DNA of 64,000 nt, from assembly GCA_015233895.1 (NCBI GenBank), contig JADFXG010000004.1, positions 104,013 through 168,012 on the forward strand, in the 5' to 3' direction. This DNA is from Nitrospirota bacterium (GTDB taxonomy: Bacteria > Nitrospirota > Thermodesulfovibrionia > Thermodesulfovibrionales > Magnetobacteriaceae). Positions within the stretch are counted from its first letter, which is position 1; each line of letters opens with the position of its first letter. Position numbers and translations under genes: made by a program. Of this stretch, positions 1-64,000 are shown in pieces. Below the pieces are notes generated by a model. That model saw only the letters and a list, made by a program, of their open reading frames with translations. It had not been told where the DNA came from and searched no databases.

Positions 1-472
1 GCTTTTCAGTAACCATTGACAGATCCATTGTGGAAAACACTTTGTCAATATCTAAAATTATAATGAATTCCTCATCCTGTTTACCCATTCCCTCGATGTA
101 CTCGTTGCTAAGCTGCGTGCCTATTTTAGGAGGCGGCTCTATTGCCGAGTTTTCCAGTTCCATGACCTCCTTAACGCTGTCAACCATAGCGCCCAGAACT
201 ATTTTCTCTCCCTCCATCTCAACCTCTGTTATTACAACACAAGTGTCCACCGCTTTTTTAGTATATGACATCCCAAATTTCTGTTTTAAATCTATAACTG
301 GGACAACGCTGCCACGCAAGTTAATCACTCCGCGCATAAACTCCGGCGTTCTGGGCATCTTAGTAACAGTGGTAAATTCCAGCACTTCACGTATTTTCTC
401 AATGTGAAGGGCAAAAACCTCATCATCCAGTTTAAATGTAAGAAATTGCATAATTGAATTATCTTCTGCCAT
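1..472 (-). CDS. CheW-like chemotaxis coupling protein (cut by window edge)
   Basis: The frame begins with ATG at 472 and is still open at base 1, so about 157 N-terminal residues are visible and the C-terminus lies outside. The start has a strong ribosome site (GGAGGTG) seven bases upstream. The protein begins MAEDNSIMQFLTFKLDDEVF and shows the CheW fold signature: a LHIEKIREV stretch, then MRGVINLRGSVVPVIDLKQK, the usual NLRG..PVIDL core. CheW-domain proteins couple chemoreceptors to the CheA kinase at the inner face of the membrane. It starts 15 bases after the end of the chemoreceptor gene on the same strand, so the two are probably co-transcribed. It could be CheW itself or a CheV-like protein if a receiver domain follows outside the window. 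Confidence 0.9.
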   Translation of the reverse strand, partial: MAEDNSIMQFLTFKLDDEVFALHIEKIREVLEFTTVTKMPRTPEFMRGVINLRGSVVPVIDLKQKFGMSYTKKAVDTCVVITEVEMEGEKIVLGAMVDSVKEVMELENSAIEPPPKIGTQLSNEYIEGMGKQDEEFIIILDIDKVFSTMDLSMVTEK

Positions 473-487
473 TTAACACCTCCGCGC

Positions 488-2143
488 TTAATATGACTCA
501 AATTCGCTGTCAGCTTTGTTGTCAGCAGTTAAATCAACCTTTTTTGTTTTTGCAGCCAAAGGTTTTGCCTTCTCGTGTGTTATATGAGCTATCTTAGGCG
601 GCTGTTTTTTGGGTGCTGCTGAAGAAACCCTTCTTTGTTCACCGGTTCTAAAAAACGAAATTGCAGCCGAAAGCTGCTCTGCCTGTGATGTCAACTCCTC
701 AGAAGTTGATGCCATCTCCTCAGAGGCTGAGGCATTTTGTTGAATCACCTGGTCAAGTTGTGTTATAGCTTTGTTTATCTGATCGGCTCCGACATTTTGC
801 TCATTACTTGCCGCACTGATTTCCTGAACCAGCTCTGCCGTTCTTTGAATATCCGGTACTAACTGTTTAAGCATAACTCCTGCTTTTTCCGAAACAGTTA
901 CTGTTGTAGATGACAGGGTGCTGATTTCACCGGCTGCTTTTTGACTGCGTTCAGCAAGTTTTCTTACCTCTGAGGCCACAACCGCAAAACCCTTACCGTG
1001 CTCTCCGGCACGGGCTGCCTCAATGGCCGCATTAAGTGCGAGAAGGTTAGTCTGTCTTGCAATTTCCTCGATAATGGAGATCTTGCTTGCAATTTCTTTC
1101 ATAGCAGTTACCGCTTCATCAACTGCCCTGCCGCTCTCCTGGGCATCCTTGGATGCCTTTGCTGCCATATGCTCCGTCTGCTGGGAATTATCGGCATTCT
1201 GTTTGATATTGGACGCCATCTCCTCCATTGACGAGGATACCTCCTCAACCGAGGCCGCCTGCTCTGTGGCTCCCTGCGAAATCACCTGAGCCGTGCCACT
1301 AAGCTCCATACTGCCGGTTGACACATTATCGGCGGATACATTTACCTCAGCAATGACACTTTTAAGTTTCTCCACCATATCATTTAACGCATTAGCCAGT
1401 TGCCCAACCTCATCCTTTCTGTCCATGTGTATCTGTTGGGTCAAATCTCCGCCTGCTATGCCCTCTGCAAATACCACCCCATGTGTAAGCGGTTTGCTTA
1501 TCGAGCTGGAAATAATCAGTCCTAATCCTAAGGCCAGAATCGCACCGATTATCGTTATAGCGATTATTAGAGTTGTCGCCTTATTGGCAAGCGCTGTGTT
1601 TGAGTCAGCTGTTTCTTTGGCTCTCTTTATCTTATTATCCATAAGAGCCTTAATTGCTTCCCCCTCCGTCTGAGCCGCCTTTAGTCCCTCACCTGTGAAA
1701 TGTGCAACTGCTTCATCATGTTTCCCTGCCAAGCTTAGCTCTACAACCTTGTCTATTATCGCACCATAACCCTTCCTTGTCTCAATGAAATGTTTGAAAG
1801 CCTCCCTTGCCTTTTCCGTAAGTATTGTTTTTTCATATTCTGATGATATCTTTTCTATTTCCGCCCTTAACTGTTTAATTACGTCCATTGGCTTCTGCAT
1901 TTCCTCTTTTGTCCTGGCAGAGGCCACCTCTCTTAAATTTATCCTGACCCTCTGAAATAGTGTTGAAATTTCAGCCAACTGGCCTGTGGGAACCGTCATC
2001 CTTTCATACATAAGTGTATCGGCACGCTCTATCTCTCTTAGGTTGATTATCCCAAAAATCCCTATAATTGCCGCTATTACGGCAACTATCAAAAAGCTAC
2101 CGATTAACTTGGTACCGATTTTCATGTTGTCCAGAAATGTCAT
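488..2143 (-). CDS. Methyl-accepting chemotaxis protein
   Basis: A 551-residue transmembrane chemoreceptor. Membrane segment 1 is near residues 12-32, followed by a roughly 155-residue helical periplasmic part that looks like a four-helix-bundle (4HB_MCP) ligand domain. Membrane segment 2 is near 190-213, then a HAMP domain to about 265. The cytoplasmic signalling domain carries the highly conserved hairpin tip [20 protein letters not shown] and the following [18 protein letters not shown], near residues 355-400, which binds CheA and CheW. The tail is rich in Lys, Ala and Pro and ends FESY, with no obvious CheR-docking pentapeptide. The CheW-like gene follows directly. The ligand cannot be told from sequence. 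The start ATG is preceded by GGGAGGG. Confidence 0.95.
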
Positions 2144-2231
2144 TTATACCCTCCCTTTATTTTATTTAGAGCTGCATAAGCAATTTAGTTGTAAACTCCC
2201 ATTTGGACAGCGTTTTATTAATTATACGCTT

Positions 2232-3131
2232 TTACCTTAAGAACTCCTTCAATTCATCCACTGAAGAAGCTTTTTTGATAAGATTTTTGAACTCCTCCAA
2301 TTTATCAACGGTATTTACAGCTTTTACCATATTCATTAACTCAAGTCCCGCGATACCAAATTTAAGCTCAAGACCTAACTCAATACCCTCAAATAAGCCC
2401 TCTCGCTTACCCTCAAACAAGCCCTCTCGCTTACCCTCAAACAAGCCCTCTCGCTTACCCTCAAACAAGCCCTCTCGCTTACCTTTAAGTAACCCCTCCT
2501 CCAATCCATCCAAATAAAGTACATCTTTTGTTATGTCTATAGTTACCGGCATTTTCTTAACCTCCCTTTTTACAGCTTCTGTCAAACTTCTAAGCCTTGA
2601 CAGGGTTAGTAATTTTAAAACATAGTCTATCCTGTCCTTAAGTGGTAATTCGTATAATTTTGCGAGGATTCCCCTTATTGTTCCATCGGCATCTTTTGTC
2701 TTACACAGTATTGCCAAAATATTATCACCAGGGTCATCACTTTCAAGTAACTCCTTGCAGTCAATATCTCTGATATCTATTATCTGATACTTGAAATGTA
2801 AACCTGACACTTTAATTTCGTTACACATATTTAATTTCCCGTCACCTACGTATAAAACCAATTGGTGAATAGGTTTTCTAAGCTTGCAGTATATTACACA
2901 AAAATAATCCAGCTCCCTGCAATCCATATCATTATCATTTTGGGCCTGCATTTCCATGTGAAATAATGAGTCGTCAGGAAGTTCTATCAGCAAATCTGGC
3001 TGCCTGTATTTAATTTCAGGGAATTGAACGTCCAGAAACTTTGCTGTCTCAAACCCCGTCAAAATCTTCATGAATCTTCGAGGTCCCTCTTTCAAAATAC
3101 TCTTTAAAGTGATGTCATAATATTGCGGCAT
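2232..3131 (-). CDS. Rpn/PDDEXK-family nuclease (recombination-promoting nuclease/putative transposase family)
   Basis: This 299-residue protein opens with YYDITLKSILKEGPRRFMKI and carries the D-(x)n-E-x-Q core of the Rpn/YhgA branch of PD-(D/E)XK nucleases: QPDLLIELPDDSLFHMEMQAQ-type sequence near residues 43-64. Rpn proteins are DNA endonucleases linked to RecA-independent recombination and, in recent work, to defence. The C-terminal half contains an 8-residue motif (GLFEGKRE) repeated about four times at residues 215-250, encoded by a 24-bp tandem DNA repeat, followed by the conserved IELGLELKFG and a helical tail ending ELKEFLR. A paralogue with the same layout lies at 18386-19270. It is a stand-alone gene flanked by short intergenic gaps. 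Family call is firm; biological role is inferred. Confidence 0.85.
   Translation of the reverse strand: MPQYYDITLKSILKEGPRRFMKILTGFETAKFLDVQFPEIKYRQPDLLIELPDDSLFHMEMQAQNDNDMDCRELDYFCVIYCKLRKPIHQLVLYVGDGKLNMCNEIKVSGLHFKYQIIDIRDIDCKELLESDDPGDNILAILCKTKDADGTIRGILAKLYELPLKDRIDYVLKLLTLSRLRSLTEAVKREVKKMPVTIDITKDVLYLDGLEEGLLKGKREGLFEGKREGLFEGKREGLFEGKREGLFEGIELGLELKFGIAGLELMNMVKAVNTVDKLEEFKNLIKKASSVDELKEFLR
2384..2479. repeat. In-frame 24-bp tandem repeat, four units
   Basis: Four consecutive 24-bp units start at 2384, 2408, 2432 and 2456, each reading TACCCTCAAA.AAGCCCTC followed by TCGCT. The last three units are identical and the first differs by one base. A degraded fifth unit follows at 2480. 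Each unit encodes eight residues of the Rpn-family protein, so copy-number change would lengthen or shorten the protein without breaking its frame. Confidence 0.95.
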
Positions 3132-3191
3132 ACAAAACCCCTTTATTCAGTTTATCTATAATAACATATAATGAATAGTATCGGGATATGC

Positions 3192-4139
3192 CTAATTCAG
3201 CACTAATGCCATCAATGCTTCTATGAATGCTTTACCATCATTTAACGCCTTAGGTCTCAGCATCGTTATACCATGTTTTTCGGCTAAATCTTTATACAGT
3301 ATGTCTATCTCATATAGTGTCTCTATATGATCTGAGACAAAACTTATAGGCACAATTAGCAGGTTTTTAACTCCATCTTCGGCTAACTGACGGATTTTAT
3401 CCTCTGTAGCCGGCTCTATCCATTTTACCGGGCCGCTTCTGCTTTGATACGAAATGTGACAGCGATATCCGGTTATCTGCTCTTTTATTTTCCCAATGGT
3501 TTTTGTAAGTTCACTGACATAAGGATCGCCATTATCTATAAAATATTGTGGAAGTCCGTGTGCGCTAAATAAAATATCGCGGCAGCCGCCCTGAAATTCT
3601 GATAGTTTTTCTTTCATGCTGTCAGCCAGCGCTTTAACATAGAGCTCGTTATCTGCATAGGAGTTGATATATCTGCAACTAACGCCTGAGCGCTCAACCT
3701 CCGCCCTTAGGACCGCATACGCAGAGCCTGTTGTGGCAAGGCTGTTGTGCGGATAAAGAGTTAACGCTATAAAACGTTTGATGCCTGAGCTAACAGCCCT
3801 TTGCAGGGTATCTTCTATAAAGGGCGCAGTGTAACGCATAGCAACAAAGACTTTGTAAGAGTACTGGCCATCACCTGATGTGGCAAGTGCCGCTTCAAGT
3901 TTTTCCGCCTGCAGGGTTGTGATTTTACTAATTGGGGAGCCACCACCGATTTTAGCATACATCGCTTTTGCCTTGCCATTTCTTAAGGTTGCTATCAGTG
4001 CCGCTATCGGTTTTTGTAAAAATTGTGGCCCAAGCTTAATTATCAACCTGTCAGAAAACAGGTTATACAAAAAAGGTCTCACAGCCCCTAAATTTTCAGG
4101 GCCTCCCATATTAATAAGAATTACGCCTGTTGTTTCCAT
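3192..4139 (-). CDS. hemH: Ferrochelatase (protoporphyrin or coproporphyrin type)
   Basis: This 315-residue protein inserts Fe2+ into a porphyrin. It has the family signatures: [11 protein letters not shown] at the N-terminus, VAMRYTAPF and LYPHNSLATTGS, the catalytic histidine in LFSAHGLP near residue 193, YQSRSGPVKWIEP, and the conserved glutamate in SDHIETLYEID near residue 270. Length is normal. It overlaps the end of hemE by 19 bases and follows a radical SAM haem gene, so the three form one minus-strand operon. Because the neighbouring radical SAM protein resembles AhbD, the natural substrate could be coproporphyrin III (CpfC activity) rather than protoporphyrin IX; the sequence alone does not decide. 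Confidence 0.95.
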   Translation of the reverse strand: METTGVILINMGGPENLGAVRPFLYNLFSDRLIIKLGPQFLQKPIAALIATLRNGKAKAMYAKIGGGSPISKITTLQAEKLEAALATSGDGQYSYKVFVAMRYTAPFIEDTLQRAVSSGIKRFIALTLYPHNSLATTGSAYAVLRAEVERSGVSCRYINSYADNELYVKALADSMKEKLSEFQGGCRDILFSAHGLPQYFIDNGDPYVSELTKTIGKIKEQITGYRCHISYQSRSGPVKWIEPATEDKIRQLAEDGVKNLLIVPISFVSDHIETLYEIDILYKDLAEKHGITMLRPKALNDGKAFIEALMALVLN

Positions 4140-5155
4140 GTACTTTTTTGATGTACTGTATCAACCAGAAATTTAACGTTATCTACAGGAGTGTCCGGCA
4201 AAATCCCATGTCCCAGATTAAAAATATGTCCTCTTGCAGCGGCTCCTTTTTTAAGAATTTTTGCCGCCTCTTTCTCTATTGTACTCTTTGGGGAATACAG
4301 CAGGCATGGGTCCATGTTTCCCTGCACTGATGCCCTACCCTTTAGTGTACTTACCGCTTTTTTCAGGTCAATTCGCCAGCATATCCCTAAAACATCAGAG
4401 TCGGCAGCACTTGCTAAATCTACAATTCCGGCACAGTCGTTCACAAAATAAATCACCGGCACGCCAGTTTGTTTTAATGCCTTAACTACACGTGCTGCAT
4501 ATGGGAAAGCGTAGGTTTTATAATCAGATGGAGAAAGTGATCCTGCCCATGAGTCAAACAGTTGAACAGCCTGAGCTCCAGCAATTACCTGTGCCGACAA
4601 GTAGGCTATCGTTGTCTCAGTGACTTTTTCCATAAGAGACGTATATATTTCAGGCTCAGCATACATTAATTTTTTTGTGGTAAGAAAGTTTTTAGAGCTC
4701 CCGCCTTCTATCATATATGTGGCAAGTGTGTATGGGGCTCCGGCAAAACCTATAAGCGGCACTTTTAATTCTTTGCGCAAGATTTTTATTGTTTCCAGCA
4801 CATATGGAACATCCTCATCCGGTGTGATAACCCGCAGCTTTTTTACGTCATTAAGGGTTCTTACCGGGTTGCCAAACTTAGGCCCCTTGTTTTCAAGAAA
4901 TCTGAGTTTAAGTCCCATCTTTTCTGCAGGAATCAAAATATCGGAAAACAGTATGGCTGCATCTACGCCAAGTATGTCCACTGGCTGGATGCTAACCTCT
5001 GCAGCTTTCTCAGGAGTCTTGCAAAGAGTCAGAAAGTCCATATCAGCACGTATCTTCCTGTACTGTGGCAGATACCGCCCGGCCTGTCTCATAATCCATA
5101 CCGGTGTGTAATCGGTTTTTTCCCCTTTGCAAGCACGTAAAAATGTATCATTCAT
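4121..5155 (-). CDS. hemE: Uroporphyrinogen III decarboxylase
   Basis: The 344-residue enzyme removes four carboxyl groups from uroporphyrinogen III to give coproporphyrinogen III in the cytoplasm. Diagnostic motifs are [16 protein letters not shown] at residues 18-33 and [10 protein letters not shown] near 86, plus [17 protein letters not shown] in the middle and a C-terminal [12 protein letters not shown], all as in known HemE. Length is typical (340-355). Its ATG overlaps the stop of the upstream radical SAM gene (ATGA-type overlap at 5152-5155), and its 3' end overlaps hemH, indicating translational coupling. Confidence 0.97.
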
Positions 5156-6234
5156 TTCATATTTCCTCCATCAGTTTTAACCGGTTTAACCGGTGCATGG
5201 CTACAAAACGGCTCCTCCTCCATATAATTGCCGCACATTGAGTATGCCCTTGCGCGGCAGCCGCCGCATACGTTCAGATATTCACAGTTGCCGCACCTTC
5301 CCTTATAACTTTTAAAATCCCTCATATCTTTAAATAGTGCGGAGTTCTCCCATATATCTTTAAACGACTGCTGCCGAATGTTTCCTGCCGGCAGGTGGAA
5401 ATAACTGCACGGAAGGACGTTTCCATCCACATCAATCAGACAAATCAACTGCCCTGCGATACAGCCCTTAGAGCCTCCGGTAGAAAACTTTAATGAGCGC
5501 CGTTTCATCTTTTCACCGTCTTGTTTAGCCCTCTGAAGCACAATTCTATAGTAGTGAGGAGCGCATGTTGGGCGGACAAGGAACGTATCCTCGGTTTTTT
5601 CCATATCATAGTGCCAATTGAGGATTTTTTCGTAGTCCTCTTTTGTGATTAGCTCATCCATTATATCCTGCCCACGGCCTGTCGGCACAATCATAAACAT
5701 ATACCAGGCTGTGGCGCCCAGAGATTTTGCAAGCTCATAGACGCGCGGGATTTCCTCCTGATTACGCCGCGTAAAAGATGAGTTTATGATAAACTCAATG
5801 CCGTTATCTCTAAAATATGCGGCAGCCCGCATGACTCCCTCAAATGCTCCGCTTTGATGACGGAAATTATCATGTACCTCGGCAGTTGAACCATCCAGAC
5901 TGAGTGACACTATCTTAATCCCGGAGTCTTTCATTTGCTTACATATTTTTTCATTAACCAGCATTCCATTAGTAGCCATGCACATTCTAAGGCCAACCTC
6001 AGTGCCGTATGAAGCCAGTTGAAAAACGTCCTTTCTTAAGAGCGGTTCTCCGCCAGAAAGCACAACAACCGGCGTTGCATAACTTCTAATATCATCAATT
6101 ATACGCTTACCCTCTTCAAAGGAAAAATCCGGGTGTCCCTTTGAGGTTGCCTCAGAGGACGACCTGCAGTGGACACATCTTAGGTTACATCGCCGTGTTA
6201 CCTCCCACGCTATCCATTTAGGTTGAAAATCCAT
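5152..6234 (-). CDS. AhbD/NirJ-like radical SAM/SPASM haem biosynthesis protein
   Basis: A 360-residue radical SAM enzyme with the CxxxCxxC [4Fe-4S] motif (CNLRCVHC, Cys16/20/23) directly after WIAWEVTRR, the arrangement typical of AhbC, AhbD and NirJ. The C-terminus is a SPASM-type domain with many cysteines ([36 protein letters not shown]) that should bind extra clusters. AhbD decarboxylates the propionates of Fe-coproporphyrin III to vinyl groups to make haem b; NirJ acts in haem d1 synthesis. Position immediately upstream of hemE and hemH supports a haem role, with AhbD-like activity the best guess. Its first 11 codons and upstream DNA are duplicated at 6599-6659. Confidence 0.8.
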
Positions 6235-6262
6235 GTATCAAACCTCACAGTACATATGTTTT
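6202..6262. repeat. 61-bp direct repeat, copy 1 (radical SAM start / hflX tail relic)
   Basis: This segment matches 6599-6659 at 60 of 61 positions. Read on the minus strand it holds a relic of the hflX C-terminus (codons for HMYCEV and stop), three bases, and then the true start and first codons of the radical SAM gene. It marks one border of the 336-bp insert that separates two genes that were once adjacent. Confidence 0.95.
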
Positions 6263-6291
6263 GTCTAAGTCCCGATTCCCATATATCACGA

Positions 6292-6387
6292 CTATTTTAA
6301 ATCAAGAAACTCTTTCAAAGAGTTTTCCATTGATATAATATCATTTTTAGAGAGTTTTCCTAATCTCATTAGTATAAGTGAACTATT
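6292..6387 (-). pseudogene. C-terminal relic of a MazF/PemK-type toxin
   Basis: After the stop of the antitoxin-like gene, an open frame on the same strand reads LILMRLGKLSKNDIISMENS then LKEFLDLK and stop. This strongly resembles the last 25-30 residues of MazF/PemK endoribonuclease toxins (a basic, G-(R/K)-L-S motif followed by an amphipathic helix). The rest of the toxin, including the SH3-like barrel, is missing, so an internal deletion has probably removed its N-terminal three quarters. The longer open frame reaching back to 6480 overlaps the antitoxin gene and its first part does not look like a toxin. A resemblance judged by eye; a profile search would settle it. Confidence 0.5.
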
Positions 6388-6592
6388 AATAGTTGAGATG
6401 GTTATCATAAACAGCATCCTCATCGTTATTCCAAATCGTTGCAAATACAGGAGCAGATAACTCTTGATAAGTCTCAGCAAGAAGAGTTTTTTCCTTTTTC
6501 ATCTCTATGATTTTGATATAGTCTAAAACCTCTGCAAGAAGATCTTCAGGCAATTTATCTATTTCATTTTTAATCATATCTTTAACAGACAT
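6386..6592 (-). CDS. Antitoxin-like small protein (toxin partner lost)
   Basis: This 68-residue acidic protein starts MSVKDMIKNEIDKLPEDLL and ends with IWNNDEDAVYDNHLNY. The helix-forming N-terminus resembles DUF2281/antitoxin families, and the W-(D/N)-N-(D/E)-E-D-A-x-Y-D tail is typical of antitoxins that pair with MazF/PemK toxins. The ribosome site GGGAG lies six bases upstream and is provided by duplicated codons of the neighbouring radical SAM gene. It sits alone in a 336-bp insert between direct repeats, with only a toxin scrap behind it. It may still be expressed, possibly as an orphan antitoxin. Confidence 0.6.
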   Translation of the reverse strand: MSVKDMIKNEIDKLPEDLLAEVLDYIKIIEMKKEKTLLAETYQELSAPVFATIWNNDEDAVYDNHLNY

Positions 6593-6598
6593 AGTTTA

Positions 6599-6659
6599 CT
6601 CCCACGCTATCCATTTAGGTTGAAAAACCATGTATCAAACCTCACAGTACATATGTTTT
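6599..6659. repeat. 61-bp direct repeat, copy 2 (hflX end / truncated radical SAM start)
   Basis: Near-identical to 6202-6262. On the minus strand it contains the real hflX stop codon and then an eleven-codon stub of the radical SAM gene ([11 protein letters not shown]), which hits TAA at once. One base differs from copy 1, changing Asp2 to Val. Confidence 0.95.
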
Positions 6660-8281
6660 TTAGCAGTTTTTAAAAAAACCATTTCCTCTATGGCTGTCAA
6701 AAGAGGCCCAAATGTGGTGTTATCAATGGCAGAGACTGCAACGGCCTCGTATCTGCGTACAAGATTTTCAACCTCCACCTCCGGCACTCTGTCTGATTTA
6801 TTAAAGACAAGTAGCGTCTCCTTCCCTGATAAATTAAGCTCATGGAGGGTGTTTTCAACTGAGGCCATTTGTTTTTCAAATCTCGGATTGGAAATATCCA
6901 CTAGGTGAAGCAGGAGGTCGGCATCCTCAAGCTCTTCAAGAGTGGATTTAAAGGCTGCGACAAGGTCTTGCGGCAGGTCTCTGATAAACCCCACGGTGTC
7001 TGTCATAATCACATCCCGCTCATGGGGAAAGCGCAGCCGTCTGCTTGCAGTGTCAAGGGTCGCAAACATTTTCTCTTCAGTAAACGTGCTGCTTTCGGTA
7101 AGGTTATTAAGCAGTGTGGATTTACCTGCGTTAGTGTAGCCTACGATTGAAATTATAGGTAACTTGCTTTGAGCTCTGCGGTGTTTTCTCTGAGTGCGGG
7201 CAAGTGAGAGCTTTTCAAGCTCTTTAGTGAGAAGCGTAATCCGGTCACGGACACGCCGCCTGTCTATTTCAAGTTTCATTTCACCTGGTCCACGCCCTCC
7301 AATTCCTCCGGTAAGACGCGACATTGCTGTCCCCTTACCGATAAGCCGCGGTAGCCGGTACTTTAATTGTGCCAGCTCCACCTGCACCTTACCGTCTCTG
7401 CTATGCGCCCTGCGGGCAAATATATCCAAGATAAGCTGACTGCGGTCTATTACCTTCAATTCAGTTAAATCCGCTATGGCCTTACCCTGTGACGGACTTA
7501 AATCCTGATCAAAAACCAACATTGTGGCGCCCTTATTAAGTGCCTCTATGATTAAATCCTTAAGTTTACCCATTCCAAGCAGATACCGCGAGTTTATGTC
7601 TTTTGCTCTTTGAATAACAGTCTCTACAACCTCTATATTGCAGCTGTGGCAAAGCTCACAGAGCTCATCCATAGAGTCCTCAAGCTCGTGCCGGAGCTGA
7701 GGGGATACGCTTACCAGTATTGCGCGCTCGGTAAGTTTGGTGTCAGTCCACGAGCGCCCCTTTTGCATCTCCTCTTCAAGTGAATCTATGAAGGCAGCAA
7801 AATCCCTGTCAACATTGTAAAAGCTAACAGGCTCTTCAACTTCATATAATACGCCGACATTAGGAGGCATAAGGTGCGCCCCAAAGAGCTTATCCGGAAG
7901 ACCATCCTTAATGCCAAGTGCTGCCATATAATCAAAGCGCAAAAGGGCAAGATCGGTAAGGTCGTCTTTGGTAAGGGGTTCGTTTTTAAGATGAGTATGA
8001 ATAAATCTGAGCCCTCTGAGCACTTTCTTACCAAGCGGATAATCCGTCATCTCAGGTATAAACACCGATGAGGCATCGCCAACGATAACATGGCTGATTT
8101 TACCGCCCCGCTCTATTGTAATCCCAATTTGTCTGTTTAACTCAGAGGAAATCTCAGCCAGAAAACGTGCAAGATCAGCCGTCAAGAGCTCATTTTGGGG
8201 CGTTTTCCTTCTATAAATCCTCTCCAGATCATATAATGCCTTTTTCCTTAGTCCTGAAACATTTCCATAAACTGTCGCTAT
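6635..8281 (-). CDS. hflX: GTPase HflX (ribosome-splitting factor), probable AUA start
   Basis: HflX binds the 50S subunit and splits stalled or heat-damaged ribosomes. The GTPase domain has G1 GYTNAGKSTLLNNL (near residue 380), G3 DTVGFIRDLP and G4 NKSD; the N-terminal HflX domain and the glycine-rich GGIGGRGPGE linker precede it. No ATG/GTG start fits: the first usual start is TTG at 8185. However, the frame upstream of it reads ATVYGNVSGLRKKALYDLER then IYRRK, which matches the N-terminus of many HflX proteins (IYGNT.GLK....LE.LYRRR), and an AGGAGG ribosome site at 8294-8289 stands seven bases before an in-frame ATA at 8281. I therefore choose 8281 (548 residues). The stop lies in the 61-bp repeat; originally hflX and the radical SAM gene were three bases apart. 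Confidence 0.9.
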   Translation of the reverse strand: MATVYGNVSGLRKKALYDLERIYRRKTPQNELLTADLARFLAEISSELNRQIGITIERGGKISHVIVGDASSVFIPEMTDYPLGKKVLRGLRFIHTHLKNEPLTKDDLTDLALLRFDYMAALGIKDGLPDKLFGAHLMPPNVGVLYEVEEPVSFYNVDRDFAAFIDSLEEEMQKGRSWTDTKLTERAILVSVSPQLRHELEDSMDELCELCHSCNIEVVETVIQRAKDINSRYLLGMGKLKDLIIEALNKGATMLVFDQDLSPSQGKAIADLTELKVIDRSQLILDIFARRAHSRDGKVQVELAQLKYRLPRLIGKGTAMSRLTGGIGGRGPGEMKLEIDRRRVRDRITLLTKELEKLSLARTQRKHRRAQSKLPIISIVGYTNAGKSTLLNNLTESSTFTEEKMFATLDTASRRLRFPHERDVIMTDTVGFIRDLPQDLVAAFKSTLEELEDADLLLHLVDISNPRFEKQMASVENTLHELNLSGKETLLVFNKSDRVPEVEVENLVRRYEAVAVSAIDNTTFGPLLTAIEEMVFLKTAKKHMYCEV

Positions 8282-8288
8282 CTCTATT

Positions 8289-8294
8289 CCTCCT
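8289..8294 (-). promoter_or_regulatory. Ribosome binding site AGGAGG pointing to an ATA start
   Basis: On the minus strand AGGAGG is followed after seven bases by in-frame ATA (8281-8279) and GCG ACA GTT TAT. A TAG stop lies four codons upstream of the ATA-containing region, and there is no ATG, GTG or TTG between this site and the TTG at 8185, 96 bases away. It decides the hflX start. Confidence 0.6.
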
Positions 8295-8331
8295 GACGGC
8301 TAAGCATTCTTAACTGTGCAGACTTATACTG

Positions 8332-9363
8332 TTAAATGAGCTTTTTACTTGTTAACTCACTTTTTAAATAGGCATAGTATATCGGAGCCGCAATCAGGCC
8401 GGCCATCCCGAAAGCCGCCTCCATAACAAGAATCGCAAGCAGGATTTCCCATGATTTGGAGTGTATCTTTGAGCCAACAAGCTTAGCGTTTAAAAAATAC
8501 TCAAGTTTATGTATTAATATCAGGAAAACCAGCGACGCTATAGCTGCATTGAACGACTGGCTCAAACTTACAACAATTATAGCACTATTGGAAAACAGAT
8601 TACCAATAACCGGTAACATTCCGGTTATAAATGTGACCGCAATCAGTGTCTTAGCAAGATGCAGATGAATACCAAAAAATGGCAAAATAACGACAAGGTA
8701 AAGCGCAGAAAAGACTGTATTTATGGCTGAAATACTCACCTGTGCAAACACAACGCCCCGAAATGATGAAACCAGCCTTGAAACACTGTCTGTCAATGCT
8801 CTTGCTAAAGGGCCACAGCTGTCCTCATCATGGTGTGCTTCATTAAGAGCTACAAGAACTCCTATCACCATACCTATTAGAATATGTGCAGCAGCCATAG
8901 CAGCCTCACGGCCAGCCGTTTGCAGTTGGCTTGCATGTTGGCGCAGCCATTCAGCCGCAGCAGTCTTTAACCCTTCAGCATCTGAGGGCAAATACTCGGT
9001 AATCCAGTGAGGAAGCGAATTCAGGGAGTTATCCACGATGTCTGCCATTTTTTTAAGTAAAACAGGCAAACTATCTGCGCTGTTACGAAAAAAATATACT
9101 ATTGCAATAACCAATAACGAAAGTGACACAAGCAATAAAAACACAAGCAGAGAAACCGTTATCAGCTTTGAACCATGTCCACTCATGCCTTTAAACCTGA
9201 TATGATGGGAAAGTATAGAGATAAACTCATACACAACCAGACCGGCTAATAGTGCCGGAAGCAGATGCATCTTAAGTACTAAAATCAGTGCCGTTGTTAC
9301 GATAAACCATGAAATATAGTCATAAACCGGCACTGAGGTTTCATTTGAACCATTAATATTCAT
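8332..9363 (-). CDS. AI-2E family (PerM-type) permease
   Basis: A 343-residue integral membrane protein with about eight hydrophobic segments in the arrangement of the AI-2E transporter family (PF01594): paired N-terminal helices near 15-45, one near 65-90, a polar loop with helices, then hydrophobic segments from about 155 to 335. The late segment GMLPVIGNLFSNSAIIVVSL and the C-terminal GMAGLIAAPIYYAYLKSEL fit the family's conserved P..G and AP motifs. Family members export AI-2 or act as Na+/H+ exchangers, so the substrate is unknown. It lies 50 bases upstream of hflX on the same strand and may share its transcript. Confidence 0.85.
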   Translation of the reverse strand: MNINGSNETSVPVYDYISWFIVTTALILVLKMHLLPALLAGLVVYEFISILSHHIRFKGMSGHGSKLITVSLLVFLLLVSLSLLVIAIVYFFRNSADSLPVLLKKMADIVDNSLNSLPHWITEYLPSDAEGLKTAAAEWLRQHASQLQTAGREAAMAAAHILIGMVIGVLVALNEAHHDEDSCGPLARALTDSVSRLVSSFRGVVFAQVSISAINTVFSALYLVVILPFFGIHLHLAKTLIAVTFITGMLPVIGNLFSNSAIIVVSLSQSFNAAIASLVFLILIHKLEYFLNAKLVGSKIHSKSWEILLAILVMEAAFGMAGLIAAPIYYAYLKSELTSKKLI

Positions 9364-9676
9364 AGATTGCAGGCATCCGTTCAGATAAAAGTGTCATAAT
9401 GTCATGATACTCTATAAATGCCGTTAAAGTCAAAAATTTATTTAAAGTCCAATGTATAAACTTAGGTTTCATCAGCTCTTCATAAAAGCTATACTGACAG
9501 GAAATTTGTTTGTGATGCTCTAAAACAATTTATCAATTTCCATTTCTTTCATTCGGTAATGTCATTTTACACTACCGCATAGATATATATAACCTGTTGT
9601 GAATTTGTGTTCAAGGACACGTATGTTATGGCAGTTGTCGCTCTCAATCATATTATCTCCCTGACATAAAAGCAAA
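9364..9676. other. Intergenic region, 313 bp, no gene seen
   Basis: AT-rich sequence between the Crp/Fnr gene and the permease gene, both on the minus strand. I see no coding frame, RNA structure or convincing repeat; it probably holds the permease promoter and the terminator of the regulator gene, but no clear motif stands out. Confidence 0.5.
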
Positions 9677-10447
9677 TTATATTGCACTGAGATAGCAGCT
9701 TATTTTAGCTTTGTTAACAACAATATTATTAGAATCATTTCCACTTATTAACTCTTTATCTCTGAATTTTGCGAGGATTCTTGTAGCAACCACTCTAACC
9801 GTACCAACAAATGCTGCGATGTCGCTGTGAGTTAGTTTTACTAAAAATTTGCCGTCCACATCCTCTGAATAATCGTGTAAAAGTCTGAGAATCCGTGTGT
9901 CCAGGGTTTCATAGACAATTTCTTCTGTTTTCAAGTATAAATTTTGCATTTTATTTCCCAACTCTTCTAAAAACATTGGACCGTATTTATCAAATTTTGA
10001 CATCAGCACCCTTTTATAAACACTTACTGGCAGGATAAAAACCTCAGAGGCTTCACTTGCTACAGCGTTTAATTGAAGTTTGAGGTCGTTCAGCAAAAAG
10101 AAATTCATTCCTTTGCTGATATATTCAAAAACAAAAATCCTTTTGCTTTTTTTAATCTCCATTTTAACAGAGCCTGATTTTACAAAAAACATGAATTTCT
10201 GTATGTCCATACTGTTTAATAATAACTTGTGTTTATTTGTTTTTTTTGTCGTTATAGATTTCTTTAAAAACAGAATATCCTCATCGTCCATAAAAGAAAG
10301 CATCGGAAATACTCTTAAATCATTGATAATCTTTTCGTCATAGTGGGATTTTGACAACATCTGGCCGTAAATTGCCGTTATCGCCTCACTGTACAACGAT
10401 AACTTACTTCTTTGCAGCGTTGGCGTGTATGACACGTTAGTCTCCAT
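9677..10447 (-). CDS. Crp/Fnr-family transcription regulator
   Basis: A 256-residue regulator. Residues 50-160 form a cyclic-nucleotide-binding-like beta barrel (FPMLSFMDDEDILFLKKSI at its start, FFVKSGSVKMEIKKSKR as the barrel strands), followed by a dimerisation helix (EELGNKMQNLYLKTEEIVYE) and a C-terminal HTH_Crp domain with LTHSDIAAFVGTVRVVATRI as the helix-turn-helix. The phosphate-binding cassette residues of true cAMP-binding Crp (RGE..) and the cysteines of Fnr are absent, so the effector is unknown. ATG at 10447 has a GGAGGG ribosome site. It stands alone, with repeat-rich DNA upstream. Confidence 0.88.
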   Translation of the reverse strand: METNVSYTPTLQRSKLSLYSEAITAIYGQMLSKSHYDEKIINDLRVFPMLSFMDDEDILFLKKSITTKKTNKHKLLLNSMDIQKFMFFVKSGSVKMEIKKSKRIFVFEYISKGMNFFLLNDLKLQLNAVASEASEVFILPVSVYKRVLMSKFDKYGPMFLEELGNKMQNLYLKTEEIVYETLDTRILRLLHDYSEDVDGKFLVKLTHSDIAAFVGTVRVVATRILAKFRDKELISGNDSNNIVVNKAKISCYLSAI

Positions 10448-10559
10448 TTATTACTACCCTCCATTTGTTGAAATGCTAAAAAGCGTAGTATCAGAGTAAC
10501 ATGGCAACACTTACAGATGACTTACAGATTTGGAATTTTTTTGGGGGACCGTTATTATG

Positions 10560-10807
10560 TTATACCGAGTTGCTGCCAAAAAGGTAATATAATGTAATGG
10601 TGGAGAAAAAGGACTGGATCCCGCAACAAGTGCGGGATGACAAAGGGTGGTGCGGGATGACAAAGGGTGGTGCGGGATGACAAAGGATGGTGCGGGATGA
10701 CAAAGGATGGTGGGGTTACTCTCCTATCATTCTGTCCCTTTCCTGTCATTCCTGCGAAGGCAGGAATCCATGTCTTTTATTTATATCTTTGAGCGTAACT
10801 TGGTATT
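10560..10807. repeat. Possible MITE-like element with ATACCgAGTTgC ends
   Basis: The segment is bordered on the left by TTATACCGAGTTGCTGCC and on the right by the near-complement of the same motif (GCGTAACTTGGTAT). Between them lie GGATCCCGCAACAAGTGCGG, the 20-bp tandem repeat and the well-known intergenic motif CATTCCTGCGAAGGCAGGAA, which is itself a hairpin. It contains no real gene. A related ATACCGAGTAGCA end recurs at 45408. Non-autonomous element is an inference. Confidence 0.45.
10631..10710. repeat. 20-bp tandem repeat, four units
   Basis: Four units of TGCGGGATGACAAAGGGTGG start at 10631, 10651, 10671 and 10691; the last two carry A instead of G near the end (GGATGG). A small open frame across it on the minus strand is repeat-derived. 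Confidence 0.95.
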
Positions 10808-10857
10808 AACTATTGGTAGATGGTTTTCTGAGAAATAAAAACTTATGGGAAAAAACA

Positions 10858-10989
10858 TTAACTGCAAAGGTAATCTCCATAATATATTTCGTCATCTTCA
10901 ACTACAGATTTAACAAATTCCTCATCATCCATTCTGAATACACCAAAGTAGTTGTCGGTTTCATCAAGAAAATAAATCTTAAAATCCAT
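10858..10989 (-). CDS. Small acidic protein of 43 residues, unknown
   Basis: Starts MDFKIYFLDETDNYFGVFRM and ends YYGDYLCS. The start ATG overlaps the last codons of the large ATPase regulator gene in another frame and has a strong GGAGG ribosome site nine bases upstream, inside that gene, so translational coupling is likely. The protein is strongly acidic in its second half (DDEE, EDDE). I recognise no family. The good ribosome site and gene-like composition argue that it is real. Confidence 0.5.
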   Translation of the reverse strand: MDFKIYFLDETDNYFGVFRMDDEEFVKSVVEDDEIYYGDYLCS

Positions 10990-13900
10990 CACTTTTTTCC
11001 TCCAAAAACGCAATTTTAACCTTATACGTTTCCCCGTTATCAGTATCAGTTTCAATTAACTTGCGGTAGCACATGAGAGCAGCCTCCCATTTTTTATGTT
11101 TTATAAAGAACTGCCCTGAGGTTTTACAATAATTAATGAATTTTTGTTTTATCTTTTCTCTGTTAGCTAAAGCCCAGGGTTTATCCTCATCAGCCGGCAG
11201 AAAATCTCCCCTATAGAGGTCTAAAGCCTGTTCAAACAAAGCGAAAACAGTATCACAATTGTTTTCTTTTGTATCGTTTTTCAAAAGCTGTTCCGATTTC
11301 TTTAACAAATGCTCAAGTGCAAACACATCACTCCATACGACTTTACGATTAAGCTTAATATAACCGTTTGAGTAATTGATGACATCCTTATTTTGAAAAA
11401 AGCTGCGCAGACGGTGAAGTGTTGTGTTAAATGATATTTGAGCAAGGTCTCCGTCAGAATCCGGCCACAGAGTGTCTGCAATGCACTGTCCGGGCTGCTC
11501 CATGCTGCCAAAAGAAGTCAAAGCCTTTAACAATGAAAACGGCATCTTTTGAACTTTGCCTGACAAAGACACCGGCCTGCCGTCAACTTGTATCTGAAAT
11601 CGTCCTAAGGCATATATTTTAACCTGCCACGGCCAGTCCTTTATTTCCATACACGAGTCATCGGCAGTCATGCCAATGCTTTTTATGACAGACTTTACAT
11701 AGTCAACTTCAATGCCAAGAGCCAGTGCCTTTTTATATATTAGAAAGTTTGCCGGATAAAAATAACTGAAGATGAAAGCTCCATTTTGTTTTGAAAACTC
11801 AATAGCTTCCTTAAAATAATCGCTAAACGATGTGTCATCTCCGGTATGTGCACTTATCAGAGATTTCATTATAAGACATAGATATTCTGCAAACGGGCTT
11901 TTTGTGCGCTTTCCAATTTCCATAATTTTAAGAAAATACCTATCGGTTTTCTCATATTGGCCTGCTTCAATCAAGACATTAACCAACGCATAGGTATGAA
12001 TCATTGCAAGAAATGGGGAGCCGGATTCCACTGCCGCTTTTAGCGAGTTCTCGGCATAGTATATAGCCTCAGAGAATTTACCACAGCGTGCGGCTATCAG
12101 TGATGATTGATGGTTGTAGTATATAAGTTCAAAACTTTGGAAGGTCTTTCTTGACTCCAACATTCTATTTAGGTATTCCTGAGCTTTATTAACATCGTCT
12201 TTTTGCAGTAGTGCATGGATCATCTGTCCGTACAACGCAAGCTCAAGAAATTCTATTCCGGTATCACTGGAAATAGTTAATCCCTCTTCTACAGCCTTAA
12301 TCATCTCATCGGGCTGGCATGCAATTAGATAATACAAGGCCTTTGTTCTTAAATACATTAATTTTTGCAAATCCGAATATTTCTTATACTCTGGATACAG
12401 GGTATCCAAAACTCCTTTGGCAGCATTAGCTCTGCCATTCCATATATAGTAAAAAATTAAATTGGAGCCTAAAAATAGTTTATTGGTGCTGCTACTGTCA
12501 TTATTTATTATCTTAAGTGCATGTGACTCAAACCTGGTCATCATATAGTGGCCTGGATCTCTAAAAAGCAGTGCAGAAAAAACGCTTGCAATAACACGCT
12601 CCTCTACATCTTTTGAGGGAAATTGCGCCTCCATGTCATAAATGTTTTCAAATTCCTCTATCCAGTAATCCAGTGGAGCAAAATTTCTTAATTCATAAGT
12701 GTATGTGTTTACGATATTGGACCAACTTAAAAAAATGCCGCAATAATAATTTAATTCTTTGAATTTCTTATATGATGTTTCAAAGTAAAGCCTTGCTTCA
12801 AGCGGATTTTCCGAAAGCAGACACGTCCCTTTCCAATAGATAACCCACGGGTTTGCGTTTATAACAGACTCCGGCACACCCTCGATACATTCAATAACGA
12901 GTTTTGTGCGTCCCTGATCTAACAGCGTCTTAACATTGAGGTAAATAATATTTATAAGCCTGTCCCATGCTTTTACAGCACTGTATAGTTTGGCGGCCTC
13001 ATAAAAAAAGCCGTGTTTTTCAAGAGCCTGAGCCGTCTTAAATTGCAACTCAGCGTATTTTTCACCCAGTGTTTCCCTCGCATGGACTTTGAGAAACTCG
13101 CTGAACAGATCGTGATATTTATACGACCTGCCGCCGACTTTGCGAACCTCCGTAAAAAAAGGATGATTTGTAAGATACTGCAGGATTCGTTTAGCTGATG
13201 TGCCGCCAGTTAGCTCATTGGCCAATTCCACAGTAATTTCAGGACACAGGCTGGTCTTTATGAGAAAATCCTTTATAAGGGGATCTTTTTGCTCAAAAAT
13301 CTCTTCTGATAAATAACTGAAAATCTCCTCATTTGACATATCCCGGCTCAAAGGCTCAATGTCATCAGCTTCAGTTAACCTCTTAGATAATAAGACTATC
13401 CCAGATGCCCATCCTCTGGTAACATTGTGTAACACTCTAAAATTATCTTCCGTTACGACACCCCTAACACCAAGATTTACAAGCTCCTTTGTCTCCTCAA
13501 GCGTAAAAAATACGTTTTCCCAATAAAGACTGTTAAGCATACCGGAGACTTTTAGTGATGAGTACGCAGAGGGAGCATGCGTTCTGCTTATTACTATTAT
13601 TTTAAGCCATTGTGGGATAACCGAAAAGGATCGCAGCAGACTGTCATGAAACAAATCATCAGTAACGGTATGAAAATCGTCAAAGACAATTATAGTTGTT
13701 TTTTTTAATAAACTGTAAAGCTCCTCGAAATAATTTAATACAAATGTGTGCAGCCCATATTCATTTGTAAGCGTAGGAAGCTCTGTTTTAAGTCGAAAAT
13801 TGGTTTTTACCGCTAATCCAATGTGATAAAAAAATGACGACAGCTCATTGTCCCTTTCATCAATCCTGTACCACAGACAGGGGGATTTCTTATGCTCGAT

Positions 13901-14107
13901 ATAAGAGGAGACGAGAGTAGTTTTACCGGAACCGGCAGGGGCCGAAATCCACAGTATAGGCGCAGAGGAAAACAACGATTCTACCTCATTAAAAAGTCTT
14001 TTCCTTTTTAATATCTTTTTGTAAACAGGCCTCGTCAGCTTTGACGAGTATTTTTGTAACATGACGCTGCCGTCTTGCGCTAAGGCGCCCTTTGCTAAAT
14101 TGTGCAA
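10979..14107 (-). CDS. MalT/LuxR-like ATPase regulator with C-terminal BTAD domain
   Basis: A 1042-residue STAND-type signalling ATPase. The P-loop WISAPAGSGKTTLVSSYIEH lies near residues 53-72 and a Walker B-like TTIIVFDDFHTV near 138-149. The NB-ARC-like part continues to about 360 (YKYHDLFSEFLKVHARETLG is typical of MalT-family proteins) and a long alpha-helical TPR-like superhelix fills about 380-820. Instead of a LuxR HTH the C-terminus carries a SARP-like winged helix (IYALGRFQIQVDGRPVSLSG, then SFNTTLHRLRSFF) and a bacterial transcriptional activator domain (GDFLPADEDKPWALANREKI). Such proteins bind an inducer through the superhelix and then oligomerise to activate transcription. It lies 39 bases after the alpha/beta hydrolase gene, probably one operon. 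Confidence 0.88.
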   Translation of the reverse strand: MHNLAKGALAQDGSVMLQKYSSKLTRPVYKKILKRKRLFNEVESLFSSAPILWISAPAGSGKTTLVSSYIEHKKSPCLWYRIDERDNELSSFFYHIGLAVKTNFRLKTELPTLTNEYGLHTFVLNYFEELYSLLKKTTIIVFDDFHTVTDDLFHDSLLRSFSVIPQWLKIIVISRTHAPSAYSSLKVSGMLNSLYWENVFFTLEETKELVNLGVRGVVTEDNFRVLHNVTRGWASGIVLLSKRLTEADDIEPLSRDMSNEEIFSYLSEEIFEQKDPLIKDFLIKTSLCPEITVELANELTGGTSAKRILQYLTNHPFFTEVRKVGGRSYKYHDLFSEFLKVHARETLGEKYAELQFKTAQALEKHGFFYEAAKLYSAVKAWDRLINIIYLNVKTLLDQGRTKLVIECIEGVPESVINANPWVIYWKGTCLLSENPLEARLYFETSYKKFKELNYYCGIFLSWSNIVNTYTYELRNFAPLDYWIEEFENIYDMEAQFPSKDVEERVIASVFSALLFRDPGHYMMTRFESHALKIINNDSSSTNKLFLGSNLIFYYIWNGRANAAKGVLDTLYPEYKKYSDLQKLMYLRTKALYYLIACQPDEMIKAVEEGLTISSDTGIEFLELALYGQMIHALLQKDDVNKAQEYLNRMLESRKTFQSFELIYYNHQSSLIAARCGKFSEAIYYAENSLKAAVESGSPFLAMIHTYALVNVLIEAGQYEKTDRYFLKIMEIGKRTKSPFAEYLCLIMKSLISAHTGDDTSFSDYFKEAIEFSKQNGAFIFSYFYPANFLIYKKALALGIEVDYVKSVIKSIGMTADDSCMEIKDWPWQVKIYALGRFQIQVDGRPVSLSGKVQKMPFSLLKALTSFGSMEQPGQCIADTLWPDSDGDLAQISFNTTLHRLRSFFQNKDVINYSNGYIKLNRKVVWSDVFALEHLLKKSEQLLKNDTKENNCDTVFALFEQALDLYRGDFLPADEDKPWALANREKIKQKFINYCKTSGQFFIKHKKWEAALMCYRKLIETDTDNGETYKVKIAFLEEKSDGF

Positions 14108-14146
14108 ACCTGCTGCCCTCCCCTATTTGGTACAAGTTTCCGTATT

Positions 14147-15052
14147 TTAGTGTGTATTTAAAAAGTCATTGAGTATCCTGAAAAATTCCTCCTTTTGTTC
14201 GATGTGATAACAGTGTGATGCACCCTCAATTACGTAAAACTGTGAATCTCTTGTGTTTCTGTGATAATTCTTAACCGTATCAGGGTGAATCTCGTCGTGT
14301 TGGCCACAGATATAAATCACAGGCAGGATTATATCTTTTAGTCTGTCTGTTAAATCAAAATCAGCGATTACACCATCCTGATGAAACGCACTTTGACCTA
14401 CAAAGCGGCTGAATATCAGGTGATTTATACAGGCTGCACTTCTAAGTAAGCAGTCTGGCCAGGGCTGAGTCACACAGAAATGATGGCTATAGAAAACCAT
14501 CATAGCCTCGTTATATTTATCTGATGTGAAATCCACCTGAGTGCGGCAATTATTAAGAGTGTCCCGCACATCTTTAGGCAGCGACTCCACCCGCCGTAAC
14601 ATATCCGATGTGAGAGTTTTAGCATTTAACACAGGGCTTGCCATAATCAGACTTGCTATATAGCCAGGGGTTCTGTCTAATACAAAAGAAAGGGAAATCA
14701 TAGCGGAAACACAATGAGCTAATATGTGGTATTTGGGATAATTCAACTCTTTACAGAGCGCATCTATCTCATCAAAAAAAACGTCAAATGTCCACTCTGA
14801 GATATTTACATTTCCACCAGAGTTTCCGCACCCTCTTTGATCGTAAAAAATCACCGGTCTGTCTGAGGAAAGCTCAGAAATTGGCTCCATGTAGTCATGC
14901 GAAAGAGCAATTCCATTTACTACCAGCAGCGGCACACCCGGTTTATCGGCCCCATAGACCGAGTACCAGAGGTTATAGTCCGGCATATTTACATACCCAG
15001 TTTTTAAATCAACCACGCTCCTACCCTCAAGCTTTACAACATAAACACACAA
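14147..15052 (-). CDS. Alpha/beta-hydrolase fold protein with Cys in the nucleophile elbow
   Basis: About 290-300 residues with proline-iminopeptidase-like layout: WYSVYGADKPGVPLLVVNG, then VIFYDQRGCGNSGG (oxyanion and D-Q-R-G region). The nucleophile elbow, usually G-x-S-x-G, reads AHCVSAM near residue 111, so cysteine sits where serine is expected. The acid is likely in YICGQHDEIHPD and the histidine in IEGASHCYHIEQKEEF. A Cys-Asp-His triad is known in dienelactone hydrolase; the alternative is loss of catalysis and a sensing role, which would suit its place upstream of the ATPase regulator. The start is uncertain: TTG 15052, GTG 15016 or ATG 14986. Confidence 0.8.
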   Translation of the reverse strand: MCVYVVKLEGRSVVDLKTGYVNMPDYNLWYSVYGADKPGVPLLVVNGIALSHDYMEPISELSSDRPVIFYDQRGCGNSGGNVNISEWTFDVFFDEIDALCKELNYPKYHILAHCVSAMISLSFVLDRTPGYIASLIMASPVLNAKTLTSDMLRRVESLPKDVRDTLNNCRTQVDFTSDKYNEAMMVFYSHHFCVTQPWPDCLLRSAACINHLIFSRFVGQSAFHQDGVIADFDLTDRLKDIILPVIYICGQHDEIHPDTVKNYHRNTRDSQFYVIEGASHCYHIEQKEEFFRILNDFLNTH

Positions 15053-15144
15053 AAATCACCAAAATGTTTAGTTGCAATAACAGCTATGCAAATAAAGCGC
15101 CAGAACCACCCTTCAGAAATAGTACACAAAAGTCACCAAAATGT
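15047..15144. repeat. Pair of 21-bp direct repeats upstream of the hydrolase gene
   Basis: ACACAAAAATCACCAAAATG(T) at 15047-15067 and ACACAAAAGTCACCAAAATG(T) at 15124-15144 differ by one base and are 77 bp apart, roughly seven helical turns. They lie between the divergent hydrolase/regulator operon and the small + strand gene, a fitting place for operator sites of the ATPase regulator or another factor. Confidence 0.7.
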
Positions 15145-15170
15145 CAAGATAAAATTTAAAATCTTTGTCT

Positions 15171-15200
15171 TTTACATTTTTAAATAGCATTTGGTATAAT
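15171..15200 (+). promoter_or_regulatory. Sigma-70 promoter, probable leaderless start
   Basis: TTTACA at 15171-15176, 18 bp spacer, TATAAT at 15195-15200. The downstream ATG (15207) begins six bases after the -10 box, just where transcription should start, so the message would have no leader. Confidence 0.6.
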
Positions 15201-15206
15201 ACTCAT

Positions 15207-15515
15207 ATGGCAACTAAGATTGATATGCTGGAGGTGTTTGAAAGGCTTAAAGCAGCAGAACTAAGCAAGAAAGCGGCTAACGAGATTGTTGAAAAACCCG
15301 CCACAAGATCAGATGTTGATGAAATCTTAATCGAGTTAAAGAAAGTTCTTGCGACAAAAGCAGATTTAAAAGCTGAGGTTGACAGATTGATTGCTCAGCT
15401 TAAAAAGACCAGGCTTGTTATAATGATAAATTTTATACTCATTGCTTTGCTCATTATTGCAAATAACAGTGGGGTTTTAAACCATATAACCAGTCTGTTG
15501 GGTATTGATAAATAA
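15207..15515 (+). CDS. Small coiled-coil protein with C-terminal membrane anchor
   Basis: 102 residues. The N-terminal two thirds is a charged helical/coiled-coil stretch (MLEVFERLKAAELSKKAANE, KATKADLKAEVDRLIAQLKK-like), then one hydrophobic segment LVIMINFILIALLIIAN and a short tail. The pattern ATKxDLKxE resembles DUF1640/CCDC90-type small proteins often found near mobile or toxin genes, but no function is known. I start at ATG 15207 rather than 42 bases upstream because the upstream codons overlap the -35/-10 promoter. No ribosome site precedes the ATG, in line with a leaderless message. Confidence 0.65.
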   Translation: MATKIDMLEVFERLKAAELSKKAANEIVEKPATRSDVDEILIELKKVLATKADLKAEVDRLIAQLKKTRLVIMINFILIALLIIANNSGVLNHITSLLGIDK

Positions 15516-15535
15516 CTCTGGGATGTCAACTTTCT

Positions 15536-15656
15536 TCAATGCAGTCGGGCAATGGCCCTGTGCAACGGCGCGGTGTGAACCCCGTCAGGCCCGGAAGGGA
15601 GCAGCGGTAAGCGCTTGCTACGTGTGCCACAGTAAGTCTTTGCCCGGTTGCATTGA
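15536..15656 (+). ncRNA. ffs: Signal recognition particle RNA (4.5S type)
   Basis: The domain IV core GGTGTGAACCCCGTCAGGCC is followed by CGGAAGGGAGCAGCGGTAA, the tetraloop and asymmetric-loop sequence bound by Ffh. The outer strands CAATGCAGTCGGGCAA and TTGCCCGGTTGCATTG pair to make the long stem. With dnaX, ybaB and recR downstream this is the classic bacterial neighbourhood. Ends are set by the stem and are approximate. Confidence 0.95.
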
Positions 15657-15701
15657 GGAAAGATTCTTTGCCTTATAACCTGAGTTAACGGAGCGTGTTT
15701 T

Positions 15702-17348
15702 TTGGCTTATCTGGTTTTAGCAAGAAAATGGAGACCACAAACCTTTGAGGATTTAACAGGACAGGAGACTGTCACTAAGATTCTGAAAAATGCACTTGCC
15801 GAAAAAAGGGTTGCCCATGCGTATCTGTTTTCAGGCCCTCGGGGGGTAGGGAAAACCACAGCCGCTCGGATTTTTGCTAAAGCGCTGAATTGCGCGCAAG
15901 GCCCAACTTCAACCCCATGCCTCACCTGCCCACAGTGCAAATCCATTGTGGAGGGCTCTTGTCTTGACGTTATCGAAATAGACGGAGCATCCAACAACGG
16001 CGTTGATGAGGCAAGGGAAATCAGAGAAAAAGTAAAGTACTCTCCCTCATCCGGCAGATACAAGGTGTATATCATTGATGAGGTGCATATGCTCTCTGTG
16101 GCAGCTTTTAATGCGCTTCTTAAAACCCTTGAAGAGCCTCCTCCGCATGCTGTTTTTATCATGGCTACAACATCTCCCCTTAAGGTTATACCGACTGTCC
16201 TGTCCCGCTGCCAACACTTACAGTTTAAACGAATTCCGGCTGAGAAAATCATAGGGAGAATCACTCATATAACCAACTCCGAGGGTTTCAGCATAACCTC
16301 TGAGGCAGCGGCAACATTAGCAAAGGCTGCTGACGGCAGCATGAGAGACGCTCTGACTCTCCTTGACCAAATCGTGTCCATATCTCCTGAAATCACCGCA
16401 TCCAGCGTTAACACTCTCCTTGGACTTGTTGACCAAAAAGTCGTAAAAGACATGTTTCAGTGTATATTTACTGGTAACAGAAAGACAATTCTTCAATCCA
16501 TAGACTACCTTTACGAAAACGGCTACGACTTGAAGACGTTTCTCAAAGATCTGATTGATTACACCAGAGATGTGCTGGTTTCGCTTTACACAAAACCGGA
16601 GGATAACCCTCACCGCAAACTTTGTTCGGAGGAATCGGCAGTGGTGCTTCTCAGTGAACTCGTTAAAGCCGATGGTTTATTAAAGACTGCCTTTTCCACG
16701 CGCATTGTGCTTGAGATGGTTTTAATAAAGGTTAGTTTTCTTTCCAGCCTCAGACCAATTGCAGGGTTGATAGAAGAGTTTAAATCTATAAGCGGTAAAA
16801 CTACAGTTGCGCCATCTGCCATATCTCCTCAAAGAGAAATGCCCGACAGTGTCCCTGTTGAAATCGCAAAACCTGAAACCAAAGTTGAAAAGATGCTTGA
16901 TAGCAGCGTTCAACCCAAAGCTGAAAACGCTAAGACGGCTCCAGAGGCCGATGAACCACCTATAGAAATTTTTAAAAGTCCTCCCCAGACATCATTAAGC
17001 CCGTGGGAAAAACTGCTTGATATTATAAGTGATGAAAACCCTCCGCTGTGGTCAAAGCTGAAAGAGGCAAAAGTGGAGGTGTCTGAGGGCACTGTGACGC
17101 TCACCTACAGTACCACCGGTTGGAGGCTGTATAAGGAGTCGCTTTTAGAACAGGCCGGATATGTGGAGGGGATCTTAGAGAAATTAACCGGCGCTAAACA
17201 CAAATTGATATTTAAGGAAAACACAAAAGCAGTTAAACCCAAGGCTGACTTAAAGAAGGTTGCGCTCTCAGACCCTAAAGTGAAAGAGGCAATGGATCTC
17301 TTTGATGCAGCCTTTGTAAATGTAGAACCATTAAATAAAGATAAGTAA
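15702..17348 (+). CDS. dnaX: DNA polymerase III subunits gamma/tau
   Basis: A 548-residue clamp-loader ATPase. The N-terminus YLVLARKWRPQTFEDLTGQE is diagnostic. Walker A GPRGVGKTTAAR lies near residues 44-55, the zinc-binding cysteines in CAQGPTSTPCLTCPQC near 64-79, Walker B IIDEVHM near 126, and the sensor region ATTSPLKVIPTVLSRCQ near 157. The region after about 365 is low-complexity (Pro, Glu, Lys), followed by a C-terminal tau-like domain (PLWSKLKEAKVEVSEGTV). The start is TTG at 15702 with GGAG about eight bases upstream. Whether a short gamma form is made by frameshifting cannot be told. Confidence 0.97.
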   Translation: MAYLVLARKWRPQTFEDLTGQETVTKILKNALAEKRVAHAYLFSGPRGVGKTTAARIFAKALNCAQGPTSTPCLTCPQCKSIVEGSCLDVIEIDGASNNGVDEAREIREKVKYSPSSGRYKVYIIDEVHMLSVAAFNALLKTLEEPPPHAVFIMATTSPLKVIPTVLSRCQHLQFKRIPAEKIIGRITHITNSEGFSITSEAAATLAKAADGSMRDALTLLDQIVSISPEITASSVNTLLGLVDQKVVKDMFQCIFTGNRKTILQSIDYLYENGYDLKTFLKDLIDYTRDVLVSLYTKPEDNPHRKLCSEESAVVLLSELVKADGLLKTAFSTRIVLEMVLIKVSFLSSLRPIAGLIEEFKSISGKTTVAPSAISPQREMPDSVPVEIAKPETKVEKMLDSSVQPKAENAKTAPEADEPPIEIFKSPPQTSLSPWEKLLDIISDENPPLWSKLKEAKVEVSEGTVTLTYSTTGWRLYKESLLEQAGYVEGILEKLTGAKHKLIFKENTKAVKPKADLKKVALSDPKVKEAMDLFDAAFVNVEPLNKDK

Positions 17349-17374
17349 AATAAAAAAAACGTATGGAGGAAATA

Positions 17375-17716
17375 ATGTCCAAAAAAATGCTTGGCAATAT
17401 AATGAGAGAGGCGCAGAAGCTACAGGAAAAGATGGTGAAAATGCAGGAGGAGGCCAGCCAAAAAACTGCAGAGGCCAGTGCCGGAGGCGGCATGGTCACT
17501 GCTGTTGCAAGCGGAGCAGGCGCCATAGTGTCAGTCACAATTGACAAAGAGGTGGTTAACCCTGATGATCTTGAGATGCTTCAGGACTTAGTCGTAGCAG
17601 CATGTAATGAGGCGTTAAAGAGAGCGCACGAACTGGTTCAGGATGATCTGTCAAAGGTAACGGGAGGACTTCAACTGCCCGGAATGGGGGATATTGCCGG
17701 TTTGTTTGGCAAGTAG
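17375..17716 (+). CDS. ebfC: YbaB/EbfC-family nucleoid-associated protein
   Basis: 113 residues from ATG 17375, which has GGAGGA five bases upstream; the earlier ATG at 17363 overlaps that ribosome site and is rejected. The central GGGMVTAVASGAGAIVSVTI, followed by DKEVVNPDDLEMLQDLVVAA, is the family signature, and the tail GGLQLPGMGDIAGLFGK is also typical. The dimer binds DNA like tweezers. It sits between dnaX and recR, the usual order. Confidence 0.95.
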   Translation: MSKKMLGNIMREAQKLQEKMVKMQEEASQKTAEASAGGGMVTAVASGAGAIVSVTIDKEVVNPDDLEMLQDLVVAACNEALKRAHELVQDDLSKVTGGLQLPGMGDIAGLFGK

Positions 17717-17726
17717 CATATCAAGC

Positions 17727-18320
17727 ATGTCACACGGAATAATTGAAACGCTGGTTAGCGAGCTTATGCGGCTGCCGACAATAGGCAGAAAAACGGCACA
17801 GCGCCTTGCCTTCTACATACTGTCAATGCCGGAGGATGAGGCAAAATCCATCGCGAGGGCAATTTTGGATGTTAAGGAAAAGGCGCGTCTTTGCAATGTT
17901 TGTTTTAATATCTCAGAGGAGGAGACCTGTCAGCTTTGTAAAGACAACTCACGTGACAGCGGTAAAATATGTGTGGTAGAAGAGCCCGGTAACGTCTCGG
18001 TTATAGAGAAAACCGGCCTTTTTAACGGCCGTTACCACGTGCTCCACGGCAGCCTGTCGCCAATAGACGGCATAACTCCCGAAAAACTTAAACTTGAGGC
18101 TCTCTCAGACAGAGTGAAAACGGGCACAGTGTCAGAGGTCATCCTTGCCACAAACCCTAACACCAAAGGGGAAATGACTGCCCAGTACATCGCCAACCTC
18201 CTAAGACCATATAAAATAGTAGTAACAAGAATTGCCTACGGCCTTCCCATGGGTGGAGACATAGAGTTTGCTGATGAGGTAACTATGGGAAAATCCTTTC
18301 AAGGCCGCAATGTGATTTAA
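17727..18320 (+). CDS. recR: Recombination mediator RecR
   Basis: 197 residues. Helix-hairpin-helix MRLPTIGRKTAQRLAFYIL at the N-terminus, then a C4 zinc finger (CNVCFNISEEETCQLC) near residues 57-72, and a TOPRIM domain (ICVVEEPGNVSVIEKTGLF; ILATNPNTKGEMTAQYIA) followed by RIAYGLPMGGDIEFADEVT. RecR works with RecF and RecO to load RecA at gaps. I prefer ATG 17727 over the TTG at 17694, which lies inside ebfC; the chosen start is ten bases past the ebfC stop. Confidence 0.97.
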   Translation: MSHGIIETLVSELMRLPTIGRKTAQRLAFYILSMPEDEAKSIARAILDVKEKARLCNVCFNISEEETCQLCKDNSRDSGKICVVEEPGNVSVIEKTGLFNGRYHVLHGSLSPIDGITPEKLKLEALSDRVKTGTVSEVILATNPNTKGEMTAQYIANLLRPYKIVVTRIAYGLPMGGDIEFADEVTMGKSFQGRNVI

Positions 18321-18385
18321 ACAATGTCTTTTCCTCAAATCCCTGTGTTATCATAATGTAATGGTCGCCGTGAAGGAGAGACAAA

Positions 18386-19270
18386 GTGCATCAAAAGTAT
18401 GACTTAACTCTCAAGAAATTACTAAAAGATATACCGGCTAAGTTTCTTAAAATTCTAACCGGATATGAGACCGGGAAGTTTCTTGACATTCAATTGCCAA
18501 ACATTCAGTATTGGCTACCGGATTTAATTATTGAGCTGCCTGACTGCAGCATTTTGCATATAGAGATTCAAAGCGCCTCAGATGGCACGATGTTAATGCG
18601 GATGTATCTGTATTCGGCTCTTATTTTTAGCCAGTATGGGAGAATGCCGAGACAAATTGTTTTGTACGTAGGTAATAAACCCCACAAAATGAAAAATGAG
18701 ATAGGTACATATTCATACGAGATAAAGGATATCCGTGACATAAACTGTTCTGAACTGCTACAGAGTGATAAACCTGAGGATACGGTGTTAGCGCTTCTGT
18801 GTAACTCAGACAATATGGATGTTACTATAACCAAAATTTTAGAAAAGTTATCCACATTACCGATAAAAACAATGAATGATTACATAGTAAAATTGTTGAA
18901 CATTGCAGATTTACGGAAATTGGCTGACAAAGTAAAAAAGGAGGTAAAAAATATGCCTATAACTATTGATGTAAGAGAGAGCACGCTTTTTCAGGAAGGG
19001 TTGATTGCGGGAAAACAAGAAGGGCTGATTACTGGAAAACAAGAAGGGCTGATTGCAGGAAAGCAGGAAGGGTTATTTGAGGGCAAGCGGCAAGGGTTAC
19101 TTGAGGGAATTGAGTTAGGACTTGAACTCAAATTTGGCTTGGCCGGACTGGATTTAATGAACATAGTCAGAGCAGTAAATACTCTGGATAAATTAGAGGA
19201 ATTCAAAAATCTTATTAAAACAGCCAGCTCCGTTGAGGCATTGAAGGAGTTTTTGTCTAAAAGTGTATGA
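18386..19270 (+). CDS. Rpn/PDDEXK-family nuclease, second copy
   Basis: A 294-residue paralogue of the protein at 2232-3131. It begins (GTG start, AGGAG upstream) HQKYDLTLKKLLKDIPAKFL and has the nuclease core YWLPDLIIELPDCSILHIEI then QS, giving the D-E-Q triad near residues 52-71. Residues 205-240 contain four copies of GL(I/F)xGKQE encoded by 24-bp units, and IELGLELKFGLAGLDLMN follows exactly as in the paralogue. The stop codon overlaps a possible upstream ATG of the receiver gene, but that gene most likely starts later. Role inferred as in the first copy. Confidence 0.85.
   Translation: MHQKYDLTLKKLLKDIPAKFLKILTGYETGKFLDIQLPNIQYWLPDLIIELPDCSILHIEIQSASDGTMLMRMYLYSALIFSQYGRMPRQIVLYVGNKPHKMKNEIGTYSYEIKDIRDINCSELLQSDKPEDTVLALLCNSDNMDVTITKILEKLSTLPIKTMNDYIVKLLNIADLRKLADKVKKEVKNMPITIDVRESTLFQEGLIAGKQEGLITGKQEGLIAGKQEGLFEGKRQGLLEGIELGLELKFGLAGLDLMNIVRAVNTLDKLEEFKNLIKTASSVEALKEFLSKSV
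18997..19092 (+). repeat. In-frame 24-bp tandem repeat in second Rpn gene
   Basis: Four to five degenerate 24-bp units of the type GAAGGGCTGATTGCAGGAAA+ACAA encode GLIAGKQE/GLITGKQE/GLFEGKRQ. The units are more diverged than those at 2384-2479, and encode Gln where the first gene has Arg. Confidence 0.8.
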
Positions 19271-19317
19271 GAAATCTAATAAACATCCGTACAACACCAT
19301 ACGCAAAGGAGGGTATT

Positions 19318-19719
19318 ATGCGAATACTAATAGCAGAAGACGACTTTGCAAGCCGTACAATGTTACAGCGATTTTTGGAGGACTATGGTGATGTGGACGT
19401 TACTGTAAATGGTGAAGAGGCTGTGGATGTTTTTAATCTTGCCATAGATGATAACGAACCTTATGAGCTTATATGCCTTGATATTGTAATGCCGGAGATG
19501 GATGGGTTAAAAGCATTAAAGGCTATTCGTGATAAGGAAAAGAGCATGGGAATTACATCTGATACAGAGGTTAAAATTGTCATGACCACATCTAAGGATT
19601 CTACTAAAGAAGTGATGGATGCATACTACTGGAGCGGCTGCAACGATTATCTCGTAAAACCAATTGATCTGCAAAAACTGGCCGCATTGCTTGAAAAGTA
19701 CGGCTTTTCTAAAGAGTGA
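19318..19719 (+). CDS. Stand-alone response regulator receiver (CheY-like)
   Basis: 133 residues of receiver domain only. Acidic pocket in ILIAEDD (N-terminal), phosphoacceptor Asp in ELICLDIVMPEMDGLKALKA near residue 57, conserved Thr in KIVMTTSKD and Lys in NDYLVKP. Start ATG 19318 follows AGGAGGG with ideal spacing, so I reject the longer frame from 19267. No output domain, so it should act by protein contact, perhaps as a phosphorelay or chemotaxis target; the large hybrid kinase lies convergently close by. Confidence 0.9.
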   Translation: MRILIAEDDFASRTMLQRFLEDYGDVDVTVNGEEAVDVFNLAIDDNEPYELICLDIVMPEMDGLKALKAIRDKEKSMGITSDTEVKIVMTTSKDSTKEVMDAYYWSGCNDYLVKPIDLQKLAALLEKYGFSKE

Positions 19720-19751
19720 GGAAATATTAATGAATTAATTTTTTTCAATCC

Positions 19752-20378
19752 TTACGAGTTTCTTAAAAAATAATTAATTGCAAACTTGCCTGATGCTTTG
19801 GTAGTAATGGCATCGACAATACCTCCGATAATACCGCCAACTAAAGGGGCTGCTTTAGCGATATTCACAAGACCGCCCCGTCCAAATCTGGTTAGCAAAC
19901 GAAAGCCCACAGCCTGATTAATTTTTGTGATTGTCACTCTGGATATTCCCCTTACAGCGCTCGCCATTTGTGTATTAGTTATAAGTAAGCCTAAATCTTT
20001 CATAATGTTAGCTGAGGCGCTGCCGCACAAACAAAGATATACCAGTGATTTAATTTCATCTGTCCTTATGTCATGGCCCCCCATAGCTGCAACTGCCGCA
20101 ATCATACGGATTTGCAAGTATAAAATAGAAGCCAAATTTGCCGGTATTGCAACAGGCAGCGTTATGATGCCCCCAATGCCTGTAACAAAACCTGAAACTC
20201 CCGCCTTGGCTACTTGTATATTTACAAGCCGCTTTGCTTTTACCTCTGTTGAGCCGCAGCCACTTAAATAATTCCGAGCAAGTTCTTCAGCAGTTTCAAG
20301 CCCAGGCAGCCCATTAACAGAGCGCTCATAGCAATAATCCAGAGTTTTCATTAATATTCCTTCATTTAGTTCAGTCAT
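19752..20378 (-). CDS. EcsC-family membrane-associated protein
   Basis: About 208 residues from ATG 20378 (AAGGAG upstream); the longer frame to 20447 overlaps the kinase gene and is rejected. The glycine-rich middle (GVSGFVTGIGGIITLPVAIP) and the tail with GGIIGGIVDAITT followed by TKASGKFAINYF match the EcsC family, named from the B. subtilis ABC-transporter operon ecsABC but of unknown biochemical role. The two Gly/Ala-rich hydrophobic stretches suggest membrane association. It is directly downstream of the hybrid kinase gene on the same strand, so probably co-transcribed. Confidence 0.75.
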   Translation of the reverse strand: MTELNEGILMKTLDYCYERSVNGLPGLETAEELARNYLSGCGSTEVKAKRLVNIQVAKAGVSGFVTGIGGIITLPVAIPANLASILYLQIRMIAAVAAMGGHDIRTDEIKSLVYLCLCGSASANIMKDLGLLITNTQMASAVRGISRVTITKINQAVGFRLLTRFGRGGLVNIAKAAPLVGGIIGGIVDAITTKASGKFAINYFLRNS

Positions 20379-20418
20379 GCCTCGTTTCTCCTTAGCAAAG
20401 ACGACCGGCTGGCCACCT

Positions 20419-23400
20419 CTACTGAATTGCACCCATGGGTTTTGCAAGATACTTTTCCATATCCACTAAAACCTTCTTCGATTCAAACTGTATATTTTCT
20501 ATAAAAGTATGAATTTTTGCCTCATCTTCAAATTTGCCATTCATTTTTATGAGAGCCGCCTCCATCCTAAATGCTTCACTTTTAAGAGCTGTAGCGCCAA
20601 CATTGGCAGACATTCCCTTAATCAAATGAATCTGCTTTTTTAACCCCTCTAAATTTCTCGCTTCAAACTGAGTTTTAAGAAACTCTATCTGTTGCGGCGC
20701 ATCCTCAACGAAAGCCTCCCACATATCTCTGAGAATAACCTCATCATTATTAACTCTTTTTAGCGTTTTCTTTATGTTTAAAGACATGGCAGAGGTCCTT
20801 TGAGCCGGTAATGTATGTTGTGCCGGAGGAAAATCATCAGGGATGATTTCCGGAATTTCAATGCCTGTCTGCACACCTGCTGTGTATTTGTTAATTAATG
20901 CGTATAAATCATTAGCCTCCATTGGTTTTGAAATATAATCAGTCATGCCGGATTCCAAACATCGCTCACGGTCTCCTCTTAACGCATTGGCTGTCATTGC
21001 AATGATTGGCACATCTCTGTTTATCTCACACTCTTTTGAGCTTCTTATAAGCCTTGTCGCCTCTAAACCATCCATCTCCGGCATCTGAACATCCATGAGA
21101 ATTAAATCAAACCGGATTTTAGCTGTTACATCTGCCACCTCACGTCCATTTCCAACAACTACCGGCATAATCCCGTGCTTTTGCAAAAGTTTGACGGCAA
21201 GTGTTTGGTTTACTATGTTATCCTCAGCTACCAAAATATTAAGAGACCTTCTTGAACTTTGCACCATATGGCGAGTCAGAAGCGGCGCCAGAGGGTTATC
21301 CCAATTCTCGGTTAGCAAAGAGAGTATTTCCATTAAGTCAGATTTATAAATTGGTTTAACCATAAACCCAGAAATGCCAAGAGCCCGACACTGTGCATCA
21401 TCTCCTTTTAACCCGGCAGATACAAGCAAAATTATTTTAACCTGCGATATTTTTTTCAAAGCTCTCACAGTTTTAGAAAATGTAAAGCCGTCCATGTCTG
21501 CCAGTTCGAAATCTAACACTACGATGTCATACTCCACAGGTGAAAAGTTAAGCTTACCAATTGCCTCATAACCGTTTGAAGCAGTGTCAACATAAAGACC
21601 CTCGCTGCGTATCATTTCGGCTGTCTTTTTGCTTAAAGCAGTATTGCTGTCAACTACAAGTATGCGCTTTGTGTTGAATTCGATCTTTTCCACTTTTGGG
21701 GTGTCTGACTCAGATTTTGATAACACCGTAAATTTGGAAGTGAAACAGAAAGTACTGCCCTTGCCAGGTTCGCTTTCCACCCATATATCGCCGCCAAGCA
21801 TTGCCACCACTTTTTTCACTATCGCAAGCCCCAGCCCTGTACCTTCATATTTTTTAGTTGAGAAACTCTCCACCCGGGTAAAACTGTCAAAAATTCCGTC
21901 TAAGTTTCCTGCCGGAATTCCTATTCCGGTATCAGATATTGAAAAAAATACCATCTGAGTTTCTTCGTTAGAAGGCATGTCTGTATTTAAGACTTTATGA
22001 GCTAAATTCACTTTCAACTCTATTTCACCTTGCTCTGTAAACTTCACTGAGTTGCCAATCAGATTAACCAGCACCTGCCGCAACCTTCCGGCATCTCCTT
22101 TTAGTGCAGTTTGCACATCTGGTGAGATTTCAACACTAAGACTTACCCCTTTGTTTCTTGCAGTAATTGCAAGGGGTTCAACTGCGGTTTTTATAGTGTT
22201 AAGCAAATCAAAATCTGTTTCCTGTTTTTCCATTTTACCGGCTTCTATCTTGGAGAAATCCAGTACGTCGTTTATAAGATTAAGCAGGTGGTTTGACGAG
22301 TCCTTAACTATGTTGAGATACTCTCTTTGCTCGCTGTCAAGGAGAGTATCCAGTGCAAGGTTAGTCATTCCGATTATGCCGTTCATAGGAGTGCGAAACT
22401 CATGGCTCATGCTGGCTAAAAATGTGCTTTTTGCCCGATTTGCCGCCTCTGCCGCCTCTTTCGCTTTGAGTAACTCCACCTCGGTGTCCACATGTTCTGA
22501 TATCTCATTTAGCAAAAGTGCGGTATATTCGCTAAGTTTGTGAGTTCTTTTCTCCACCTCTCGTTCTAACTCTTCAGTTTTACTCTTAATTCCTTTTTCA
22601 CACTGCTTGCGTCTTTTTATATCTGTCAACATCATCGCATTGAATACACCCAAAAAAGATAAAACAATTATTATCAGAAATACATATAAAATATCTTTGA
22701 AAACATCTTTGTTAACCGATGAAAGATCCACAAGTAAATGTATATGCCAATTACTCTCCTTACTTTTTGATTCCTCCATAATATATTCAACATCGGAATA
22801 TTTATCATTTGTGGAACTCTTTTGGCGGAGTGTCACTATATGTAAATCATTTTTCTCGATTGATTTCACTATTGGAAGCGGCGGTAATGGATTTGCACCG
22901 TATTGCTTGCTGTCTTTAATTTTTTGTAAAATCTGGTCTGACAATTTATAAATACTGTGGAACAGGTATTCTTTTTCATTTGAGGTAAAAACAACATCAT
23001 TATTATCCACAAGCAGCAATATTCCTTTGACTTCATGCGTTTGCGGCTCAAAAAATTTCAAATCAAATTTGATCACAGCCACTCCAACTATATCTTTACC
23101 ATCAGTGACAGGATATGCAGAAAAATACCCAAGTTTATTTGTAACAACGCCAAGGGCAATAAATGCGTTTGCTTTCCCTTTAATTGCACTCTGAAAATAT
23201 TCCCTGAAAATATAATTTTTACCAATAAAACTTTCAGCAGATTTGAAGTTGCTTGATGACAGCGTAAGTCCGTCTTTGTTGATTATATAGGTTACAGCAC
23301 CGTTAACAGAGGAATTAAACACCGACAGGTATTCATTCAGTTTATTGATTTCAGTTGGATGCTTACAAAACTCTATGACTGAAGGATTTTCAGACAGGAT

Positions 23401-23619
23401 TCGCGTTTGTGTAGAGTAGTTATTTATTTTGTCTGACAAGTAGAATTCGTATATGTGTAATTGTTCCAACGCTCCTTCGTGAAGCTCTTGCATTGTAACG
23501 TTTTTTGCCAAAACGGCAGTGATTACCAGCGCAATCAGGCTAATTATTATATAAAAGATTAGAATAAGAGGGTGTTTTTTAAACATTTCATCTTTTACAT
23601 TTTTTATATATGCCTTCAT
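20419..23619 (-). CDS. Hybrid sensor histidine kinase with Cache sensor, two receivers and HPt
   Basis: 1066 residues. Membrane segments near 18-38 and 310-332 enclose a Cache-type extracytoplasmic sensor ([40 protein letters not shown]). Then a coiled coil and HisKA with the phosphorylated His in [17 protein letters not shown] near residue 406. The HATPase has [18 protein letters not shown] and GTGLGLAIV. Receiver 1 (near 655-775) keeps its Asp in [13 protein letters not shown]; receiver 2 (near 795-915) has [18 protein letters not shown]. The C-terminal HPt His is in [14 protein letters not shown] near 995. This is a complete BarA/ArcB-like internal phosphorelay. Output partner unknown; the lone receiver at 19318 is a candidate. 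Confidence 0.95.
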
Positions 23620-23949
<330 letters not shown>

Positions 23950-25374
23950 ATGGCAAACATCTTACTGATACAACCTCCACTTTACAAGAATGAATACTGC
24001 AGCAGAGGCTCCGAACACACATTGAGCCTTTTACCACCGTTAGGACTTGCTTATATTGCAGCTGTTTTATTAAAAAATGGACATAAGTGCGAAATCGTTG
24101 ATGGAATTGCCACGCAGATTTCTTTAGACGATCTGTGTAAAAAAGCCCTCTCTTATGACATAGTGGGGATAACATCAGTGAGTACTTATGCTTTGCGCGT
24201 TAAGCAGATTATACAAATGCTCAAAAATAAGTCAGAGTCCATTCCAATTATTGTCGGAGGGCCGCACGCAAATGTACTCCCTGAGTCAGTATTAAATCAT
24301 GGTGCAGACTATGTCGTACTTGGTGAAGGTGAATTCACTATGCTTGAGTTGGTTTCTGCTCTGGAAAATAACAAAGATGTCGAACAGGTAAACAATATAG
24401 CATTTTTAAAGGATGGCAAAATCTTTAAGACACAAAGACAGTCTGCAATCATAGATATGGATAGTATTCCCCTGCCAGCAAGAGACCTCTTACCAATGCA
24501 CCTATATAAATGCAGTGGTGCAAGATCTAAAAAGCAGCCATCTCATTCAGTTTTTACCTCCAGGGGCTGTCCCGGCACCTGTACTTTTTGTAACAAAAAG
24601 TTATTCGGTACTAATATCCGGTATTTTAGTGTAGAAAGGATAGTTGAGGAGTTTTTCCTTCTTAGGGACAAGTATAAAGCAAAGGACATTGCTATCTGGG
24701 ATGATAATTTTCTAAGTAACCATAGCACCGTTCACGCAGTATGTGATGAGCTAACCAGAAGGAATTTTAATACAACATGGTCTGCTGAGGCCAGGATTGA
24801 TACGGTCAATAAAGAGCTTCTTACACATATGAAAGCAGCCGGTTGTGACTTTATAGCTTACGGCATTGAATCGGGCAGCCAAAAAGTTCTTGACAATATG
24901 AATAAAAAAATAACCTTGGATCTGGTGAGAAACGTAATCAGGGACACTCAGAAGGTCGGGATTCCAATTCGCGGCTATCTTATGATGGGGTTACCCAATG
25001 AAACGGTTGAGGATATAGAGGCAACAATAAGATTTGCGATAGAGTTAAATATAGATGTGGCGTCATTTACATTATTTGTACCGCTACCTGGCACAGTGGA
25101 GTATATAAGGGCTCAGAAATCAGGGCAATTTGACCCTGATTATTATCTGAAAAAGGTTTACCCGGAGTTTAACTTTCCTGATGAGGCTATTTATATCCCT
25201 GAGGGAATGACGTCGGAGCAGCTTTTGAAATTACATCGCAACGCTTATAACCGTTACTACCTTCGCCCCAGAATCGTTTTAAAAAACCTGTTGTCCATAA
25301 GAAGCGCTTCTGATGTTACAAGATACGTTGAAGGCGGTTTAAATATCATCAAAAATACCTTAAGCAAGTTCTAA
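23950..25374 (+). CDS. B12-binding radical SAM protein (BchE/P-methylase-like class)
   Basis: 474 residues from ATG 23950 (AAGGGG upstream; the 60 bases of extra frame before it do not look coding). Residues 1-140 are a cobalamin-binding-like Rossmann domain (ANILLIQPP, PLGLAYIAAVLLKNGH, IVGGPHANVLPE, YVVLGEGEFTMLELV). The radical SAM motif CPGTCTFC lies near residues 205-212, followed by WDDNFL and YGIESGSQKVLDNMNKK. Class B enzymes of this type methylate or rearrange unactivated carbons. It leads a glycan cluster and abuts the GT2 gene with no gap, so a role in modifying a sugar or lipid is a reasonable inference. Confidence 0.88.
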   Translation: MANILLIQPPLYKNEYCSRGSEHTLSLLPPLGLAYIAAVLLKNGHKCEIVDGIATQISLDDLCKKALSYDIVGITSVSTYALRVKQIIQMLKNKSESIPIIVGGPHANVLPESVLNHGADYVVLGEGEFTMLELVSALENNKDVEQVNNIAFLKDGKIFKTQRQSAIIDMDSIPLPARDLLPMHLYKCSGARSKKQPSHSVFTSRGCPGTCTFCNKKLFGTNIRYFSVERIVEEFFLLRDKYKAKDIAIWDDNFLSNHSTVHAVCDELTRRNFNTTWSAEARIDTVNKELLTHMKAAGCDFIAYGIESGSQKVLDNMNKKITLDLVRNVIRDTQKVGIPIRGYLMMGLPNETVEDIEATIRFAIELNIDVASFTLFVPLPGTVEYIRAQKSGQFDPDYYLKKVYPEFNFPDEAIYIPEGMTSEQLLKLHRNAYNRYYLRPRIVLKNLLSIRSASDVTRYVEGGLNIIKNTLSKF

Positions 25375-26349
25375 ATGAGTATTGGCAATAAAATGGTTAT
25401 AGTGATTCCTGTATTTAATGATTGGGATAATGTAAGCTTGTTACTGCCTCTTATCAGTTCAGCTCTTAAAGAAGCCAATGACGCCGAAAATTGCGAGATT
25501 TTGCTGGTCGATGACGCCTCCACTATCTCTTTTAAGAGTGGCTTTTCTGTTAATGAATTCGCACACATAAAGAGTATAAAAATACTAAGATTAAAAAGAA
25601 ATATAGGCCACCAAAAGGCCATTGCAATGGGTCTTTTTTATATACATCGTAATTTAGCTCCCAAAGCTGTATTGATAATGGATGGTGACGGCGAGGATAA
25701 TCCTTCTGATCTACATAAATTAATAAACACTTGTGTTGAGAACAATTATGAAAAGATAGTCTTTGCTTTTAGGAATAAGAGATCAGAGGGGTATCTTTTT
25801 AGGATTTTTTATTTGTTTTATAAAATGATTTTCAGGCTCCTGACTGGTGTTAGTATTCGGATTGGTAATTTTAGCATTATTCCGGGCCAATTATTAGGAC
25901 AGGTTATTACCCTTTCGGATATATGGCGGCATTACGCATCGGGAATTATGAAATCAAAGATAAACCGCATAGAAATTGCTGTTGACAGAGCAAAAAGGTT
26001 ATGCGGTGAATCAAAGATGAATTTTACTGCTCTTATAATGCATGGTATAAGTGCTATTTCCGTTTATGGAGGTGTAGTGGGAATAAGGTTGTTGTTATTT
26101 TCTTTATTGGTAGCAATGACTTGTTCTGTTTTAATTTTTGTTACTGTTTTTATTCGGTTCTTTACAACATTAGCTATTCCAGGCTGGGCAACAAACGTGG
26201 TAATGACATTATTTGTCATCATTTTACAAACTATGCTCTTTATCTTATTTTTTATCTTTGTAATCTTCCAAAACATAGACTATAACCTCTCCTTTACGAT
26301 TGAGAAAGAGTATGACTATCTTGTCGATAAAGTGACTGATGTGACATGA
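25375..26349 (+). CDS. Family 2 glycosyltransferase with two C-terminal membrane helices
   Basis: 324 residues. GT-A fold with MVIVIPVFNDWDNVSLLLPL, ILLVDDAS and LIMDGDGEDNPSDL (DxD-type site); the C-terminus has two strongly hydrophobic segments (near 225-260 and 275-305). This is the ArnC/GtrB/DPM1-like layout, in which a sugar is passed from a nucleotide to polyprenyl phosphate at the inner membrane. ATG follows the preceding stop directly and the 3' end overlaps the methyltransferase gene by four bases (ATGA). Confidence 0.9.
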   Translation: MSIGNKMVIVIPVFNDWDNVSLLLPLISSALKEANDAENCEILLVDDASTISFKSGFSVNEFAHIKSIKILRLKRNIGHQKAIAMGLFYIHRNLAPKAVLIMDGDGEDNPSDLHKLINTCVENNYEKIVFAFRNKRSEGYLFRIFYLFYKMIFRLLTGVSIRIGNFSIIPGQLLGQVITLSDIWRHYASGIMKSKINRIEIAVDRAKRLCGESKMNFTALIMHGISAISVYGGVVGIRLLLFSLLVAMTCSVLIFVTVFIRFFTTLAIPGWATNVVMTLFVIILQTMLFILFFIFVIFQNIDYNLSFTIEKEYDYLVDKVTDVT

Positions 26350-27056
26350 GTGCAGATTATTCATATGTTGGCACAGAGTTGGAAATTTTTAATGAAGCTG
26401 TAAACTGGAAGAGATATTTTACAGAGAAAATTGAACCATTCCTTGGCAATAATGTTTTAGAGGCAGGCGCAGGAATAGGCGGAACAACTAAGGCTCTGTG
26501 CCGGAAACACCATCATAATTGGGTTTGTATTGAACCGGATGCAGTGCTTGCTGACCAAATTAAGCAAAAAATAAGCAATGGCATATTGCCCTCTAATTGT
26601 AGTGTAAGAAATATGTTTGTATCCGATCTGCCTGAAACTGAGACGTATGATACTATAATATATATTGATGTAATTGAGCATATAAAAGACGATTTTAAAG
26701 AAATAGAAATGGTTGAGAGATTATTGAAAAAGAACGGTTTTTTAATTATACTTGTTCCTGCATACATGATTTTATATTCTGAATTTGATAGTAACGTTGG
26801 GCATTATAGAAGATATAACAAAAAAACCCTTCAGCGGATTATACCGGAAACCTTTAAAACTGTGCAGTTATTGTATCTTGATTCAGTTGGATTACTTGCA
26901 TCTTTGGCTAATCGCTTATTTTTCAGGCAAGAGATGCCGTCAATGCAACAGATAAATAAGTGGGATAAGTATATTATTCCTATATCTAAAATAACTGACC
27001 CTCTGGTTAAATATAAAGCCGGACGCTCACTTGTTGGGGTATGGCAACATATTTGA
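26346..27056 (+). CDS. Class I SAM-dependent methyltransferase
   Basis: 236 residues with the Rossmann motif I VLEAGAGIGGTTKALC near residues 37-52, the acidic residue of motif II in WVCIEPDAVLADQI and motif IV/post-I IIYIDVIEHIKDDF. YSEFDSNVGHYRRYNKKTL is characteristic of small-molecule methyltransferases in glycan clusters. The substrate is not known. Overlap with the GT2 gene implies one operon. Confidence 0.88.
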   Translation: MSADYSYVGTELEIFNEAVNWKRYFTEKIEPFLGNNVLEAGAGIGGTTKALCRKHHHNWVCIEPDAVLADQIKQKISNGILPSNCSVRNMFVSDLPETETYDTIIYIDVIEHIKDDFKEIEMVERLLKKNGFLIILVPAYMILYSEFDSNVGHYRRYNKKTLQRIIPETFKTVQLLYLDSVGLLASLANRLFFRQEMPSMQQINKWDKYIIPISKITDPLVKYKAGRSLVGVWQHI

Positions 27057-27142
27057 GTATAGGTGTTGATGCAATTTGGCTTACGTATGTATGTGCAAAA
27101 AAGTTGACAAAAAACCTTCTGGAAATGATATAACGAGGTTGT

Positions 27143-28870
27143 ATGAAAATGCCAGCGCGTATTAATCACAGGCAGCTTTTATTTTCTACTATCGCTTATC
27201 TGATTCCATTTTTTCTTGTAATAGCATACGACAAGATAATTCTGTCACGTCTATGGTACGTATCACCAGGTGATTGTGTTACAGGTAATTATGGTTTAGG
27301 TTTAAATTGGCTTACTTTGGATCCGTTAACTATTTTTCATTTGCCAATGTATTCGTTTCAGGAATTATTTGCAATTATAATTAAGTTCATGGGATTTCCC
27401 GATGATTTTGTAGTCACAGGGTATCTGCAGAAATTCAACAACATCGGGATAATTATCAATATCCTGATTTTAATAGCAACAGCCGTTTGGTTTGCTTATT
27501 TTGCGAACCTCTTGAAATTAAACATTATTGCCGTTTTCTTGTGTGGGCTGTTGGTTGCCTCAATGCCTGCTATCACTCTTATAATCACCTCGTGGTATGC
27601 ACCTAATTTTACAATCGGTATCTTGTTAATACCCACTGCACTACCAATATTACATGCAATCTATACCGGCAAATTCCACTTAAGAAGTTTTTTTGCTGCT
27701 CTTGTCGTTATCGGTTTCTGTTTTTCTAACCATTTTTCCACAATGATTGTTCCTGTTGCCCTGATTATCAGCATATCTATTAGTTCATACGATAAACTTA
27801 ATATTGTAATAAGCACTAACAAGGAAAATTTCGGAGCCAAAACATTTCTCGTATATTTGTTACACTTTGTGTTTATTGTAGATATATTTGTTGCCATTTT
27901 GTATTATCCTACGTTTTTTTCAATTTCTAAAAATTATTTCATTATTGTTTCGTTAGTAACGATATCATTATCTCTTACTATTTTATTATCATTGTATTAC
28001 CTTAAAAGAAGAAAGCCGTTTGTTGCAAATTTAATTAAATATGTAAGCACACCTTTACTGGCAGGTTGGGCATTAGGCGCTAATTTTTTTATTCCTTATT
28101 GGGGAATAAGTGCCTCAAAAGCTTTTCTGTATAAGGGTATGGCTGACCCCCGGCTTCCTTTTACTGAGGTTTTAAGGAGATTGGATATATTTTATTTCGC
28201 TAAACAATTGTGGTGGAACTGGATAATTCTTTTGCTACTATCTTACGGAATATTTTTTGGCATTAAATTGTTATTAAAAAAAAACAGAACACATAGAATT
28301 GCTGTTTTTGTTCAATTTGTAGTTACTTTAACTATACTGCTCAATATTCTTATTGCTATGAACGTCACCATGGTAGGAGATAAATTAATAACCGGTAATG
28401 AGGTCAGGTATTTTGTACCGATGCTTTTTATTATCCCGATTTTTGTATATTATTTATTTAAAATTAAGCCAATCGGATATAAATTCATAGTTTGTCTGCT
28501 TTTTGTCCTTTCGTCGTTGTCCTTTTATGAATACATAAAGTATATAAATGCTGATAATGCAGAAGCTAATGCTCAGTTTATTCAAGCTGATAAGATTATA
28601 GATCAACATTTAGATAAGTATCCAAATGCAAGTATTATTTGTAAAAACACTTCTGTACCTGAAAGATGCGCCATACTTTCAGCCTTTCACAACTATCGCA
28701 CACCTAAGAGCTTTGATAAGTTGAAGTTGACTGACTTGAGTAAACATAGAATAGTCTATTTCCATTGTACAGACGAAAATTCAAAAAAAGCTGAGTTTGC
28801 TAAGTTTATAAGAACTAATAATTTTACTAAACCCATACTCGTTTTACCTGAATCTTATGTTATTGAGTAA
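27143..28870 (+). CDS. Polytopic membrane protein, probable GT-C-like glycosyltransferase
   Basis: 575 residues with about 11-12 hydrophobic segments from residue 10 to 465 and a soluble C-terminal part of about 110 residues. I recognise no catalytic motif with certainty; the first periplasmic loop (GDCVTGNYGLGLNWLTLDPL) has acidic residues where GT-C enzymes have theirs. In this cluster (polyprenyl-sugar GT2 upstream) a GT-C enzyme that uses polyprenyl-phosphate sugars is plausible. It starts 86 bases after the methyltransferase gene, and TTGACA at 27104 with GATATA 17 bp on could be its own promoter. Confidence 0.6.
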   Translation: MKMPARINHRQLLFSTIAYLIPFFLVIAYDKIILSRLWYVSPGDCVTGNYGLGLNWLTLDPLTIFHLPMYSFQELFAIIIKFMGFPDDFVVTGYLQKFNNIGIIINILILIATAVWFAYFANLLKLNIIAVFLCGLLVASMPAITLIITSWYAPNFTIGILLIPTALPILHAIYTGKFHLRSFFAALVVIGFCFSNHFSTMIVPVALIISISISSYDKLNIVISTNKENFGAKTFLVYLLHFVFIVDIFVAILYYPTFFSISKNYFIIVSLVTISLSLTILLSLYYLKRRKPFVANLIKYVSTPLLAGWALGANFFIPYWGISASKAFLYKGMADPRLPFTEVLRRLDIFYFAKQLWWNWIILLLLSYGIFFGIKLLLKKNRTHRIAVFVQFVVTLTILLNILIAMNVTMVGDKLITGNEVRYFVPMLFIIPIFVYYLFKIKPIGYKFIVCLLFVLSSLSFYEYIKYINADNAEANAQFIQADKIIDQHLDKYPNASIICKNTSVPERCAILSAFHNYRTPKSFDKLKLTDLSKHRIVYFHCTDENSKKAEFAKFIRTNNFTKPILVLPESYVIE

Positions 28871-28893
28871 ACCTCCGCATCTTATTTTAAGTG

Positions 28894-30006
28894 CTATAGC
28901 TTCATACAATCCATATTAGCGCAGCCACTTAAACACGGTGAGCAGTCTATGGTTTTTCTAACAATTTCCACATTATGGCCCAGTGGCCGCCACTGGGAGA
29001 TGTCGTTAATGCCTCCACAAAACACTACTGTTTTCACACCCGCGCATCCGGCAATATGGGCACTCAGTGATTCCACCGTAAATATACATTCAGCTTTTTT
29101 GTAAAGGAGATATAATTCCCTTATACTTAACTTTCCCATCAGGTTAACAGCGTCTCTTTGCATGTGCTGTATTATATCCGAAAAGTACGGCAATTCGGAA
29201 TTTGTGCCTGTAAACACTATTTTGTATGCCAACTCTATTTTCTCAATTATACGTGCCCATGACTCCGGTGACAGCATCTTTCTTGTATCCCCCGCACCGG
29301 GATGGATAACCACAAAGGGGCCGCCGATTGTGTTATTAATTATGTTGGTAACTTTTTTTTCATCAGTAGATTCCGTGTAGAGTTCATACTGGAGTTCGCT
29401 CAGTTTGGAGGTAATAGCTGCAGCATTCAGTACCTCAAGGTAGTGTTCCACCTCATGGTGACCCAGTGTCCATTTGGCTTTGTAGTCTAAAAGCTCACCA
29501 AAACCTCCTGTTGAATGCCCTGCTATGTATTTGACACCTCCCAGACGAAGGAGAGTGAGCAAATTACCGCCATAAGCTCTCAGCACAAAAGCTACGTCGT
29601 ATTTTTTTACACGTAATATCATAAGCGCCTTTAAATAATCAAACACATGTTTTATAATTTTTGCCGGAAAATTTTTGCTTTTTCTGTTTAACATAAAATG
29701 ATCGAGCTTTATGATTTTTCTGATAAAGGGATTGCCCTTTAGTATCTCAACCGCCCAACTGCCGCAGAGGACGTCAATTTGGCAGGACGGATAAGTGTGT
29801 TTGATAAGCTGCAGAACTGATGTCATCATTAGGACATCACCGGCATGGTCGGGTTTGACAATGAGGATTTTATTGATGTGTTCCGGTATATTTCTTTTTT
29901 TGAAAAGAGGGGTGGTTAGTAAATCAATTAATTTTAATAATATGATAACCTTTTTGTTTAGGTAGAGGTAACCGTAGTTTAGCGGATTTTTTTTGGTTTT
30001 AGTCAT
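28894..30006 (-). CDS. Family 9 glycosyltransferase (heptosyltransferase-like)
   Basis: 370 residues, GT-B fold. INKILIVKPDHAGDVLMMTS near residues 43-62 and the C-terminal PFVVIHPGAGDTRKMLSPES, then VESLSAHIAGCAGVKTVVFC, are the GT9 acceptor and donor motifs. The tail has cysteines (CSPCLSGCANMDCM) like many LPS heptosyltransferases. It probably adds heptose or a related sugar to LPS core. It converges with the membrane protein gene and its start overlaps the end of the RAYT gene upstream by 8 bases; true start could be further in. Confidence 0.88.
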   Translation of the reverse strand: MTKTKKNPLNYGYLYLNKKVIILLKLIDLLTTPLFKKRNIPEHINKILIVKPDHAGDVLMMTSVLQLIKHTYPSCQIDVLCGSWAVEILKGNPFIRKIIKLDHFMLNRKSKNFPAKIIKHVFDYLKALMILRVKKYDVAFVLRAYGGNLLTLLRLGGVKYIAGHSTGGFGELLDYKAKWTLGHHEVEHYLEVLNAAAITSKLSELQYELYTESTDEKKVTNIINNTIGGPFVVIHPGAGDTRKMLSPESWARIIEKIELAYKIVFTGTNSELPYFSDIIQHMQRDAVNLMGKLSIRELYLLYKKAECIFTVESLSAHIAGCAGVKTVVFCGGINDISQWRPLGHNVEIVRKTIDCSPCLSGCANMDCMKL

Positions 30007-30628
30007 AGGGTTGTAGAGTAAAGGGCGAATAATTATTCGCCCCTACCTGTGCGGGTGGATTAATCTTGCATAATGGGTTATTCCTGTCAGAATCCCAATT
30101 TAATGGATTGCCCTGAATGTATTCCCTGATTTTGTTTAATTCATCCTCATTACGGATGATGTGTTCGTAATAATTGCGTTGCCATAATTTACTGGAATAT
30201 GGCATCCATCCACTTTGTTTTACACCGTCGGAGTATTTTTTTGTCGTCATCGTTTTGAATCGATTCATAATATCCGATAACGTAGGGGCAACCCCCTGTG
30301 GTTGCCCATTCTTTAATTTTTGTCCGTTGATATTATCAGGGCAGGCACAGGGGCCTGCCCCTACAATTTCTATTATTCCATGGAAATGGTTCGGCATAAC
30401 GATATTTTCATGAACACAAAATCCACAATAATGTTGTGGAATACCATTCCATACCATTTGAATCATCTTTCCCGCATCGGTTAAAACAATGTTCCCGTTA
30501 TTAATTTCACCAAACAAACACTCACGGTTTTGTGTGCATAATGTTATAAAATATGCACCTGCCTGAGAATAATCATATCCCTTCAGACGCATTGATTGAC
30601 GATGCTGGATTTCATGGGTGTTTATCAT
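29999..30628 (-). CDS. REP-associated tyrosine transposase (RAYT), copy 1
   Basis: 209 residues of the IS200/Y1-like family. RQSMRLKGYDYSQAGAYFIT opens it, the HUH motif is in VMPNHFHGIIEI near residues 75-86, and the catalytic Tyr is expected in WQRNYYEHIIRNEDEL. RAYTs bind and cut REP palindromes. Here three REP-like palindromes lie inside the gene itself (30023, 30286 and 30339), encoding the inserts VGAGPCACP, GQPQGVAPT and the tail VGANNYSPF. A homologue lies at 30924-31559. Confidence 0.85.
   Translation of the reverse strand: MINTHEIQHRQSMRLKGYDYSQAGAYFITLCTQNRECLFGEINNGNIVLTDAGKMIQMVWNGIPQHYCGFCVHENIVMPNHFHGIIEIVGAGPCACPDNINGQKLKNGQPQGVAPTLSDIMNRFKTMTTKKYSDGVKQSGWMPYSSKLWQRNYYEHIIRNEDELNKIREYIQGNPLNWDSDRNNPLCKINPPAQVGANNYSPFTLQPYD
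30023..30042. repeat. REP palindrome a (inside RAYT 1, 3' end)
   Basis: GGGCGAATAA followed directly by its exact complement TTATTCGCCC, then CTAC. Same family as the others nearby (GTAGGGGC...GCCC). Confidence 0.85.
30286..30307. repeat. REP palindrome b (inside RAYT 1)
   Basis: GGGCAACC and GGTTGCCC arms of 8 bp separated by 6 bases, preceded by GTAG. Confidence 0.85.
30339..30360. repeat. REP palindrome c (inside RAYT 1)
   Basis: GGGCAGGC and GCCTGCCC arms of 8 bp around a 6-base loop, followed by CTAC, that is, in the opposite orientation to b. Confidence 0.85.
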
Positions 30629-30635
30629 ATATTTT

Positions 30636-30899
30636 TTAGCCGCTACTTGTCCCCGCTGCTTGTTGATTTCTCTTTTTGCCTGTTTCTGTTACCATTTCTA
30701 CCTGGGGACAATTTGTCCCCAGATAGGCGCCTAATTCTATATCCCTTTTTCTGAGTTTTTTCAGGTAATCGGTTGGATTTATTGAACCAGAAAGCGCTTC
30801 TACAACATCAATTACCGAGAAATACCATGTCTCTGTCTTTTCATCGTAATAACGCCTAATTTTTTTACTTTCAAAAACGGCTAATGTCTTGTCAGTCAT
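30636..30899 (-). pseudogene. Truncated BRO-N domain (phage antirepressor-like) protein
   Basis: 87 residues; good ribosome site (GGGAGGG). KKIRRYYDEKTETWYFSVID followed by VVEALSGS.NPTDYLKKLRKR is the BRO-N/RhuM-like domain found in phage antirepressors and mobile genes. Family members normally continue after TETGKKR with a further 30 or more conserved residues (usually KTLAGNTE...), but here the frame turns into NQQAAGTSSG and stops next to RAYT copy 1. Part of the reading frame (GTNCPQ) is encoded by a 21-bp palindrome. I read it as a gene cut off by repeat or RAYT insertion. Confidence 0.65.
30702..30722. repeat. 21-bp perfect palindrome in the BRO-N relic
   Basis: CTGGGGACAA and TTGTCCCCAG flank a single central T. 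A further GGGGACAAG copy lies near the 3' end of the relic (about 30648-30656, minus strand). Confidence 0.9.
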
Positions 30900-30923
30900 T
30901 GCTTTCCCTCCCCTGTGCTCTTT

Positions 30924-31559
30924 TTATTCCTTCTCCATGCGGTATTTTATATCGTAATTAATTATGAAATCCAGTTCTTCGTGGATGTCGTTAACATTAC
31001 AGCGTGGATTATCTCTGTCAGAATCCCAATTTAATGGATTGCTTTGAATATATTCCCTGATTATGTTTAATTCATTCTCATTACGGATGATGTGTTCATA
31101 ATAGTTACGTTGCCATACAGGAGTTGTCGATGTTTGGCGCAATTTATTTATGTTTTTGGTTGTGACGGACTTAAAACCTGAAATCAAAGAACCGATTGAT
31201 TTTTGTTTTGGACCACTGTGTTTTCTCGTAGGGGCGACCGGCGGGTCGCCCATTGCATTAATAACCACAATACAATGAAAATGGTTTTGCATTATTACAA
31301 ATTCGTCTAATACTATTTCAGAGCGGAGTTCGGTGGATTTAACCCATTCATCCCGTACTATTATTCCGTATTCGTTCAATATTATTTCTGGGCGAACGCC
31401 GTTCGCCCCTACATGATTTCCGTTCACACTTGCCATTCCACCAAACAAACACTCGCGGTTTTGTGTGCATATTGTTATGAAAAATGCCACCGACTGAGAA
31501 TAATCATATCCCTTCAAACGCATTGATTTACGACTCTGCCCCTCCTTGCTGTATTTCAT
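30924..31559 (-). CDS. REP-associated tyrosine transposase (RAYT), copy 2
   Basis: 211 residues, clearly homologous to copy 1: RKSMRLKGYDYSQSVAFFIT, HUH in IMQNHFHCIVVI, and WQRNYYEHIIRNENELNIIR. It carries two in-frame REP-derived inserts, GNHVGANGVRPE and MGDPPVAPTRKHSG, at other positions than in copy 1. Gene order suggests two separate arrivals or a duplication followed by separate REP gains. Confidence 0.85.
   Translation of the reverse strand: MKYSKEGQSRKSMRLKGYDYSQSVAFFITICTQNRECLFGGMASVNGNHVGANGVRPEIILNEYGIIVRDEWVKSTELRSEIVLDEFVIMQNHFHCIVVINAMGDPPVAPTRKHSGPKQKSIGSLISGFKSVTTKNINKLRQTSTTPVWQRNYYEHIIRNENELNIIREYIQSNPLNWDSDRDNPRCNVNDIHEELDFIINYDIKYRMEKE
31232..31251. repeat. REP palindrome d (inside RAYT 2)
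   Basis: GGGCGACC and GGTCGCCC arms with a 4-base loop, preceded by CGTAGG. Confidence 0.85.
31390..31408. repeat. REP palindrome e (inside RAYT 2)
   Basis: GGGCGAAC and GTTCGCCC arms with a 3-base loop, followed by CCTAC. Confidence 0.85.
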
Positions 31560-31584
31560 ATGTTTTATTAATCTCCGTTTGTAG

Positions 31585-31610
31585 GGGCGACCGGCTGGTC
31601 GCCCTTTTTT
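31585..31610 (+). repeat. REP palindrome f with T-run
   Basis: GTAGGGGCGACC, 4-base loop, GGTCGCCC and then TTTTTT. It looks like a terminator on the + strand, but both neighbouring genes are on the minus strand, so it is better seen as a REP element upstream of RAYT 2. Confidence 0.8.
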
Positions 31611-31620
31611 GTCATATCAT

Positions 31621-31643
31621 GGGCGAATGCCATCCGCCCCTAC
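31621..31643. repeat. REP palindrome g at the end of the flippase gene
   Basis: GGGCGAATG and CATCCGCCC arms (one mismatch), followed by CCTAC. It abuts the flippase stop codon region at 31640. Confidence 0.7.
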
Positions 31644-33058
31644 GTTCTAATATCCTTAAGAAATCTTATATCCTCTTTAGTAACGCATCCAGTAAGGTAT
31701 ATAAGTGAAAAAAACGCTCCAACACCAACCGCAGCCTCCGCTATCCACGGTAAAAATCCCTTTATAATATAACACAGCAAGCCGCAAACCAGAGTTATAA
31801 GTATCAGTTTTAAGTAGAGCAGCAGGTTGAAAGCACCTTTTGTATTTTTATTAATTACATACATCCGGACAATAAAAACACTGTAGATCGTAATGAGTGC
31901 GGCATAGGCGCTCCCAAAGCCATGCAATATAGGTATCAGAAAAAAATTTAATATTATATTAATTGAAACTGCAATAGTCATGGAAACACACGCAAACCAC
32001 TGTCTCTCCGTTGCCTGAAGCGTTATGTCCGTTAGATGGTTAAGAAAAACAGCCGGCACAATCCATATCAAATACATAAGCATACCGGCACTGTCTGAAA
32101 ACTTAGCACCAAATAACAAGGCAATCACCTCGGCTGAGTTAACCGTAGCGATAAATGATATACATAAGCCCAGAGTCAGAAGCGGTTTAGTCAGCTGGTT
32201 AATGAAATCTCCGACAGAGCCACGTTTTGCTGCCCATAGGTTTGCCATCTTTGGAAAAGCCGCCATTGTTAAACCGCTTGGGATAAACATGCCGACAAGG
32301 ACTATTTTGTAGGCTCCGTTATATAATCCAACGGTGGCAAGAGTTTCATACTTTGAAAGTATAACCTTGTCAATATTAAAAATCACCTCACCCATAAAGG
32401 CAGCTAAGGCAAACGGTATGGATTTTCTTAAAATTGCCAACATTTTAATACTGCTGCTGTCGCCATCTGTCGTATAATTATGAAAATACCGTTTAAAAAT
32501 AAACACAGACATAAGCACTACTAAGGCGCCCGAAAACAGATAGGGAAGCATCAGATGAGGCATTTTTACGCCAAACACCAGGAGCAGCAAAATGCCTGCC
32601 GCACTTAGGAATCTAAATGTAATTGTTATACCACTTTCGACCTCCATTCTTTCAATGCCCATAAACGGAGCTCTCAGAATTGATGATGTATAGACAAACG
32701 CCGTAGAAAGTGAAAAAATCAGTATCCCGTAAAACTCCTGTACGCCATATCCACTTGCATATGCCGTAGTGAGAGAAACGATTACCGCAAACACACACAG
32801 AACTATACGCAACGTAATGATTTTATTTAAATATCTCCTGTCAATTGCTCTGGTCTTTCCAATCTCTTTAATTAAAAATGTCTGAAGCCCGCCGTCATAA
32901 AAATAGTAAAAGAGAGCGACAAAGGACATTGTAAGCGAGTACAAGCCAAACTCAGCAGCGCCGAGTTTTCTTGTAATAAACACAATAATAAGCAGACTTA
33001 AAATTTTCTCTGTTATTTGTGAGGCCGTTAGAAATGATATGTTTCTAAGTAGTGCCAT
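31640..33058 (-). CDS. Polysaccharide flippase (Wzx/MATE-like)
   Basis: About 472 residues from ATG 33058 (MALLRNISFLTASQITEKIL); a longer frame to 33172 overlaps the TPR glycosyltransferase gene and its first 38 residues are unlike the family. Some 12-14 hydrophobic segments in the pattern of Wzx-type oligosaccharide flippases (PF01943/PF13440): GAAEFGLYSLTMSFVALFYY, an inter-domain loop, then FIPSGLTMAAFPKMANLWAA. It would flip lipid-linked glycan units across the inner membrane. It is downstream of the TMTC-like gene on the same strand. Confidence 0.88.
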   Translation of the reverse strand: MALLRNISFLTASQITEKILSLLIIVFITRKLGAAEFGLYSLTMSFVALFYYFYDGGLQTFLIKEIGKTRAIDRRYLNKIITLRIVLCVFAVIVSLTTAYASGYGVQEFYGILIFSLSTAFVYTSSILRAPFMGIERMEVESGITITFRFLSAAGILLLLVFGVKMPHLMLPYLFSGALVVLMSVFIFKRYFHNYTTDGDSSSIKMLAILRKSIPFALAAFMGEVIFNIDKVILSKYETLATVGLYNGAYKIVLVGMFIPSGLTMAAFPKMANLWAAKRGSVGDFINQLTKPLLTLGLCISFIATVNSAEVIALLFGAKFSDSAGMLMYLIWIVPAVFLNHLTDITLQATERQWFACVSMTIAVSINIILNFFLIPILHGFGSAYAALITIYSVFIVRMYVINKNTKGAFNLLLYLKLILITLVCGLLCYIIKGFLPWIAEAAVGVGAFFSLIYLTGCVTKEDIRFLKDIRT

Positions 33059-33080
33059 TATTTGTAAAAAGCCACTTCTA

Positions 33081-35096
33081 TCATCTGCCGACCCTCTCAG
33101 CCTTTTTCTTTGCAATTGCAAGATTAGTGAGAGCCTCTTTAAAATCCGGCCGTATTGAAATGGCTTTTTCAAAGGATTTTATAGCACCCTGTATATCTCC
33201 TTTTAGCATAAGAGCGCTCCCCAACCCGTTAAAGGCTTCAGCAGACACGGGGGATATATTTAAAGCCGCTGTGAAAACATTAACCGCCTCATCAAATCGC
33301 TTTTCATAAATAAGCACATTGCCAAGGTTAACCATTGCCTCAGGATAGCCGGGCTGTATCCGGAGAGCTTTTCGATAAGCACTCTCTGCCTCTGTTAATT
33401 TACCGGTTGAAGCATAAACATTTCCAAGATAAAAATGTGCTTTTGCATCGTAGGGATTTAGATTTACTGATATTTGCAGGTTTTCTAAAGCCTCTGCCGG
33501 TTTGCCGGTATATAAATACGTTATACCAAGGTTGTAACGTAGCAGGGCAGAGTTTGGCGATATCGCCAAGGCTTTATTTAAATACTGAAGCGCTGTATCA
33601 AGTTGCCCTCTTGATGACATTATTGTGCCAAGTCCAATGTATGCTTCAATGCAGCGAGGGTTTAACTGTAAAGCAAGATTTAAGTTTTCAAGAGCTTTAT
33701 CAATTTTCCCCTCATACATGTACGCAATCCCTATGCCGGCTCTGGAATCAGCAAAGTCAGGTTTAATAGAAATCGCCGATAAATAATTGCTCACAGCCTC
33801 AGAGATTTTCCACTGTCTTAGCAGGGTATCGGCTAAATTGTTGTATAACACATAGTTGTTTTTCGTTACCGAAATGCCATGCCTTAAAATTGTCTCAGAA
33901 TTTCTCCAGTAAGAAACCTGCCTGAATGAAATTGACATAAAAAATAGGATTGCGATGACAGCAAATATGGCAGCGACATGGTACTTTGCAAATCTCTCCG
34001 TCAACTCTGACACAAGAAAGGCAATTATTATAAACAGTCCGACATAGGATACATACGTGTATCTGTCTGCCATAGACTGAGCACCCGACTGAACTATACC
34101 AATAACCGGAGACACTGTAACTAAATAAAAAAACCAGCCGGTAAAAATGTAAGGCTGTTTCCGCTTTTTGAAGCCATACAGAGCAGTAAATGTTATTCCA
34201 GTTGCAAGAATCAAGCAAACCACTACTTTCCAAAATGCAATGTTAAGATCGTATGGATACAAGATAGACATGTTTACCGGAATGAATAGTTTTGATATGT
34301 ATTTTATCAGTGAAGTCATGGCATTACCAAGCCGTGTGAACAAACTAATCGGTATAGCCGTTTCAATCGCTCCTGAGCTTTTCTGCGCTAGGTATGTTAC
34401 AACAGAAATTGCTGTTGAAAAAAAGAAAAAAGGGATTTTTTCGTAAATTACAGAGAGTTTGCTATCTCTGTCCTTAAACCTTTCTAACGGGTATATATCA
34501 ATAATTAGCAGTATTAATGGCAAAGATACTGCCATAGGTTTAGACATTAAGGAGAAAATAAAAGCAATTAATGTAAAACTGTATTTTGTGACAGACGGTT
34601 TTTTTACGTAAGAAAGATACAGGAGTATGGAAAGGAAAAAGAAAAGTGCATATAGCACGTCTTTTCTTTCTGAAATCCATACAACCGACTCAACGTGCAT
34701 CGGGTGTGTTGCAAAAGCAAGAGCTGTACATAAACTGATGCCGGTAGTCCTAAATAATCCCTGCATGACATAAAACAGCACTATAGATGATGCCGCATGG
34801 AACACAACATTAATAAGATGGTGGCCATAGGCACTTAAACCAAACAGAGAGACTGCCAACATATTTGAAACATCAACCAAAGGAGACCAATATCCATTGG
34901 TCATTGTTTTAAATGCCTGTATAAAACCCCCCGTAGTTAATCCATTTAGTACAAGAGGATTGTTGGTTACATAAACAGGGTCATCGTAGTTGATGAAATC
35001 AAAATGTACAACCTGAAAATATATTCCCGCTATGGAAAGTAGTATCGCTATAGGTGGCATCAACTTTAAAAGGCAGTTCCTTTTGGAAGTTAACAT
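33081..35096 (-). CDS. TMTC-like membrane glycosyltransferase with TPR repeats
   Basis: 671 residues. The first 400 are a polytopic GT-C domain with DPVYVTNNPLVLNGLTTGGF near residues 38-57, HPMHVESVVWISERKDVLYA near 130-149 and FSLMSKPMAVSLPLILLIID near 183, hallmarks of the TMTC/O-mannosyltransferase-like family (DUF1736 region). The last 270 hold about seven TPRs (AISIKPDFADSRAGIGIAYM, LRIQPGYPEAMVNLGNVLIY and so on). Such enzymes are thought to glycosylate proteins or glycans at the outer face of the membrane using lipid-linked sugars. Follows the HTH regulator gene by 4 bases. Confidence 0.88.
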   Translation of the reverse strand: MLTSKRNCLLKLMPPIAILLSIAGIYFQVVHFDFINYDDPVYVTNNPLVLNGLTTGGFIQAFKTMTNGYWSPLVDVSNMLAVSLFGLSAYGHHLINVVFHAASSIVLFYVMQGLFRTTGISLCTALAFATHPMHVESVVWISERKDVLYALFFFLSILLYLSYVKKPSVTKYSFTLIAFIFSLMSKPMAVSLPLILLIIDIYPLERFKDRDSKLSVIYEKIPFFFFSTAISVVTYLAQKSSGAIETAIPISLFTRLGNAMTSLIKYISKLFIPVNMSILYPYDLNIAFWKVVVCLILATGITFTALYGFKKRKQPYIFTGWFFYLVTVSPVIGIVQSGAQSMADRYTYVSYVGLFIIIAFLVSELTERFAKYHVAAIFAVIAILFFMSISFRQVSYWRNSETILRHGISVTKNNYVLYNNLADTLLRQWKISEAVSNYLSAISIKPDFADSRAGIGIAYMYEGKIDKALENLNLALQLNPRCIEAYIGLGTIMSSRGQLDTALQYLNKALAISPNSALLRYNLGITYLYTGKPAEALENLQISVNLNPYDAKAHFYLGNVYASTGKLTEAESAYRKALRIQPGYPEAMVNLGNVLIYEKRFDEAVNVFTAALNISPVSAEAFNGLGSALMLKGDIQGAIKSFEKAISIRPDFKEALTNLAIAKKKAERVGR

Positions 35097-35100
35097 TATA

Positions 35101-35814
35101 TCAACCTCTCATTGCCGACACCTTTGAGTACAGATGCTCCAGTTGACTATCCTCCAGATCGGTTATTGAGTTGACTCCATAAATTTCGTATATGTAATTG
35201 TCGAGCCCCTTCTTAGTCCAGCCCAGCTCTTTTTTAGTTATAGCCAAAATGTCCGAACATCGTTTTTTTCTGCGCAATAGAATGTCCTTATCAGGTGCAG
35301 CTTTTGCCTTTTTTAACTTGCCCTTCCATCTAATCAGGTACGACTCAGCCTTTTGAAATTCTGTCTCCATTATTTGCCTGTAGTAATGAACTTTAAAGTG
35401 CTTACTGATGGCATTATACACAGCTGCAAGGCTTTTTGGCTTTCCACTGGTTTCTCTTTCAAGCTCCACTATCTCCTCTGCCAAATCATGAACCTTAGCC
35501 GCTTGTGCATCCGTCATATCACCGCTTTTGTATATGTAGCTGTTAGCAGGTATCACGCTGGACATGCCGGTTGCAGCTATCATAAATTCCTTATGCTCAG
35601 GCGGTTTGTCAGTCCTAAGAAGGTCGTCAACCGTAATTCCTCCAATATCGGCAAGTTTTATTAAAATATCGGCACGAGGCAGTTCTTTTGCCTTACAATA
35701 TCCCGATAACCTGCCAGGACTTATTCCCAACACGGTTGAAAGCATCCTGTACGTCAGCTGATATTGAGCCATCAGCTGGGCTATGTAATCACCTATTCTT
35801 TTTTTTAAATCCAT
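35101..35814 (-). CDS. HTH (XRE-type) regulator with ORF6C-like C-terminus
   Basis: 237 residues. N-terminal HTH_XRE domain near 10-65 (YRMLSTVLGISPGRLSGYCK as helix-turn-helix; LPRADILIKLADIGGITVDDLL). The central LAAVYNAISKHFKVHYYRQI and the following lysine-rich helix resemble ORF6C-type domains of phage regulators; the C-terminus has ITKKELGWTKKGLDNYIYEI, a short domain I do not recognise. It has no clear ribosome site. A TATAAT box on the minus strand at 35844-35839 lies within a direct repeat that also holds the divergent -35, so autoregulation is likely. Confidence 0.7.
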   Translation of the reverse strand: MDLKKRIGDYIAQLMAQYQLTYRMLSTVLGISPGRLSGYCKAKELPRADILIKLADIGGITVDDLLRTDKPPEHKEFMIAATGMSSVIPANSYIYKSGDMTDAQAAKVHDLAEEIVELERETSGKPKSLAAVYNAISKHFKVHYYRQIMETEFQKAESYLIRWKGKLKKAKAAPDKDILLRRKKRCSDILAITKKELGWTKKGLDNYIYEIYGVNSITDLEDSQLEHLYSKVSAMRG

Positions 35815-36126
35815 AAAAAATCAATCCAAAACATAAAAATTATATTGACACTTTGTTCCTAATACAGTACAATATGCCTATGAATGCAAATATTGACACT
35901 TTGTTCCTAATACGAAACATGTATTATATTTTTAAGTTAATATTTGCAGTTGCCTTAACAACTCCTTACGACACGGATAGAGCATTCAATGTCGTATCTG
36001 TTCCGATTTCAATAAACGTCAGAACCCTGACTGTTATGTATTTTATACAATTCAAAGGTATTAATCAACGCTTGGGGGCGTTGCAACGGTTTGACAGTTA
36101 AAAATGATAAAGGAGGCTAAGAGGTA
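35815..36126. other. 312-bp divergent intergenic region
   Basis: Holds the repeat/promoter region above. The remainder, up to the AAGGAGG ribosome site of the excisionase-type gene, is an untranslated leader of about 250 bases with no strong hairpin I can support. A small + frame across it (35853-36101) has no ribosome site and is not called. Confidence 0.5.
35842..35913. promoter_or_regulatory. Two identical 24-bp direct repeats overlapping divergent promoters
   Basis: ATATTGACACTTTGTTCCTA+ATAC occurs at 35842-35865 and 35890-35913, exactly 48 bp apart. Copy 1 contains TTGACA (35845-35850), with TACAAT 17 bp on at 35868-35873, a near-consensus + strand promoter, and the reversed TATAAT of the HTH gene. 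The layout is that of an operator region for the HTH regulator. Confidence 0.75.
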
Positions 36127-36375
36127 ATGAGTACTTCAGGGGAAATTGAATCATTTTTTGAGATTGACGAAATAAGGACTGAGTTAACTAAGGGGCCGGA
36201 GTTTTACACTCTTGATGAGATAGCAAAGATGCTGAGGTTGAGTTATATAACCATGTACCGGCTTGTTGAGATAGGCGATATAGCGGCCTCAAAGGTAGCT
36301 GGCAGATGGAGAATAACAAAAAGCGCTTTACAGCATTATCTTGAAAGCCGTCATCCGTTCAATATGGAGGATTAA
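36127..36375 (+). CDS. Excisionase-type (MerR-like HTH_17) DNA-binding protein
   Basis: 82 residues; ATG has AAGGAGG and GAGGTA upstream. YTLDEIAKMLRLSYITMYRL, followed by VEIGDIAASKVAGRWRITKS, is the HTH_17 'excisionase family' signature: winged helix with the R-W-R-I wing. Despite the family name, many members are ordinary regulators. It sits directly before a HAMP membrane protein and GWD on the same strand and may control them. Confidence 0.9.
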   Translation: MSTSGEIESFFEIDEIRTELTKGPEFYTLDEIAKMLRLSYITMYRLVEIGDIAASKVAGRWRITKSALQHYLESRHPFNMED

Positions 36376-36376
36376 C

Positions 36377-37033
36377 ATAAAATTTTATTTTTACTTGACA
36401 TTTGCGTATCTTTCTCTGTTTATGTTACCATTGATTATGGCTGATGGCAATAATTATAAGCGTTCACCGTTAATAGCGAACTTTGGCACTGTGGTTGCTC
36501 TGCTTATCGGAGGAGCTGTGTTTTTATTGGTCATTACATCCATCATTGTGGCTAAATACACCGGTGTGCATGGCGGCGCTGAGGTTACTTTCAGTAACAA
36601 GAGCGTTATAGCGTTTTTTGTCGTTTTTCTGAGTTACGGCTTTGTCGCCATTTTTCTTGTGATGCTTTTTACATACAGGATTTTAAGCCCGTTTAGCAGG
36701 CTTATAAACGAAATCCAGGCAATCCTTGCCGGCGACCTGTCAAAGCGGCTCTGCTTACGGGACAGGGATGTGTACCTCATAAGGAATTTTGTGTCAGATG
36801 TAAATAAGGTGGTTGACAACCTGCAAACTATGCACATTCTTAAGGATGACCTGACAAAACAGATTGACTCTGAAGGGCAGCAAATAATTTCCATGTTAAA
36901 TAATCATCCCGCACTTGATGAGGAAACAAAAAACGCTGTGTTTTTATATCATGAAAAGGTAATTTCTATCGTCAAAGGCACGGAGGAATCTGCTGTAGCT
37001 CCCCCAGACTTAAGCACTAAGTCTGATACTTAG
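36377..37033 (+). CDS. Inner-membrane HAMP-domain protein, probable AUA start
   Basis: About 218 residues. Two hydrophobic pairs (near 3-20, 37-60, and 80-105) and then a HAMP-like stretch, YRILSPFSRLINEIQAILAG DLSKR, followed by helices and a Ser/Pro-rich end; no kinase, cyclase or receptor domain follows. GGAGG at 36366-36370 is followed by six bases and in-frame ATA at 36377, then AAATTTTATTTTTACTTGAC; the only standard starts are TTG 36341, inside the HTH gene and without a ribosome site, and an internal TTG. I choose ATA on ribosome-site evidence. Function unknown; it may sense a signal and act through partner proteins. Confidence 0.65.
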   Translation: MKFYFYLTFAYLSLFMLPLIMADGNNYKRSPLIANFGTVVALLIGGAVFLLVITSIIVAKYTGVHGGAEVTFSNKSVIAFFVVFLSYGFVAIFLVMLFTYRILSPFSRLINEIQAILAGDLSKRLCLRDRDVYLIRNFVSDVNKVVDNLQTMHILKDDLTKQIDSEGQQIISMLNNHPALDEETKNAVFLYHEKVISIVKGTEESAVAPPDLSTKSDT

Positions 37034-37061
37034 AAAATAGAATTTCGTTTAATGGAGGCTG

Positions 37062-40000
37062 ATGGGGATTACCTACGAGTTCAGAACTGATAAGGGTGTT
37101 TTATTAACCGCAGGGCCGCCTGATGAACAAGGCACCGGAGACGATTCGTTTATATATATAAAACTGCAGGTTTCATCTCAAAGCAAAAAATCGCCTGTTA
37201 TTTTACCTGATGTTTTACACTGGGGCTTGACAAGGGATGAAAAGGGGAAATGGAATATCCCTGAGGTAGGTTTGTGGCCTGAGGGTTCTCTGAATGTAAC
37301 AGGTTCAGCACTTCAATCCCCTTTTAAAACTCGCCATGATGATGACTGTAGAGTTAATGAACTTCTGTTAAAAGTTAAAAAAGATACTCCCTATAAGATA
37401 ATTGAGTTTGTGCTGTATTTTTCCCAAAATAACTTGTGGGATAATAATGGCGGAAAAAACTTCAAAATCAAAATCAGGGATTTTATTGTAAATAAATCTA
37501 AAGAAAAAGACTCATCATCAGAAGTTCTGCGCCAATATCCAGCATTTCCCACGGAAACCGACGGTTTTACTTTTAATTTGCCGCCCTACGGTACTCTGTA
37601 CGCATCCTTAGATAAGTCGTCATCCCAAACCGTGCTCAGCCTCAGCTCTGACATCCCGCCACCGTTAATCCTTCACTGGGGAGTTTCAGAAAGAGGAGGC
37701 GGCAAATGGCAAATCCCCGCAGAGTATGAAGTCACAGAGGGAAATACTTTCATTAAAAACGGTTCTCTCGAAAATGAATTTATTGAAAGAAACGGACGTT
37801 TTTCTTTAACTATAAAATTTTCCGCCGATACCGCTCCGGTCTGCATTCTGTTTGTTCTTTTCAAACCCGACAAGGGTGTATGGATAAAAAATGGCCGTGA
37901 AGATTTTAAAATACAACTTAAAGAGGTTCAGCCACTCGGTGACACTGACCACACTGAGGTTATAGATGAAATTGTATCTAAAGAAACCGGCCCTCAGTCG
38001 TGGACCCTGATGCACAGATTTAACTTGTGCCATAATTTCAGCGAGAGAATGTCTAACGACAGAAACGGTTTGTACCTTATGTATATATGGCTCAGGTACT
38101 CAGCTCTCAGGCAGCTTGACTGGCAGAGAAACTATAACACGCAGCCGCGGGAGCTTAGCCACGCTCTTGACAGACTATGTCTTAAGCTTGCCTCAATATA
38201 CGCAGACAGTCCGTCAGTCAGACACATAATACCCATGATACTGTCAAACATTGGCCCGGGCGGCGATGGTCAGCGAATACGTGACGAAATTCTCAACATC
38301 ATGCACAGAAACAAATTAAAAGAAGTTAACCACACCTTCATAGAACAATGGCATCAGAAGCTTCACAATAACGCAACAGCCGATGATATTGTCATCTGTA
38401 AGGCTTACATAGAATTTCAGCGGTCAAACGGCAGCCTTGATGTGTTTTACTCTGTGTTAAACTCCATGGGGGTAACCAGAGAGCGCCTCATGGGTTTTGA
38501 ACGTCCCATAAAAAGTGACCCTGAGTTTATACCCCATCTTCGGGATGTCCTGGTAAGGGATTTTGAACACTACCTTAAGATACTTAACTCCGTGCATAAG
38601 GGGGTAGATCTCGAAAGATGCCGTGATTCAGTCTCATACATATTTGGAGACGATGTCATGGGAGCCCTGAGATTTATTGTTGAAAATAAAGACAGCATGG
38701 ATATCACTGTGGTTACAAGACTTTTTACCACAATAAAGTGGATACGTCAGCGTATCAGAGGCATTATCGTTTCAGAACGTGACCTTGGGCGTCTTAAGGA
38801 TTTATTATTCCTGGACCTATCCCTGATGGAGTACCTGCGGGTGTTGACAGAGAGAAACCTTCACGCCAATCTGGGCGGACACACGCTGCTTGAGCTTGTG
38901 GATTTGTCTTTAGAAAACTTACTGCTAACTGATTTGCCTCCCGTTGAAAAGGCAAATTCATCCTATGATATCAGGGCTGAAATACAGAGTTGTATTAATC
39001 ATATAAGAAAAATTAACTCTGTGGAGGGCACCGAATGGGTGCTGAGCTCACTGTCTGTGGTGGAAAGAATAGAGAGATTTGTAGGCTTGTTTGTTGATTT
39101 TTATTATAGTGCATTCCAGGCACGGGCTGAGCATTTAGGTAACAGGTTTAATGCAGCGCCCTGGAGTGTCACCATGTTTACAGAGGAGGTGCTGAGGGGG
39201 CAGTTTCACTTTGTTGTCTCTCTTTTACTAAGATACCTGAACCGGCTGCTAAGGACTGAAGCGGGGCTCAGGAAGTGGCAGGTACTTAGCCCGTTTGAAG
39301 CCTCAGGCATAGTTGAGCTGTACCATACCCTCAAGGAAACAGAAGGTTTTGAGTTTAAGCAGCAAACCGTGATAATAACCGAGAAAGTCTCAGGGGATGA
39401 GGATATTCCAGCCGGAGTGACCGCTGTAATATCAGAGGAGATGGCTGACATAGTTTCTCACGTGTCAGTCAGGGCAAGGAACGAACGAATTCTCTTTGCC
39501 ACCTGTTTTAGCGATGAAATCGTATCCCATTTAAAATCTTTAAAGGGCAAGTACATTTCCCTGTTTATTAATTCTCAGGGAGAAGTCGTTGTAAACGAAC
39601 TGGAAAAACCTACAGATACGGTTGAAACTAAAAAGCAAACTTCAGTTACACCGTTAAAGAGCAAGAAAAGAGCGGCTAAACCATGTGATACTGCCGATGT
39701 AATCAGTGCAGGTGAGTTTACTAAATCGTGTGTCGGCGGAAAGTCTCTAAACCTGATAAAGCTAAAGAGTAAGCTTCCTGGCTGGATAAATCTGCCTGAG
39801 TCGGCTGCTGTCCCGTTTGGTGTTTTTGACAAGGTACTTGTCCATCCTTCAAATGAAAAGGTACATGAAAAGTATAAGCTATTAATAGATGATCTAAATA
39901 ACACCGTAAGTGAAATGCACGCTGAAAAGGTGTCTGCAATCTTATCAAGTCTCCAGTTAACTGTGATGTCTTTAACGCTTCCTGATGATTTTCTGTCATT

Positions 40001-40670
40001 ACTGGCAACAGTGCTTCAGTCATCGGGGCTTCTTGCAGTGAAAAACGGCTCAGATACAGAAACGTTTGCCATCTGCATAAAGCAGGTATGGGCCTCGGTG
40101 TGGAATACCCGTGCGTATTATAACAGAAAGAAAATGCAGCTTGACGGACACATAGACATGGCCGTGCTGATACAGAGAGTTATAGAGGCAGATTATGCTT
40201 TTGTAATCCACACGGTAAACCCGGTGACGAGAGATTCTGAGGAGATGTTTGCCGAGGTAGTTCTCGGCCTTGGGGAGACTATAGTGGGTAACTATCCTGG
40301 CAGGGCATTGAGCTTTACCTGTAAAAAATCCATAGGAGTGCCGGTGGTGTTATCATATCCGGGTAAAAGTGTTGGGCTTTACGGGGGTGGATTAATTTTC
40401 CGGTCTGACTCTAATGCAGAGGATTTGGAAAACTACGCCGGAGCCGGACTCTATGACAGCATCATAACGCCGCAACCCAGATGTGTCCCTCTTGACTATT
40501 CAACAGAGCCGCTTTTTTGGGATGAAAACCTCAGAAACGACACACTTCTTTCCATAGCCGATATAGGAAAAGCTGTTGAAGAGGCCCTTGGCGCCCCACA
40601 GGACATTGAGGGGGTTTACTCAAAGGGCAGATTCTACGTGGTGCAAAGTCGCCCTCAGGTGGGAATTTAG
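37062..40670 (+). CDS. Plant-type alpha-glucan water dikinase (GWD-like)
   Basis: 1202 residues; ATG with GGAGG. Plant GWD transfers the beta-phosphate of ATP to C6 of glucosyl units in starch. Here two N-terminal CBM45-like starch-binding modules are visible by their L-H-W-G motif (VLHWGLTRDEKGKWNIPEVG near 49, ILHWGVSERGGGKWQIPAEY near 204). The central region has IEQWHQKLHNNATADDIVIC near 428, as in plant GWD. The swivelling phosphohistidine domain has DIVSHVSVRARNERILFATC with His800, and the C-terminal ATP-grasp part has AFVIHTVNPVTRDSEEMFAE, GLGETIVGNYPGRALSF, FRSDSNAEDLENYAGAGLYD and YVVQSRPQVGI. All catalytic hallmarks are present. Suggests reversible phosphorylation of storage glucan. 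No glycogen gene is adjacent. Confidence 0.9.
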   Translation: MGITYEFRTDKGVLLTAGPPDEQGTGDDSFIYIKLQVSSQSKKSPVILPDVLHWGLTRDEKGKWNIPEVGLWPEGSLNVTGSALQSPFKTRHDDDCRVNELLLKVKKDTPYKIIEFVLYFSQNNLWDNNGGKNFKIKIRDFIVNKSKEKDSSSEVLRQYPAFPTETDGFTFNLPPYGTLYASLDKSSSQTVLSLSSDIPPPLILHWGVSERGGGKWQIPAEYEVTEGNTFIKNGSLENEFIERNGRFSLTIKFSADTAPVCILFVLFKPDKGVWIKNGREDFKIQLKEVQPLGDTDHTEVIDEIVSKETGPQSWTLMHRFNLCHNFSERMSNDRNGLYLMYIWLRYSALRQLDWQRNYNTQPRELSHALDRLCLKLASIYADSPSVRHIIPMILSNIGPGGDGQRIRDEILNIMHRNKLKEVNHTFIEQWHQKLHNNATADDIVICKAYIEFQRSNGSLDVFYSVLNSMGVTRERLMGFERPIKSDPEFIPHLRDVLVRDFEHYLKILNSVHKGVDLERCRDSVSYIFGDDVMGALRFIVENKDSMDITVVTRLFTTIKWIRQRIRGIIVSERDLGRLKDLLFLDLSLMEYLRVLTERNLHANLGGHTLLELVDLSLENLLLTDLPPVEKANSSYDIRAEIQSCINHIRKINSVEGTEWVLSSLSVVERIERFVGLFVDFYYSAFQARAEHLGNRFNAAPWSVTMFTEEVLRGQFHFVVSLLLRYLNRLLRTEAGLRKWQVLSPFEASGIVELYHTLKETEGFEFKQQTVIITEKVSGDEDIPAGVTAVISEEMADIVSHVSVRARNERILFATCFSDEIVSHLKSLKGKYISLFINSQGEVVVNELEKPTDTVETKKQTSVTPLKSKKRAAKPCDTADVISAGEFTKSCVGGKSLNLIKLKSKLPGWINLPESAAVPFGVFDKVLVHPSNEKVHEKYKLLIDDLNNTVSEMHAEKVSAILSSLQLTVMSLTLPDDFLSLLATVLQSSGLLAVKNGSDTETFAICIKQVWASVWNTRAYYNRKKMQLDGHIDMAVLIQRVIEADYAFVIHTVNPVTRDSEEMFAEVVLGLGETIVGNYPGRALSFTCKKSIGVPVVLSYPGKSVGLYGGGLIFRSDSNAEDLENYAGAGLYDSIITPQPRCVPLDYSTEPLFWDENLRNDTLLSIADIGKAVEEALGAPQDIEGVYSKGRFYVVQSRPQVGI

Positions 40671-40846
40671 ACATTATAATTAACCATATCTCTAAAACAA
40701 CTACCACAAGATAAAAAATGTCTTAAAGTGAAGTTCTTTACCATATGAGTTTTACTTAGTTCTGAACATTCATATTTCAAGCATAAGATCATTTTAGTCA
40801 GTTTTCTTAAACATCCCGTCTGTGGTAGCATAATAGAAGGGAAAAT

Positions 40847-42475
40847 ATGGCAACAAGTGTTGAGAGCAAATGGAAAAAAGGCGACGAAATTATAAGGCGT
40901 TATGAGGTCATTGACATTAAAGCCGGCGGCATGGGGATTGTCTATATTTGCTATGACCGCAGATTTAAGAAAAAGGTTGCCCTAAAAACCCTTCAACAAC
41001 AGTATCTAAACAGCAAAACTCTCAGTGCCCGGTTTATGTGGGAGGCTGAGACGTGGGTGCGGCTTGAAAAGCATCAAAATATAGTACAGGCAGAGTATGT
41101 TACTAAAATAGAGGATTTGCCGTTTATCTGCCTTGAGTACATAGAGGGGAGCGAAAAGTACGGGGCTGAACTAAAGGGCTGGATAAGAAAAGGCGGTATA
41201 GATTTGCCCGGCAGCATCAACTTTGCCCTGCAGTTTTGTAACGGCATGGTGCATGCCTCCGTTAAGTTTAAAGAGATGAGGCGACCGTTTATTTACAGGG
41301 ATGTAAAACCCGCCAACATTATGGTTACAGCAGATAAAACGGTAAAGATAACAGATTTCGGCCTTGTAAAGCTTGCATTGGAGCCTGAGGCTAAAGCAGA
41401 CAAAAAACGCACAAATAATGACGAGCCGGAGGATTTTGCTATGACTCAAACCGGTACAATTGTTGGCACTCCTTACTACATGTCACCAGAGCAGTGGCTA
41501 AATAAGGAGTTGGATGAAAGAGCTGACATTTATGCGTTTGGCTGCGTTTTTTATGAAATGATTACAGGCGCCCCCCCATTTTCAGCAAAAAACCTGGATG
41601 ACATAAAAGAACTCCACCTAAGAGCAACCCCAAAGCCTATCCCTGATTTACCAGGCAAACTTACAGCTCTGATAGGCACCTGTCTTAAGAAAGACAGAGA
41701 AAAAAGATATAGCAGTTTCAACGTTATACGGGACGAACTCAACGACATGTATCATTCCTTTACCGGTTCAAGGGTGTATCAGGATGACAACTCAGACACC
41801 ATGAAATCATGGGAGCTTATTAATAAAGGCATATCGCTGTTTAATCTTAAATACTATAATGAAGCTCTTGAGTGTTTTAATGCGGCGTTGAGACTTAAAG
41901 CCTCAAATCCGGATGCTTACAGAAGCCGCGGTAGCACATTCCACGCACTAGGGCGGTATGATGAGGCGATAAGCGATTTTAAGGATTCAATACGATTAAA
42001 CCCAAAATCTGCCGAGACGTATTACAATCGTGGTGTTACCTTTTTTGCCGCAGGCCGAAGCGAAAAAGCTGTGGATGACTACACAAAAGCAATAGAGCTT
42101 GATGAAAACTATGCTGAGGCTTACTTTAACCGTGGTGTTGTTTTAAGAAAACTTGGCAAGTTAGACGAGGCCATAGAGGACTACGGACAGGCCATACGTG
42201 TAAAACCAGACTATGTTAAGGCCTACCAAAGCCGTGGAAATGCGCACTTTGCCACGGGTAACTACGAGGCGGCTGCGGCAGATTATAAAAAAGCTTATAA
42301 ATTAAACAGAACTTCACTGGATGCCCTCTTCAATCTTGCCCTTACCTGTGAGTATCTTGAGAAAACTGAGAATGCTTTGCTGTATTGGAAACTTTTTCTG
42401 TCTGAGACAAAAAACTCCCCACAGCATAGTGCTAAGGCAGACACTGCCAGGGCTCACATCAAATCTCTCTCATGA
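40847..42475 (+). CDS. Ser/Thr protein kinase with C-terminal TPR repeats
   Basis: 542 residues. Hanks-type kinase: glycine loop AGGMGIVYICYDRRFKKKVA near residues 24-43 with the catalytic Lys in VALKTL, Glu in the C-helix region, HRD-equivalent YRDVKPANIMV near 150, DFG in ITDFGLV near 171, and the activation segment GTIVGTPYYMSPEQW. Kinase ends near 300; residues 320-535 hold six TPRs (YYNEALECFNAALRLKASNP and so on). There is no membrane segment, so it is cytoplasmic. An FHA protein that could read its phosphothreonines lies at 62622. It is preceded by 176 bp of non-coding DNA. Confidence 0.95.
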   Translation: MATSVESKWKKGDEIIRRYEVIDIKAGGMGIVYICYDRRFKKKVALKTLQQQYLNSKTLSARFMWEAETWVRLEKHQNIVQAEYVTKIEDLPFICLEYIEGSEKYGAELKGWIRKGGIDLPGSINFALQFCNGMVHASVKFKEMRRPFIYRDVKPANIMVTADKTVKITDFGLVKLALEPEAKADKKRTNNDEPEDFAMTQTGTIVGTPYYMSPEQWLNKELDERADIYAFGCVFYEMITGAPPFSAKNLDDIKELHLRATPKPIPDLPGKLTALIGTCLKKDREKRYSSFNVIRDELNDMYHSFTGSRVYQDDNSDTMKSWELINKGISLFNLKYYNEALECFNAALRLKASNPDAYRSRGSTFHALGRYDEAISDFKDSIRLNPKSAETYYNRGVTFFAAGRSEKAVDDYTKAIELDENYAEAYFNRGVVLRKLGKLDEAIEDYGQAIRVKPDYVKAYQSRGNAHFATGNYEAAAADYKKAYKLNRTSLDALFNLALTCEYLEKTENALLYWKLFLSETKNSPQHSAKADTARAHIKSLS

Positions 42476-42552
42476 GAAACCACTTATCAGGCATTTTGTG
42501 TTATAATATGTATTGTGAGTGAAAAAATGTGCCTTTTCAGGAGGTTGTTTAA

Positions 42553-42903
42553 ATGCCGATGTACGAGTATGAATGTTTACAGTGTAAGGATATTTTTGAG
42601 ATAATACAGAAATTCAGCGATTCACCCATGACAACCTGTAATAAATGTGGCGGAGAGCTTAGGAAACTAATATCTAACACTGCTTTTGTGTTAAAGGGAG
42701 AGGGCTGGTATGTGACAGATTATCCCTCTAAGGACAGAAAAGCTGCACTAAGGAAAGAAAAACCTGGCCTCTCATCTAAAGATACCTCAGGCTCCGGAGA
42801 TAGTTCAAAGTCAGAGGCTTCAACTAAAACAGATACAGCAACTAAGACAGAAACTAAGGACAGCTCAGGTTCTGCTGAATCTGCAAAGACAGTAACTAAA
42901 TAA
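42553..42903 (+). CDS. FmdB-family zinc-ribbon protein
   Basis: 116 residues. PMYEYECLQCKDIFEIIQKF and MTTCNKCGGELRKLISNTAF give the two CxxC knuckles of the FmdB/Zn-ribbon family (originally near formamidase/methylamide genes; role likely regulatory). The C-terminal 50 residues are low-complexity Ser/Thr/Lys/Glu-rich. Ribosome site AGGAGG. A TATAAT at 42502-42507 may be the -10 box. Confidence 0.9.
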   Translation: MPMYEYECLQCKDIFEIIQKFSDSPMTTCNKCGGELRKLISNTAFVLKGEGWYVTDYPSKDRKAALRKEKPGLSSKDTSGSGDSSKSEASTKTDTATKTETKDSSGSAESAKTVTK

Positions 42904-42916
42904 ACAAATAGCTGTA

Positions 42917-44455
42917 TCACAACATATCGTGAAGTTCTTGTAATGAGGAAATCTTTTTGATATTTGGGACTGTTAGTGGATATTTTTTAGATTCCATATA
43001 TATTGAGGTTGCACCCACGGTAAGACCGGCATTAATATCAGCGTCTTTATCGCCAACCATAAAAGAGTTTTTCAAGTCAATCTTGAAATCAGTGCGTGCC
43101 TTATAAAGCATTCCTGGTGAGGGTTTTCTGCAAGCGCACTTGTCAGCGCTGCCGTGTTTGCAGTAATAGAAACCGTCAAAACCGTATTTTTCTATGAATA
43201 AGTTATTTACCTCCCGCACAAACCCTTCATCCACAATACCGCGCGCAATCCCGGATTGGTTTGTGATACCTATCAGCAGATAGCCGTTTTCCTTAAGTTT
43301 AACCAGGTCTTCACAGCCTTTAAACGGTTTAAAATCCTTAAAGTCATTCAAATAGTGGGCATCTTCGCAGATTGTTCCGTCACGGTCAAAAAACACAGCC
43401 TTTTTCGTACAGAGAATATTTTTTAATGCTTCACTTACCTGTTCAGGCGTTATGGAGGTCATGCACTTAAGGTGGCCATGTGGGCAGGTGCGTTTAAAAC
43501 ACGGTGAACAGTCAAGTGAGTTATGCAGGATTTTAGACGGAAAGCTGAATTGGCAGTCTTTGGGTATCTGTGGCGGCCCGGTAAGCTCAAAAGAGGTTGA
43601 GCCAAATATTGCAACCAACGGTGTTGCCGTAGCGTAGGCAATGTGCATGGGGCCTGAGTCATTGGTTATAACGGCGTCACACTCTGAGATAAGAGCGCAT
43701 AACTGCCTAAGAGTGGTTTTTCCGGTTAAGTCCATACACGTATTTTCTGTGACAATGTCTTTCAATGAATCAACAGGGAGTTTGTTTGCAGTGTCGGTTC
43801 CAAAGATAACCACAGAACCGTTAAGCTCAGCCACTATGTGTTTAATCACTGAGAGGTAATTGTTGGCAGGCCAGCACTTTGCTGAGCCGTAAGCAGCCTG
43901 AGGATTAATACCAATAACCGGATGCTTAAGCGGTTGAAGGGTTTCTCTTGCCGATAGTCTTTCAGCCAGTGTCAGATATATCCACGGCAGCATGTACGGA
44001 GCAACAATACCGGCCTCTATGAGCAGATTTAAATAGTACGACACGTGATGAAGTTTTAGTGTCCGCTCATTTACCGGAATTCTCTGTGTAAGAAGCAAAC
44101 CTCTTGCGTCTCTGTTATAACCAATTCTTTTTTTTATTCCGGCTAAAAACGTGATAAGCGCTGCATCGAAAGCGTTTTGAAACAGGATTGCCTCATCGAA
44201 TTTCTCAGCTCGTAACATGGATGAAAGACTAAGCTTACCGAGTAGTTTTTCATGAGCTTTACTGTAACTAATCAGTGCGTCAACATTTGGATCATTTTCA
44301 AAAAGAGGCAGTACAGTTTCCTTTGCAAGTACGCTTATACGGTCGTCTTTATGGGCATTTCGTAAAGCCCTTAGTGCAGGAAGCGTCATCACGGCATCCC
44401 CAACCCAATTAACCTCTCTTACGAGAATATTTGAAGCCACAGACAATTCAAACAA
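42917..44455 (-). CDS. Fusion of heptosyltransferase II and D,D-heptose-1,7-bisphosphate phosphatase
   Basis: 512 residues in two parts. Residues 1-335 are GT9/WaaF-like: NILVREVNWVGDAVMTLPAL, VIGINPQAAYGSAKCWPANN and TNDSGPMHIAYATATPLVAI. Residues 345-512 are a HAD phosphatase of the GmhB type: AVFFDRDGTICEDAHYLNDF near 350 (DxDxT), ITNQSGIARG, the zinc loop CKHGSADKCACRKPSPGM and MVGDKDADINAG. GmhB makes heptose-1-phosphate for ADP-heptose, and WaaF transfers that heptose to LPS, so two steps of one pathway are joined. Start overlaps the DoxX-like gene by 8 bases. Confidence 0.92.
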   Translation of the reverse strand: MFELSVASNILVREVNWVGDAVMTLPALRALRNAHKDDRISVLAKETVLPLFENDPNVDALISYSKAHEKLLGKLSLSSMLRAEKFDEAILFQNAFDAALITFLAGIKKRIGYNRDARGLLLTQRIPVNERTLKLHHVSYYLNLLIEAGIVAPYMLPWIYLTLAERLSARETLQPLKHPVIGINPQAAYGSAKCWPANNYLSVIKHIVAELNGSVVIFGTDTANKLPVDSLKDIVTENTCMDLTGKTTLRQLCALISECDAVITNDSGPMHIAYATATPLVAIFGSTSFELTGPPQIPKDCQFSFPSKILHNSLDCSPCFKRTCPHGHLKCMTSITPEQVSEALKNILCTKKAVFFDRDGTICEDAHYLNDFKDFKPFKGCEDLVKLKENGYLLIGITNQSGIARGIVDEGFVREVNNLFIEKYGFDGFYYCKHGSADKCACRKPSPGMLYKARTDFKIDLKNSFMVGDKDADINAGLTVGATSIYMESKKYPLTVPNIKKISSLQELHDML

Positions 44456-44900
44456 TGGAGGATGGGGTATCTCTGCGTAACCATGACTGATGATTTGGTA
44501 AAACCATGCATAACAGGCCCAGAAACATGTAACTTAGCATTTCGGTCACGGACGACCATTCCTGCAATATGTAGTGGCCGACTATAAGGCTCAGGAACAA
44601 AGCGAACCACCCATAGACGGTAAATTGTTTATGTTTATTGCTGAGTAAAGCCAAACCAAGGGAAATCTCGATATAGGGTATTAATGACAGATACGTGTTG
44701 ACTATAAATGGCGGCAGTTTGATCCTCAAATTACCTTGAAATAGTTTGGAGTAATATTCCAGAAATCCGCCATGACTGAAAAATTTACTTGCAGCTGCCG
44801 TAAGCAATATTACTATCATTGTCAGCCGAACAATGCGCTCAGCATCTTTAAATACTATTTTATTCATCACTTTTTCAGCATTTAAAGCAATGTCTTGCAT
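44448..44900 (-). CDS. DoxX/MauE-like membrane protein
   Basis: 150 residues with four hydrophobic segments (near 24-40, 68-85, 90-112, 116-135). The pattern RLTMIVILLTAAASKFFSHG at the start of the first segment, IPYIEISLGLALLSNKHKQF in the second and third, is typical of the DoxX/MauE superfamily (small four-helix membrane proteins linked to thiol/redox chemistry). Overlaps both neighbours (18 bases with the PNPOx-like gene, 8 with the fusion gene), so a three-gene operon on the minus strand is clear. Specific role unknown. Confidence 0.75.
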   Translation of the reverse strand: MQDIALNAEKVMNKIVFKDAERIVRLTMIVILLTAAASKFFSHGGFLEYYSKLFQGNLRIKLPPFIVNTYLSLIPYIEISLGLALLSNKHKQFTVYGWFALFLSLIVGHYILQEWSSVTEMLSYMFLGLLCMVLPNHQSWLRRDTPSSIV

Positions 44901-45268
44901 TCTTTAACGGTTACAACCAGTACTCCTCGTGCCCACGGGAAATTCTCTTTAACCTGCCGTGCGAACTCTCCTTCTATTTGTACCTCACCTGTGCCTTCTA
45001 TACAGCAACCCTGCCCAGGGCCATAGGGACCCTGTATTTTTCTTGTAGCAATCAGTATCTTTATTCCATTGTTCGTCTTAAGGTTGGATTCGGTTGTTTT
45101 ATAGAAGCCTGCCGGAATCAAAAGCAATTGAACATCATTTATATTTACTTCTTTAATATACTCACCCCAGGTGCCTACTACGTGAGGCTCACCATTGTTC
45201 CAAGTTATAATGGCAGCGAATTCCGTGTTTTCCAGTACCGTCTTACACGTTTCATTTAATTTATCCAT
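44882..45268 (-). CDS. Pyridoxamine 5'-phosphate oxidase-like flavin-binding protein
   Basis: 128 residues of a split-barrel fold: AAIITWNNGEPHVVGTWGEY near residues 18-37, then LLIPAGFYKTTESNLKTN and IEGTGEVQIEGEFARQVKEN. This matches small FMN-binding or PNPOx-like proteins of anaerobes. Cofactor and substrate not known. ATG 45268 has GGAGCACT upstream (AGGAGC-type site). First gene of the operon with the DoxX-like and WaaF-GmhB genes. Confidence 0.75.
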   Translation of the reverse strand: MDKLNETCKTVLENTEFAAIITWNNGEPHVVGTWGEYIKEVNINDVQLLLIPAGFYKTTESNLKTNNGIKILIATRKIQGPYGPGQGCCIEGTGEVQIEGEFARQVKENFPWARGVLVVTVKECKTLL

Positions 45269-45407
45269 TCTGAGTGCTCCTTAAATGTCTGTTAACTATT
45301 TAGAGGTCTGTTATAATATCACACAACTAAAAATAAATCAAATAATTCTAATGTTTAAGAGCGGCTGACTCTTTTGAAGTCTGATAAAATGTAGGGTGAG
45401 AGCTTTT

Positions 45408-45481
45408 ATACCGAGTAGCAGTCAATCGTCTAACTTTGTTGGCATTGTCAACTGCGTTTACTTTTGAATGCTACCCGGTAT
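45408..45481. repeat. Inverted repeat ATACCgaGTAGCA, 48-base loop
   Basis: Arm 1 ATACCGAGTAGCA (45408-45420) and arm 2 TGCTACCCGGTAT (45469-45481) pair at 12 of 13 positions. The arm resembles the end of the element at 10560 (ATACCGAGTTGCT). It lies just after the second Hsp20 gene and could also act as a transcription end. Confidence 0.7.
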
Positions 45482-45495
45482 CACTTTCTTAAGTA

Positions 45496-45897
45496 TCAGG
45501 CTGCGGTTTTGATCTCTATTTTCCTTGTCTTTACTTCATCCACCTTTGGAAGCACGAGGTTTAGCACTCCGTTTTGAAGCTTTGCCTCTATCTTGTCTTT
45601 CTGTATCTGGTCAGATAGAGTGAAGCTCCTTTCATAGTCGCCCACTTTATACTCGGCGTATGAGAGTTTATAGCCCTCTGGTGCCATTTCCCCAACTGTC
45701 CCGTATATGGTCAGCACATTGTCAAGAAGTGTTACCTCAACCGTGCTCTCATCCACTCCAGGCATATCCGCTGTAAGCACTATATCCCCATCCTTTTCCA
45801 CAATATCCACAGCCGGTGTATAAACTTTAGCTGCCCTTGTCCTTTCAGGTTTCTCTGTTGCTTCTGATTCTTTCATTACTTGTGTTATATCTGACAT
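45496..45897 (-). CDS. Small heat-shock protein Hsp20, copy 2
   Basis: 133 residues with an alpha-crystallin domain: VYTPAVDIVEKDGDIVLTAD, MPGVDESTVEVTLLDNVLTI and the C-terminal NGVLNLVLPKVDEVKTRKIE (GVLxLxLPK signature). A short C-terminal tail IEIKTAA contains an I-x-I-like motif. ATP-independent holdase that binds unfolding proteins. It begins 27 bases after the end of the other Hsp20 gene, one operon. Confidence 0.95.
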   Translation of the reverse strand: MSDITQVMKESEATEKPERTRAAKVYTPAVDIVEKDGDIVLTADMPGVDESTVEVTLLDNVLTIYGTVGEMAPEGYKLSYAEYKVGDYERSFTLSDQIQKDKIEAKLQNGVLNLVLPKVDEVKTRKIEIKTAA

Positions 45898-45924
45898 AGT
45901 TGTAAACCTCCTTTCCTTATAAAA

Positions 45925-46434
45925 TTATTGGCTTTTGATTTCGATTTTTCTTGGTTTTTCAGCCTCTGCCATAGGTAGTGTCACACTAAGAGTGCCCTTT
46001 GAAAAATTGGCATCAACCTTATTAGCATCAATGTCAAAAGGCAGCGACAGAGTTCTTACAAAATTACCCGTCCAGCGTTCGGCTCTGTGATACGACTGTT
46101 GTTCCTCAAGTGTCTCAGCTTTGCGTGAGCCTTTTAGCGTCAAAGTCTTGCCTGTCACAGATATTTCCATGTCCTCAGGTGTGACGCCTGGTATTTGGCA
46201 TGTCAGATATGCCCCATCCTCTTTTGTCCACACGTTTACTGCCGGAATTTGCCCAGAATACGGCTTGTCAACGTTTGTAAAAGCCTTGTTAATTTCCTTT
46301 TGTGCCTCACTCATCCTCTCTGCTATCTGATTTTGTATTTTACTCATACTGTCCTCTAAGTTGCCAAAGCCTCCCCATGGATCTAACCCAAATCCAAATA
46401 AATCTCTTCCTGTTAAACGTCGTCCAAACATCAT
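45925..46434 (-). CDS. Small heat-shock protein Hsp20, copy 1
   Basis: 169 residues; N-terminal arm MMFGRRLTGRDLFGFGLDPW rich in Phe and Gly, then the alpha-crystallin domain (IPAVNVWTKEDGAYLTCQIP, TPEDMEISVTGKTLTLKGSR, FSKGTLSVTLPMAEAEKPRK) and IEIKSQ. ATG 46434 has AGGAGG upstream. The long upstream region with TGGCCT palindromes is a candidate control region. Confidence 0.95.
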   Translation of the reverse strand: MMFGRRLTGRDLFGFGLDPWGGFGNLEDSMSKIQNQIAERMSEAQKEINKAFTNVDKPYSGQIPAVNVWTKEDGAYLTCQIPGVTPEDMEISVTGKTLTLKGSRKAETLEEQQSYHRAERWTGNFVRTLSLPFDIDANKVDANFSKGTLSVTLPMAEAEKPRKIEIKSQ

Positions 46435-46755
46435 TTTCTACCTCCTTGTCAGTTTTCAGGCTGTTAGTAAAAACAGCAATCTTACTTATGTAATATCAAT
46501 TTTCATGCCAATTATTTAACCGATTGATAAATAAGGATATTTTCTTGCAGGGTTCTCGTTTACAAAGAATAAAAACCTAAAGAATAGGCCAAAATGGCCT
46601 GATTAGAAAGTCGCACTCTTGATAAGTGTATGAAATTAAATGATTTTTAGATAAATTTTAGTAATGGGTCAATATGGCCTATAGGCCGTTATGGCCTCCT
46701 GATATAGCTGACAAAAACCCGTGGTTAGAGAGGCTGTTAACTTGAAAATTCTGCC
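46435..46755. promoter_or_regulatory. 321-bp Hsp20 upstream region with TGGCCT palindromes
   Basis: It holds AGGCCAAAATGGCCT at 46586-46600 (6-bp arms), GGCCTATAGGCC at 46676-46687 (perfect 12-bp palindrome) and a third ATGGCCT at 46691-46697. ATGGCCT thus occurs three times. There is no CIRCE element (TTAGCACTC-type) in view. Operator function is inference. Confidence 0.55.
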
Positions 46756-48201
46756 TCACCCCTCTATCCCAAAGTTCCTCTTTAATTTCTGTGAGATATC
46801 ATAACTTTTTAACGTTTTATTGATTTCTGTCACCTCGTTCAGGCACTTTGCTGACTCCCTCGTTTTGCCTGTTGCCTTGTATAACATCGCAAGGTTAAAA
46901 AGAGAACGTGCATAACCCAAAATATCCTTAATCTCCTTCTTGATTTTTAAACTCTCAAGCAGATATTCAAGCGTGGAATTATGATCGCCTTTGACATTAT
47001 GTATCTGGCTGATGTTATTTAAAGTAATCCCCTCCTGTTTTTTATCGCCAATTTCTCTCGTTATCTTTAAACTCTCAAGCAGATACTTAAGGGCTGACTC
47101 ATAATCGCTTTTTACTCTATAAATTTCACCAATATTACTTAAAGTAATCCCTTCCCCCTTTTTATCGCCAATCTCTCTCCTGACTTTTAAACTCTCAAAC
47201 AGATACTTAAGGGCGGTGTCATAATCGCCTTTGGCATAATATATAAGACCGTTACTATTTAAAGCAGTCCCCTCCCCCTTTTTATCAACATTTTTCAGGA
47301 TTTCTAAACCATACTTATAATATGTAAGAGCGGAGTCATAATCGCCTCTAATATGATATATCTGACCGATATTATCTAAAGCAACCCCTATTCCCTGTTC
47401 ATTGCCAATCTCCTTGCTGATTTCTAAACTCTCACGCAGATACTTATAGGCGGTTTCATAATCACCTATTGCATGATATATCTGTCCAATGTTATTTAAA
47501 GCAGCCCCTTCTCCCTGTTTATCGCCAATCTCCTGAACTATTTTTAAACTTTTACTATAATTCTTAAGAGCCGTGTCGTATTTATATACTTTTCTATAAT
47601 TTTCACCAAGGTCATAAAAAACTTTACCACGTTCTCTTTCGGTAAGTTTATAAGTGTTTAGCGTATTTTCTAAAAACAATATTCTGTTATTAACTTCCTG
47701 CTCGTTAAAATATTCTTCCGGAGACGATAGTTCCATAAAGGGTTGTTTATCAACATCAAGGAATTTAAAAGTTATGGATACATAAGAAAAAAAGTCTTTG
47801 GCAGTTTTTATCACAAGATCAACAAAATAGGTGGGAAGGAAAAAAACCAACACTTTATTTAATTTTAAATAAAGCTCTCTGCTTAAGTTCATGTTGGTAA
47901 GTAAAGCGGTAGCATCGTCAGCGCTTTCCATTTTCACTTTGTGAATATTCAGAATCAACAAGATTTCCACAGAAGGGTTGATGTCAATATGCTTTCTTAT
48001 TTCAGTTAAATATCCGGTACTGACATCAGTATCTTGCAAATTAACTGTCGTAATTTTTCTACCTGAGAGAGCGGCTGTAAGCTCTGCGACTATAGCTTCT
48101 TGTCTGGCGGGTTCGTTAACTTCAACAATTACAAAAGATACATCAATGTTTTGAAGATATATAAGAAGTTCTTTGTATGTATTTTCGTGGTTATCCGGCA
48201 C
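46756..48201 (-). CDS. TPR-repeat protein with N-terminal alpha/beta domain
   Basis: 481 residues, GTG start three bases after the NTPase stop. Residues 1-165 are an unrecognised alpha/beta domain (VSFVIVEVNEPARQEAIVAE; KITTVNLQDTDVSTGYLTEI; LLILNIHKVKMES), resembling a Rossmann-like or degenerate NTPase fold. Residues 185-470 hold seven 40-residue TPRs of the kinesin-light-chain type with the recurring phrase GDKKGEG.TLNNIGQIY. Strong similarity among the repeats suggests recent expansion. Likely a protein-binding partner of the NTPase. Confidence 0.8.
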   Translation of the reverse strand: MPDNHENTYKELLIYLQNIDVSFVIVEVNEPARQEAIVAELTAALSGRKITTVNLQDTDVSTGYLTEIRKHIDINPSVEILLILNIHKVKMESADDATALLTNMNLSRELYLKLNKVLVFFLPTYFVDLVIKTAKDFFSYVSITFKFLDVDKQPFMELSSPEEYFNEQEVNNRILFLENTLNTYKLTERERGKVFYDLGENYRKVYKYDTALKNYSKSLKIVQEIGDKQGEGAALNNIGQIYHAIGDYETAYKYLRESLEISKEIGNEQGIGVALDNIGQIYHIRGDYDSALTYYKYGLEILKNVDKKGEGTALNSNGLIYYAKGDYDTALKYLFESLKVRREIGDKKGEGITLSNIGEIYRVKSDYESALKYLLESLKITREIGDKKQEGITLNNISQIHNVKGDHNSTLEYLLESLKIKKEIKDILGYARSLFNLAMLYKATGKTRESAKCLNEVTEINKTLKSYDISQKLKRNFGIEG

Positions 48202-48204
48202 AAA

Positions 48205-49482
48205 CTATGCGATAAGCCTCTTGTCACGCAGCATATCAACAATGGCTGGGTGCAGATCACACCACCTTTCACCATTATATTCAATAACTGCAGCTGCATT
48301 AAGTAGTTCCAGCAAGAACCTGTTTCTAAGAGGTTTTTTATCTGAGCTTTTATTGATTTCAATTAAGGAGGGGATGTGCTCCTCAGCGATGCTCCTTTCC
48401 AAAGTGCTCTTTAGCTCATTGTATGCCGATTTTGCTGAAGCCATATCTATTGCCTTTAGGTTTTTACCCATTGCAGCGAGTGCTGCTCTGATTATCATCT
48501 CAAATAAGTGTCGTAAAGACCCGCCGGATTTTTCTATAAGAAACTCCATGACATTAGTGTTAAAAAGGAAGGAATCTACTCGTCTTTCAATCAGTTGTTT
48601 GAAAACTATTACGCCGGTCTCATTTGGTTTACCGTTTTTATTTTTTACCTTTATCATGCTTAATATCTCTGAATAACTGAAGGCGTCTCTGATTGCGTCA
48701 ATTTTTTCGGAGTAATACAAAAATATGGGGAAAGTGTAAATAATATGTATGTCCAAAGCTGTAAGTATCTCCTTGTGATTTAAAAAAAGATCTTCAGCAA
48801 TGCCAATACTGAGTTTATCGAGGTCTTCAATTATTATAAGCGGTTCCTTGTTATCTTTTCTAAGTTTCTGTTTTAATATTCTTATGAGATCGTTGGCGCT
48901 GTTAATCATTTCACTAAGACGGGGCTCAATGTGTTTTCTCACGGTTTCTTTGGATTCTTTACCGGTTTTTAAAATGCCGCCAACACTTAACTTTATGTAT
49001 TTAAGGAAACCAATATTAGCTTGACCTCCGGCTTGTGCTTCAGCTTTTTCAAAGTCTATAATTTCCTTAATTTTTGTGTCTTTCCAGTATGAAATAAGAT
49101 TGTCAAGAATGGGCTGGTTGTCTTTTAACTCTTCAGGCACTGTATCCACAAGTTTAGAAAGGATAATAAAAAGCACATTCATGTGATTAAGGTCATTTAT
49201 GTCTGTTTCATCTTTTATGGAAAAACGGATTATCTCAAACTGCCCCTCCAATTCCTTTGACACCCGCCAAAGCTCTGTGGATTTGCCGCAACCGCGATGC
49301 CCCATAAATAAAATCTTCTGTGGGTCGTCATAATTTGCACGAAGGTAATTACTCAGTTTTTGGGCTGAATTCTGCCCGCGTGCTTCGTCTGTATCAGTAT
49401 AAAAGAGTTTGAAGGTTTCACCCTCAAGAGGATATGGTTTTGCTACTCTTAATAATGCACTCAGATTATCCGCTTTTTCCAT
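48205..49482 (-). CDS. P-loop NTPase (STAND/AAA-like)
   Basis: 425 residues; ATG with AGGAG. Walker A is FMGHRGCGKSTELWR near residues 58-72; Walker B is PLIIIEDLDKLSIG near 215-228; a sensor-like LDIHIIYTFPIFLYYS follows, then a helical C-terminus (GGSLRHLFEMIIRAALAAMG) as in Orc/STAND ATPases. It pairs with the TPR protein as a split version of a STAND protein (NTPase plus repeat sensor). No nuclease or other effector is visible. Confidence 0.8.
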   Translation of the reverse strand: MEKADNLSALLRVAKPYPLEGETFKLFYTDTDEARGQNSAQKLSNYLRANYDDPQKILFMGHRGCGKSTELWRVSKELEGQFEIIRFSIKDETDINDLNHMNVLFIILSKLVDTVPEELKDNQPILDNLISYWKDTKIKEIIDFEKAEAQAGGQANIGFLKYIKLSVGGILKTGKESKETVRKHIEPRLSEMINSANDLIRILKQKLRKDNKEPLIIIEDLDKLSIGIAEDLFLNHKEILTALDIHIIYTFPIFLYYSEKIDAIRDAFSYSEILSMIKVKNKNGKPNETGVIVFKQLIERRVDSFLFNTNVMEFLIEKSGGSLRHLFEMIIRAALAAMGKNLKAIDMASAKSAYNELKSTLERSIAEEHIPSLIEINKSSDKKPLRNRFLLELLNAAAVIEYNGERWCDLHPAIVDMLRDKRLIA

Positions 49483-49623
49483 GTTCTTCTCCTACATCCT
49501 CATGTGTAACGCTTAAATATAACACGTAATCTCTCTTTTTTTCAAACAGTCCGGCATTTGATGATATAACTCAATGGCTTGGAATTAGAAATTAAAAGCG
49601 AGGCAGTAAAATCTATTGAGGCA

Positions 49624-50463
49624 TTAGGTAACCGCCTTTTTGTGCAACTCCTGCCACAGGATTTCAAATTCACTCCGGTGATTTAGTAATACGGATACTA
49701 CGGATGGATCGAAATGAGTGTTCTGATCTTTCGCAAGGACTAACAATGCCATCTCTATGGACATGGGCTCAACACTTAGAACTTTTTCACCTACGTATTT
49801 TGGATAATCACGGCGTGAGGTCAGTGCATCGAACACATCGCCTACGGCGAGGATCCTGGAAAAAAACGGAATTTCATCTCCTTTCAGGCCATAAGGGTAA
49901 CCGGTCCCATCCATCTTCTCGTGGTGACATGCAGCCATTCTAGGTATCTCGCACAAATTACGAGGCAGATGGATGCCGGATAATATCCGCCATGTCCAGA
50001 CAGAGTGCTCCTTCATTATCTGGCGTTCATCAGGTGAAAAATGCCCATTTTTAGTCAGCACTGAGTCAGGAATACCGATTTTCCCTATATCGTGGAGTAA
50101 TCCTGCATATTTGAGCACTTCCATATCCTCGGCGCTTATGCCAATTTTGTCGCCGATAAACAGAACATATTCTGTGACACGCGCAGAGTGGCCGGCCGTG
50201 AATTGGTGCTTCGCCTCAATGGTGGTGACCAGGGTGCGGATAAAGCTTTCGAAAGCTTGCTCCAGTTCAAATATCAGGCCGCTTTGCTGCTTGTCGCTTA
50301 AGCGAATCACCCGCATGGACTGTTTGAGCAATCTCTGATACTGGTTAGCCAGGTACATGAACTCGGCATACAATGGCGAGTCTTTACAACGCTCATCACT
50401 GGCTATTTTCTCTGCCCGAATGAGCGTCTGCTCCTCTCTGCTGAACATCAAGTTTTTATTCAT
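49624..50463 (-). CDS. HD-GYP domain protein (c-di-GMP phosphodiesterase-like)
   Basis: 279 residues. The C-terminal HD-GYP domain has HSARVTEYV near residue 92, AGLLHDIGKIGIPDSVLTKN near 126-145 (HD pair), H in IMKEHSVWTWRIL, HH in AACHHEKMDGTGYPYGLKGD near 190-209 (GYP) and ILAVGDVFDALTSRRDYPKY. All metal ligands are present. N-terminal 75 residues are helical with no receiver. It is the last gene after siaC, in the place of siaD in Pseudomonas. Expected to break c-di-GMP. Confidence 0.92.
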   Translation of the reverse strand: MNKNLMFSREEQTLIRAEKIASDERCKDSPLYAEFMYLANQYQRLLKQSMRVIRLSDKQQSGLIFELEQAFESFIRTLVTTIEAKHQFTAGHSARVTEYVLFIGDKIGISAEDMEVLKYAGLLHDIGKIGIPDSVLTKNGHFSPDERQIMKEHSVWTWRILSGIHLPRNLCEIPRMAACHHEKMDGTGYPYGLKGDEIPFFSRILAVGDVFDALTSRRDYPKYVGEKVLSVEPMSIEMALLVLAKDQNTHFDPSVVSVLLNHRSEFEILWQELHKKAVT

Positions 50464-50504
50464 TTTTATAGTCCTTAAAAATCACTGTGTATCAAACTAA
50501 AGGT

Positions 50505-50888
50505 TTAGTCTTTCTCCACGAGATTGAATTTTAGCGTTGTCAGGTCCTCCTTAAACTCCTCTCCATATTCAAGGGAACTTTCATTCTTTTTATCATAAAT
50601 CCAGTTGACGGCGATATTTTTGCCTCCTTCGGCATTCTCTTCAAGCCTGTCAAACAGGTTCATAAGTATCTTTGAAGAACTGCTGTTGAAGTATATAAGC
50701 TCGATATTTACGGTAAAGCTTTCCTCATTTAGCCCTTCGAGATGTTTGTAGAGCCACTTAAAGAAAGGATCGTAAAATTCTGATGTGTTTTCAGGATATG
50801 ATTCGCCTTTGATCTCAAGAATTTTTTTATCTTTATCGAAAAAAATCCTCGGAGTACTCTTTGTAGCATCTATTGCAAGTTCTTGCAT
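50505..50888 (-). CDS. siaC: SiaC-family regulatory phosphoprotein
   Basis: 127 residues (DUF1987). STPRIFFDKDKKILEIKGES, YPENTSEFYDPFFKWLYKHL and the phosphoacceptor region IYFNSSSSKILMNLF near residues 63-77 match SiaC. In Pseudomonas, SiaC is phosphorylated by SiaB and dephosphorylated by SiaA, and unphosphorylated SiaC activates the diguanylate cyclase SiaD. It starts two bases after siaB. Confidence 0.9.
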   Translation of the reverse strand: MQELAIDATKSTPRIFFDKDKKILEIKGESYPENTSEFYDPFFKWLYKHLEGLNEESFTVNIELIYFNSSSSKILMNLFDRLEENAEGGKNIAVNWIYDKKNESSLEYGEEFKEDLTTLKFNLVEKD

Positions 50889-50890
50889 AT

Positions 50891-51445
50891 TTACCCCCTG
50901 TTTATCAGAGTTATTAATGAGAAGAAAGATTCCCTGTCATTTAATTCGGAAAACTCGAACTCCAGCGGTTTGTCGGCTTTTCTGGCCATTTCTATAAACC
51001 CTAGTCCGGCGCCCTTAGCGTCAAGAGGGCTATCTTTTTTTCTCATTTCCTTATAATAGGCCTTAAGCTCTTCTTTATCCATTGAGCTGATTTTTTCAAG
51101 TTTTTCCCTTATCCTGCTGACTTCGGCCGTGGCTACCGTGTTGCCGCTGGCCACGAAATAATAATTTCCGTCATAACCTACTGCCAATACGCCCACATGC
51201 AAACCTGCCGGATCATGGGTAACAATCGTTTTGTCTGAAGTGGAATAATGTATAACATTTTGCATCTGTTCGATAAACATGGAAAAGACCTTTAGAATCG
51301 TTTGCGATTCCACATCTTCCGTTTTTAATTCTTGTTTCAGGGTGTCACCGAGTTGAACCAGCAAATCGTGTGATATTCGCCCGTTGAAATACAAAAAAAC
51401 ACCCTTCCCATCAAGGTACTTTTTCAAAGGTAGTAGTTTAATCAT
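50891..51445 (-). CDS. siaB: SiaB-family protein kinase
   Basis: 184 residues (DUF6272). VFLYFNGRISHDLLVQLGDT near the start, EQMQNVIHYS near 68, LAVGYDGNYYFVASGNTV and the C-terminal DAKGAGLGFIEMARKADKPL (GxGLG ATP lid) fit SiaB, a GHKL-fold kinase that phosphorylates SiaC. Between siaA and siaC on the minus strand, same order as in Pseudomonas. Confidence 0.9.
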   Translation of the reverse strand: MIKLLPLKKYLDGKGVFLYFNGRISHDLLVQLGDTLKQELKTEDVESQTILKVFSMFIEQMQNVIHYSTSDKTIVTHDPAGLHVGVLAVGYDGNYYFVASGNTVATAEVSRIREKLEKISSMDKEELKAYYKEMRKKDSPLDAKGAGLGFIEMARKADKPLEFEFSELNDRESFFSLITLINRG

Positions 51446-51474
51446 GTTTCACTCTCCCATTATCGCCGTATCTA

Positions 51475-53691
51475 TTATATACTAAACCCTATGACAGTTA
51501 CGTCATCCAGTCGTTCGTTGTTTCCGATATGTTCGTTAAAGGTACTAATAAGCATTTCCCGTTGGCGGTGGAAGGGGTTTTTGCATATTTCACGCAATAG
51601 CGCTCTGAAGCGCCTGTTGCCAAAGGAGAAGCCATAATTGCCTCCTGTCTGATCGACATAACCGTCGGTCGCAAGGTAAAATGACATGCCGTCGGACATC
51701 TTAACCTTTTCGGTCTTGAAATTGAGATCCAAAGGCGAGTCTTTGTATCCTATGCTTTGCCTGTCGCCTTTTAAAACCTCGACCTTACCGTCACTGATGC
51801 AATAAAGCGGCAACCTGGCCCCGGAGAATTCCAACACTCTCTCACGTGGTTTTAGTACACACACGGCGGCATCCATCCCAACGTCGAAGAGATCGTGTTC
51901 GGAGTTGGTGAGCAAAAGCGATTTTACTGCATGATTTAGCCTCTTCAGTATCTCTGCCGGGTTATGGCAGAGGTCTTCGTTGATTATCTTCTTCAAACTT
52001 GACGACGCAATCATAGTCATAAAAGCTCCTGGCACCCCGTGGCCTGTGCAGTCCACTATGGCGATGAGATAACTGTGTTCAAGAATCTCGGTAAAGTATA
52101 TGTCTCCGCTGACGATATCCTTTGGCATCCATATAAACAGACTATTCGGCAAATGCGCCAAAACCGTATCGCGGTCAGGCAAAAGCGAACCCTGGATTAT
52201 CTTTGCATAACGAATGCCGTTGAGTATCTTATTGTTGGCCTCTCTGACCTTTGTCAGAGTGTTCTGAAGCTCAGACGTTCTTTCGGCCACTTTCTGTTCC
52301 AGTGTCCTGTTGTGGTCCGAGAGCTTGTTCATAAGCGCTTTGTTTGTTGCGTCGCTGTTTTTAAGATCTGAGAGCATGCTGTTGAATATCTCTCCAAGTT
52401 CTTTGGTTTCCACAGTGCCTGCCACTGGAGATTCCCCTGAGTATATGCCTTCCTTTTTTATCTTTCTGATTGAGTTGGCAAGTCTGCTGATCGGTACGGT
52501 AAGAGTTTTTGAAATAATGATGACAGCTGTTATCCCTGCGATAAGCACAACTAACGAGATCAAAAGGAACTTTCTTATTACTTTACTTATCTGTTCATTA
52601 ATTGCCAATGTCTTTCGGGCAGTTTCTTTCTCTATGTTGTCTATATAAACCCCGGTCCCTATAATCCATCCCCATGGCTTATAAACCTTTACAAAGGACA
52701 ATTTCGGAACGGGCTTGTTTAGTCCGTCTTTCGAAGGTTTTGGCCATCTATAATCTACAAAACCTTCTCCTTCCTTATTGTTACACGCTTCTGCTATCGC
52801 CTGAAAAAGGTTTTGCTTTTTGTTCATGGCGTTTTCAAACATAGGATCATTAAGAACCTTGCCGTCAAGTTCAGGCAAAATCGGGTGCATAATCATGCGT
52901 GGGTAGGGTAGTGTCGTGTCGTTTATCCAGAAATATCCGGTACCTTCATCATACCTTATGTTGCTTAGGTCAACCTTGCTTTTTTCCATAGCCTCCTTTA
53001 GAGCATCATCAATATAAATACCGGTTCCGATAATAATGTCCCATTCTTTGAACAATTTAACGTATGAAAGTTTGGGTACAAGGGTTTTGAAATCACCTTT
53101 TGGTTTTGGCCACAAGTAGTCAACGAAACCTTCTCCTTTTGCCTGCGTGACCTCTGCAAAGGCCTGAAAAAGGTTCTCATTTTTGCCCAAAGCGCAATTG
53201 AATTTCGGATCAGTTAGGACTTTGCCGTCAAGCTCAGGCAAAATCGGGTGCATAATCATGCGTGGGTAGGGCAATGTTGTGTCGTTTATCCAAAAATATC
53301 CGGTACCGTTATCATACCTCATGCTTTTGATTACATCAAAAGCCTCCTTTTTTGCCTGAGGGAGAGTCATTTTATTTTCTTTTGCCATGTTAGCATATGC
53401 TACGAGAATTGGCTCAACTATGCTTATAGCGTCTTTCAGCCGTACACCGTAGTATTTTTCTATAAAATTCTTGTCATGCGCTGTCTTATCGTTCTTTTCC
53501 ACGAAACCATAGGCCATATAAACCAGATCTTTGAGATTATGCCTGACTTTCGCCAACTCCTCCGCCTTGTACTTCTCTACATCATCCTGCCCTTGCTTCT
53601 TAATTGTAAATACTGCTACAGATGTGACAGAGGCCATTGATATTATGATGATTGCAGCTGTTATAAGTATGAGTAAATTCCTAATCTTCAT
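51475..53691 (-). CDS. siaA: SiaA-like membrane PP2C/SpoIIE phosphatase with duplicated Cache sensor
   Basis: 738 residues. Membrane segment 7-28; periplasmic sensor 30-365 made of two sCache_2 units that both contain GTGYFWINDTTLPYPRMIMH followed by PILPELDGKVL; second membrane segment 372-395; HAMP 395-445; coiled coil; then a SpoIIE/PP2C domain from about 500 with GDIYFTEI, AIVDCTGHGVPGAFMTMIAS and the final DDVTVIGFSI. The metal-binding aspartates (GD, VDCTGHG, DGY, DD) are present. SiaA dephosphorylates SiaC in response to a periplasmic signal, likely a small organic acid given the Cache type. Confidence 0.92.
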   Translation of the reverse strand: MKIRNLLILITAAIIIISMASVTSVAVFTIKKQGQDDVEKYKAEELAKVRHNLKDLVYMAYGFVEKNDKTAHDKNFIEKYYGVRLKDAISIVEPILVAYANMAKENKMTLPQAKKEAFDVIKSMRYDNGTGYFWINDTTLPYPRMIMHPILPELDGKVLTDPKFNCALGKNENLFQAFAEVTQAKGEGFVDYLWPKPKGDFKTLVPKLSYVKLFKEWDIIIGTGIYIDDALKEAMEKSKVDLSNIRYDEGTGYFWINDTTLPYPRMIMHPILPELDGKVLNDPMFENAMNKKQNLFQAIAEACNNKEGEGFVDYRWPKPSKDGLNKPVPKLSFVKVYKPWGWIIGTGVYIDNIEKETARKTLAINEQISKVIRKFLLISLVVLIAGITAVIIISKTLTVPISRLANSIRKIKKEGIYSGESPVAGTVETKELGEIFNSMLSDLKNSDATNKALMNKLSDHNRTLEQKVAERTSELQNTLTKVREANNKILNGIRYAKIIQGSLLPDRDTVLAHLPNSLFIWMPKDIVSGDIYFTEILEHSYLIAIVDCTGHGVPGAFMTMIASSSLKKIINEDLCHNPAEILKRLNHAVKSLLLTNSEHDLFDVGMDAAVCVLKPRERVLEFSGARLPLYCISDGKVEVLKGDRQSIGYKDSPLDLNFKTEKVKMSDGMSFYLATDGYVDQTGGNYGFSFGNRRFRALLREICKNPFHRQREMLISTFNEHIGNNERLDDVTVIGFSI

Positions 53692-53811
53692 AATGAGTAA
53701 CCACTTCCGTGACGCGCCTCCTAAATAACAATAAAACTAATAAGACGTTTTTATATAAGCAAAAACTTATACGGGAAGTATTTGAAGCAAAAGAGCCTCC
53801 TATATCTATGC

Positions 53812-55227
53812 TTACGCAAAAAACAACTCCATCTGGGCATAGTCAACATCAGCCATCTCTTGCAGCGCAATCGGGTATTGATTATTAAAACATGCGTAGC
53901 AATAGTCTTCAGGATTTGGGATAGCCAATTTAAGGCCTTCAAGTGAAAGGTAGGAAAGGGAATCGGCAGTGATGTATTTTCTGATTTCCTCCACTATATG
54001 TGTTGAGGCAATCAGCTCAGTTCTGGTTGGAGTATCTATGCCATAAAAGCACGGGCTTATCGTACACGGGGCACTTATTTTCATGTGGACTTCTTTTGCC
54101 ATAGCGGTTTCTCTCAGCATTTTTACGATTTTTTTACTGGTAGTACCCCTTACTATGGAATCATCCATAACCACCACCCGTTTTCCGGCTATCAGAGACT
54201 TTATGGGATTAAGTTTTATTTTAACTCCGAAATGCCGTATGTTTTGCTTAGGTTCAAGAAAGGTGCGTCCCACGTAGTGGTTTCTTACAAGACCAAAGTC
54301 AAACGGGATGCCGCTTTCGTTAGCATACCCAATTGTAGCCATAACGCCGGAGTCCGGCACCGGTATTACAACATCCGCCTCCGTGTTGGATTCCCTTGCA
54401 AGCTGCTTACCAAGTTCCTTTCTTATATCGTGCACGTTTATGCCGTCAAAGATATTGCTGTCGGGTCTGGCAAAATAAATAAACTCAAACACGCAGTGAG
54501 CGCGTCTGGTGCTTTTTATGGCTTTAAACGAATGCAAACCGTTGCGGTCTATTGTTAGCATCTCACCGGGCTCGATGTCTCTTATGTAAGTTGCCCCAAT
54601 GAGGTCAAATGCACAGGTCTCTGAGGCCACCACGTATGCGTCGTTGTAGCTCCCTAAGCACATGGGGCGTACGCCGTAAGAGTCCCGTATGGCTATCAGC
54701 TCGTTTTCTCTCATTATCAATAAACTGAAAGCGCCTCGTATTTCATTAACTGCGCGGATAATTTTCTCCTCAGCCGAGGACGCTCTGAGACGCGCTATCA
54801 GATGTATTATAACCTCGCTGTCAGAGCTTGACTGAAATATTGCGCCGTCACTTTCAAGCCTCTGTTTGAGCGCAGTGGCATTGGTCAGATTTCCGTTATG
54901 AGCTATGGCAAGCGCACCAAGCGCAAAGTTTACCATGATGGGTTGGACGTTTTTAAGAGCACTGCCTCCAGCGGTTGAATACCTGTTGTGCCCTATGGCT
55001 ATATCCCCGGGCAGCCTTTTTATCCGCTTTTCATAAAACACTTCCGACACATGCCCTATGCCCTTTTCCACATATAGTGTCTTACCGTCAGATGAACAAA
55101 TCCCTGCCCCCTCCTGTCCCCTGTGTTGAAGGGCATAAAGCCCAAGATACGTCAGATTGGATGCCTCCGGGTGGCCAAATACGCCAAATATCCCGCACTC
55201 CTCGTGTATATCATTAAACATGTGCAT
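53812..55227 (-). CDS. purF: Amidophosphoribosyltransferase
   Basis: 471 residues. First step of purine synthesis, PRPP + glutamine to phosphoribosylamine. The N-terminal Ntn hydrolase begins after a short propeptide ([14 protein letters not shown], nucleophile Cys11). [15 protein letters not shown], the PRPP loop [20 protein letters not shown] near 345, and the cysteines ([39 protein letters not shown]) that hold a 4Fe-4S cluster in the Bacillus-type enzyme are visible. It overlaps purL by 14 bases. Confidence 0.97.
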
Positions 55228-57469
55228 TGGTTAATCCTCTTTGAAGAGACTCTTTATAGGCTGACGAAATATCTGTTAGTGGTAGCTCTGTTAAGGTGTT
55301 ACCGTTAAGAGTTATTTTAAAAACTGCGTCTTGCACTGTTTTCCCTATTACGTTAAATGGCACAGATGCCTCCTTTGCCATAGACTCAATATTGGCTACT
55401 GCTTCAGGTTTTGCGCTTACCACTATGCGGCTTGCCGACTCCCCGTAAAGCAGAGTATCTGTGCGCACTCCTTTTGCTATTGCGTTTAGTTCTGCCTCAA
55501 CTCCGATGTTACCGACTATTGAGGATTCGGCAAGAGCGACGGCAAGCCCTCCCTCCGATAAGTCATGTGAGCTAACGACAAGCCCATCTTTGCATAATTT
55601 TACTATAAGTTCAATCAGATGCTTTTCCATAATTAAATCAACCGGATGCGGCAATCCCTTTTCAATTCCATGCAGAAGGCTCAGGTATTCGCTGCCGCCT
55701 AAGGAGCCGGTTGGAGGTCCAAGCAGTATTACTACATCGCCTATGTTTTTAAATCCCATAGTAAGCGCCTGTGATACATCATCTATTATTCCCACAACGC
55801 CCACAGTTGGTGTGGGGTATATAGCAGTGCCTTTTGTCTCGTTATAGAAACTAACGTTACCGCTTATTACAGGTATTTGAAGGGCGCGGCAGGCATCGCT
55901 TATCCCTCGGAGTGCCTCGGCAAATTGCCACATAACCTCTGGTTTTTCCGGGTTTCCAAAGTTAAGGCAGTCGGTCACGGCAAGCGGTTTAGCGCCGGTT
56001 GCTGCGACGTTTCGTGCCGACTCTGTAAGCGTATGAATGCCTCCCATGTATGGGTCAAGGTAGCAATACCTGCTGTTACAATCAACCGACATGGCAATTC
56101 CCTTTTTGCTGCCGTGCACCCGTATCACCGCTGCATCGCCCTTGCCTGGAAGCACTACGGTTGAAGTTCGTACCATATGGTCATACTCTTGCCACACCAG
56201 TTCTTTTGACGCAATGTTAGGACTTGACAGCAGTTTTAGTAAAACATCATTATTGTCGGCAATTGCCTCGATTTCAGACTCATCGAGAGTGTTTAGTTCG
56301 TCCTGGTAGTCGGGGCGTGCTTGTGGTCTGTCATACATGGGAGCTTCGGTTGAAATTCGTGAGGCCGGAATTTCTGCTACAGTTTCACCAAACCATTTTA
56401 TCCTGAGATATCCGTCTCCGCTGACGTGCCCAATGGCAGCAGCTTCAAGATCCCACTTTTTAAATATAGAAAGAAGCGGTTTAAGGTTTTTCTCTTCAGC
56501 TACGATAAGCATCCGCTCCTGACTTTCCGATAGCATAATCTCATAGGGAATCATGTTGGCTTCTCTTAACGGAACTTGGCTAAGCTCAAGCTCTATACCC
56601 ATGTTTGCCCGTGCCGCCATCTCTGAAGACGATGAGGTAAGCCCGGCTCCTCCCATATCCTGTATGCCCACAATGAGGTTTTCTCTCATAGCCTCAAGAC
56701 ACGCCTCAAGAAGCAGCTTTTCCGTAAACGGATCTCCAACCTGTACATTGGGTTTTTTCTGTTGAGCATCGTCAGTGAACTCCTCAGAGGCCATAGTGAC
56801 GCCGTGGATGCCGTCTTTACCGGTTTTTGAGCCGACATACACTATAAGATTGCCAATGCCGGTAGCCTTGCCATAAAATATGCGGTCAATGTCGGCAATT
56901 CCTAAATTAAACGCATTAACAAGGATATTTCCGGCATAACACGGGTGAACATAGATTTCACCGCCTACAGTGGGCACCCCTATGCAGTTACCATATCCGG
57001 CAATGCCAGATACTACGCCACTAAACAGGTGCTTTTGGTATGGGTCAGAAAGGGGGCCAAATCGTAGGGAGTTGAGACTTGCTATGGGTCTTGCGCCCAT
57101 CGTAAAAATATCCCTTAGAATGCCTCCTACACCTGTTGCCGCCCCCTGATATGGCTCTATAAAGGACGGATGGTTATGGGATTCCATTTTAAATACGGCA
57201 GCCTGATTGTCGCCTATATCTATGACTCCGGCGTTTTCCCCCGGCCCCTGAATTACCCAAGGTGCCTCAGTCGGAAAGTTTTTAAGGTGTATCCTTGAGC
57301 TTTTGTATGAGCAGTGTTCAGACCACATTACTGAGAAAACGCCAAGTTCAGTAAAAGTCGGTGTGCGCCCAAGTATTTTTAAGATTGTTTCGTATTCATC
57401 AGGTTTAAGACCGTGTTCCTTAATCAACCTGTCAGTTATCTGAGGTTCCGTCATTTGAGGTCGTTTCAC
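55214..57469 (-). CDS. purL: Phosphoribosylformylglycinamidine synthase subunit PurL
   Basis: 751 residues, the short PurL that works with PurQ and Pur[21 protein letters not shown] near 40-59 is diagnostic; [34 protein letters not shown] and [20 protein letters not shown] follow. It makes FGAM from FGAR, glutamine and ATP. Operon with purF downstream (minus strand). PurQ and PurS are not in the window. Confidence 0.97.
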
Positions 57470-57607
57470 GAAAGTTGCCCCTTTATTGTCGAATTATATT
57501 TATTACGGTGTCTATTCCGGTTTTCTCGGTATAGGAGTCTCTTAACATAATTGAAATATTCTAACATAAAAGGATAAGCAATTTCTTGAGCTGGAGATAA
57601 TCTGATT

Positions 57608-60600
57608 TTATAAGGAACAAGAAAGTTCTATCTCTTCATATATTTTGTCAATTTTATGTTGCAGCTTAATAGTCATTTTAACAGCAGTGGCAATTTTACA
57701 ATACATTTGAATTTCGTCAAGTAACAAAACCCTCTTTGTTCTGTCTTTAAGCCACTTACAGCAAACCCTGTAACTCCCGATTTGATAATTCCACAGTTGG
57801 GCATCCATTCCTTCAAAGTACTGAGTCTTATTTATATAAACATGGCTGGTTTCATCATCATAAGTAATCTTTTCAATCAGGCTGTCTCCTTTTCCCTGAA
57901 ATCGTACAGAGGGTGTGTTAAGCTCAGGTGAGTTAAGCAAATGTAAATCAGCAAGCTCTCTGCCATACTCTGACATCCTCTTAAATATTTCACGGTCATT
58001 AGTAAAAGGAATTTTTGGGAAATCGGTTTTCAAAAAGCCGGCATACTTAACCCTGTAAGTTTCAGAATATAAAATCGCATAAATGTAGTTGAATATCTCT
58101 TCAGGTGTAACATCGTTGCCGTAGAGTTCATAACATTTTTCATGGAAAATCTTATCAATATTGGGTTGTTTTTCAACGCCTTCAGCCGTAACTTCAAATA
58201 ACATACCCTTACCCCTGTCAGGATAAATATACAGAGGGAACAGATAATTAATCTCTCTTGTTGCGTTTGAAACCACGCAGGATTCGGTTATTTCGTTAGA
58301 AATAAAGGCGTGGTGAAAGCCAGCCTTGTTTTGTTGTCTGCACGTTAATAGTCCGATATTAGTGTAAACCATATGCTGCATTACTTCTACACGAGGCATA
58401 CAATGAAAGCCACGGCTATTACCTGTATAATAAGTGTATCTCACATCAAATGGCCTGTACAGAATAGGTACTATTTTATTCTTATCCAATCCACCTTCCA
58501 TTAGGTCATTTTGTGCAAGTCCCACCTTCCAGTCTCTTGTGTCATTTCCCAAGTCATACGCCTGTCTCGCCAGCTCCGGCTCAAGCTTTACAAAATTTAA
58601 AACAGTCTTCAATAGTTCTTCTTTAGTCCACTTAATGGTAAGGTCATCCCTCGCAGTTACGACACCCACACTATTTACCGGAAAGATATCGGTCACTTTT
58701 ATAAATTTATCAAAAATACCCCATAGGCTTTCATTGCGTGGCATAAACAGGTAAAAATCACGTGCCGGGTCTAATTTCTCCCACTTAGTCGTTTTAATGT
58801 CATTATTCATAAGCACGGATGATTTATGTTCTCTGTTGCCCCATAATTCAGAGTGGTAAATGCTTTTTTCTGTTTTCTTGCCTGTTTTAATAAAAATAGC
58901 AATCGCAACACCCTGCTTAATATCAAATACGTTTTCATCTTTGGAGCCGTCAGGACATTTTTCCTTTTTCTGACTGCTGCCGTGAAGGTCAAGTATGTAT
59001 ATTTCATCAAAACTGTTCATTAGAGATTGTCTCATTCCTCTGAACGTTGGGGTATCCAGGTAGCTGTGATTTGTGATAAAACCCAAAACACCCTCTCCGG
59101 CCTTGTCTATTTTCCACTGTGCAAATCGTATGAATTTCACATAATCATCCTGCAGCCATTTGGGATTTCTTTCGTTAAGCGGTTTTCCATCCACCGTAAA
59201 GTATGCCTTAATCTCTTGTTTTATCCATTTGCCAACATTTGATGAATGCCCGGAATATGGTGGATTTCCCAATATTATTAGTATAGGCTGCTTGTCTTTA
59301 ATTTCCCCGGCAAGGTGTGATTCCTCTGAAAGTGAGGACATCAGGGGAAGTTCCGTCTCCTTAAGAGCCTCCATTTCAAGTGTATTGGTGAGATAGAGTT
59401 TTACCCTGTCACCATCTTTTAAGACATAGCCTAATTCCTCAAGCATAAAAGACATCTTAATGTGTCCCACAGCATATGGGGCCATCATGAGTTCAAAGGC
59501 AAAGAAATTCTTAAGAATATGCTCCTTTATGAAATTTTCTTTGCCGCCGTCACCATACCTGGAAGCAAACTCATTAACGGCAAGTTTGGCTGCCTCAGCT
59601 AAAAACGTCAACGTCCCTGCAGCCGGATCCAGTACCGTAACGCTCCTGTCAGCCATTGCATCGGGTTTATTGAATTTTTCCTTCAATACCGTGTTTATTG
59701 AGCGTACTATGTAGGAAACCACAGGCTCAGGCGTGTAATATACTCCTCTCATCTCACGCGTTTTGGGGTCATATGCAGTTAGGAAGGTTTCGTAAAAGTG
59801 CACGATTGGATCATGGCCTTTACCCTCGTGATAATACTGATGAAAGATCATATTTATATCGGTTACGGCTAAAACCTCAGAGATGTCGTCTATGGTCCAC
59901 TGCATATCAGGCGGCAGATCAAGGGATGAAACGAATCTAAAAATATCCCTTAAAATCCCAATCGTTTTAGGAATGTTATCATAAGCCAGTTTTCTGTTAA
60001 ATCCGTTTTTTGAGCGTGTTTTAGCCACAAACAACCCGTAAGTTACGGTTTGGGCGTACAGGTCTGAAAACTCACTCTCAGAGAGAGCGCCAATTAGATA
60101 ATCTTTAAAGGCTTTATAAAATCCACTTATAAATTTTCCCTCTTTCTTAAGTTCATGCTCTATGACCTCATCTCGTAAAAAACGTGTCCGTTTGGCCAGC
60201 TCCACGGCAAGAGTTTTAGGGCTGTAAATTTTAGGTATCGAAAAGGAAAAGAATTTCTCAAGCAGTGCAAGAAATTCCGACTCCATTTCAAGCGGTGGAT
60301 TTTTTCTTATTGTTTGCATAATTACAGGGCGTCCAATCGTTACCTTATCTGTCTGCAATCCGTTTCTATAGAGTCTGAACTCAAGGAAATTTGTAAGTAT
60401 CATATTGGGAAATGTGCTTAAGTATCTTTTAAGCTGAGGGGTTTGCTCTATTCGGTCAAGATTAACAACTGTGGGTTCCTTAGCCTCTATGTATCCTGTG
60501 ATGCTTTGTAATCCATCCCAGACTCTGAAATCCGGATTTCCAGCCTCTGTTTGTTTAGGTTGAGATGTGATCTCAACGTTGGTTTTGTTAAAGGCGTCGC

Positions 60601-60751
60601 AGTATGTTCTAAGTAAGTTTTCAAGCACAGAATAGTAGCTTTCCTCACGGGCATCGCCACGGGTATAAATCTCTGATATCTCTGTCAAATATTTTTCAAG
60701 CATTTTTGCACACGTTAACCGGATTTTTTGGTTTCGGGAGTATTGTAACAT
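57608..60751 (-). CDS. Type ISP/IIG-like restriction-modification enzyme
   Basis: 1047 residues (or 1031 from ATG 60703, which starts MLEKYLTEISEIYTRGDARE and looks more natural). N-terminal nuclease-like part: NPDFRVWDGLQSITGYIEAK with D-x(n)-ExK near residues 73-92. Methyltransferase motif I in VTVLDPAAGTLTFLAEAAK near 365-383 and motif IV in ILGNPPYSGHSSNVG near 495-509 (NPPY, N6-adenine). The C-terminal third is the target recognition part seen in Type ISP enzymes (FDVRYTYYTGNSRGFHCMPR). One polypeptide would both methylate and cut. No helicase motifs were recognised, so single-chain Type IIG is likelier than Type ISP translocase. Confidence 0.85.
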   Translation of the reverse strand: MLQYSRNQKIRLTCAKMLEKYLTEISEIYTRGDAREESYYSVLENLLRTYCDAFNKTNVEITSQPKQTEAGNPDFRVWDGLQSITGYIEAKEPTVVNLDRIEQTPQLKRYLSTFPNMILTNFLEFRLYRNGLQTDKVTIGRPVIMQTIRKNPPLEMESEFLALLEKFFSFSIPKIYSPKTLAVELAKRTRFLRDEVIEHELKKEGKFISGFYKAFKDYLIGALSESEFSDLYAQTVTYGLFVAKTRSKNGFNRKLAYDNIPKTIGILRDIFRFVSSLDLPPDMQWTIDDISEVLAVTDINMIFHQYYHEGKGHDPIVHFYETFLTAYDPKTREMRGVYYTPEPVVSYIVRSINTVLKEKFNKPDAMADRSVTVLDPAAGTLTFLAEAAKLAVNEFASRYGDGGKENFIKEHILKNFFAFELMMAPYAVGHIKMSFMLEELGYVLKDGDRVKLYLTNTLEMEALKETELPLMSSLSEESHLAGEIKDKQPILIILGNPPYSGHSSNVGKWIKQEIKAYFTVDGKPLNERNPKWLQDDYVKFIRFAQWKIDKAGEGVLGFITNHSYLDTPTFRGMRQSLMNSFDEIYILDLHGSSQKKEKCPDGSKDENVFDIKQGVAIAIFIKTGKKTEKSIYHSELWGNREHKSSVLMNNDIKTTKWEKLDPARDFYLFMPRNESLWGIFDKFIKVTDIFPVNSVGVVTARDDLTIKWTKEELLKTVLNFVKLEPELARQAYDLGNDTRDWKVGLAQNDLMEGGLDKNKIVPILYRPFDVRYTYYTGNSRGFHCMPRVEVMQHMVYTNIGLLTCRQQNKAGFHHAFISNEITESCVVSNATREINYLFPLYIYPDRGKGMLFEVTAEGVEKQPNIDKIFHEKCYELYGNDVTPEEIFNYIYAILYSETYRVKYAGFLKTDFPKIPFTNDREIFKRMSEYGRELADLHLLNSPELNTPSVRFQGKGDSLIEKITYDDETSHVYINKTQYFEGMDAQLWNYQIGSYRVCCKWLKDRTKRVLLLDEIQMYCKIATAVKMTIKLQHKIDKIYEEIELSCSL

Positions 60752-60850
60752 ATAAGGGTGAGCAATTCCTTTAGTTAAAAGAAAATTGAGAGGAATTCTT
60801 GGTTTAATATCACATACAAAACTGCATTTATTCTTATACTGTCTGAGCGA

Positions 60851-62572
60851 TCACATATTATTCCATTTGCGAATTTGTGAACATACCTCAGTCATTTTTT
60901 CATCTAAATCTATGATGGATTTGGTATTTTCTTTTGTTAAATGTTCGCAAACCTTCTCTGCCAAAACAGGCTTTTTCTTGCGATAAGATGATTTTTCCCC
61001 CACGTCAATCGCATCCAAATATTTAAAAAAATCCTCGAATTGTTCTACTTGTTCAATTCCTGTTTTATTTAATAATTTTCCTACTGCTTCTGCGGGGATA
61101 TAATTCTCTATCTCATTTCCCTTAGTGACCCATGCAATGCCTTCATTTTCTTCTACTTCTTTGATAATTCGCCGTTTAGTTTCGTTAAGGCTTGCTTGGT
61201 CATCTTTTTTATCACTATCAATAAGAACTACAGCGTTTCTGTTTACCCTGAAAATACTCACAAGATCACTCACCTGATCAGGTTCCTCTGCGCTTAAATG
61301 AGCCAATAGCCTGCCTCCATAAAACACGCATTGATAGTGAGTTCCCTCCTGAAGTGTACCCTCAGACCAAATTGAAATCCACTTATTAATGTACACCCTG
61401 TCAGAGGGCCCCTCCACCCATATAATCCCGTTTGACTGAAGCAGGTCGCTTGCTCTTATGTCGAGGTCATCAAGAATTCCTTTATTTTCGATATACGTTT
61501 CAACAGTTTTACACAACGTTTTCTGACCATCATGAGTTACATGTATAATTTGCGCATTTGGATTTTTACTAAAATAATCTATGGCAACATTTGAGTGGGT
61601 TGTTAAAAACAATATAAATTTCTCTGAATCAACTTTCATAGTCAAATATGTTAAAAGTTTTCTGAGTAAAGCAGGATGAAGATTATTCTCCAACTCCTCA
61701 AAGGCAAAGATACAGTCTTTTAATTTAAAATCTTTTGTCTTTACTTTCCTTTTCAACACAGCAGGAATTAAATGAATATATACAAGAACTAAAATAATAG
61801 TTTTAAAGCCGCTTCCGGTATGAGACAACGGCACAAGTCCTTTTTTATCTTCCTTCAGGTATATTTCCCATTTATCATTTTCAAGTTGTTGACACACTAT
61901 ATCTGTAAATTGAGCATCTGGTGTAACAATTGCATTTAAATCAGTAAGCAAATTTTTTTCTACAAGTTCTCTTAGCAAATTAGCCTTATTGATAAAATTT
62001 TGAATAATGTTAGTAACTCCTACACCATCACTATGTACAGATAAATCGTCTTTTTTAGCTTCTTCAGGCAGAATATTACGTTCAGCAAAGATACGTTGAA
62101 ATATTTTGCCTTCAAGCGGATTTCCCATAGAGTTAGCAAGGTTATTAGCAACTGTAAGTGAATTAGCCAATGGTATCCCAGCTCCCGGGCTGTTCTCAAT
62201 AGCAATAAACTTATCTGTACCTCCCTTATTAAATAAATACCACTTAATTATTTTCCCGATAAAAACTGTCCCGTTATGCCAATGTTGAACTGGAGCTCCA
62301 GCCCTCACCCGTCCAAAACAACTCTCTACTATCCCTTTTGTAACCGGAGCCTCAAGAATAACTTGCGGACGTTGCCTGCCGTGCCATTGTTCTTCAGGAA
62401 AATTTGCCTCTTCCATAGTTAAACGTTCTATGAGTTCAAGCAGAGTACTTTTGCCTGTATTATTTCGGCCAATTATGATATTAATTGGAAAGATTTTATC
62501 GAAACCCTGTTCATCTTCACCAAAACACTTATAGTTTTTGATTTTTGCTGACAGATCAAATAATATACCCAA
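60851..62572 (-). CDS. OLD-family ATP-dependent nuclease (AAA + TOPRIM)
   Basis: 573 residues; TTG start with GAGG nine bases upstream. Walker A INIIIGRNNTGKSTLLELIE near residues 31-50; ABC-type signature GSGFKTIILVLVYIHL near 254; Walker B and D-loop IFAFEELENNLHPALLRKLL near 286; H-loop LFLTTHSNVAIDYF. C-terminal TOPRIM domain has NGIIWVEGPSDRVYINKWIS near 380 and VVLIDSDKKDDQASLNETKR near 440. OLD proteins are phage-exclusion nucleases; GajA of the Gabija system is a member, but no GajB helicase lies beside it. Sits 99 bases upstream of the R-M gene. Confidence 0.88.
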   Translation of the reverse strand: MGILFDLSAKIKNYKCFGEDEQGFDKIFPINIIIGRNNTGKSTLLELIERLTMEEANFPEEQWHGRQRPQVILEAPVTKGIVESCFGRVRAGAPVQHWHNGTVFIGKIIKWYLFNKGGTDKFIAIENSPGAGIPLANSLTVANNLANSMGNPLEGKIFQRIFAERNILPEEAKKDDLSVHSDGVGVTNIIQNFINKANLLRELVEKNLLTDLNAIVTPDAQFTDIVCQQLENDKWEIYLKEDKKGLVPLSHTGSGFKTIILVLVYIHLIPAVLKRKVKTKDFKLKDCIFAFEELENNLHPALLRKLLTYLTMKVDSEKFILFLTTHSNVAIDYFSKNPNAQIIHVTHDGQKTLCKTVETYIENKGILDDLDIRASDLLQSNGIIWVEGPSDRVYINKWISIWSEGTLQEGTHYQCVFYGGRLLAHLSAEEPDQVSDLVSIFRVNRNAVVLIDSDKKDDQASLNETKRRIIKEVEENEGIAWVTKGNEIENYIPAEAVGKLLNKTGIEQVEQFEDFFKYLDAIDVGEKSSYRKKKPVLAEKVCEHLTKENTKSIIDLDEKMTEVCSQIRKWNNM

Positions 62573-62621
62573 GTTTCAATGCCTCGTTTTCAGTAGATTA
62601 TCTATTAAATTGATTTAGTAG

Positions 62622-63137
62622 TTAAATCTGGCCTCTGCTATAAAGTCTTTTGTAAAAAACCACCTGAAACGCCACATCCCCGAGAAACAACAGGTCACCG
62701 TTTTTAAGTAGAGTAGAGTCGTTTACTCTTTTATTGTTTACAATCACCCCGTTTGTTGAATTATTATCTTTTATGAGCATTTCCCCTTTCTGGCACATTA
62801 TTGTGCAATGCTCCTTTGATACGGTTGAATCATTGATTACAATTGAATTTCCATGGGTTCTGCCTATTGTATTTTTGCCTTCAAACAGCCGGTAATCACG
62901 GTCAATATTTGTACTTATCAGTCCTACAATCCAACCATACAGAGGACGTGGAGTACCTTCTGTATGTGAAGCCTTAGATGTGGCACTCTCTTCTAAGTAG
63001 CGTCTGGCATCCGTCGTTTTGGTTGTCAGGAAAGGGTTGTCGCTGCTTTTTTTATTTGCGCTGTCCTCACCTTTTTGACTGTAGTTGTCATGAGTTTGAG
63101 AAGCGTCATCTGATGATGGATTATCTTTTTTTTCCAA
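62622..63137 (-). CDS. FHA-domain protein
   Basis: 171 residues. The first 60 are polar and low-complexity (KKDNPSSDDASQTHDNYSQK). The FHA domain begins near 85: NTIGRTHGNSIVINDSTVSK, then EHCTIMCQKGEMLIKDNNST, NGVIVNNKRVNDSTLLKNGD, with the conserved GR, S..H and N residues for phosphothreonine binding. A possible reader for the Ser/Thr kinase at 40847, though they are 20 kb apart. Stands alone. Confidence 0.9.
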   Translation of the reverse strand: MEKKDNPSSDDASQTHDNYSQKGEDSANKKSSDNPFLTTKTTDARRYLEESATSKASHTEGTPRPLYGWIVGLISTNIDRDYRLFEGKNTIGRTHGNSIVINDSTVSKEHCTIMCQKGEMLIKDNNSTNGVIVNNKRVNDSTLLKNGDLLFLGDVAFQVVFYKRLYSRGQI

Positions 63138-63268
63138 AGCACTTTATCTTACATATATTGAGAATATTTTAGCAATTTTACCTAAGTACCACTAAGGTAG
63201 TCATCAGAAAAGTATGACAGTTGAACTTTGCCTAAAAACAATATTTTTTCAGAGCGATAAAAAAGTGC

Positions 63269-63297
63269 TTGACTTTCTTACTGATACGAAGTATAAT
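63269..63297 (+). promoter_or_regulatory. Near-consensus sigma-70 promoter for the ParA-like gene
   Basis: TTGACT at 63269-63274, 17-bp spacer, TATAAT at 63292-63297. Transcription would start near 63304, about 60 bases before the ATG at 63366. Confidence 0.8.
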
Positions 63298-63365
63298 CCA
63301 CCTAATTTTTAAATATGTATGGTTGTTTATGATGTTGGAATAACAATGAGGAATGGAGAAAGAAA

Positions 63366-63905
63366 ATGGATAGTTTTAATGAAAGAAGTGATGTCCCTAT
63401 AATTGCTTTTTTTGGTACAAAAGGCGGTGTTGGTAAAACAACTATTACTTCACGTTTTGCAGAATTTGTCTCATATAGTGTTAATAGTCCAAATATTTTA
63501 ATGATTGACTTTGATGTTGATCATCGTGGATTGACAGTTTTATTGAGTCGTGGGCGTGGTTTCTCTTGTAAGACCATTCATGAATATGTGAAGGATAATA
63601 TATCCTCCTTAGATAGTGCAATAGATGTAACAGAAGAAAAAAAGCTTAATACCGGAGGTAAATTATATCTTATCCCTTCTGCACACGCTGATTCTAAATT
63701 AACTTTCAGAGTAACAGCAGATTTAGATTATAATGTTTTGGTCAATACCATAATAGAACTTATCAAAGAAGCAGTAAGCAGATATAATATTGGTTGTGTT
63801 GTCATCGATTGTGGTCCTGTAATAAATCCTTACACCGCAGCGGCTGCACATATTGCTGATCATGCCTTCATAATGGATATATTCAATAAACTGTGTCAAG
63901 TGTGA
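63366..63905 (+). pseudogene. ParA-like ATPase gene interrupted by an IS256-family element
   Basis: The first 170 residues are a good ParA/MinD-type (SIMIBI) ATPase: PIIAFFGTKGGVGKTTITSR with the deviant Walker A (KGGVGKTT, residues 17-24), ILMIDFDVDHRGLTVLL as the switch region and CVVIDCGPVINPYTAAAAHI as Walker B. Normal proteins continue for 80 or more residues after ADHAFIM; here the frame runs into FNKLCQV and stop inside the terminal sequence of an insertion sequence. So the gene is broken, perhaps recently. The rest should lie beyond the element, outside the window. Confidence 0.8.
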
Positions 63906-64000
63906 AATCACCTTAAACGGTAATATCCAATTTTAGCCTACCCTCAAAAAATAAAGCAAGTTGAGAGACAGTCTGGCTCCAGTTTCTCAATGGCTGTCTC
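63888..64000. mobile_element. IS256-family insertion sequence, one end visible
   Basis: The element's terminus (about AAACTGTGTCAAGTGTGAAA) lies near 63888, just before the stop of the transposase at 63913. The other end is outside the window, so target duplication cannot be read. The outer limit is approximate. Confidence 0.75.
63913..64000 (-). CDS. IS256-family (Mutator-type) transposase, C-terminal end
   Basis: Reading the minus strand from 64000 gives RQPLRNWSQTVSQLALFFEG, then RLKLDITV and TAA. This NW...L...F..R(L) ending is the conserved C-terminus of IS256/Mutator transposases. Only about 28 residues are inside the window. Confidence 0.8.
   Translation of the reverse strand, partial: RQPLRNWSQTVSQLALFFEGRLKLDITV

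Follow-up and report, generated by a model that had tools for sequence, protein, structure and literature searches.

A full-length plant-type glucan, water dikinase in Nitrospirota and its co-occurring TIM barrel, a predicted glucan phosphatase

Introduction

The alpha-glucan, water dikinase GWD1 of plants (EC 2.7.9.4) is composed of two CBM45 modules, an AIR domain, a phosphohistidine domain and an ATP-binding domain, in that order. According to the available part of a 2018 paper, GWD had been known only from starch accumulators and its origin was proposed to coincide with the primary plastid; some bacteria are already drawn in the GWD tree of that paper, and lateral transfer is suggested for some of the bacterial enzymes (PMC6260743). 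In a 2025 paper the phosphorylation of glycogen in organisms without laforin, bacteria included, is a matter on which it is 'interesting to speculate' (PMC13011383), and the terms 'dikinase', 'GWD' and 'glucan phosphatase' are absent from the first 300,000 of the 445,374 characters of a 2024 review of prokaryotic alpha-glucan enzymes (PMC11046441). Beyond the bacterial GWDs in the 2018 tree, no description of the gene module considered here was found in the portions of the literature available. New here are a TIM barrel, a predicted phosphatase, which follows GWD across the phylum Nitrospirota, and a second glycogen synthase (GlgA) which follows it too.

The dikinase gene and its domains

The window, by which we mean the whole stretch of 64,000 nucleotides analysed, contains an intact gwd reading frame on its forward strand (37062-40670), running from ATG to stop without internal stops and encoding 1202 residues. 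Pfam finds its GWD1 Ig-like N-terminal domain, PF23166, in two stretches (E 2.2e-39). The name CBM45 is not used by Pfam; we take the two stretches for CBM45 modules because the five aromatic residues named for each potato module in the available part of PMC7569903 align, all ten being present, with positions in the second module taken from the alignment. The first module spans about residues 1-138 (37062..37475; W54, W64, F116, W126 and F134) and the second, corresponding to the best PF23166 stretch, residues 182-286 (37605..37919; W206, W216, F264, W274 and F282). The AIR or central domain (residues 291-733; 37932..39260) is matched in a PDB search by the plant GWD domain structures 9ha9 (E 3.2e-65) and 9qvi (E 7e-65). 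Within it, alignment with the potato enzyme places the motif QWHQKLHNN at residues 429-437 (38346-38372); W430 to N437 are identical in the two, and Q429 replaces a potato E. The phosphohistidine domain (residues 738-848; 39273..39605; PF22973, E 9.5e-35) holds the catalytic His800 in HVSVRARN (39459-39461), which aligns with His1069 of the potato precursor and is invariant among the 14 sequences aligned. The ATP-binding domain (residues 875-1202; 39684..40667) completes the protein, in which PF01326 (PPDK_N) is found in three stretches (E 8e-26).

As in plant GWD1, GLGE precedes RSDxxxEDL in the ATP domain. The order GLGE then RS..ED was seen in 117 of 121 proteins from the GWD database search, query included, and in 117 of 120 from plants; the remaining four and three, respectively, lack a motif. 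It is reversed in 82 of 120 PWD-like proteins, with 38 lacking a motif. The two CBM45-like modules, the central motif, the histidine and the complete C-terminal half claimed in the initial annotation are thus all borne out by Pfam, the PDB match and the alignment, and the protein is a full-length plant-type GWD rather than a chance resemblance. It differs from GWD1 in having neither a transit peptide nor the long segment between the CBM45 modules. The gene is under strong purifying selection (dN/dS 0.09-0.10 against three relatives), and the protein may be expected to phosphorylate alpha-glucan.

Distribution and relationship to plant GWD

This is no plant gene standing alone. A database search retrieved 1498 related proteins at E<=1e-3, some bacteria already appear in the 2018 GWD tree (PMC6260743), and 22 of 295 sampled Nitrospirota genomes, its own included, encode GWD. 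In a tree made by a quick method from 46 GWD rows (32 from the GWD database search and 14 from plants) and 24 of bacterial PWD, with algae and plant PWD left out, plant and bacterial GWD group together against bacterial PWD with SH-aLRT 100, although a program warning pointed to the meeting of two long branches. Plant and bacterial GWD have no firm branching order relative to each other in this tree.

Two other accounts of the protein bear on this relationship. It might have been acquired recently from a plant or an alga and have no role proper to the bacterium: the entire domain order is common to plant GWD, the GC content of gwd (0.44) is slightly above that of the window (0.405), and lateral transfer has been proposed for some bacterial GWDs in the part seen of PMC6260743. 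This is very improbable, given that identity to potato GWD is only 36% overall, or 40% from the AIR domain on, against 96, 87 and 78% to the closest bacterial relatives, that selection is purifying, and that GWD-containing genomes are spread, with the linked genes, over nine families of the phylum. Recent transfer is therefore already disfavoured; an ancient one, in either direction, would be compatible with these data. It is scarcely conceivable that the protein is instead a divergent member of the PEP synthases or of the pyruvate, phosphate dikinases. The PPDK_N ATP domain is indeed held in common and weak NCBIfam matches are mostly to PEP synthases, but these all lie far under the cut-off, and the CBM45-type modules, the AIR and GWD-specific phosphohistidine domains and the grouping with plant GWD speak against it. 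Furthermore, Pfam finds neither of the PEP-utiliser domains PF00391 and PF02896 in the window protein, whereas all four other PPDK_N proteins of its genome have PF00391. On these grounds PEP synthase or PPDK identity counts as refuted. Placement within the PEP synthases and a lack of CBM45, two of the outcomes that the initial annotation had named as speaking against it, were both looked at and neither refuted GWD identity.

Gene neighbourhood and alpha-glucan genes

Directly upstream of gwd, on the same strand and separated by 28 bp, lies a gene for a HAMP-like membrane protein (36341..37033, start provisional; HAMP match below the Pfam cut-off), which is likely to be co-transcribed with gwd; among the 24 GWD loci, six have a homologue in this position, namely those of the window, of L009 and of genomes in genera g1 and g2. 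The first gene of the putative operon encodes a small HTH_17 DNA-binding protein (36127..36375, forward strand; PF12728, E 5.3e-14). The window, L009 and L054 are the three loci out of 24 in which it is found, and it is tied to gwd only by position. These neighbours are as initially described, and no glycogen genes lie near gwd in the window, but that absence is only local since the genome encodes a full alpha-glucan set. NCBIfam finds GlgA (3), the glycogen synthase that the initial annotation had suggested seeking, as well as GlgB, GlgP, GlgX (2), MalQ, maltokinase and a glgA_Coryne-type glycosyltransferase, and Pfam adds a GH57 branching enzyme and GlgE. In some relatives the operon that contains gwd also encodes a PWD-like dikinase and GH13 amylases, and GH13/hDGE amylases follow in several GWD loci.

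A second type of GlgA accompanies the dikinase, being encoded in 17 of the 22 genomes with GWD, this one among them, against 4 of the 273 without; two or more GlgA-type matches occur in 14/22 and 5/273, respectively.

The TIM-barrel and PWD partners

GWD is also associated with a TIM barrel (PF01261), stand-alone or fused to PWD, which is present in 20 of 22 genomes with GWD and in none of the 273 without it, among the 295 sampled from the phylum. The genome of the window has it too, encoded elsewhere than at the gwd locus. In 9 of 24 GWD loci the TIM gene directly follows gwd in the same orientation, with spacings of -44 to +84 bp; five of these nine are uncut TIM-PWD fusions and two are cut by a contig end. 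PWD occurs in 8 of the 22 GWD-containing genomes and, among the matches listed, in no genome without GWD; none was found in the genome of the window. The partner dikinase of these relatives has phosphohistidine and ATP domains like plant PWD and aligns with GWD in its central part, and one source gives many PWD-like matches the name phosphoglucan, water dikinase. It differs at the N-terminus, where 83 of the 120 best PWD matches have a TIM barrel and plant PWD has a CBM20.

Residues H74, H108, E139, D172, H175, H205, D212, H214 and E248 of the TIM barrel align with H69, H109, E145, D179, H182, H216, D229, H231 and E261 of E. coli Nfo, the metal-binding residues of endonuclease IV. All nine positions carry the same residue in 11/11 stand-alone proteins and in 45/45 of a chosen set of fused ones, and the barrel is accordingly predicted from its sequence to bind three metals. 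Overall similarity to endonuclease IV is low (hhalign probability 51%). Fold comparison scored the uncharacterised protein 3wqo highest (22.6), then a viral AP endonuclease (21.9), epimerases (<=21.4) and E. coli endonuclease IV (19.8). For the stand-alone form tested, NCBIfam gave a single match, to a phosphodiesterase and below cut-off. CbiR belongs to the same AP endonuclease 2 superfamily as endonuclease IV (PMC7733943, available part). The TIM barrel shares the endonuclease IV metal-ligand set but differs from both in its low overall similarity, the match to CbiR being below cut-off, and in its genomic link with alpha-glucan genes.

We predict a glucan phosphatase function for the TIM barrel, whose fold is unrelated to that of plant SEX4. 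The role proposed, taking off phosphate added by GWD and PWD, is that of SEX4 and LSF2, but those are dual-specificity phosphatases with a Cys nucleophile, in contrast to the three-metal chemistry predicted here. The initial annotation had suggested a search for a phosphatase of the SEX4 type; the DSPc domain (PF00782) of SEX4, LSF2 and laforin has no match in the genome of the window, and the TIM barrel is the candidate instead. PF00782 is over the cut-off in four of the 22 GWD-containing genomes and below it in four more.

A proposed phosphorylation cycle

The reading that we favour, with a probability of roughly 0.8, is that the window GWD adds phosphate to an alpha-glucan that the cell itself stores, and that it probably works in a cycle of phosphorylation and dephosphorylation in which the TIM barrel is its predicted three-metal phosphatase. 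His800 of GWD would accept the beta-phosphate of ATP, which would then be transferred to glucose units of the polymer, presumably an intracellular alpha-glucan and, by analogy with plants, at C6. Phosphate so placed would make the polymer accessible to GlgX, GlgP and amylases, and the TIM barrel would afterwards hydrolyse the phosphate monoester. Where relatives also have PWD, this second dikinase, directed to C3 by the same analogy, would add to the work of GWD. Since GWD and the gene predicted to dephosphorylate occur together, it is likely that these bacteria add phosphate to their own stored sugar polymer and remove it again much as plants do.

Instead of its own store, GWD could act on alpha-glucan or maltodextrin imported from other organisms. 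In plants, the aromatic residues of CBM45 are associated with the binding of starch (PMC7569903, part seen), glycogen genes are absent from the neighbourhood, and a quarter of the loci retain the upstream gene for the HAMP-like membrane protein. We regard this as improbable: no signal peptide is evident by eye at the start of GWD, the linked genes serve synthesis (GlgA, branching enzymes) no less than degradation, and the expected need for ATP argues for a cytosolic site. Greater weight, though still on the unlikely side, attaches to the TIM barrel being a sugar or sugar-phosphate isomerase or epimerase, working on glucose phosphates from phosphorylated glucan. One-metal epimerases have four metal ligands, against the nine of the endonuclease IV set that are all present and invariant in the aligned TIM proteins, and the phosphodiesterase match, though below cut-off, also points away from an isomerase. 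In the alignment the uncharacterised 3wqo has much the same residues, which tempers this case.

More tentatively, and at somewhat less than even odds, bacteria of several phyla may run a complete reversible phosphorylation of storage glucan, with GWD and PWD, the two dikinases of plant starch, and an endonuclease IV-type three-metal TIM-barrel phosphatase of independent origin, often fused to PWD so that phosphate addition and removal would reside in a single protein, and with a dedicated second GlgA making a starch-like glucan. If so, this cycle and its GlgA would define a bacterial starch-like glucan and also a bacterial counterpart, perhaps the source, of plant starch phosphorylation, and the TIM barrel would add a further class to the known glucan phosphatases. 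The wide bacterial GWD family, with linked PWD, second GlgA and candidate phosphatase, makes bacterial glycogen phosphorylation and the origin of GWD directly testable.

The redox motif

Plant GWD1 contains the redox motif CFATC, to which exceptions are reported among plants and algae too (PMC7569903, available part). Its counterpart is LFATC or LFAIC in nine aligned bacterial rows: the first Cys is Leu in 9/9, Leu811 in the window GWD, and therefore the plant disulfide cannot form in them. The disulfide is a regulatory trait of the plant plastid forms and not one that defines the family.

A plant-type GWD in Nitrospirota

The gwd gene (37062-40670, + strand) is an intact ORF for a protein of 1202 aa. 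It had been proposed to encode a full-length plant-type α-glucan, water dikinase (GWD), and its domain content bears this out. Pfam matches two N-terminal Ig-like modules of GWD type (PF23166), which we equate with the starch-binding module CBM45, a phosphohistidine domain (PF22973, residues 738-848) and a PPDK_N ATP domain (PF01326), while the central AIR domain (residues 291-733) resembles the solved plant GWD domains 9ha9 (E = 3.2e-65) and 9qvi (E = 7e-65).

Likeness to the potato enzyme was assessed in an alignment of the window GWD with eight other bacterial and five plant GWDs. All ten CBM45 aromatic residues are kept, as is the QKLHNN motif. His800, which corresponds to His1069 of the potato precursor, retains the catalytic histidine. 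Identity to potato GWD is 36% overall (413/1141 aligned positions) and 40% from the AIR domain onwards (342/853). The plant and bacterial proteins differ in the redox motif CFATC, whose first Cys is Leu in 9/9 bacterial rows, so that the plant-type disulfide cannot form. The dN/dS of gwd against three relatives is 0.09-0.10, and its GC content is 0.44, that of the window being 0.405.

A homologue search of 5.8 billion proteins, with 7991 candidates scored, gave 1498 proteins in the GWD search at E ≤ 1e-3. Organism names are absent for most of the best 120 of these; those named are bacterial or metagenomic, the groups being Nitrospirota, deltaproteobacterial groups and Planctomycetota (Scalindua). 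Among the matches listed, the closest with an organism name come from a Nitrospirae MAG (96%), from Candidatus Magnetomonas plexicatena (87%) and, at 78%, from Nitrospirae bacterium YQR-1, so that the host is probably closely related to Magnetomonas. A phylogeny of the AIR and phosphohistidine domains was built from 70 rows, comprising 32 from the homologue search (query included), 14 plant GWDs and 24 proteins like phosphoglucan, water dikinase (PWD). Plant and bacterial GWDs group together against PWD with an SH-aLRT of 100, in a tree for which the program warned of long branches and which supports no particular branching order of plant and bacterial GWDs.

This split agrees with the order of two ATP-domain motifs. 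GLGE comes before the RS(D)xxED motif in 117 of the 121 listed GWD matches (query included) and in 117/120 plant GWDs, but after it in 82/120 PWD-like proteins; the other 4, 3 and 38 proteins, respectively, lack a motif. In the window GWD, GLGE (40266-40277, residues 1069-1072) precedes RSDxxxEDL (40401-40427, residues 1114-1122), and this apparent relocation could serve as a GWD-family marker.

GWD itself is a known enzyme, and a 2018 tree includes some bacterial GWDs, with lateral transfer named there as a possible source (PMC6260743).

Genomic associations of GWD

In a census of 295 genomes of the phylum, GWD is present in 22, the present genome included, spread over nine families; all nine sampled genomes of its own family have it and other families are mixed. 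A TIM-barrel protein (TIM), a predicted glucan phosphatase, co-occurs closely with it: at E ≤ 1e-25 its profile gives 20 matches, in 20/22 genomes with GWD (absent from G118 and G144) against 0/273 without. A second type of GlgA (E ≤ 1e-130) is found in 17/22 (absent from G118, G132, G144, G239 and G253) and 4/273 (G200, G222, G246 and G290), respectively. At least two GlgA-type matches occur in 14/22 against 5/273, and any such match in 22/22 against 230/273. PWD occurs in 8/22 and, among the matches listed, in none of the genomes lacking GWD. Fisher values of 4e-29 for TIM and 9e-20 for the second GlgA overstate the evidence because the genomes are related. Genome G144, one of the two without TIM, has two GWDs (L069, 7840-11130; L075, 577-3621), one adjoining a GH13/hDGE-like amylase gene.

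Gene order was compared across 24 GWD loci, made up of the window, L009 and a further 22 that belong to 21 other census genomes. In nine of them gwd is followed, at -44 to +84 bp, by a co-oriented gene for the xylose-isomerase-like TIM barrel; in the remaining 15, the window included, TIM is not the next gene. Five of the nine (L060, L063, L070, L071, L072) encode it as a fusion with a PWD-like dikinase, as does L066 as far as the contig extends; it is unfused in L061 and L062 and interrupted by the contig end in L064. The Pfam analysis of these loci covered L060, L071 and L062. A TIM domain is likewise present in 83 of the best 120 PWD-like matches from the database search. In several TIM loci a GH13/hDGE-type amylase comes next, and in L068 and L069 it directly follows gwd. 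Genomes G188 and G291 have TIM in a group with genes for a GH13/hDGE-type amylase, a GlgA and a GH57 branching enzyme and with a DUF4912-like gene (families assigned partly by homology). Genes for second-type GlgA, DUF4912-like protein and GH57 branching enzyme lie close together in three genomes with GWD, at L079 (6109-15693), L099 (1830-5744) and L103 (5812-9777), and DUF4912 may be part of α-glucan metabolism.

Our search of open-licence literature found no description of a bacterial GWD-PWD-TIM module, of a TIM-PWD fusion or of a candidate bacterial glucan phosphatase; the fusions carry the name phosphoglucan, water dikinase in one sequence source.

α-Glucan metabolism in the host genome

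The initial annotation had remarked that gwd lacks glycogen genes as neighbours. This holds for the locus, but a storage α-glucan pathway is encoded elsewhere in the assembly (3.71 Mb, 65 contigs). Three GlgA, the glycogen synthase suggested for checking, exceed NCBIfam cut-offs, as do GlgB, one GlgP, two GlgX, MalQ, maltokinase, TreZ and a glgA_Coryne-type glycosyltransferase. Pfam adds GlgE and a GH57 branching enzyme, the latter matching NCBIfam branching-enzyme models below cut-off. The counterpart of the G188/G291 GlgA lies on contig C2 (70-71% identical); some 4 kb beyond it, the opposite strand encodes a third GlgA (53-56%) together with the GH57 enzyme and a DUF4912 protein. The SEX4-type phosphatase also suggested was not found, DSPc giving zero matches in this genome. 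Its four PPDK_N proteins besides GWD all have PEP synthase/PPDK make-up, and therefore no PWD was detected in the genome.

Proposed working

From the parts, their conservation and their genomic links, all observed here, we infer how the system may work. The CBM45 pair would bind glucan, and the β-phosphate of ATP would be transferred to His800 within the ATP domain; the homologous histidine of potato GWD is described as essential (PMC12892837). His800 would then pass the phosphate to glucan at the AIR region, presumably loosening it, and the TIM barrel would strip the phosphate so that GlgP, GlgX and amylases could proceed. In relatives with PWD, a second phosphate would come from that enzyme, which bears its own predicted phosphatase.

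Other genes in the window

Directly upstream of gwd is a HAMP-like membrane protein gene (36341-37033), which holds this place in 6/24 loci (the window, L009 and members of genera g1 and g2); its product may be a tether or regulator of GWD. Downstream, after a gap of 176 bp, lies a Ser/Thr protein kinase with TPR repeats (40847-42475), found there in 2/24 loci, the window and L009. Farther off, two similar neighbouring ORFs (29999-30628 and 30924-31559) are, judging by a motif, candidate REP-associated tyrosine transposases, and two ORFs side by side at 45496-46434 are presumably small heat-shock (Hsp20) proteins.
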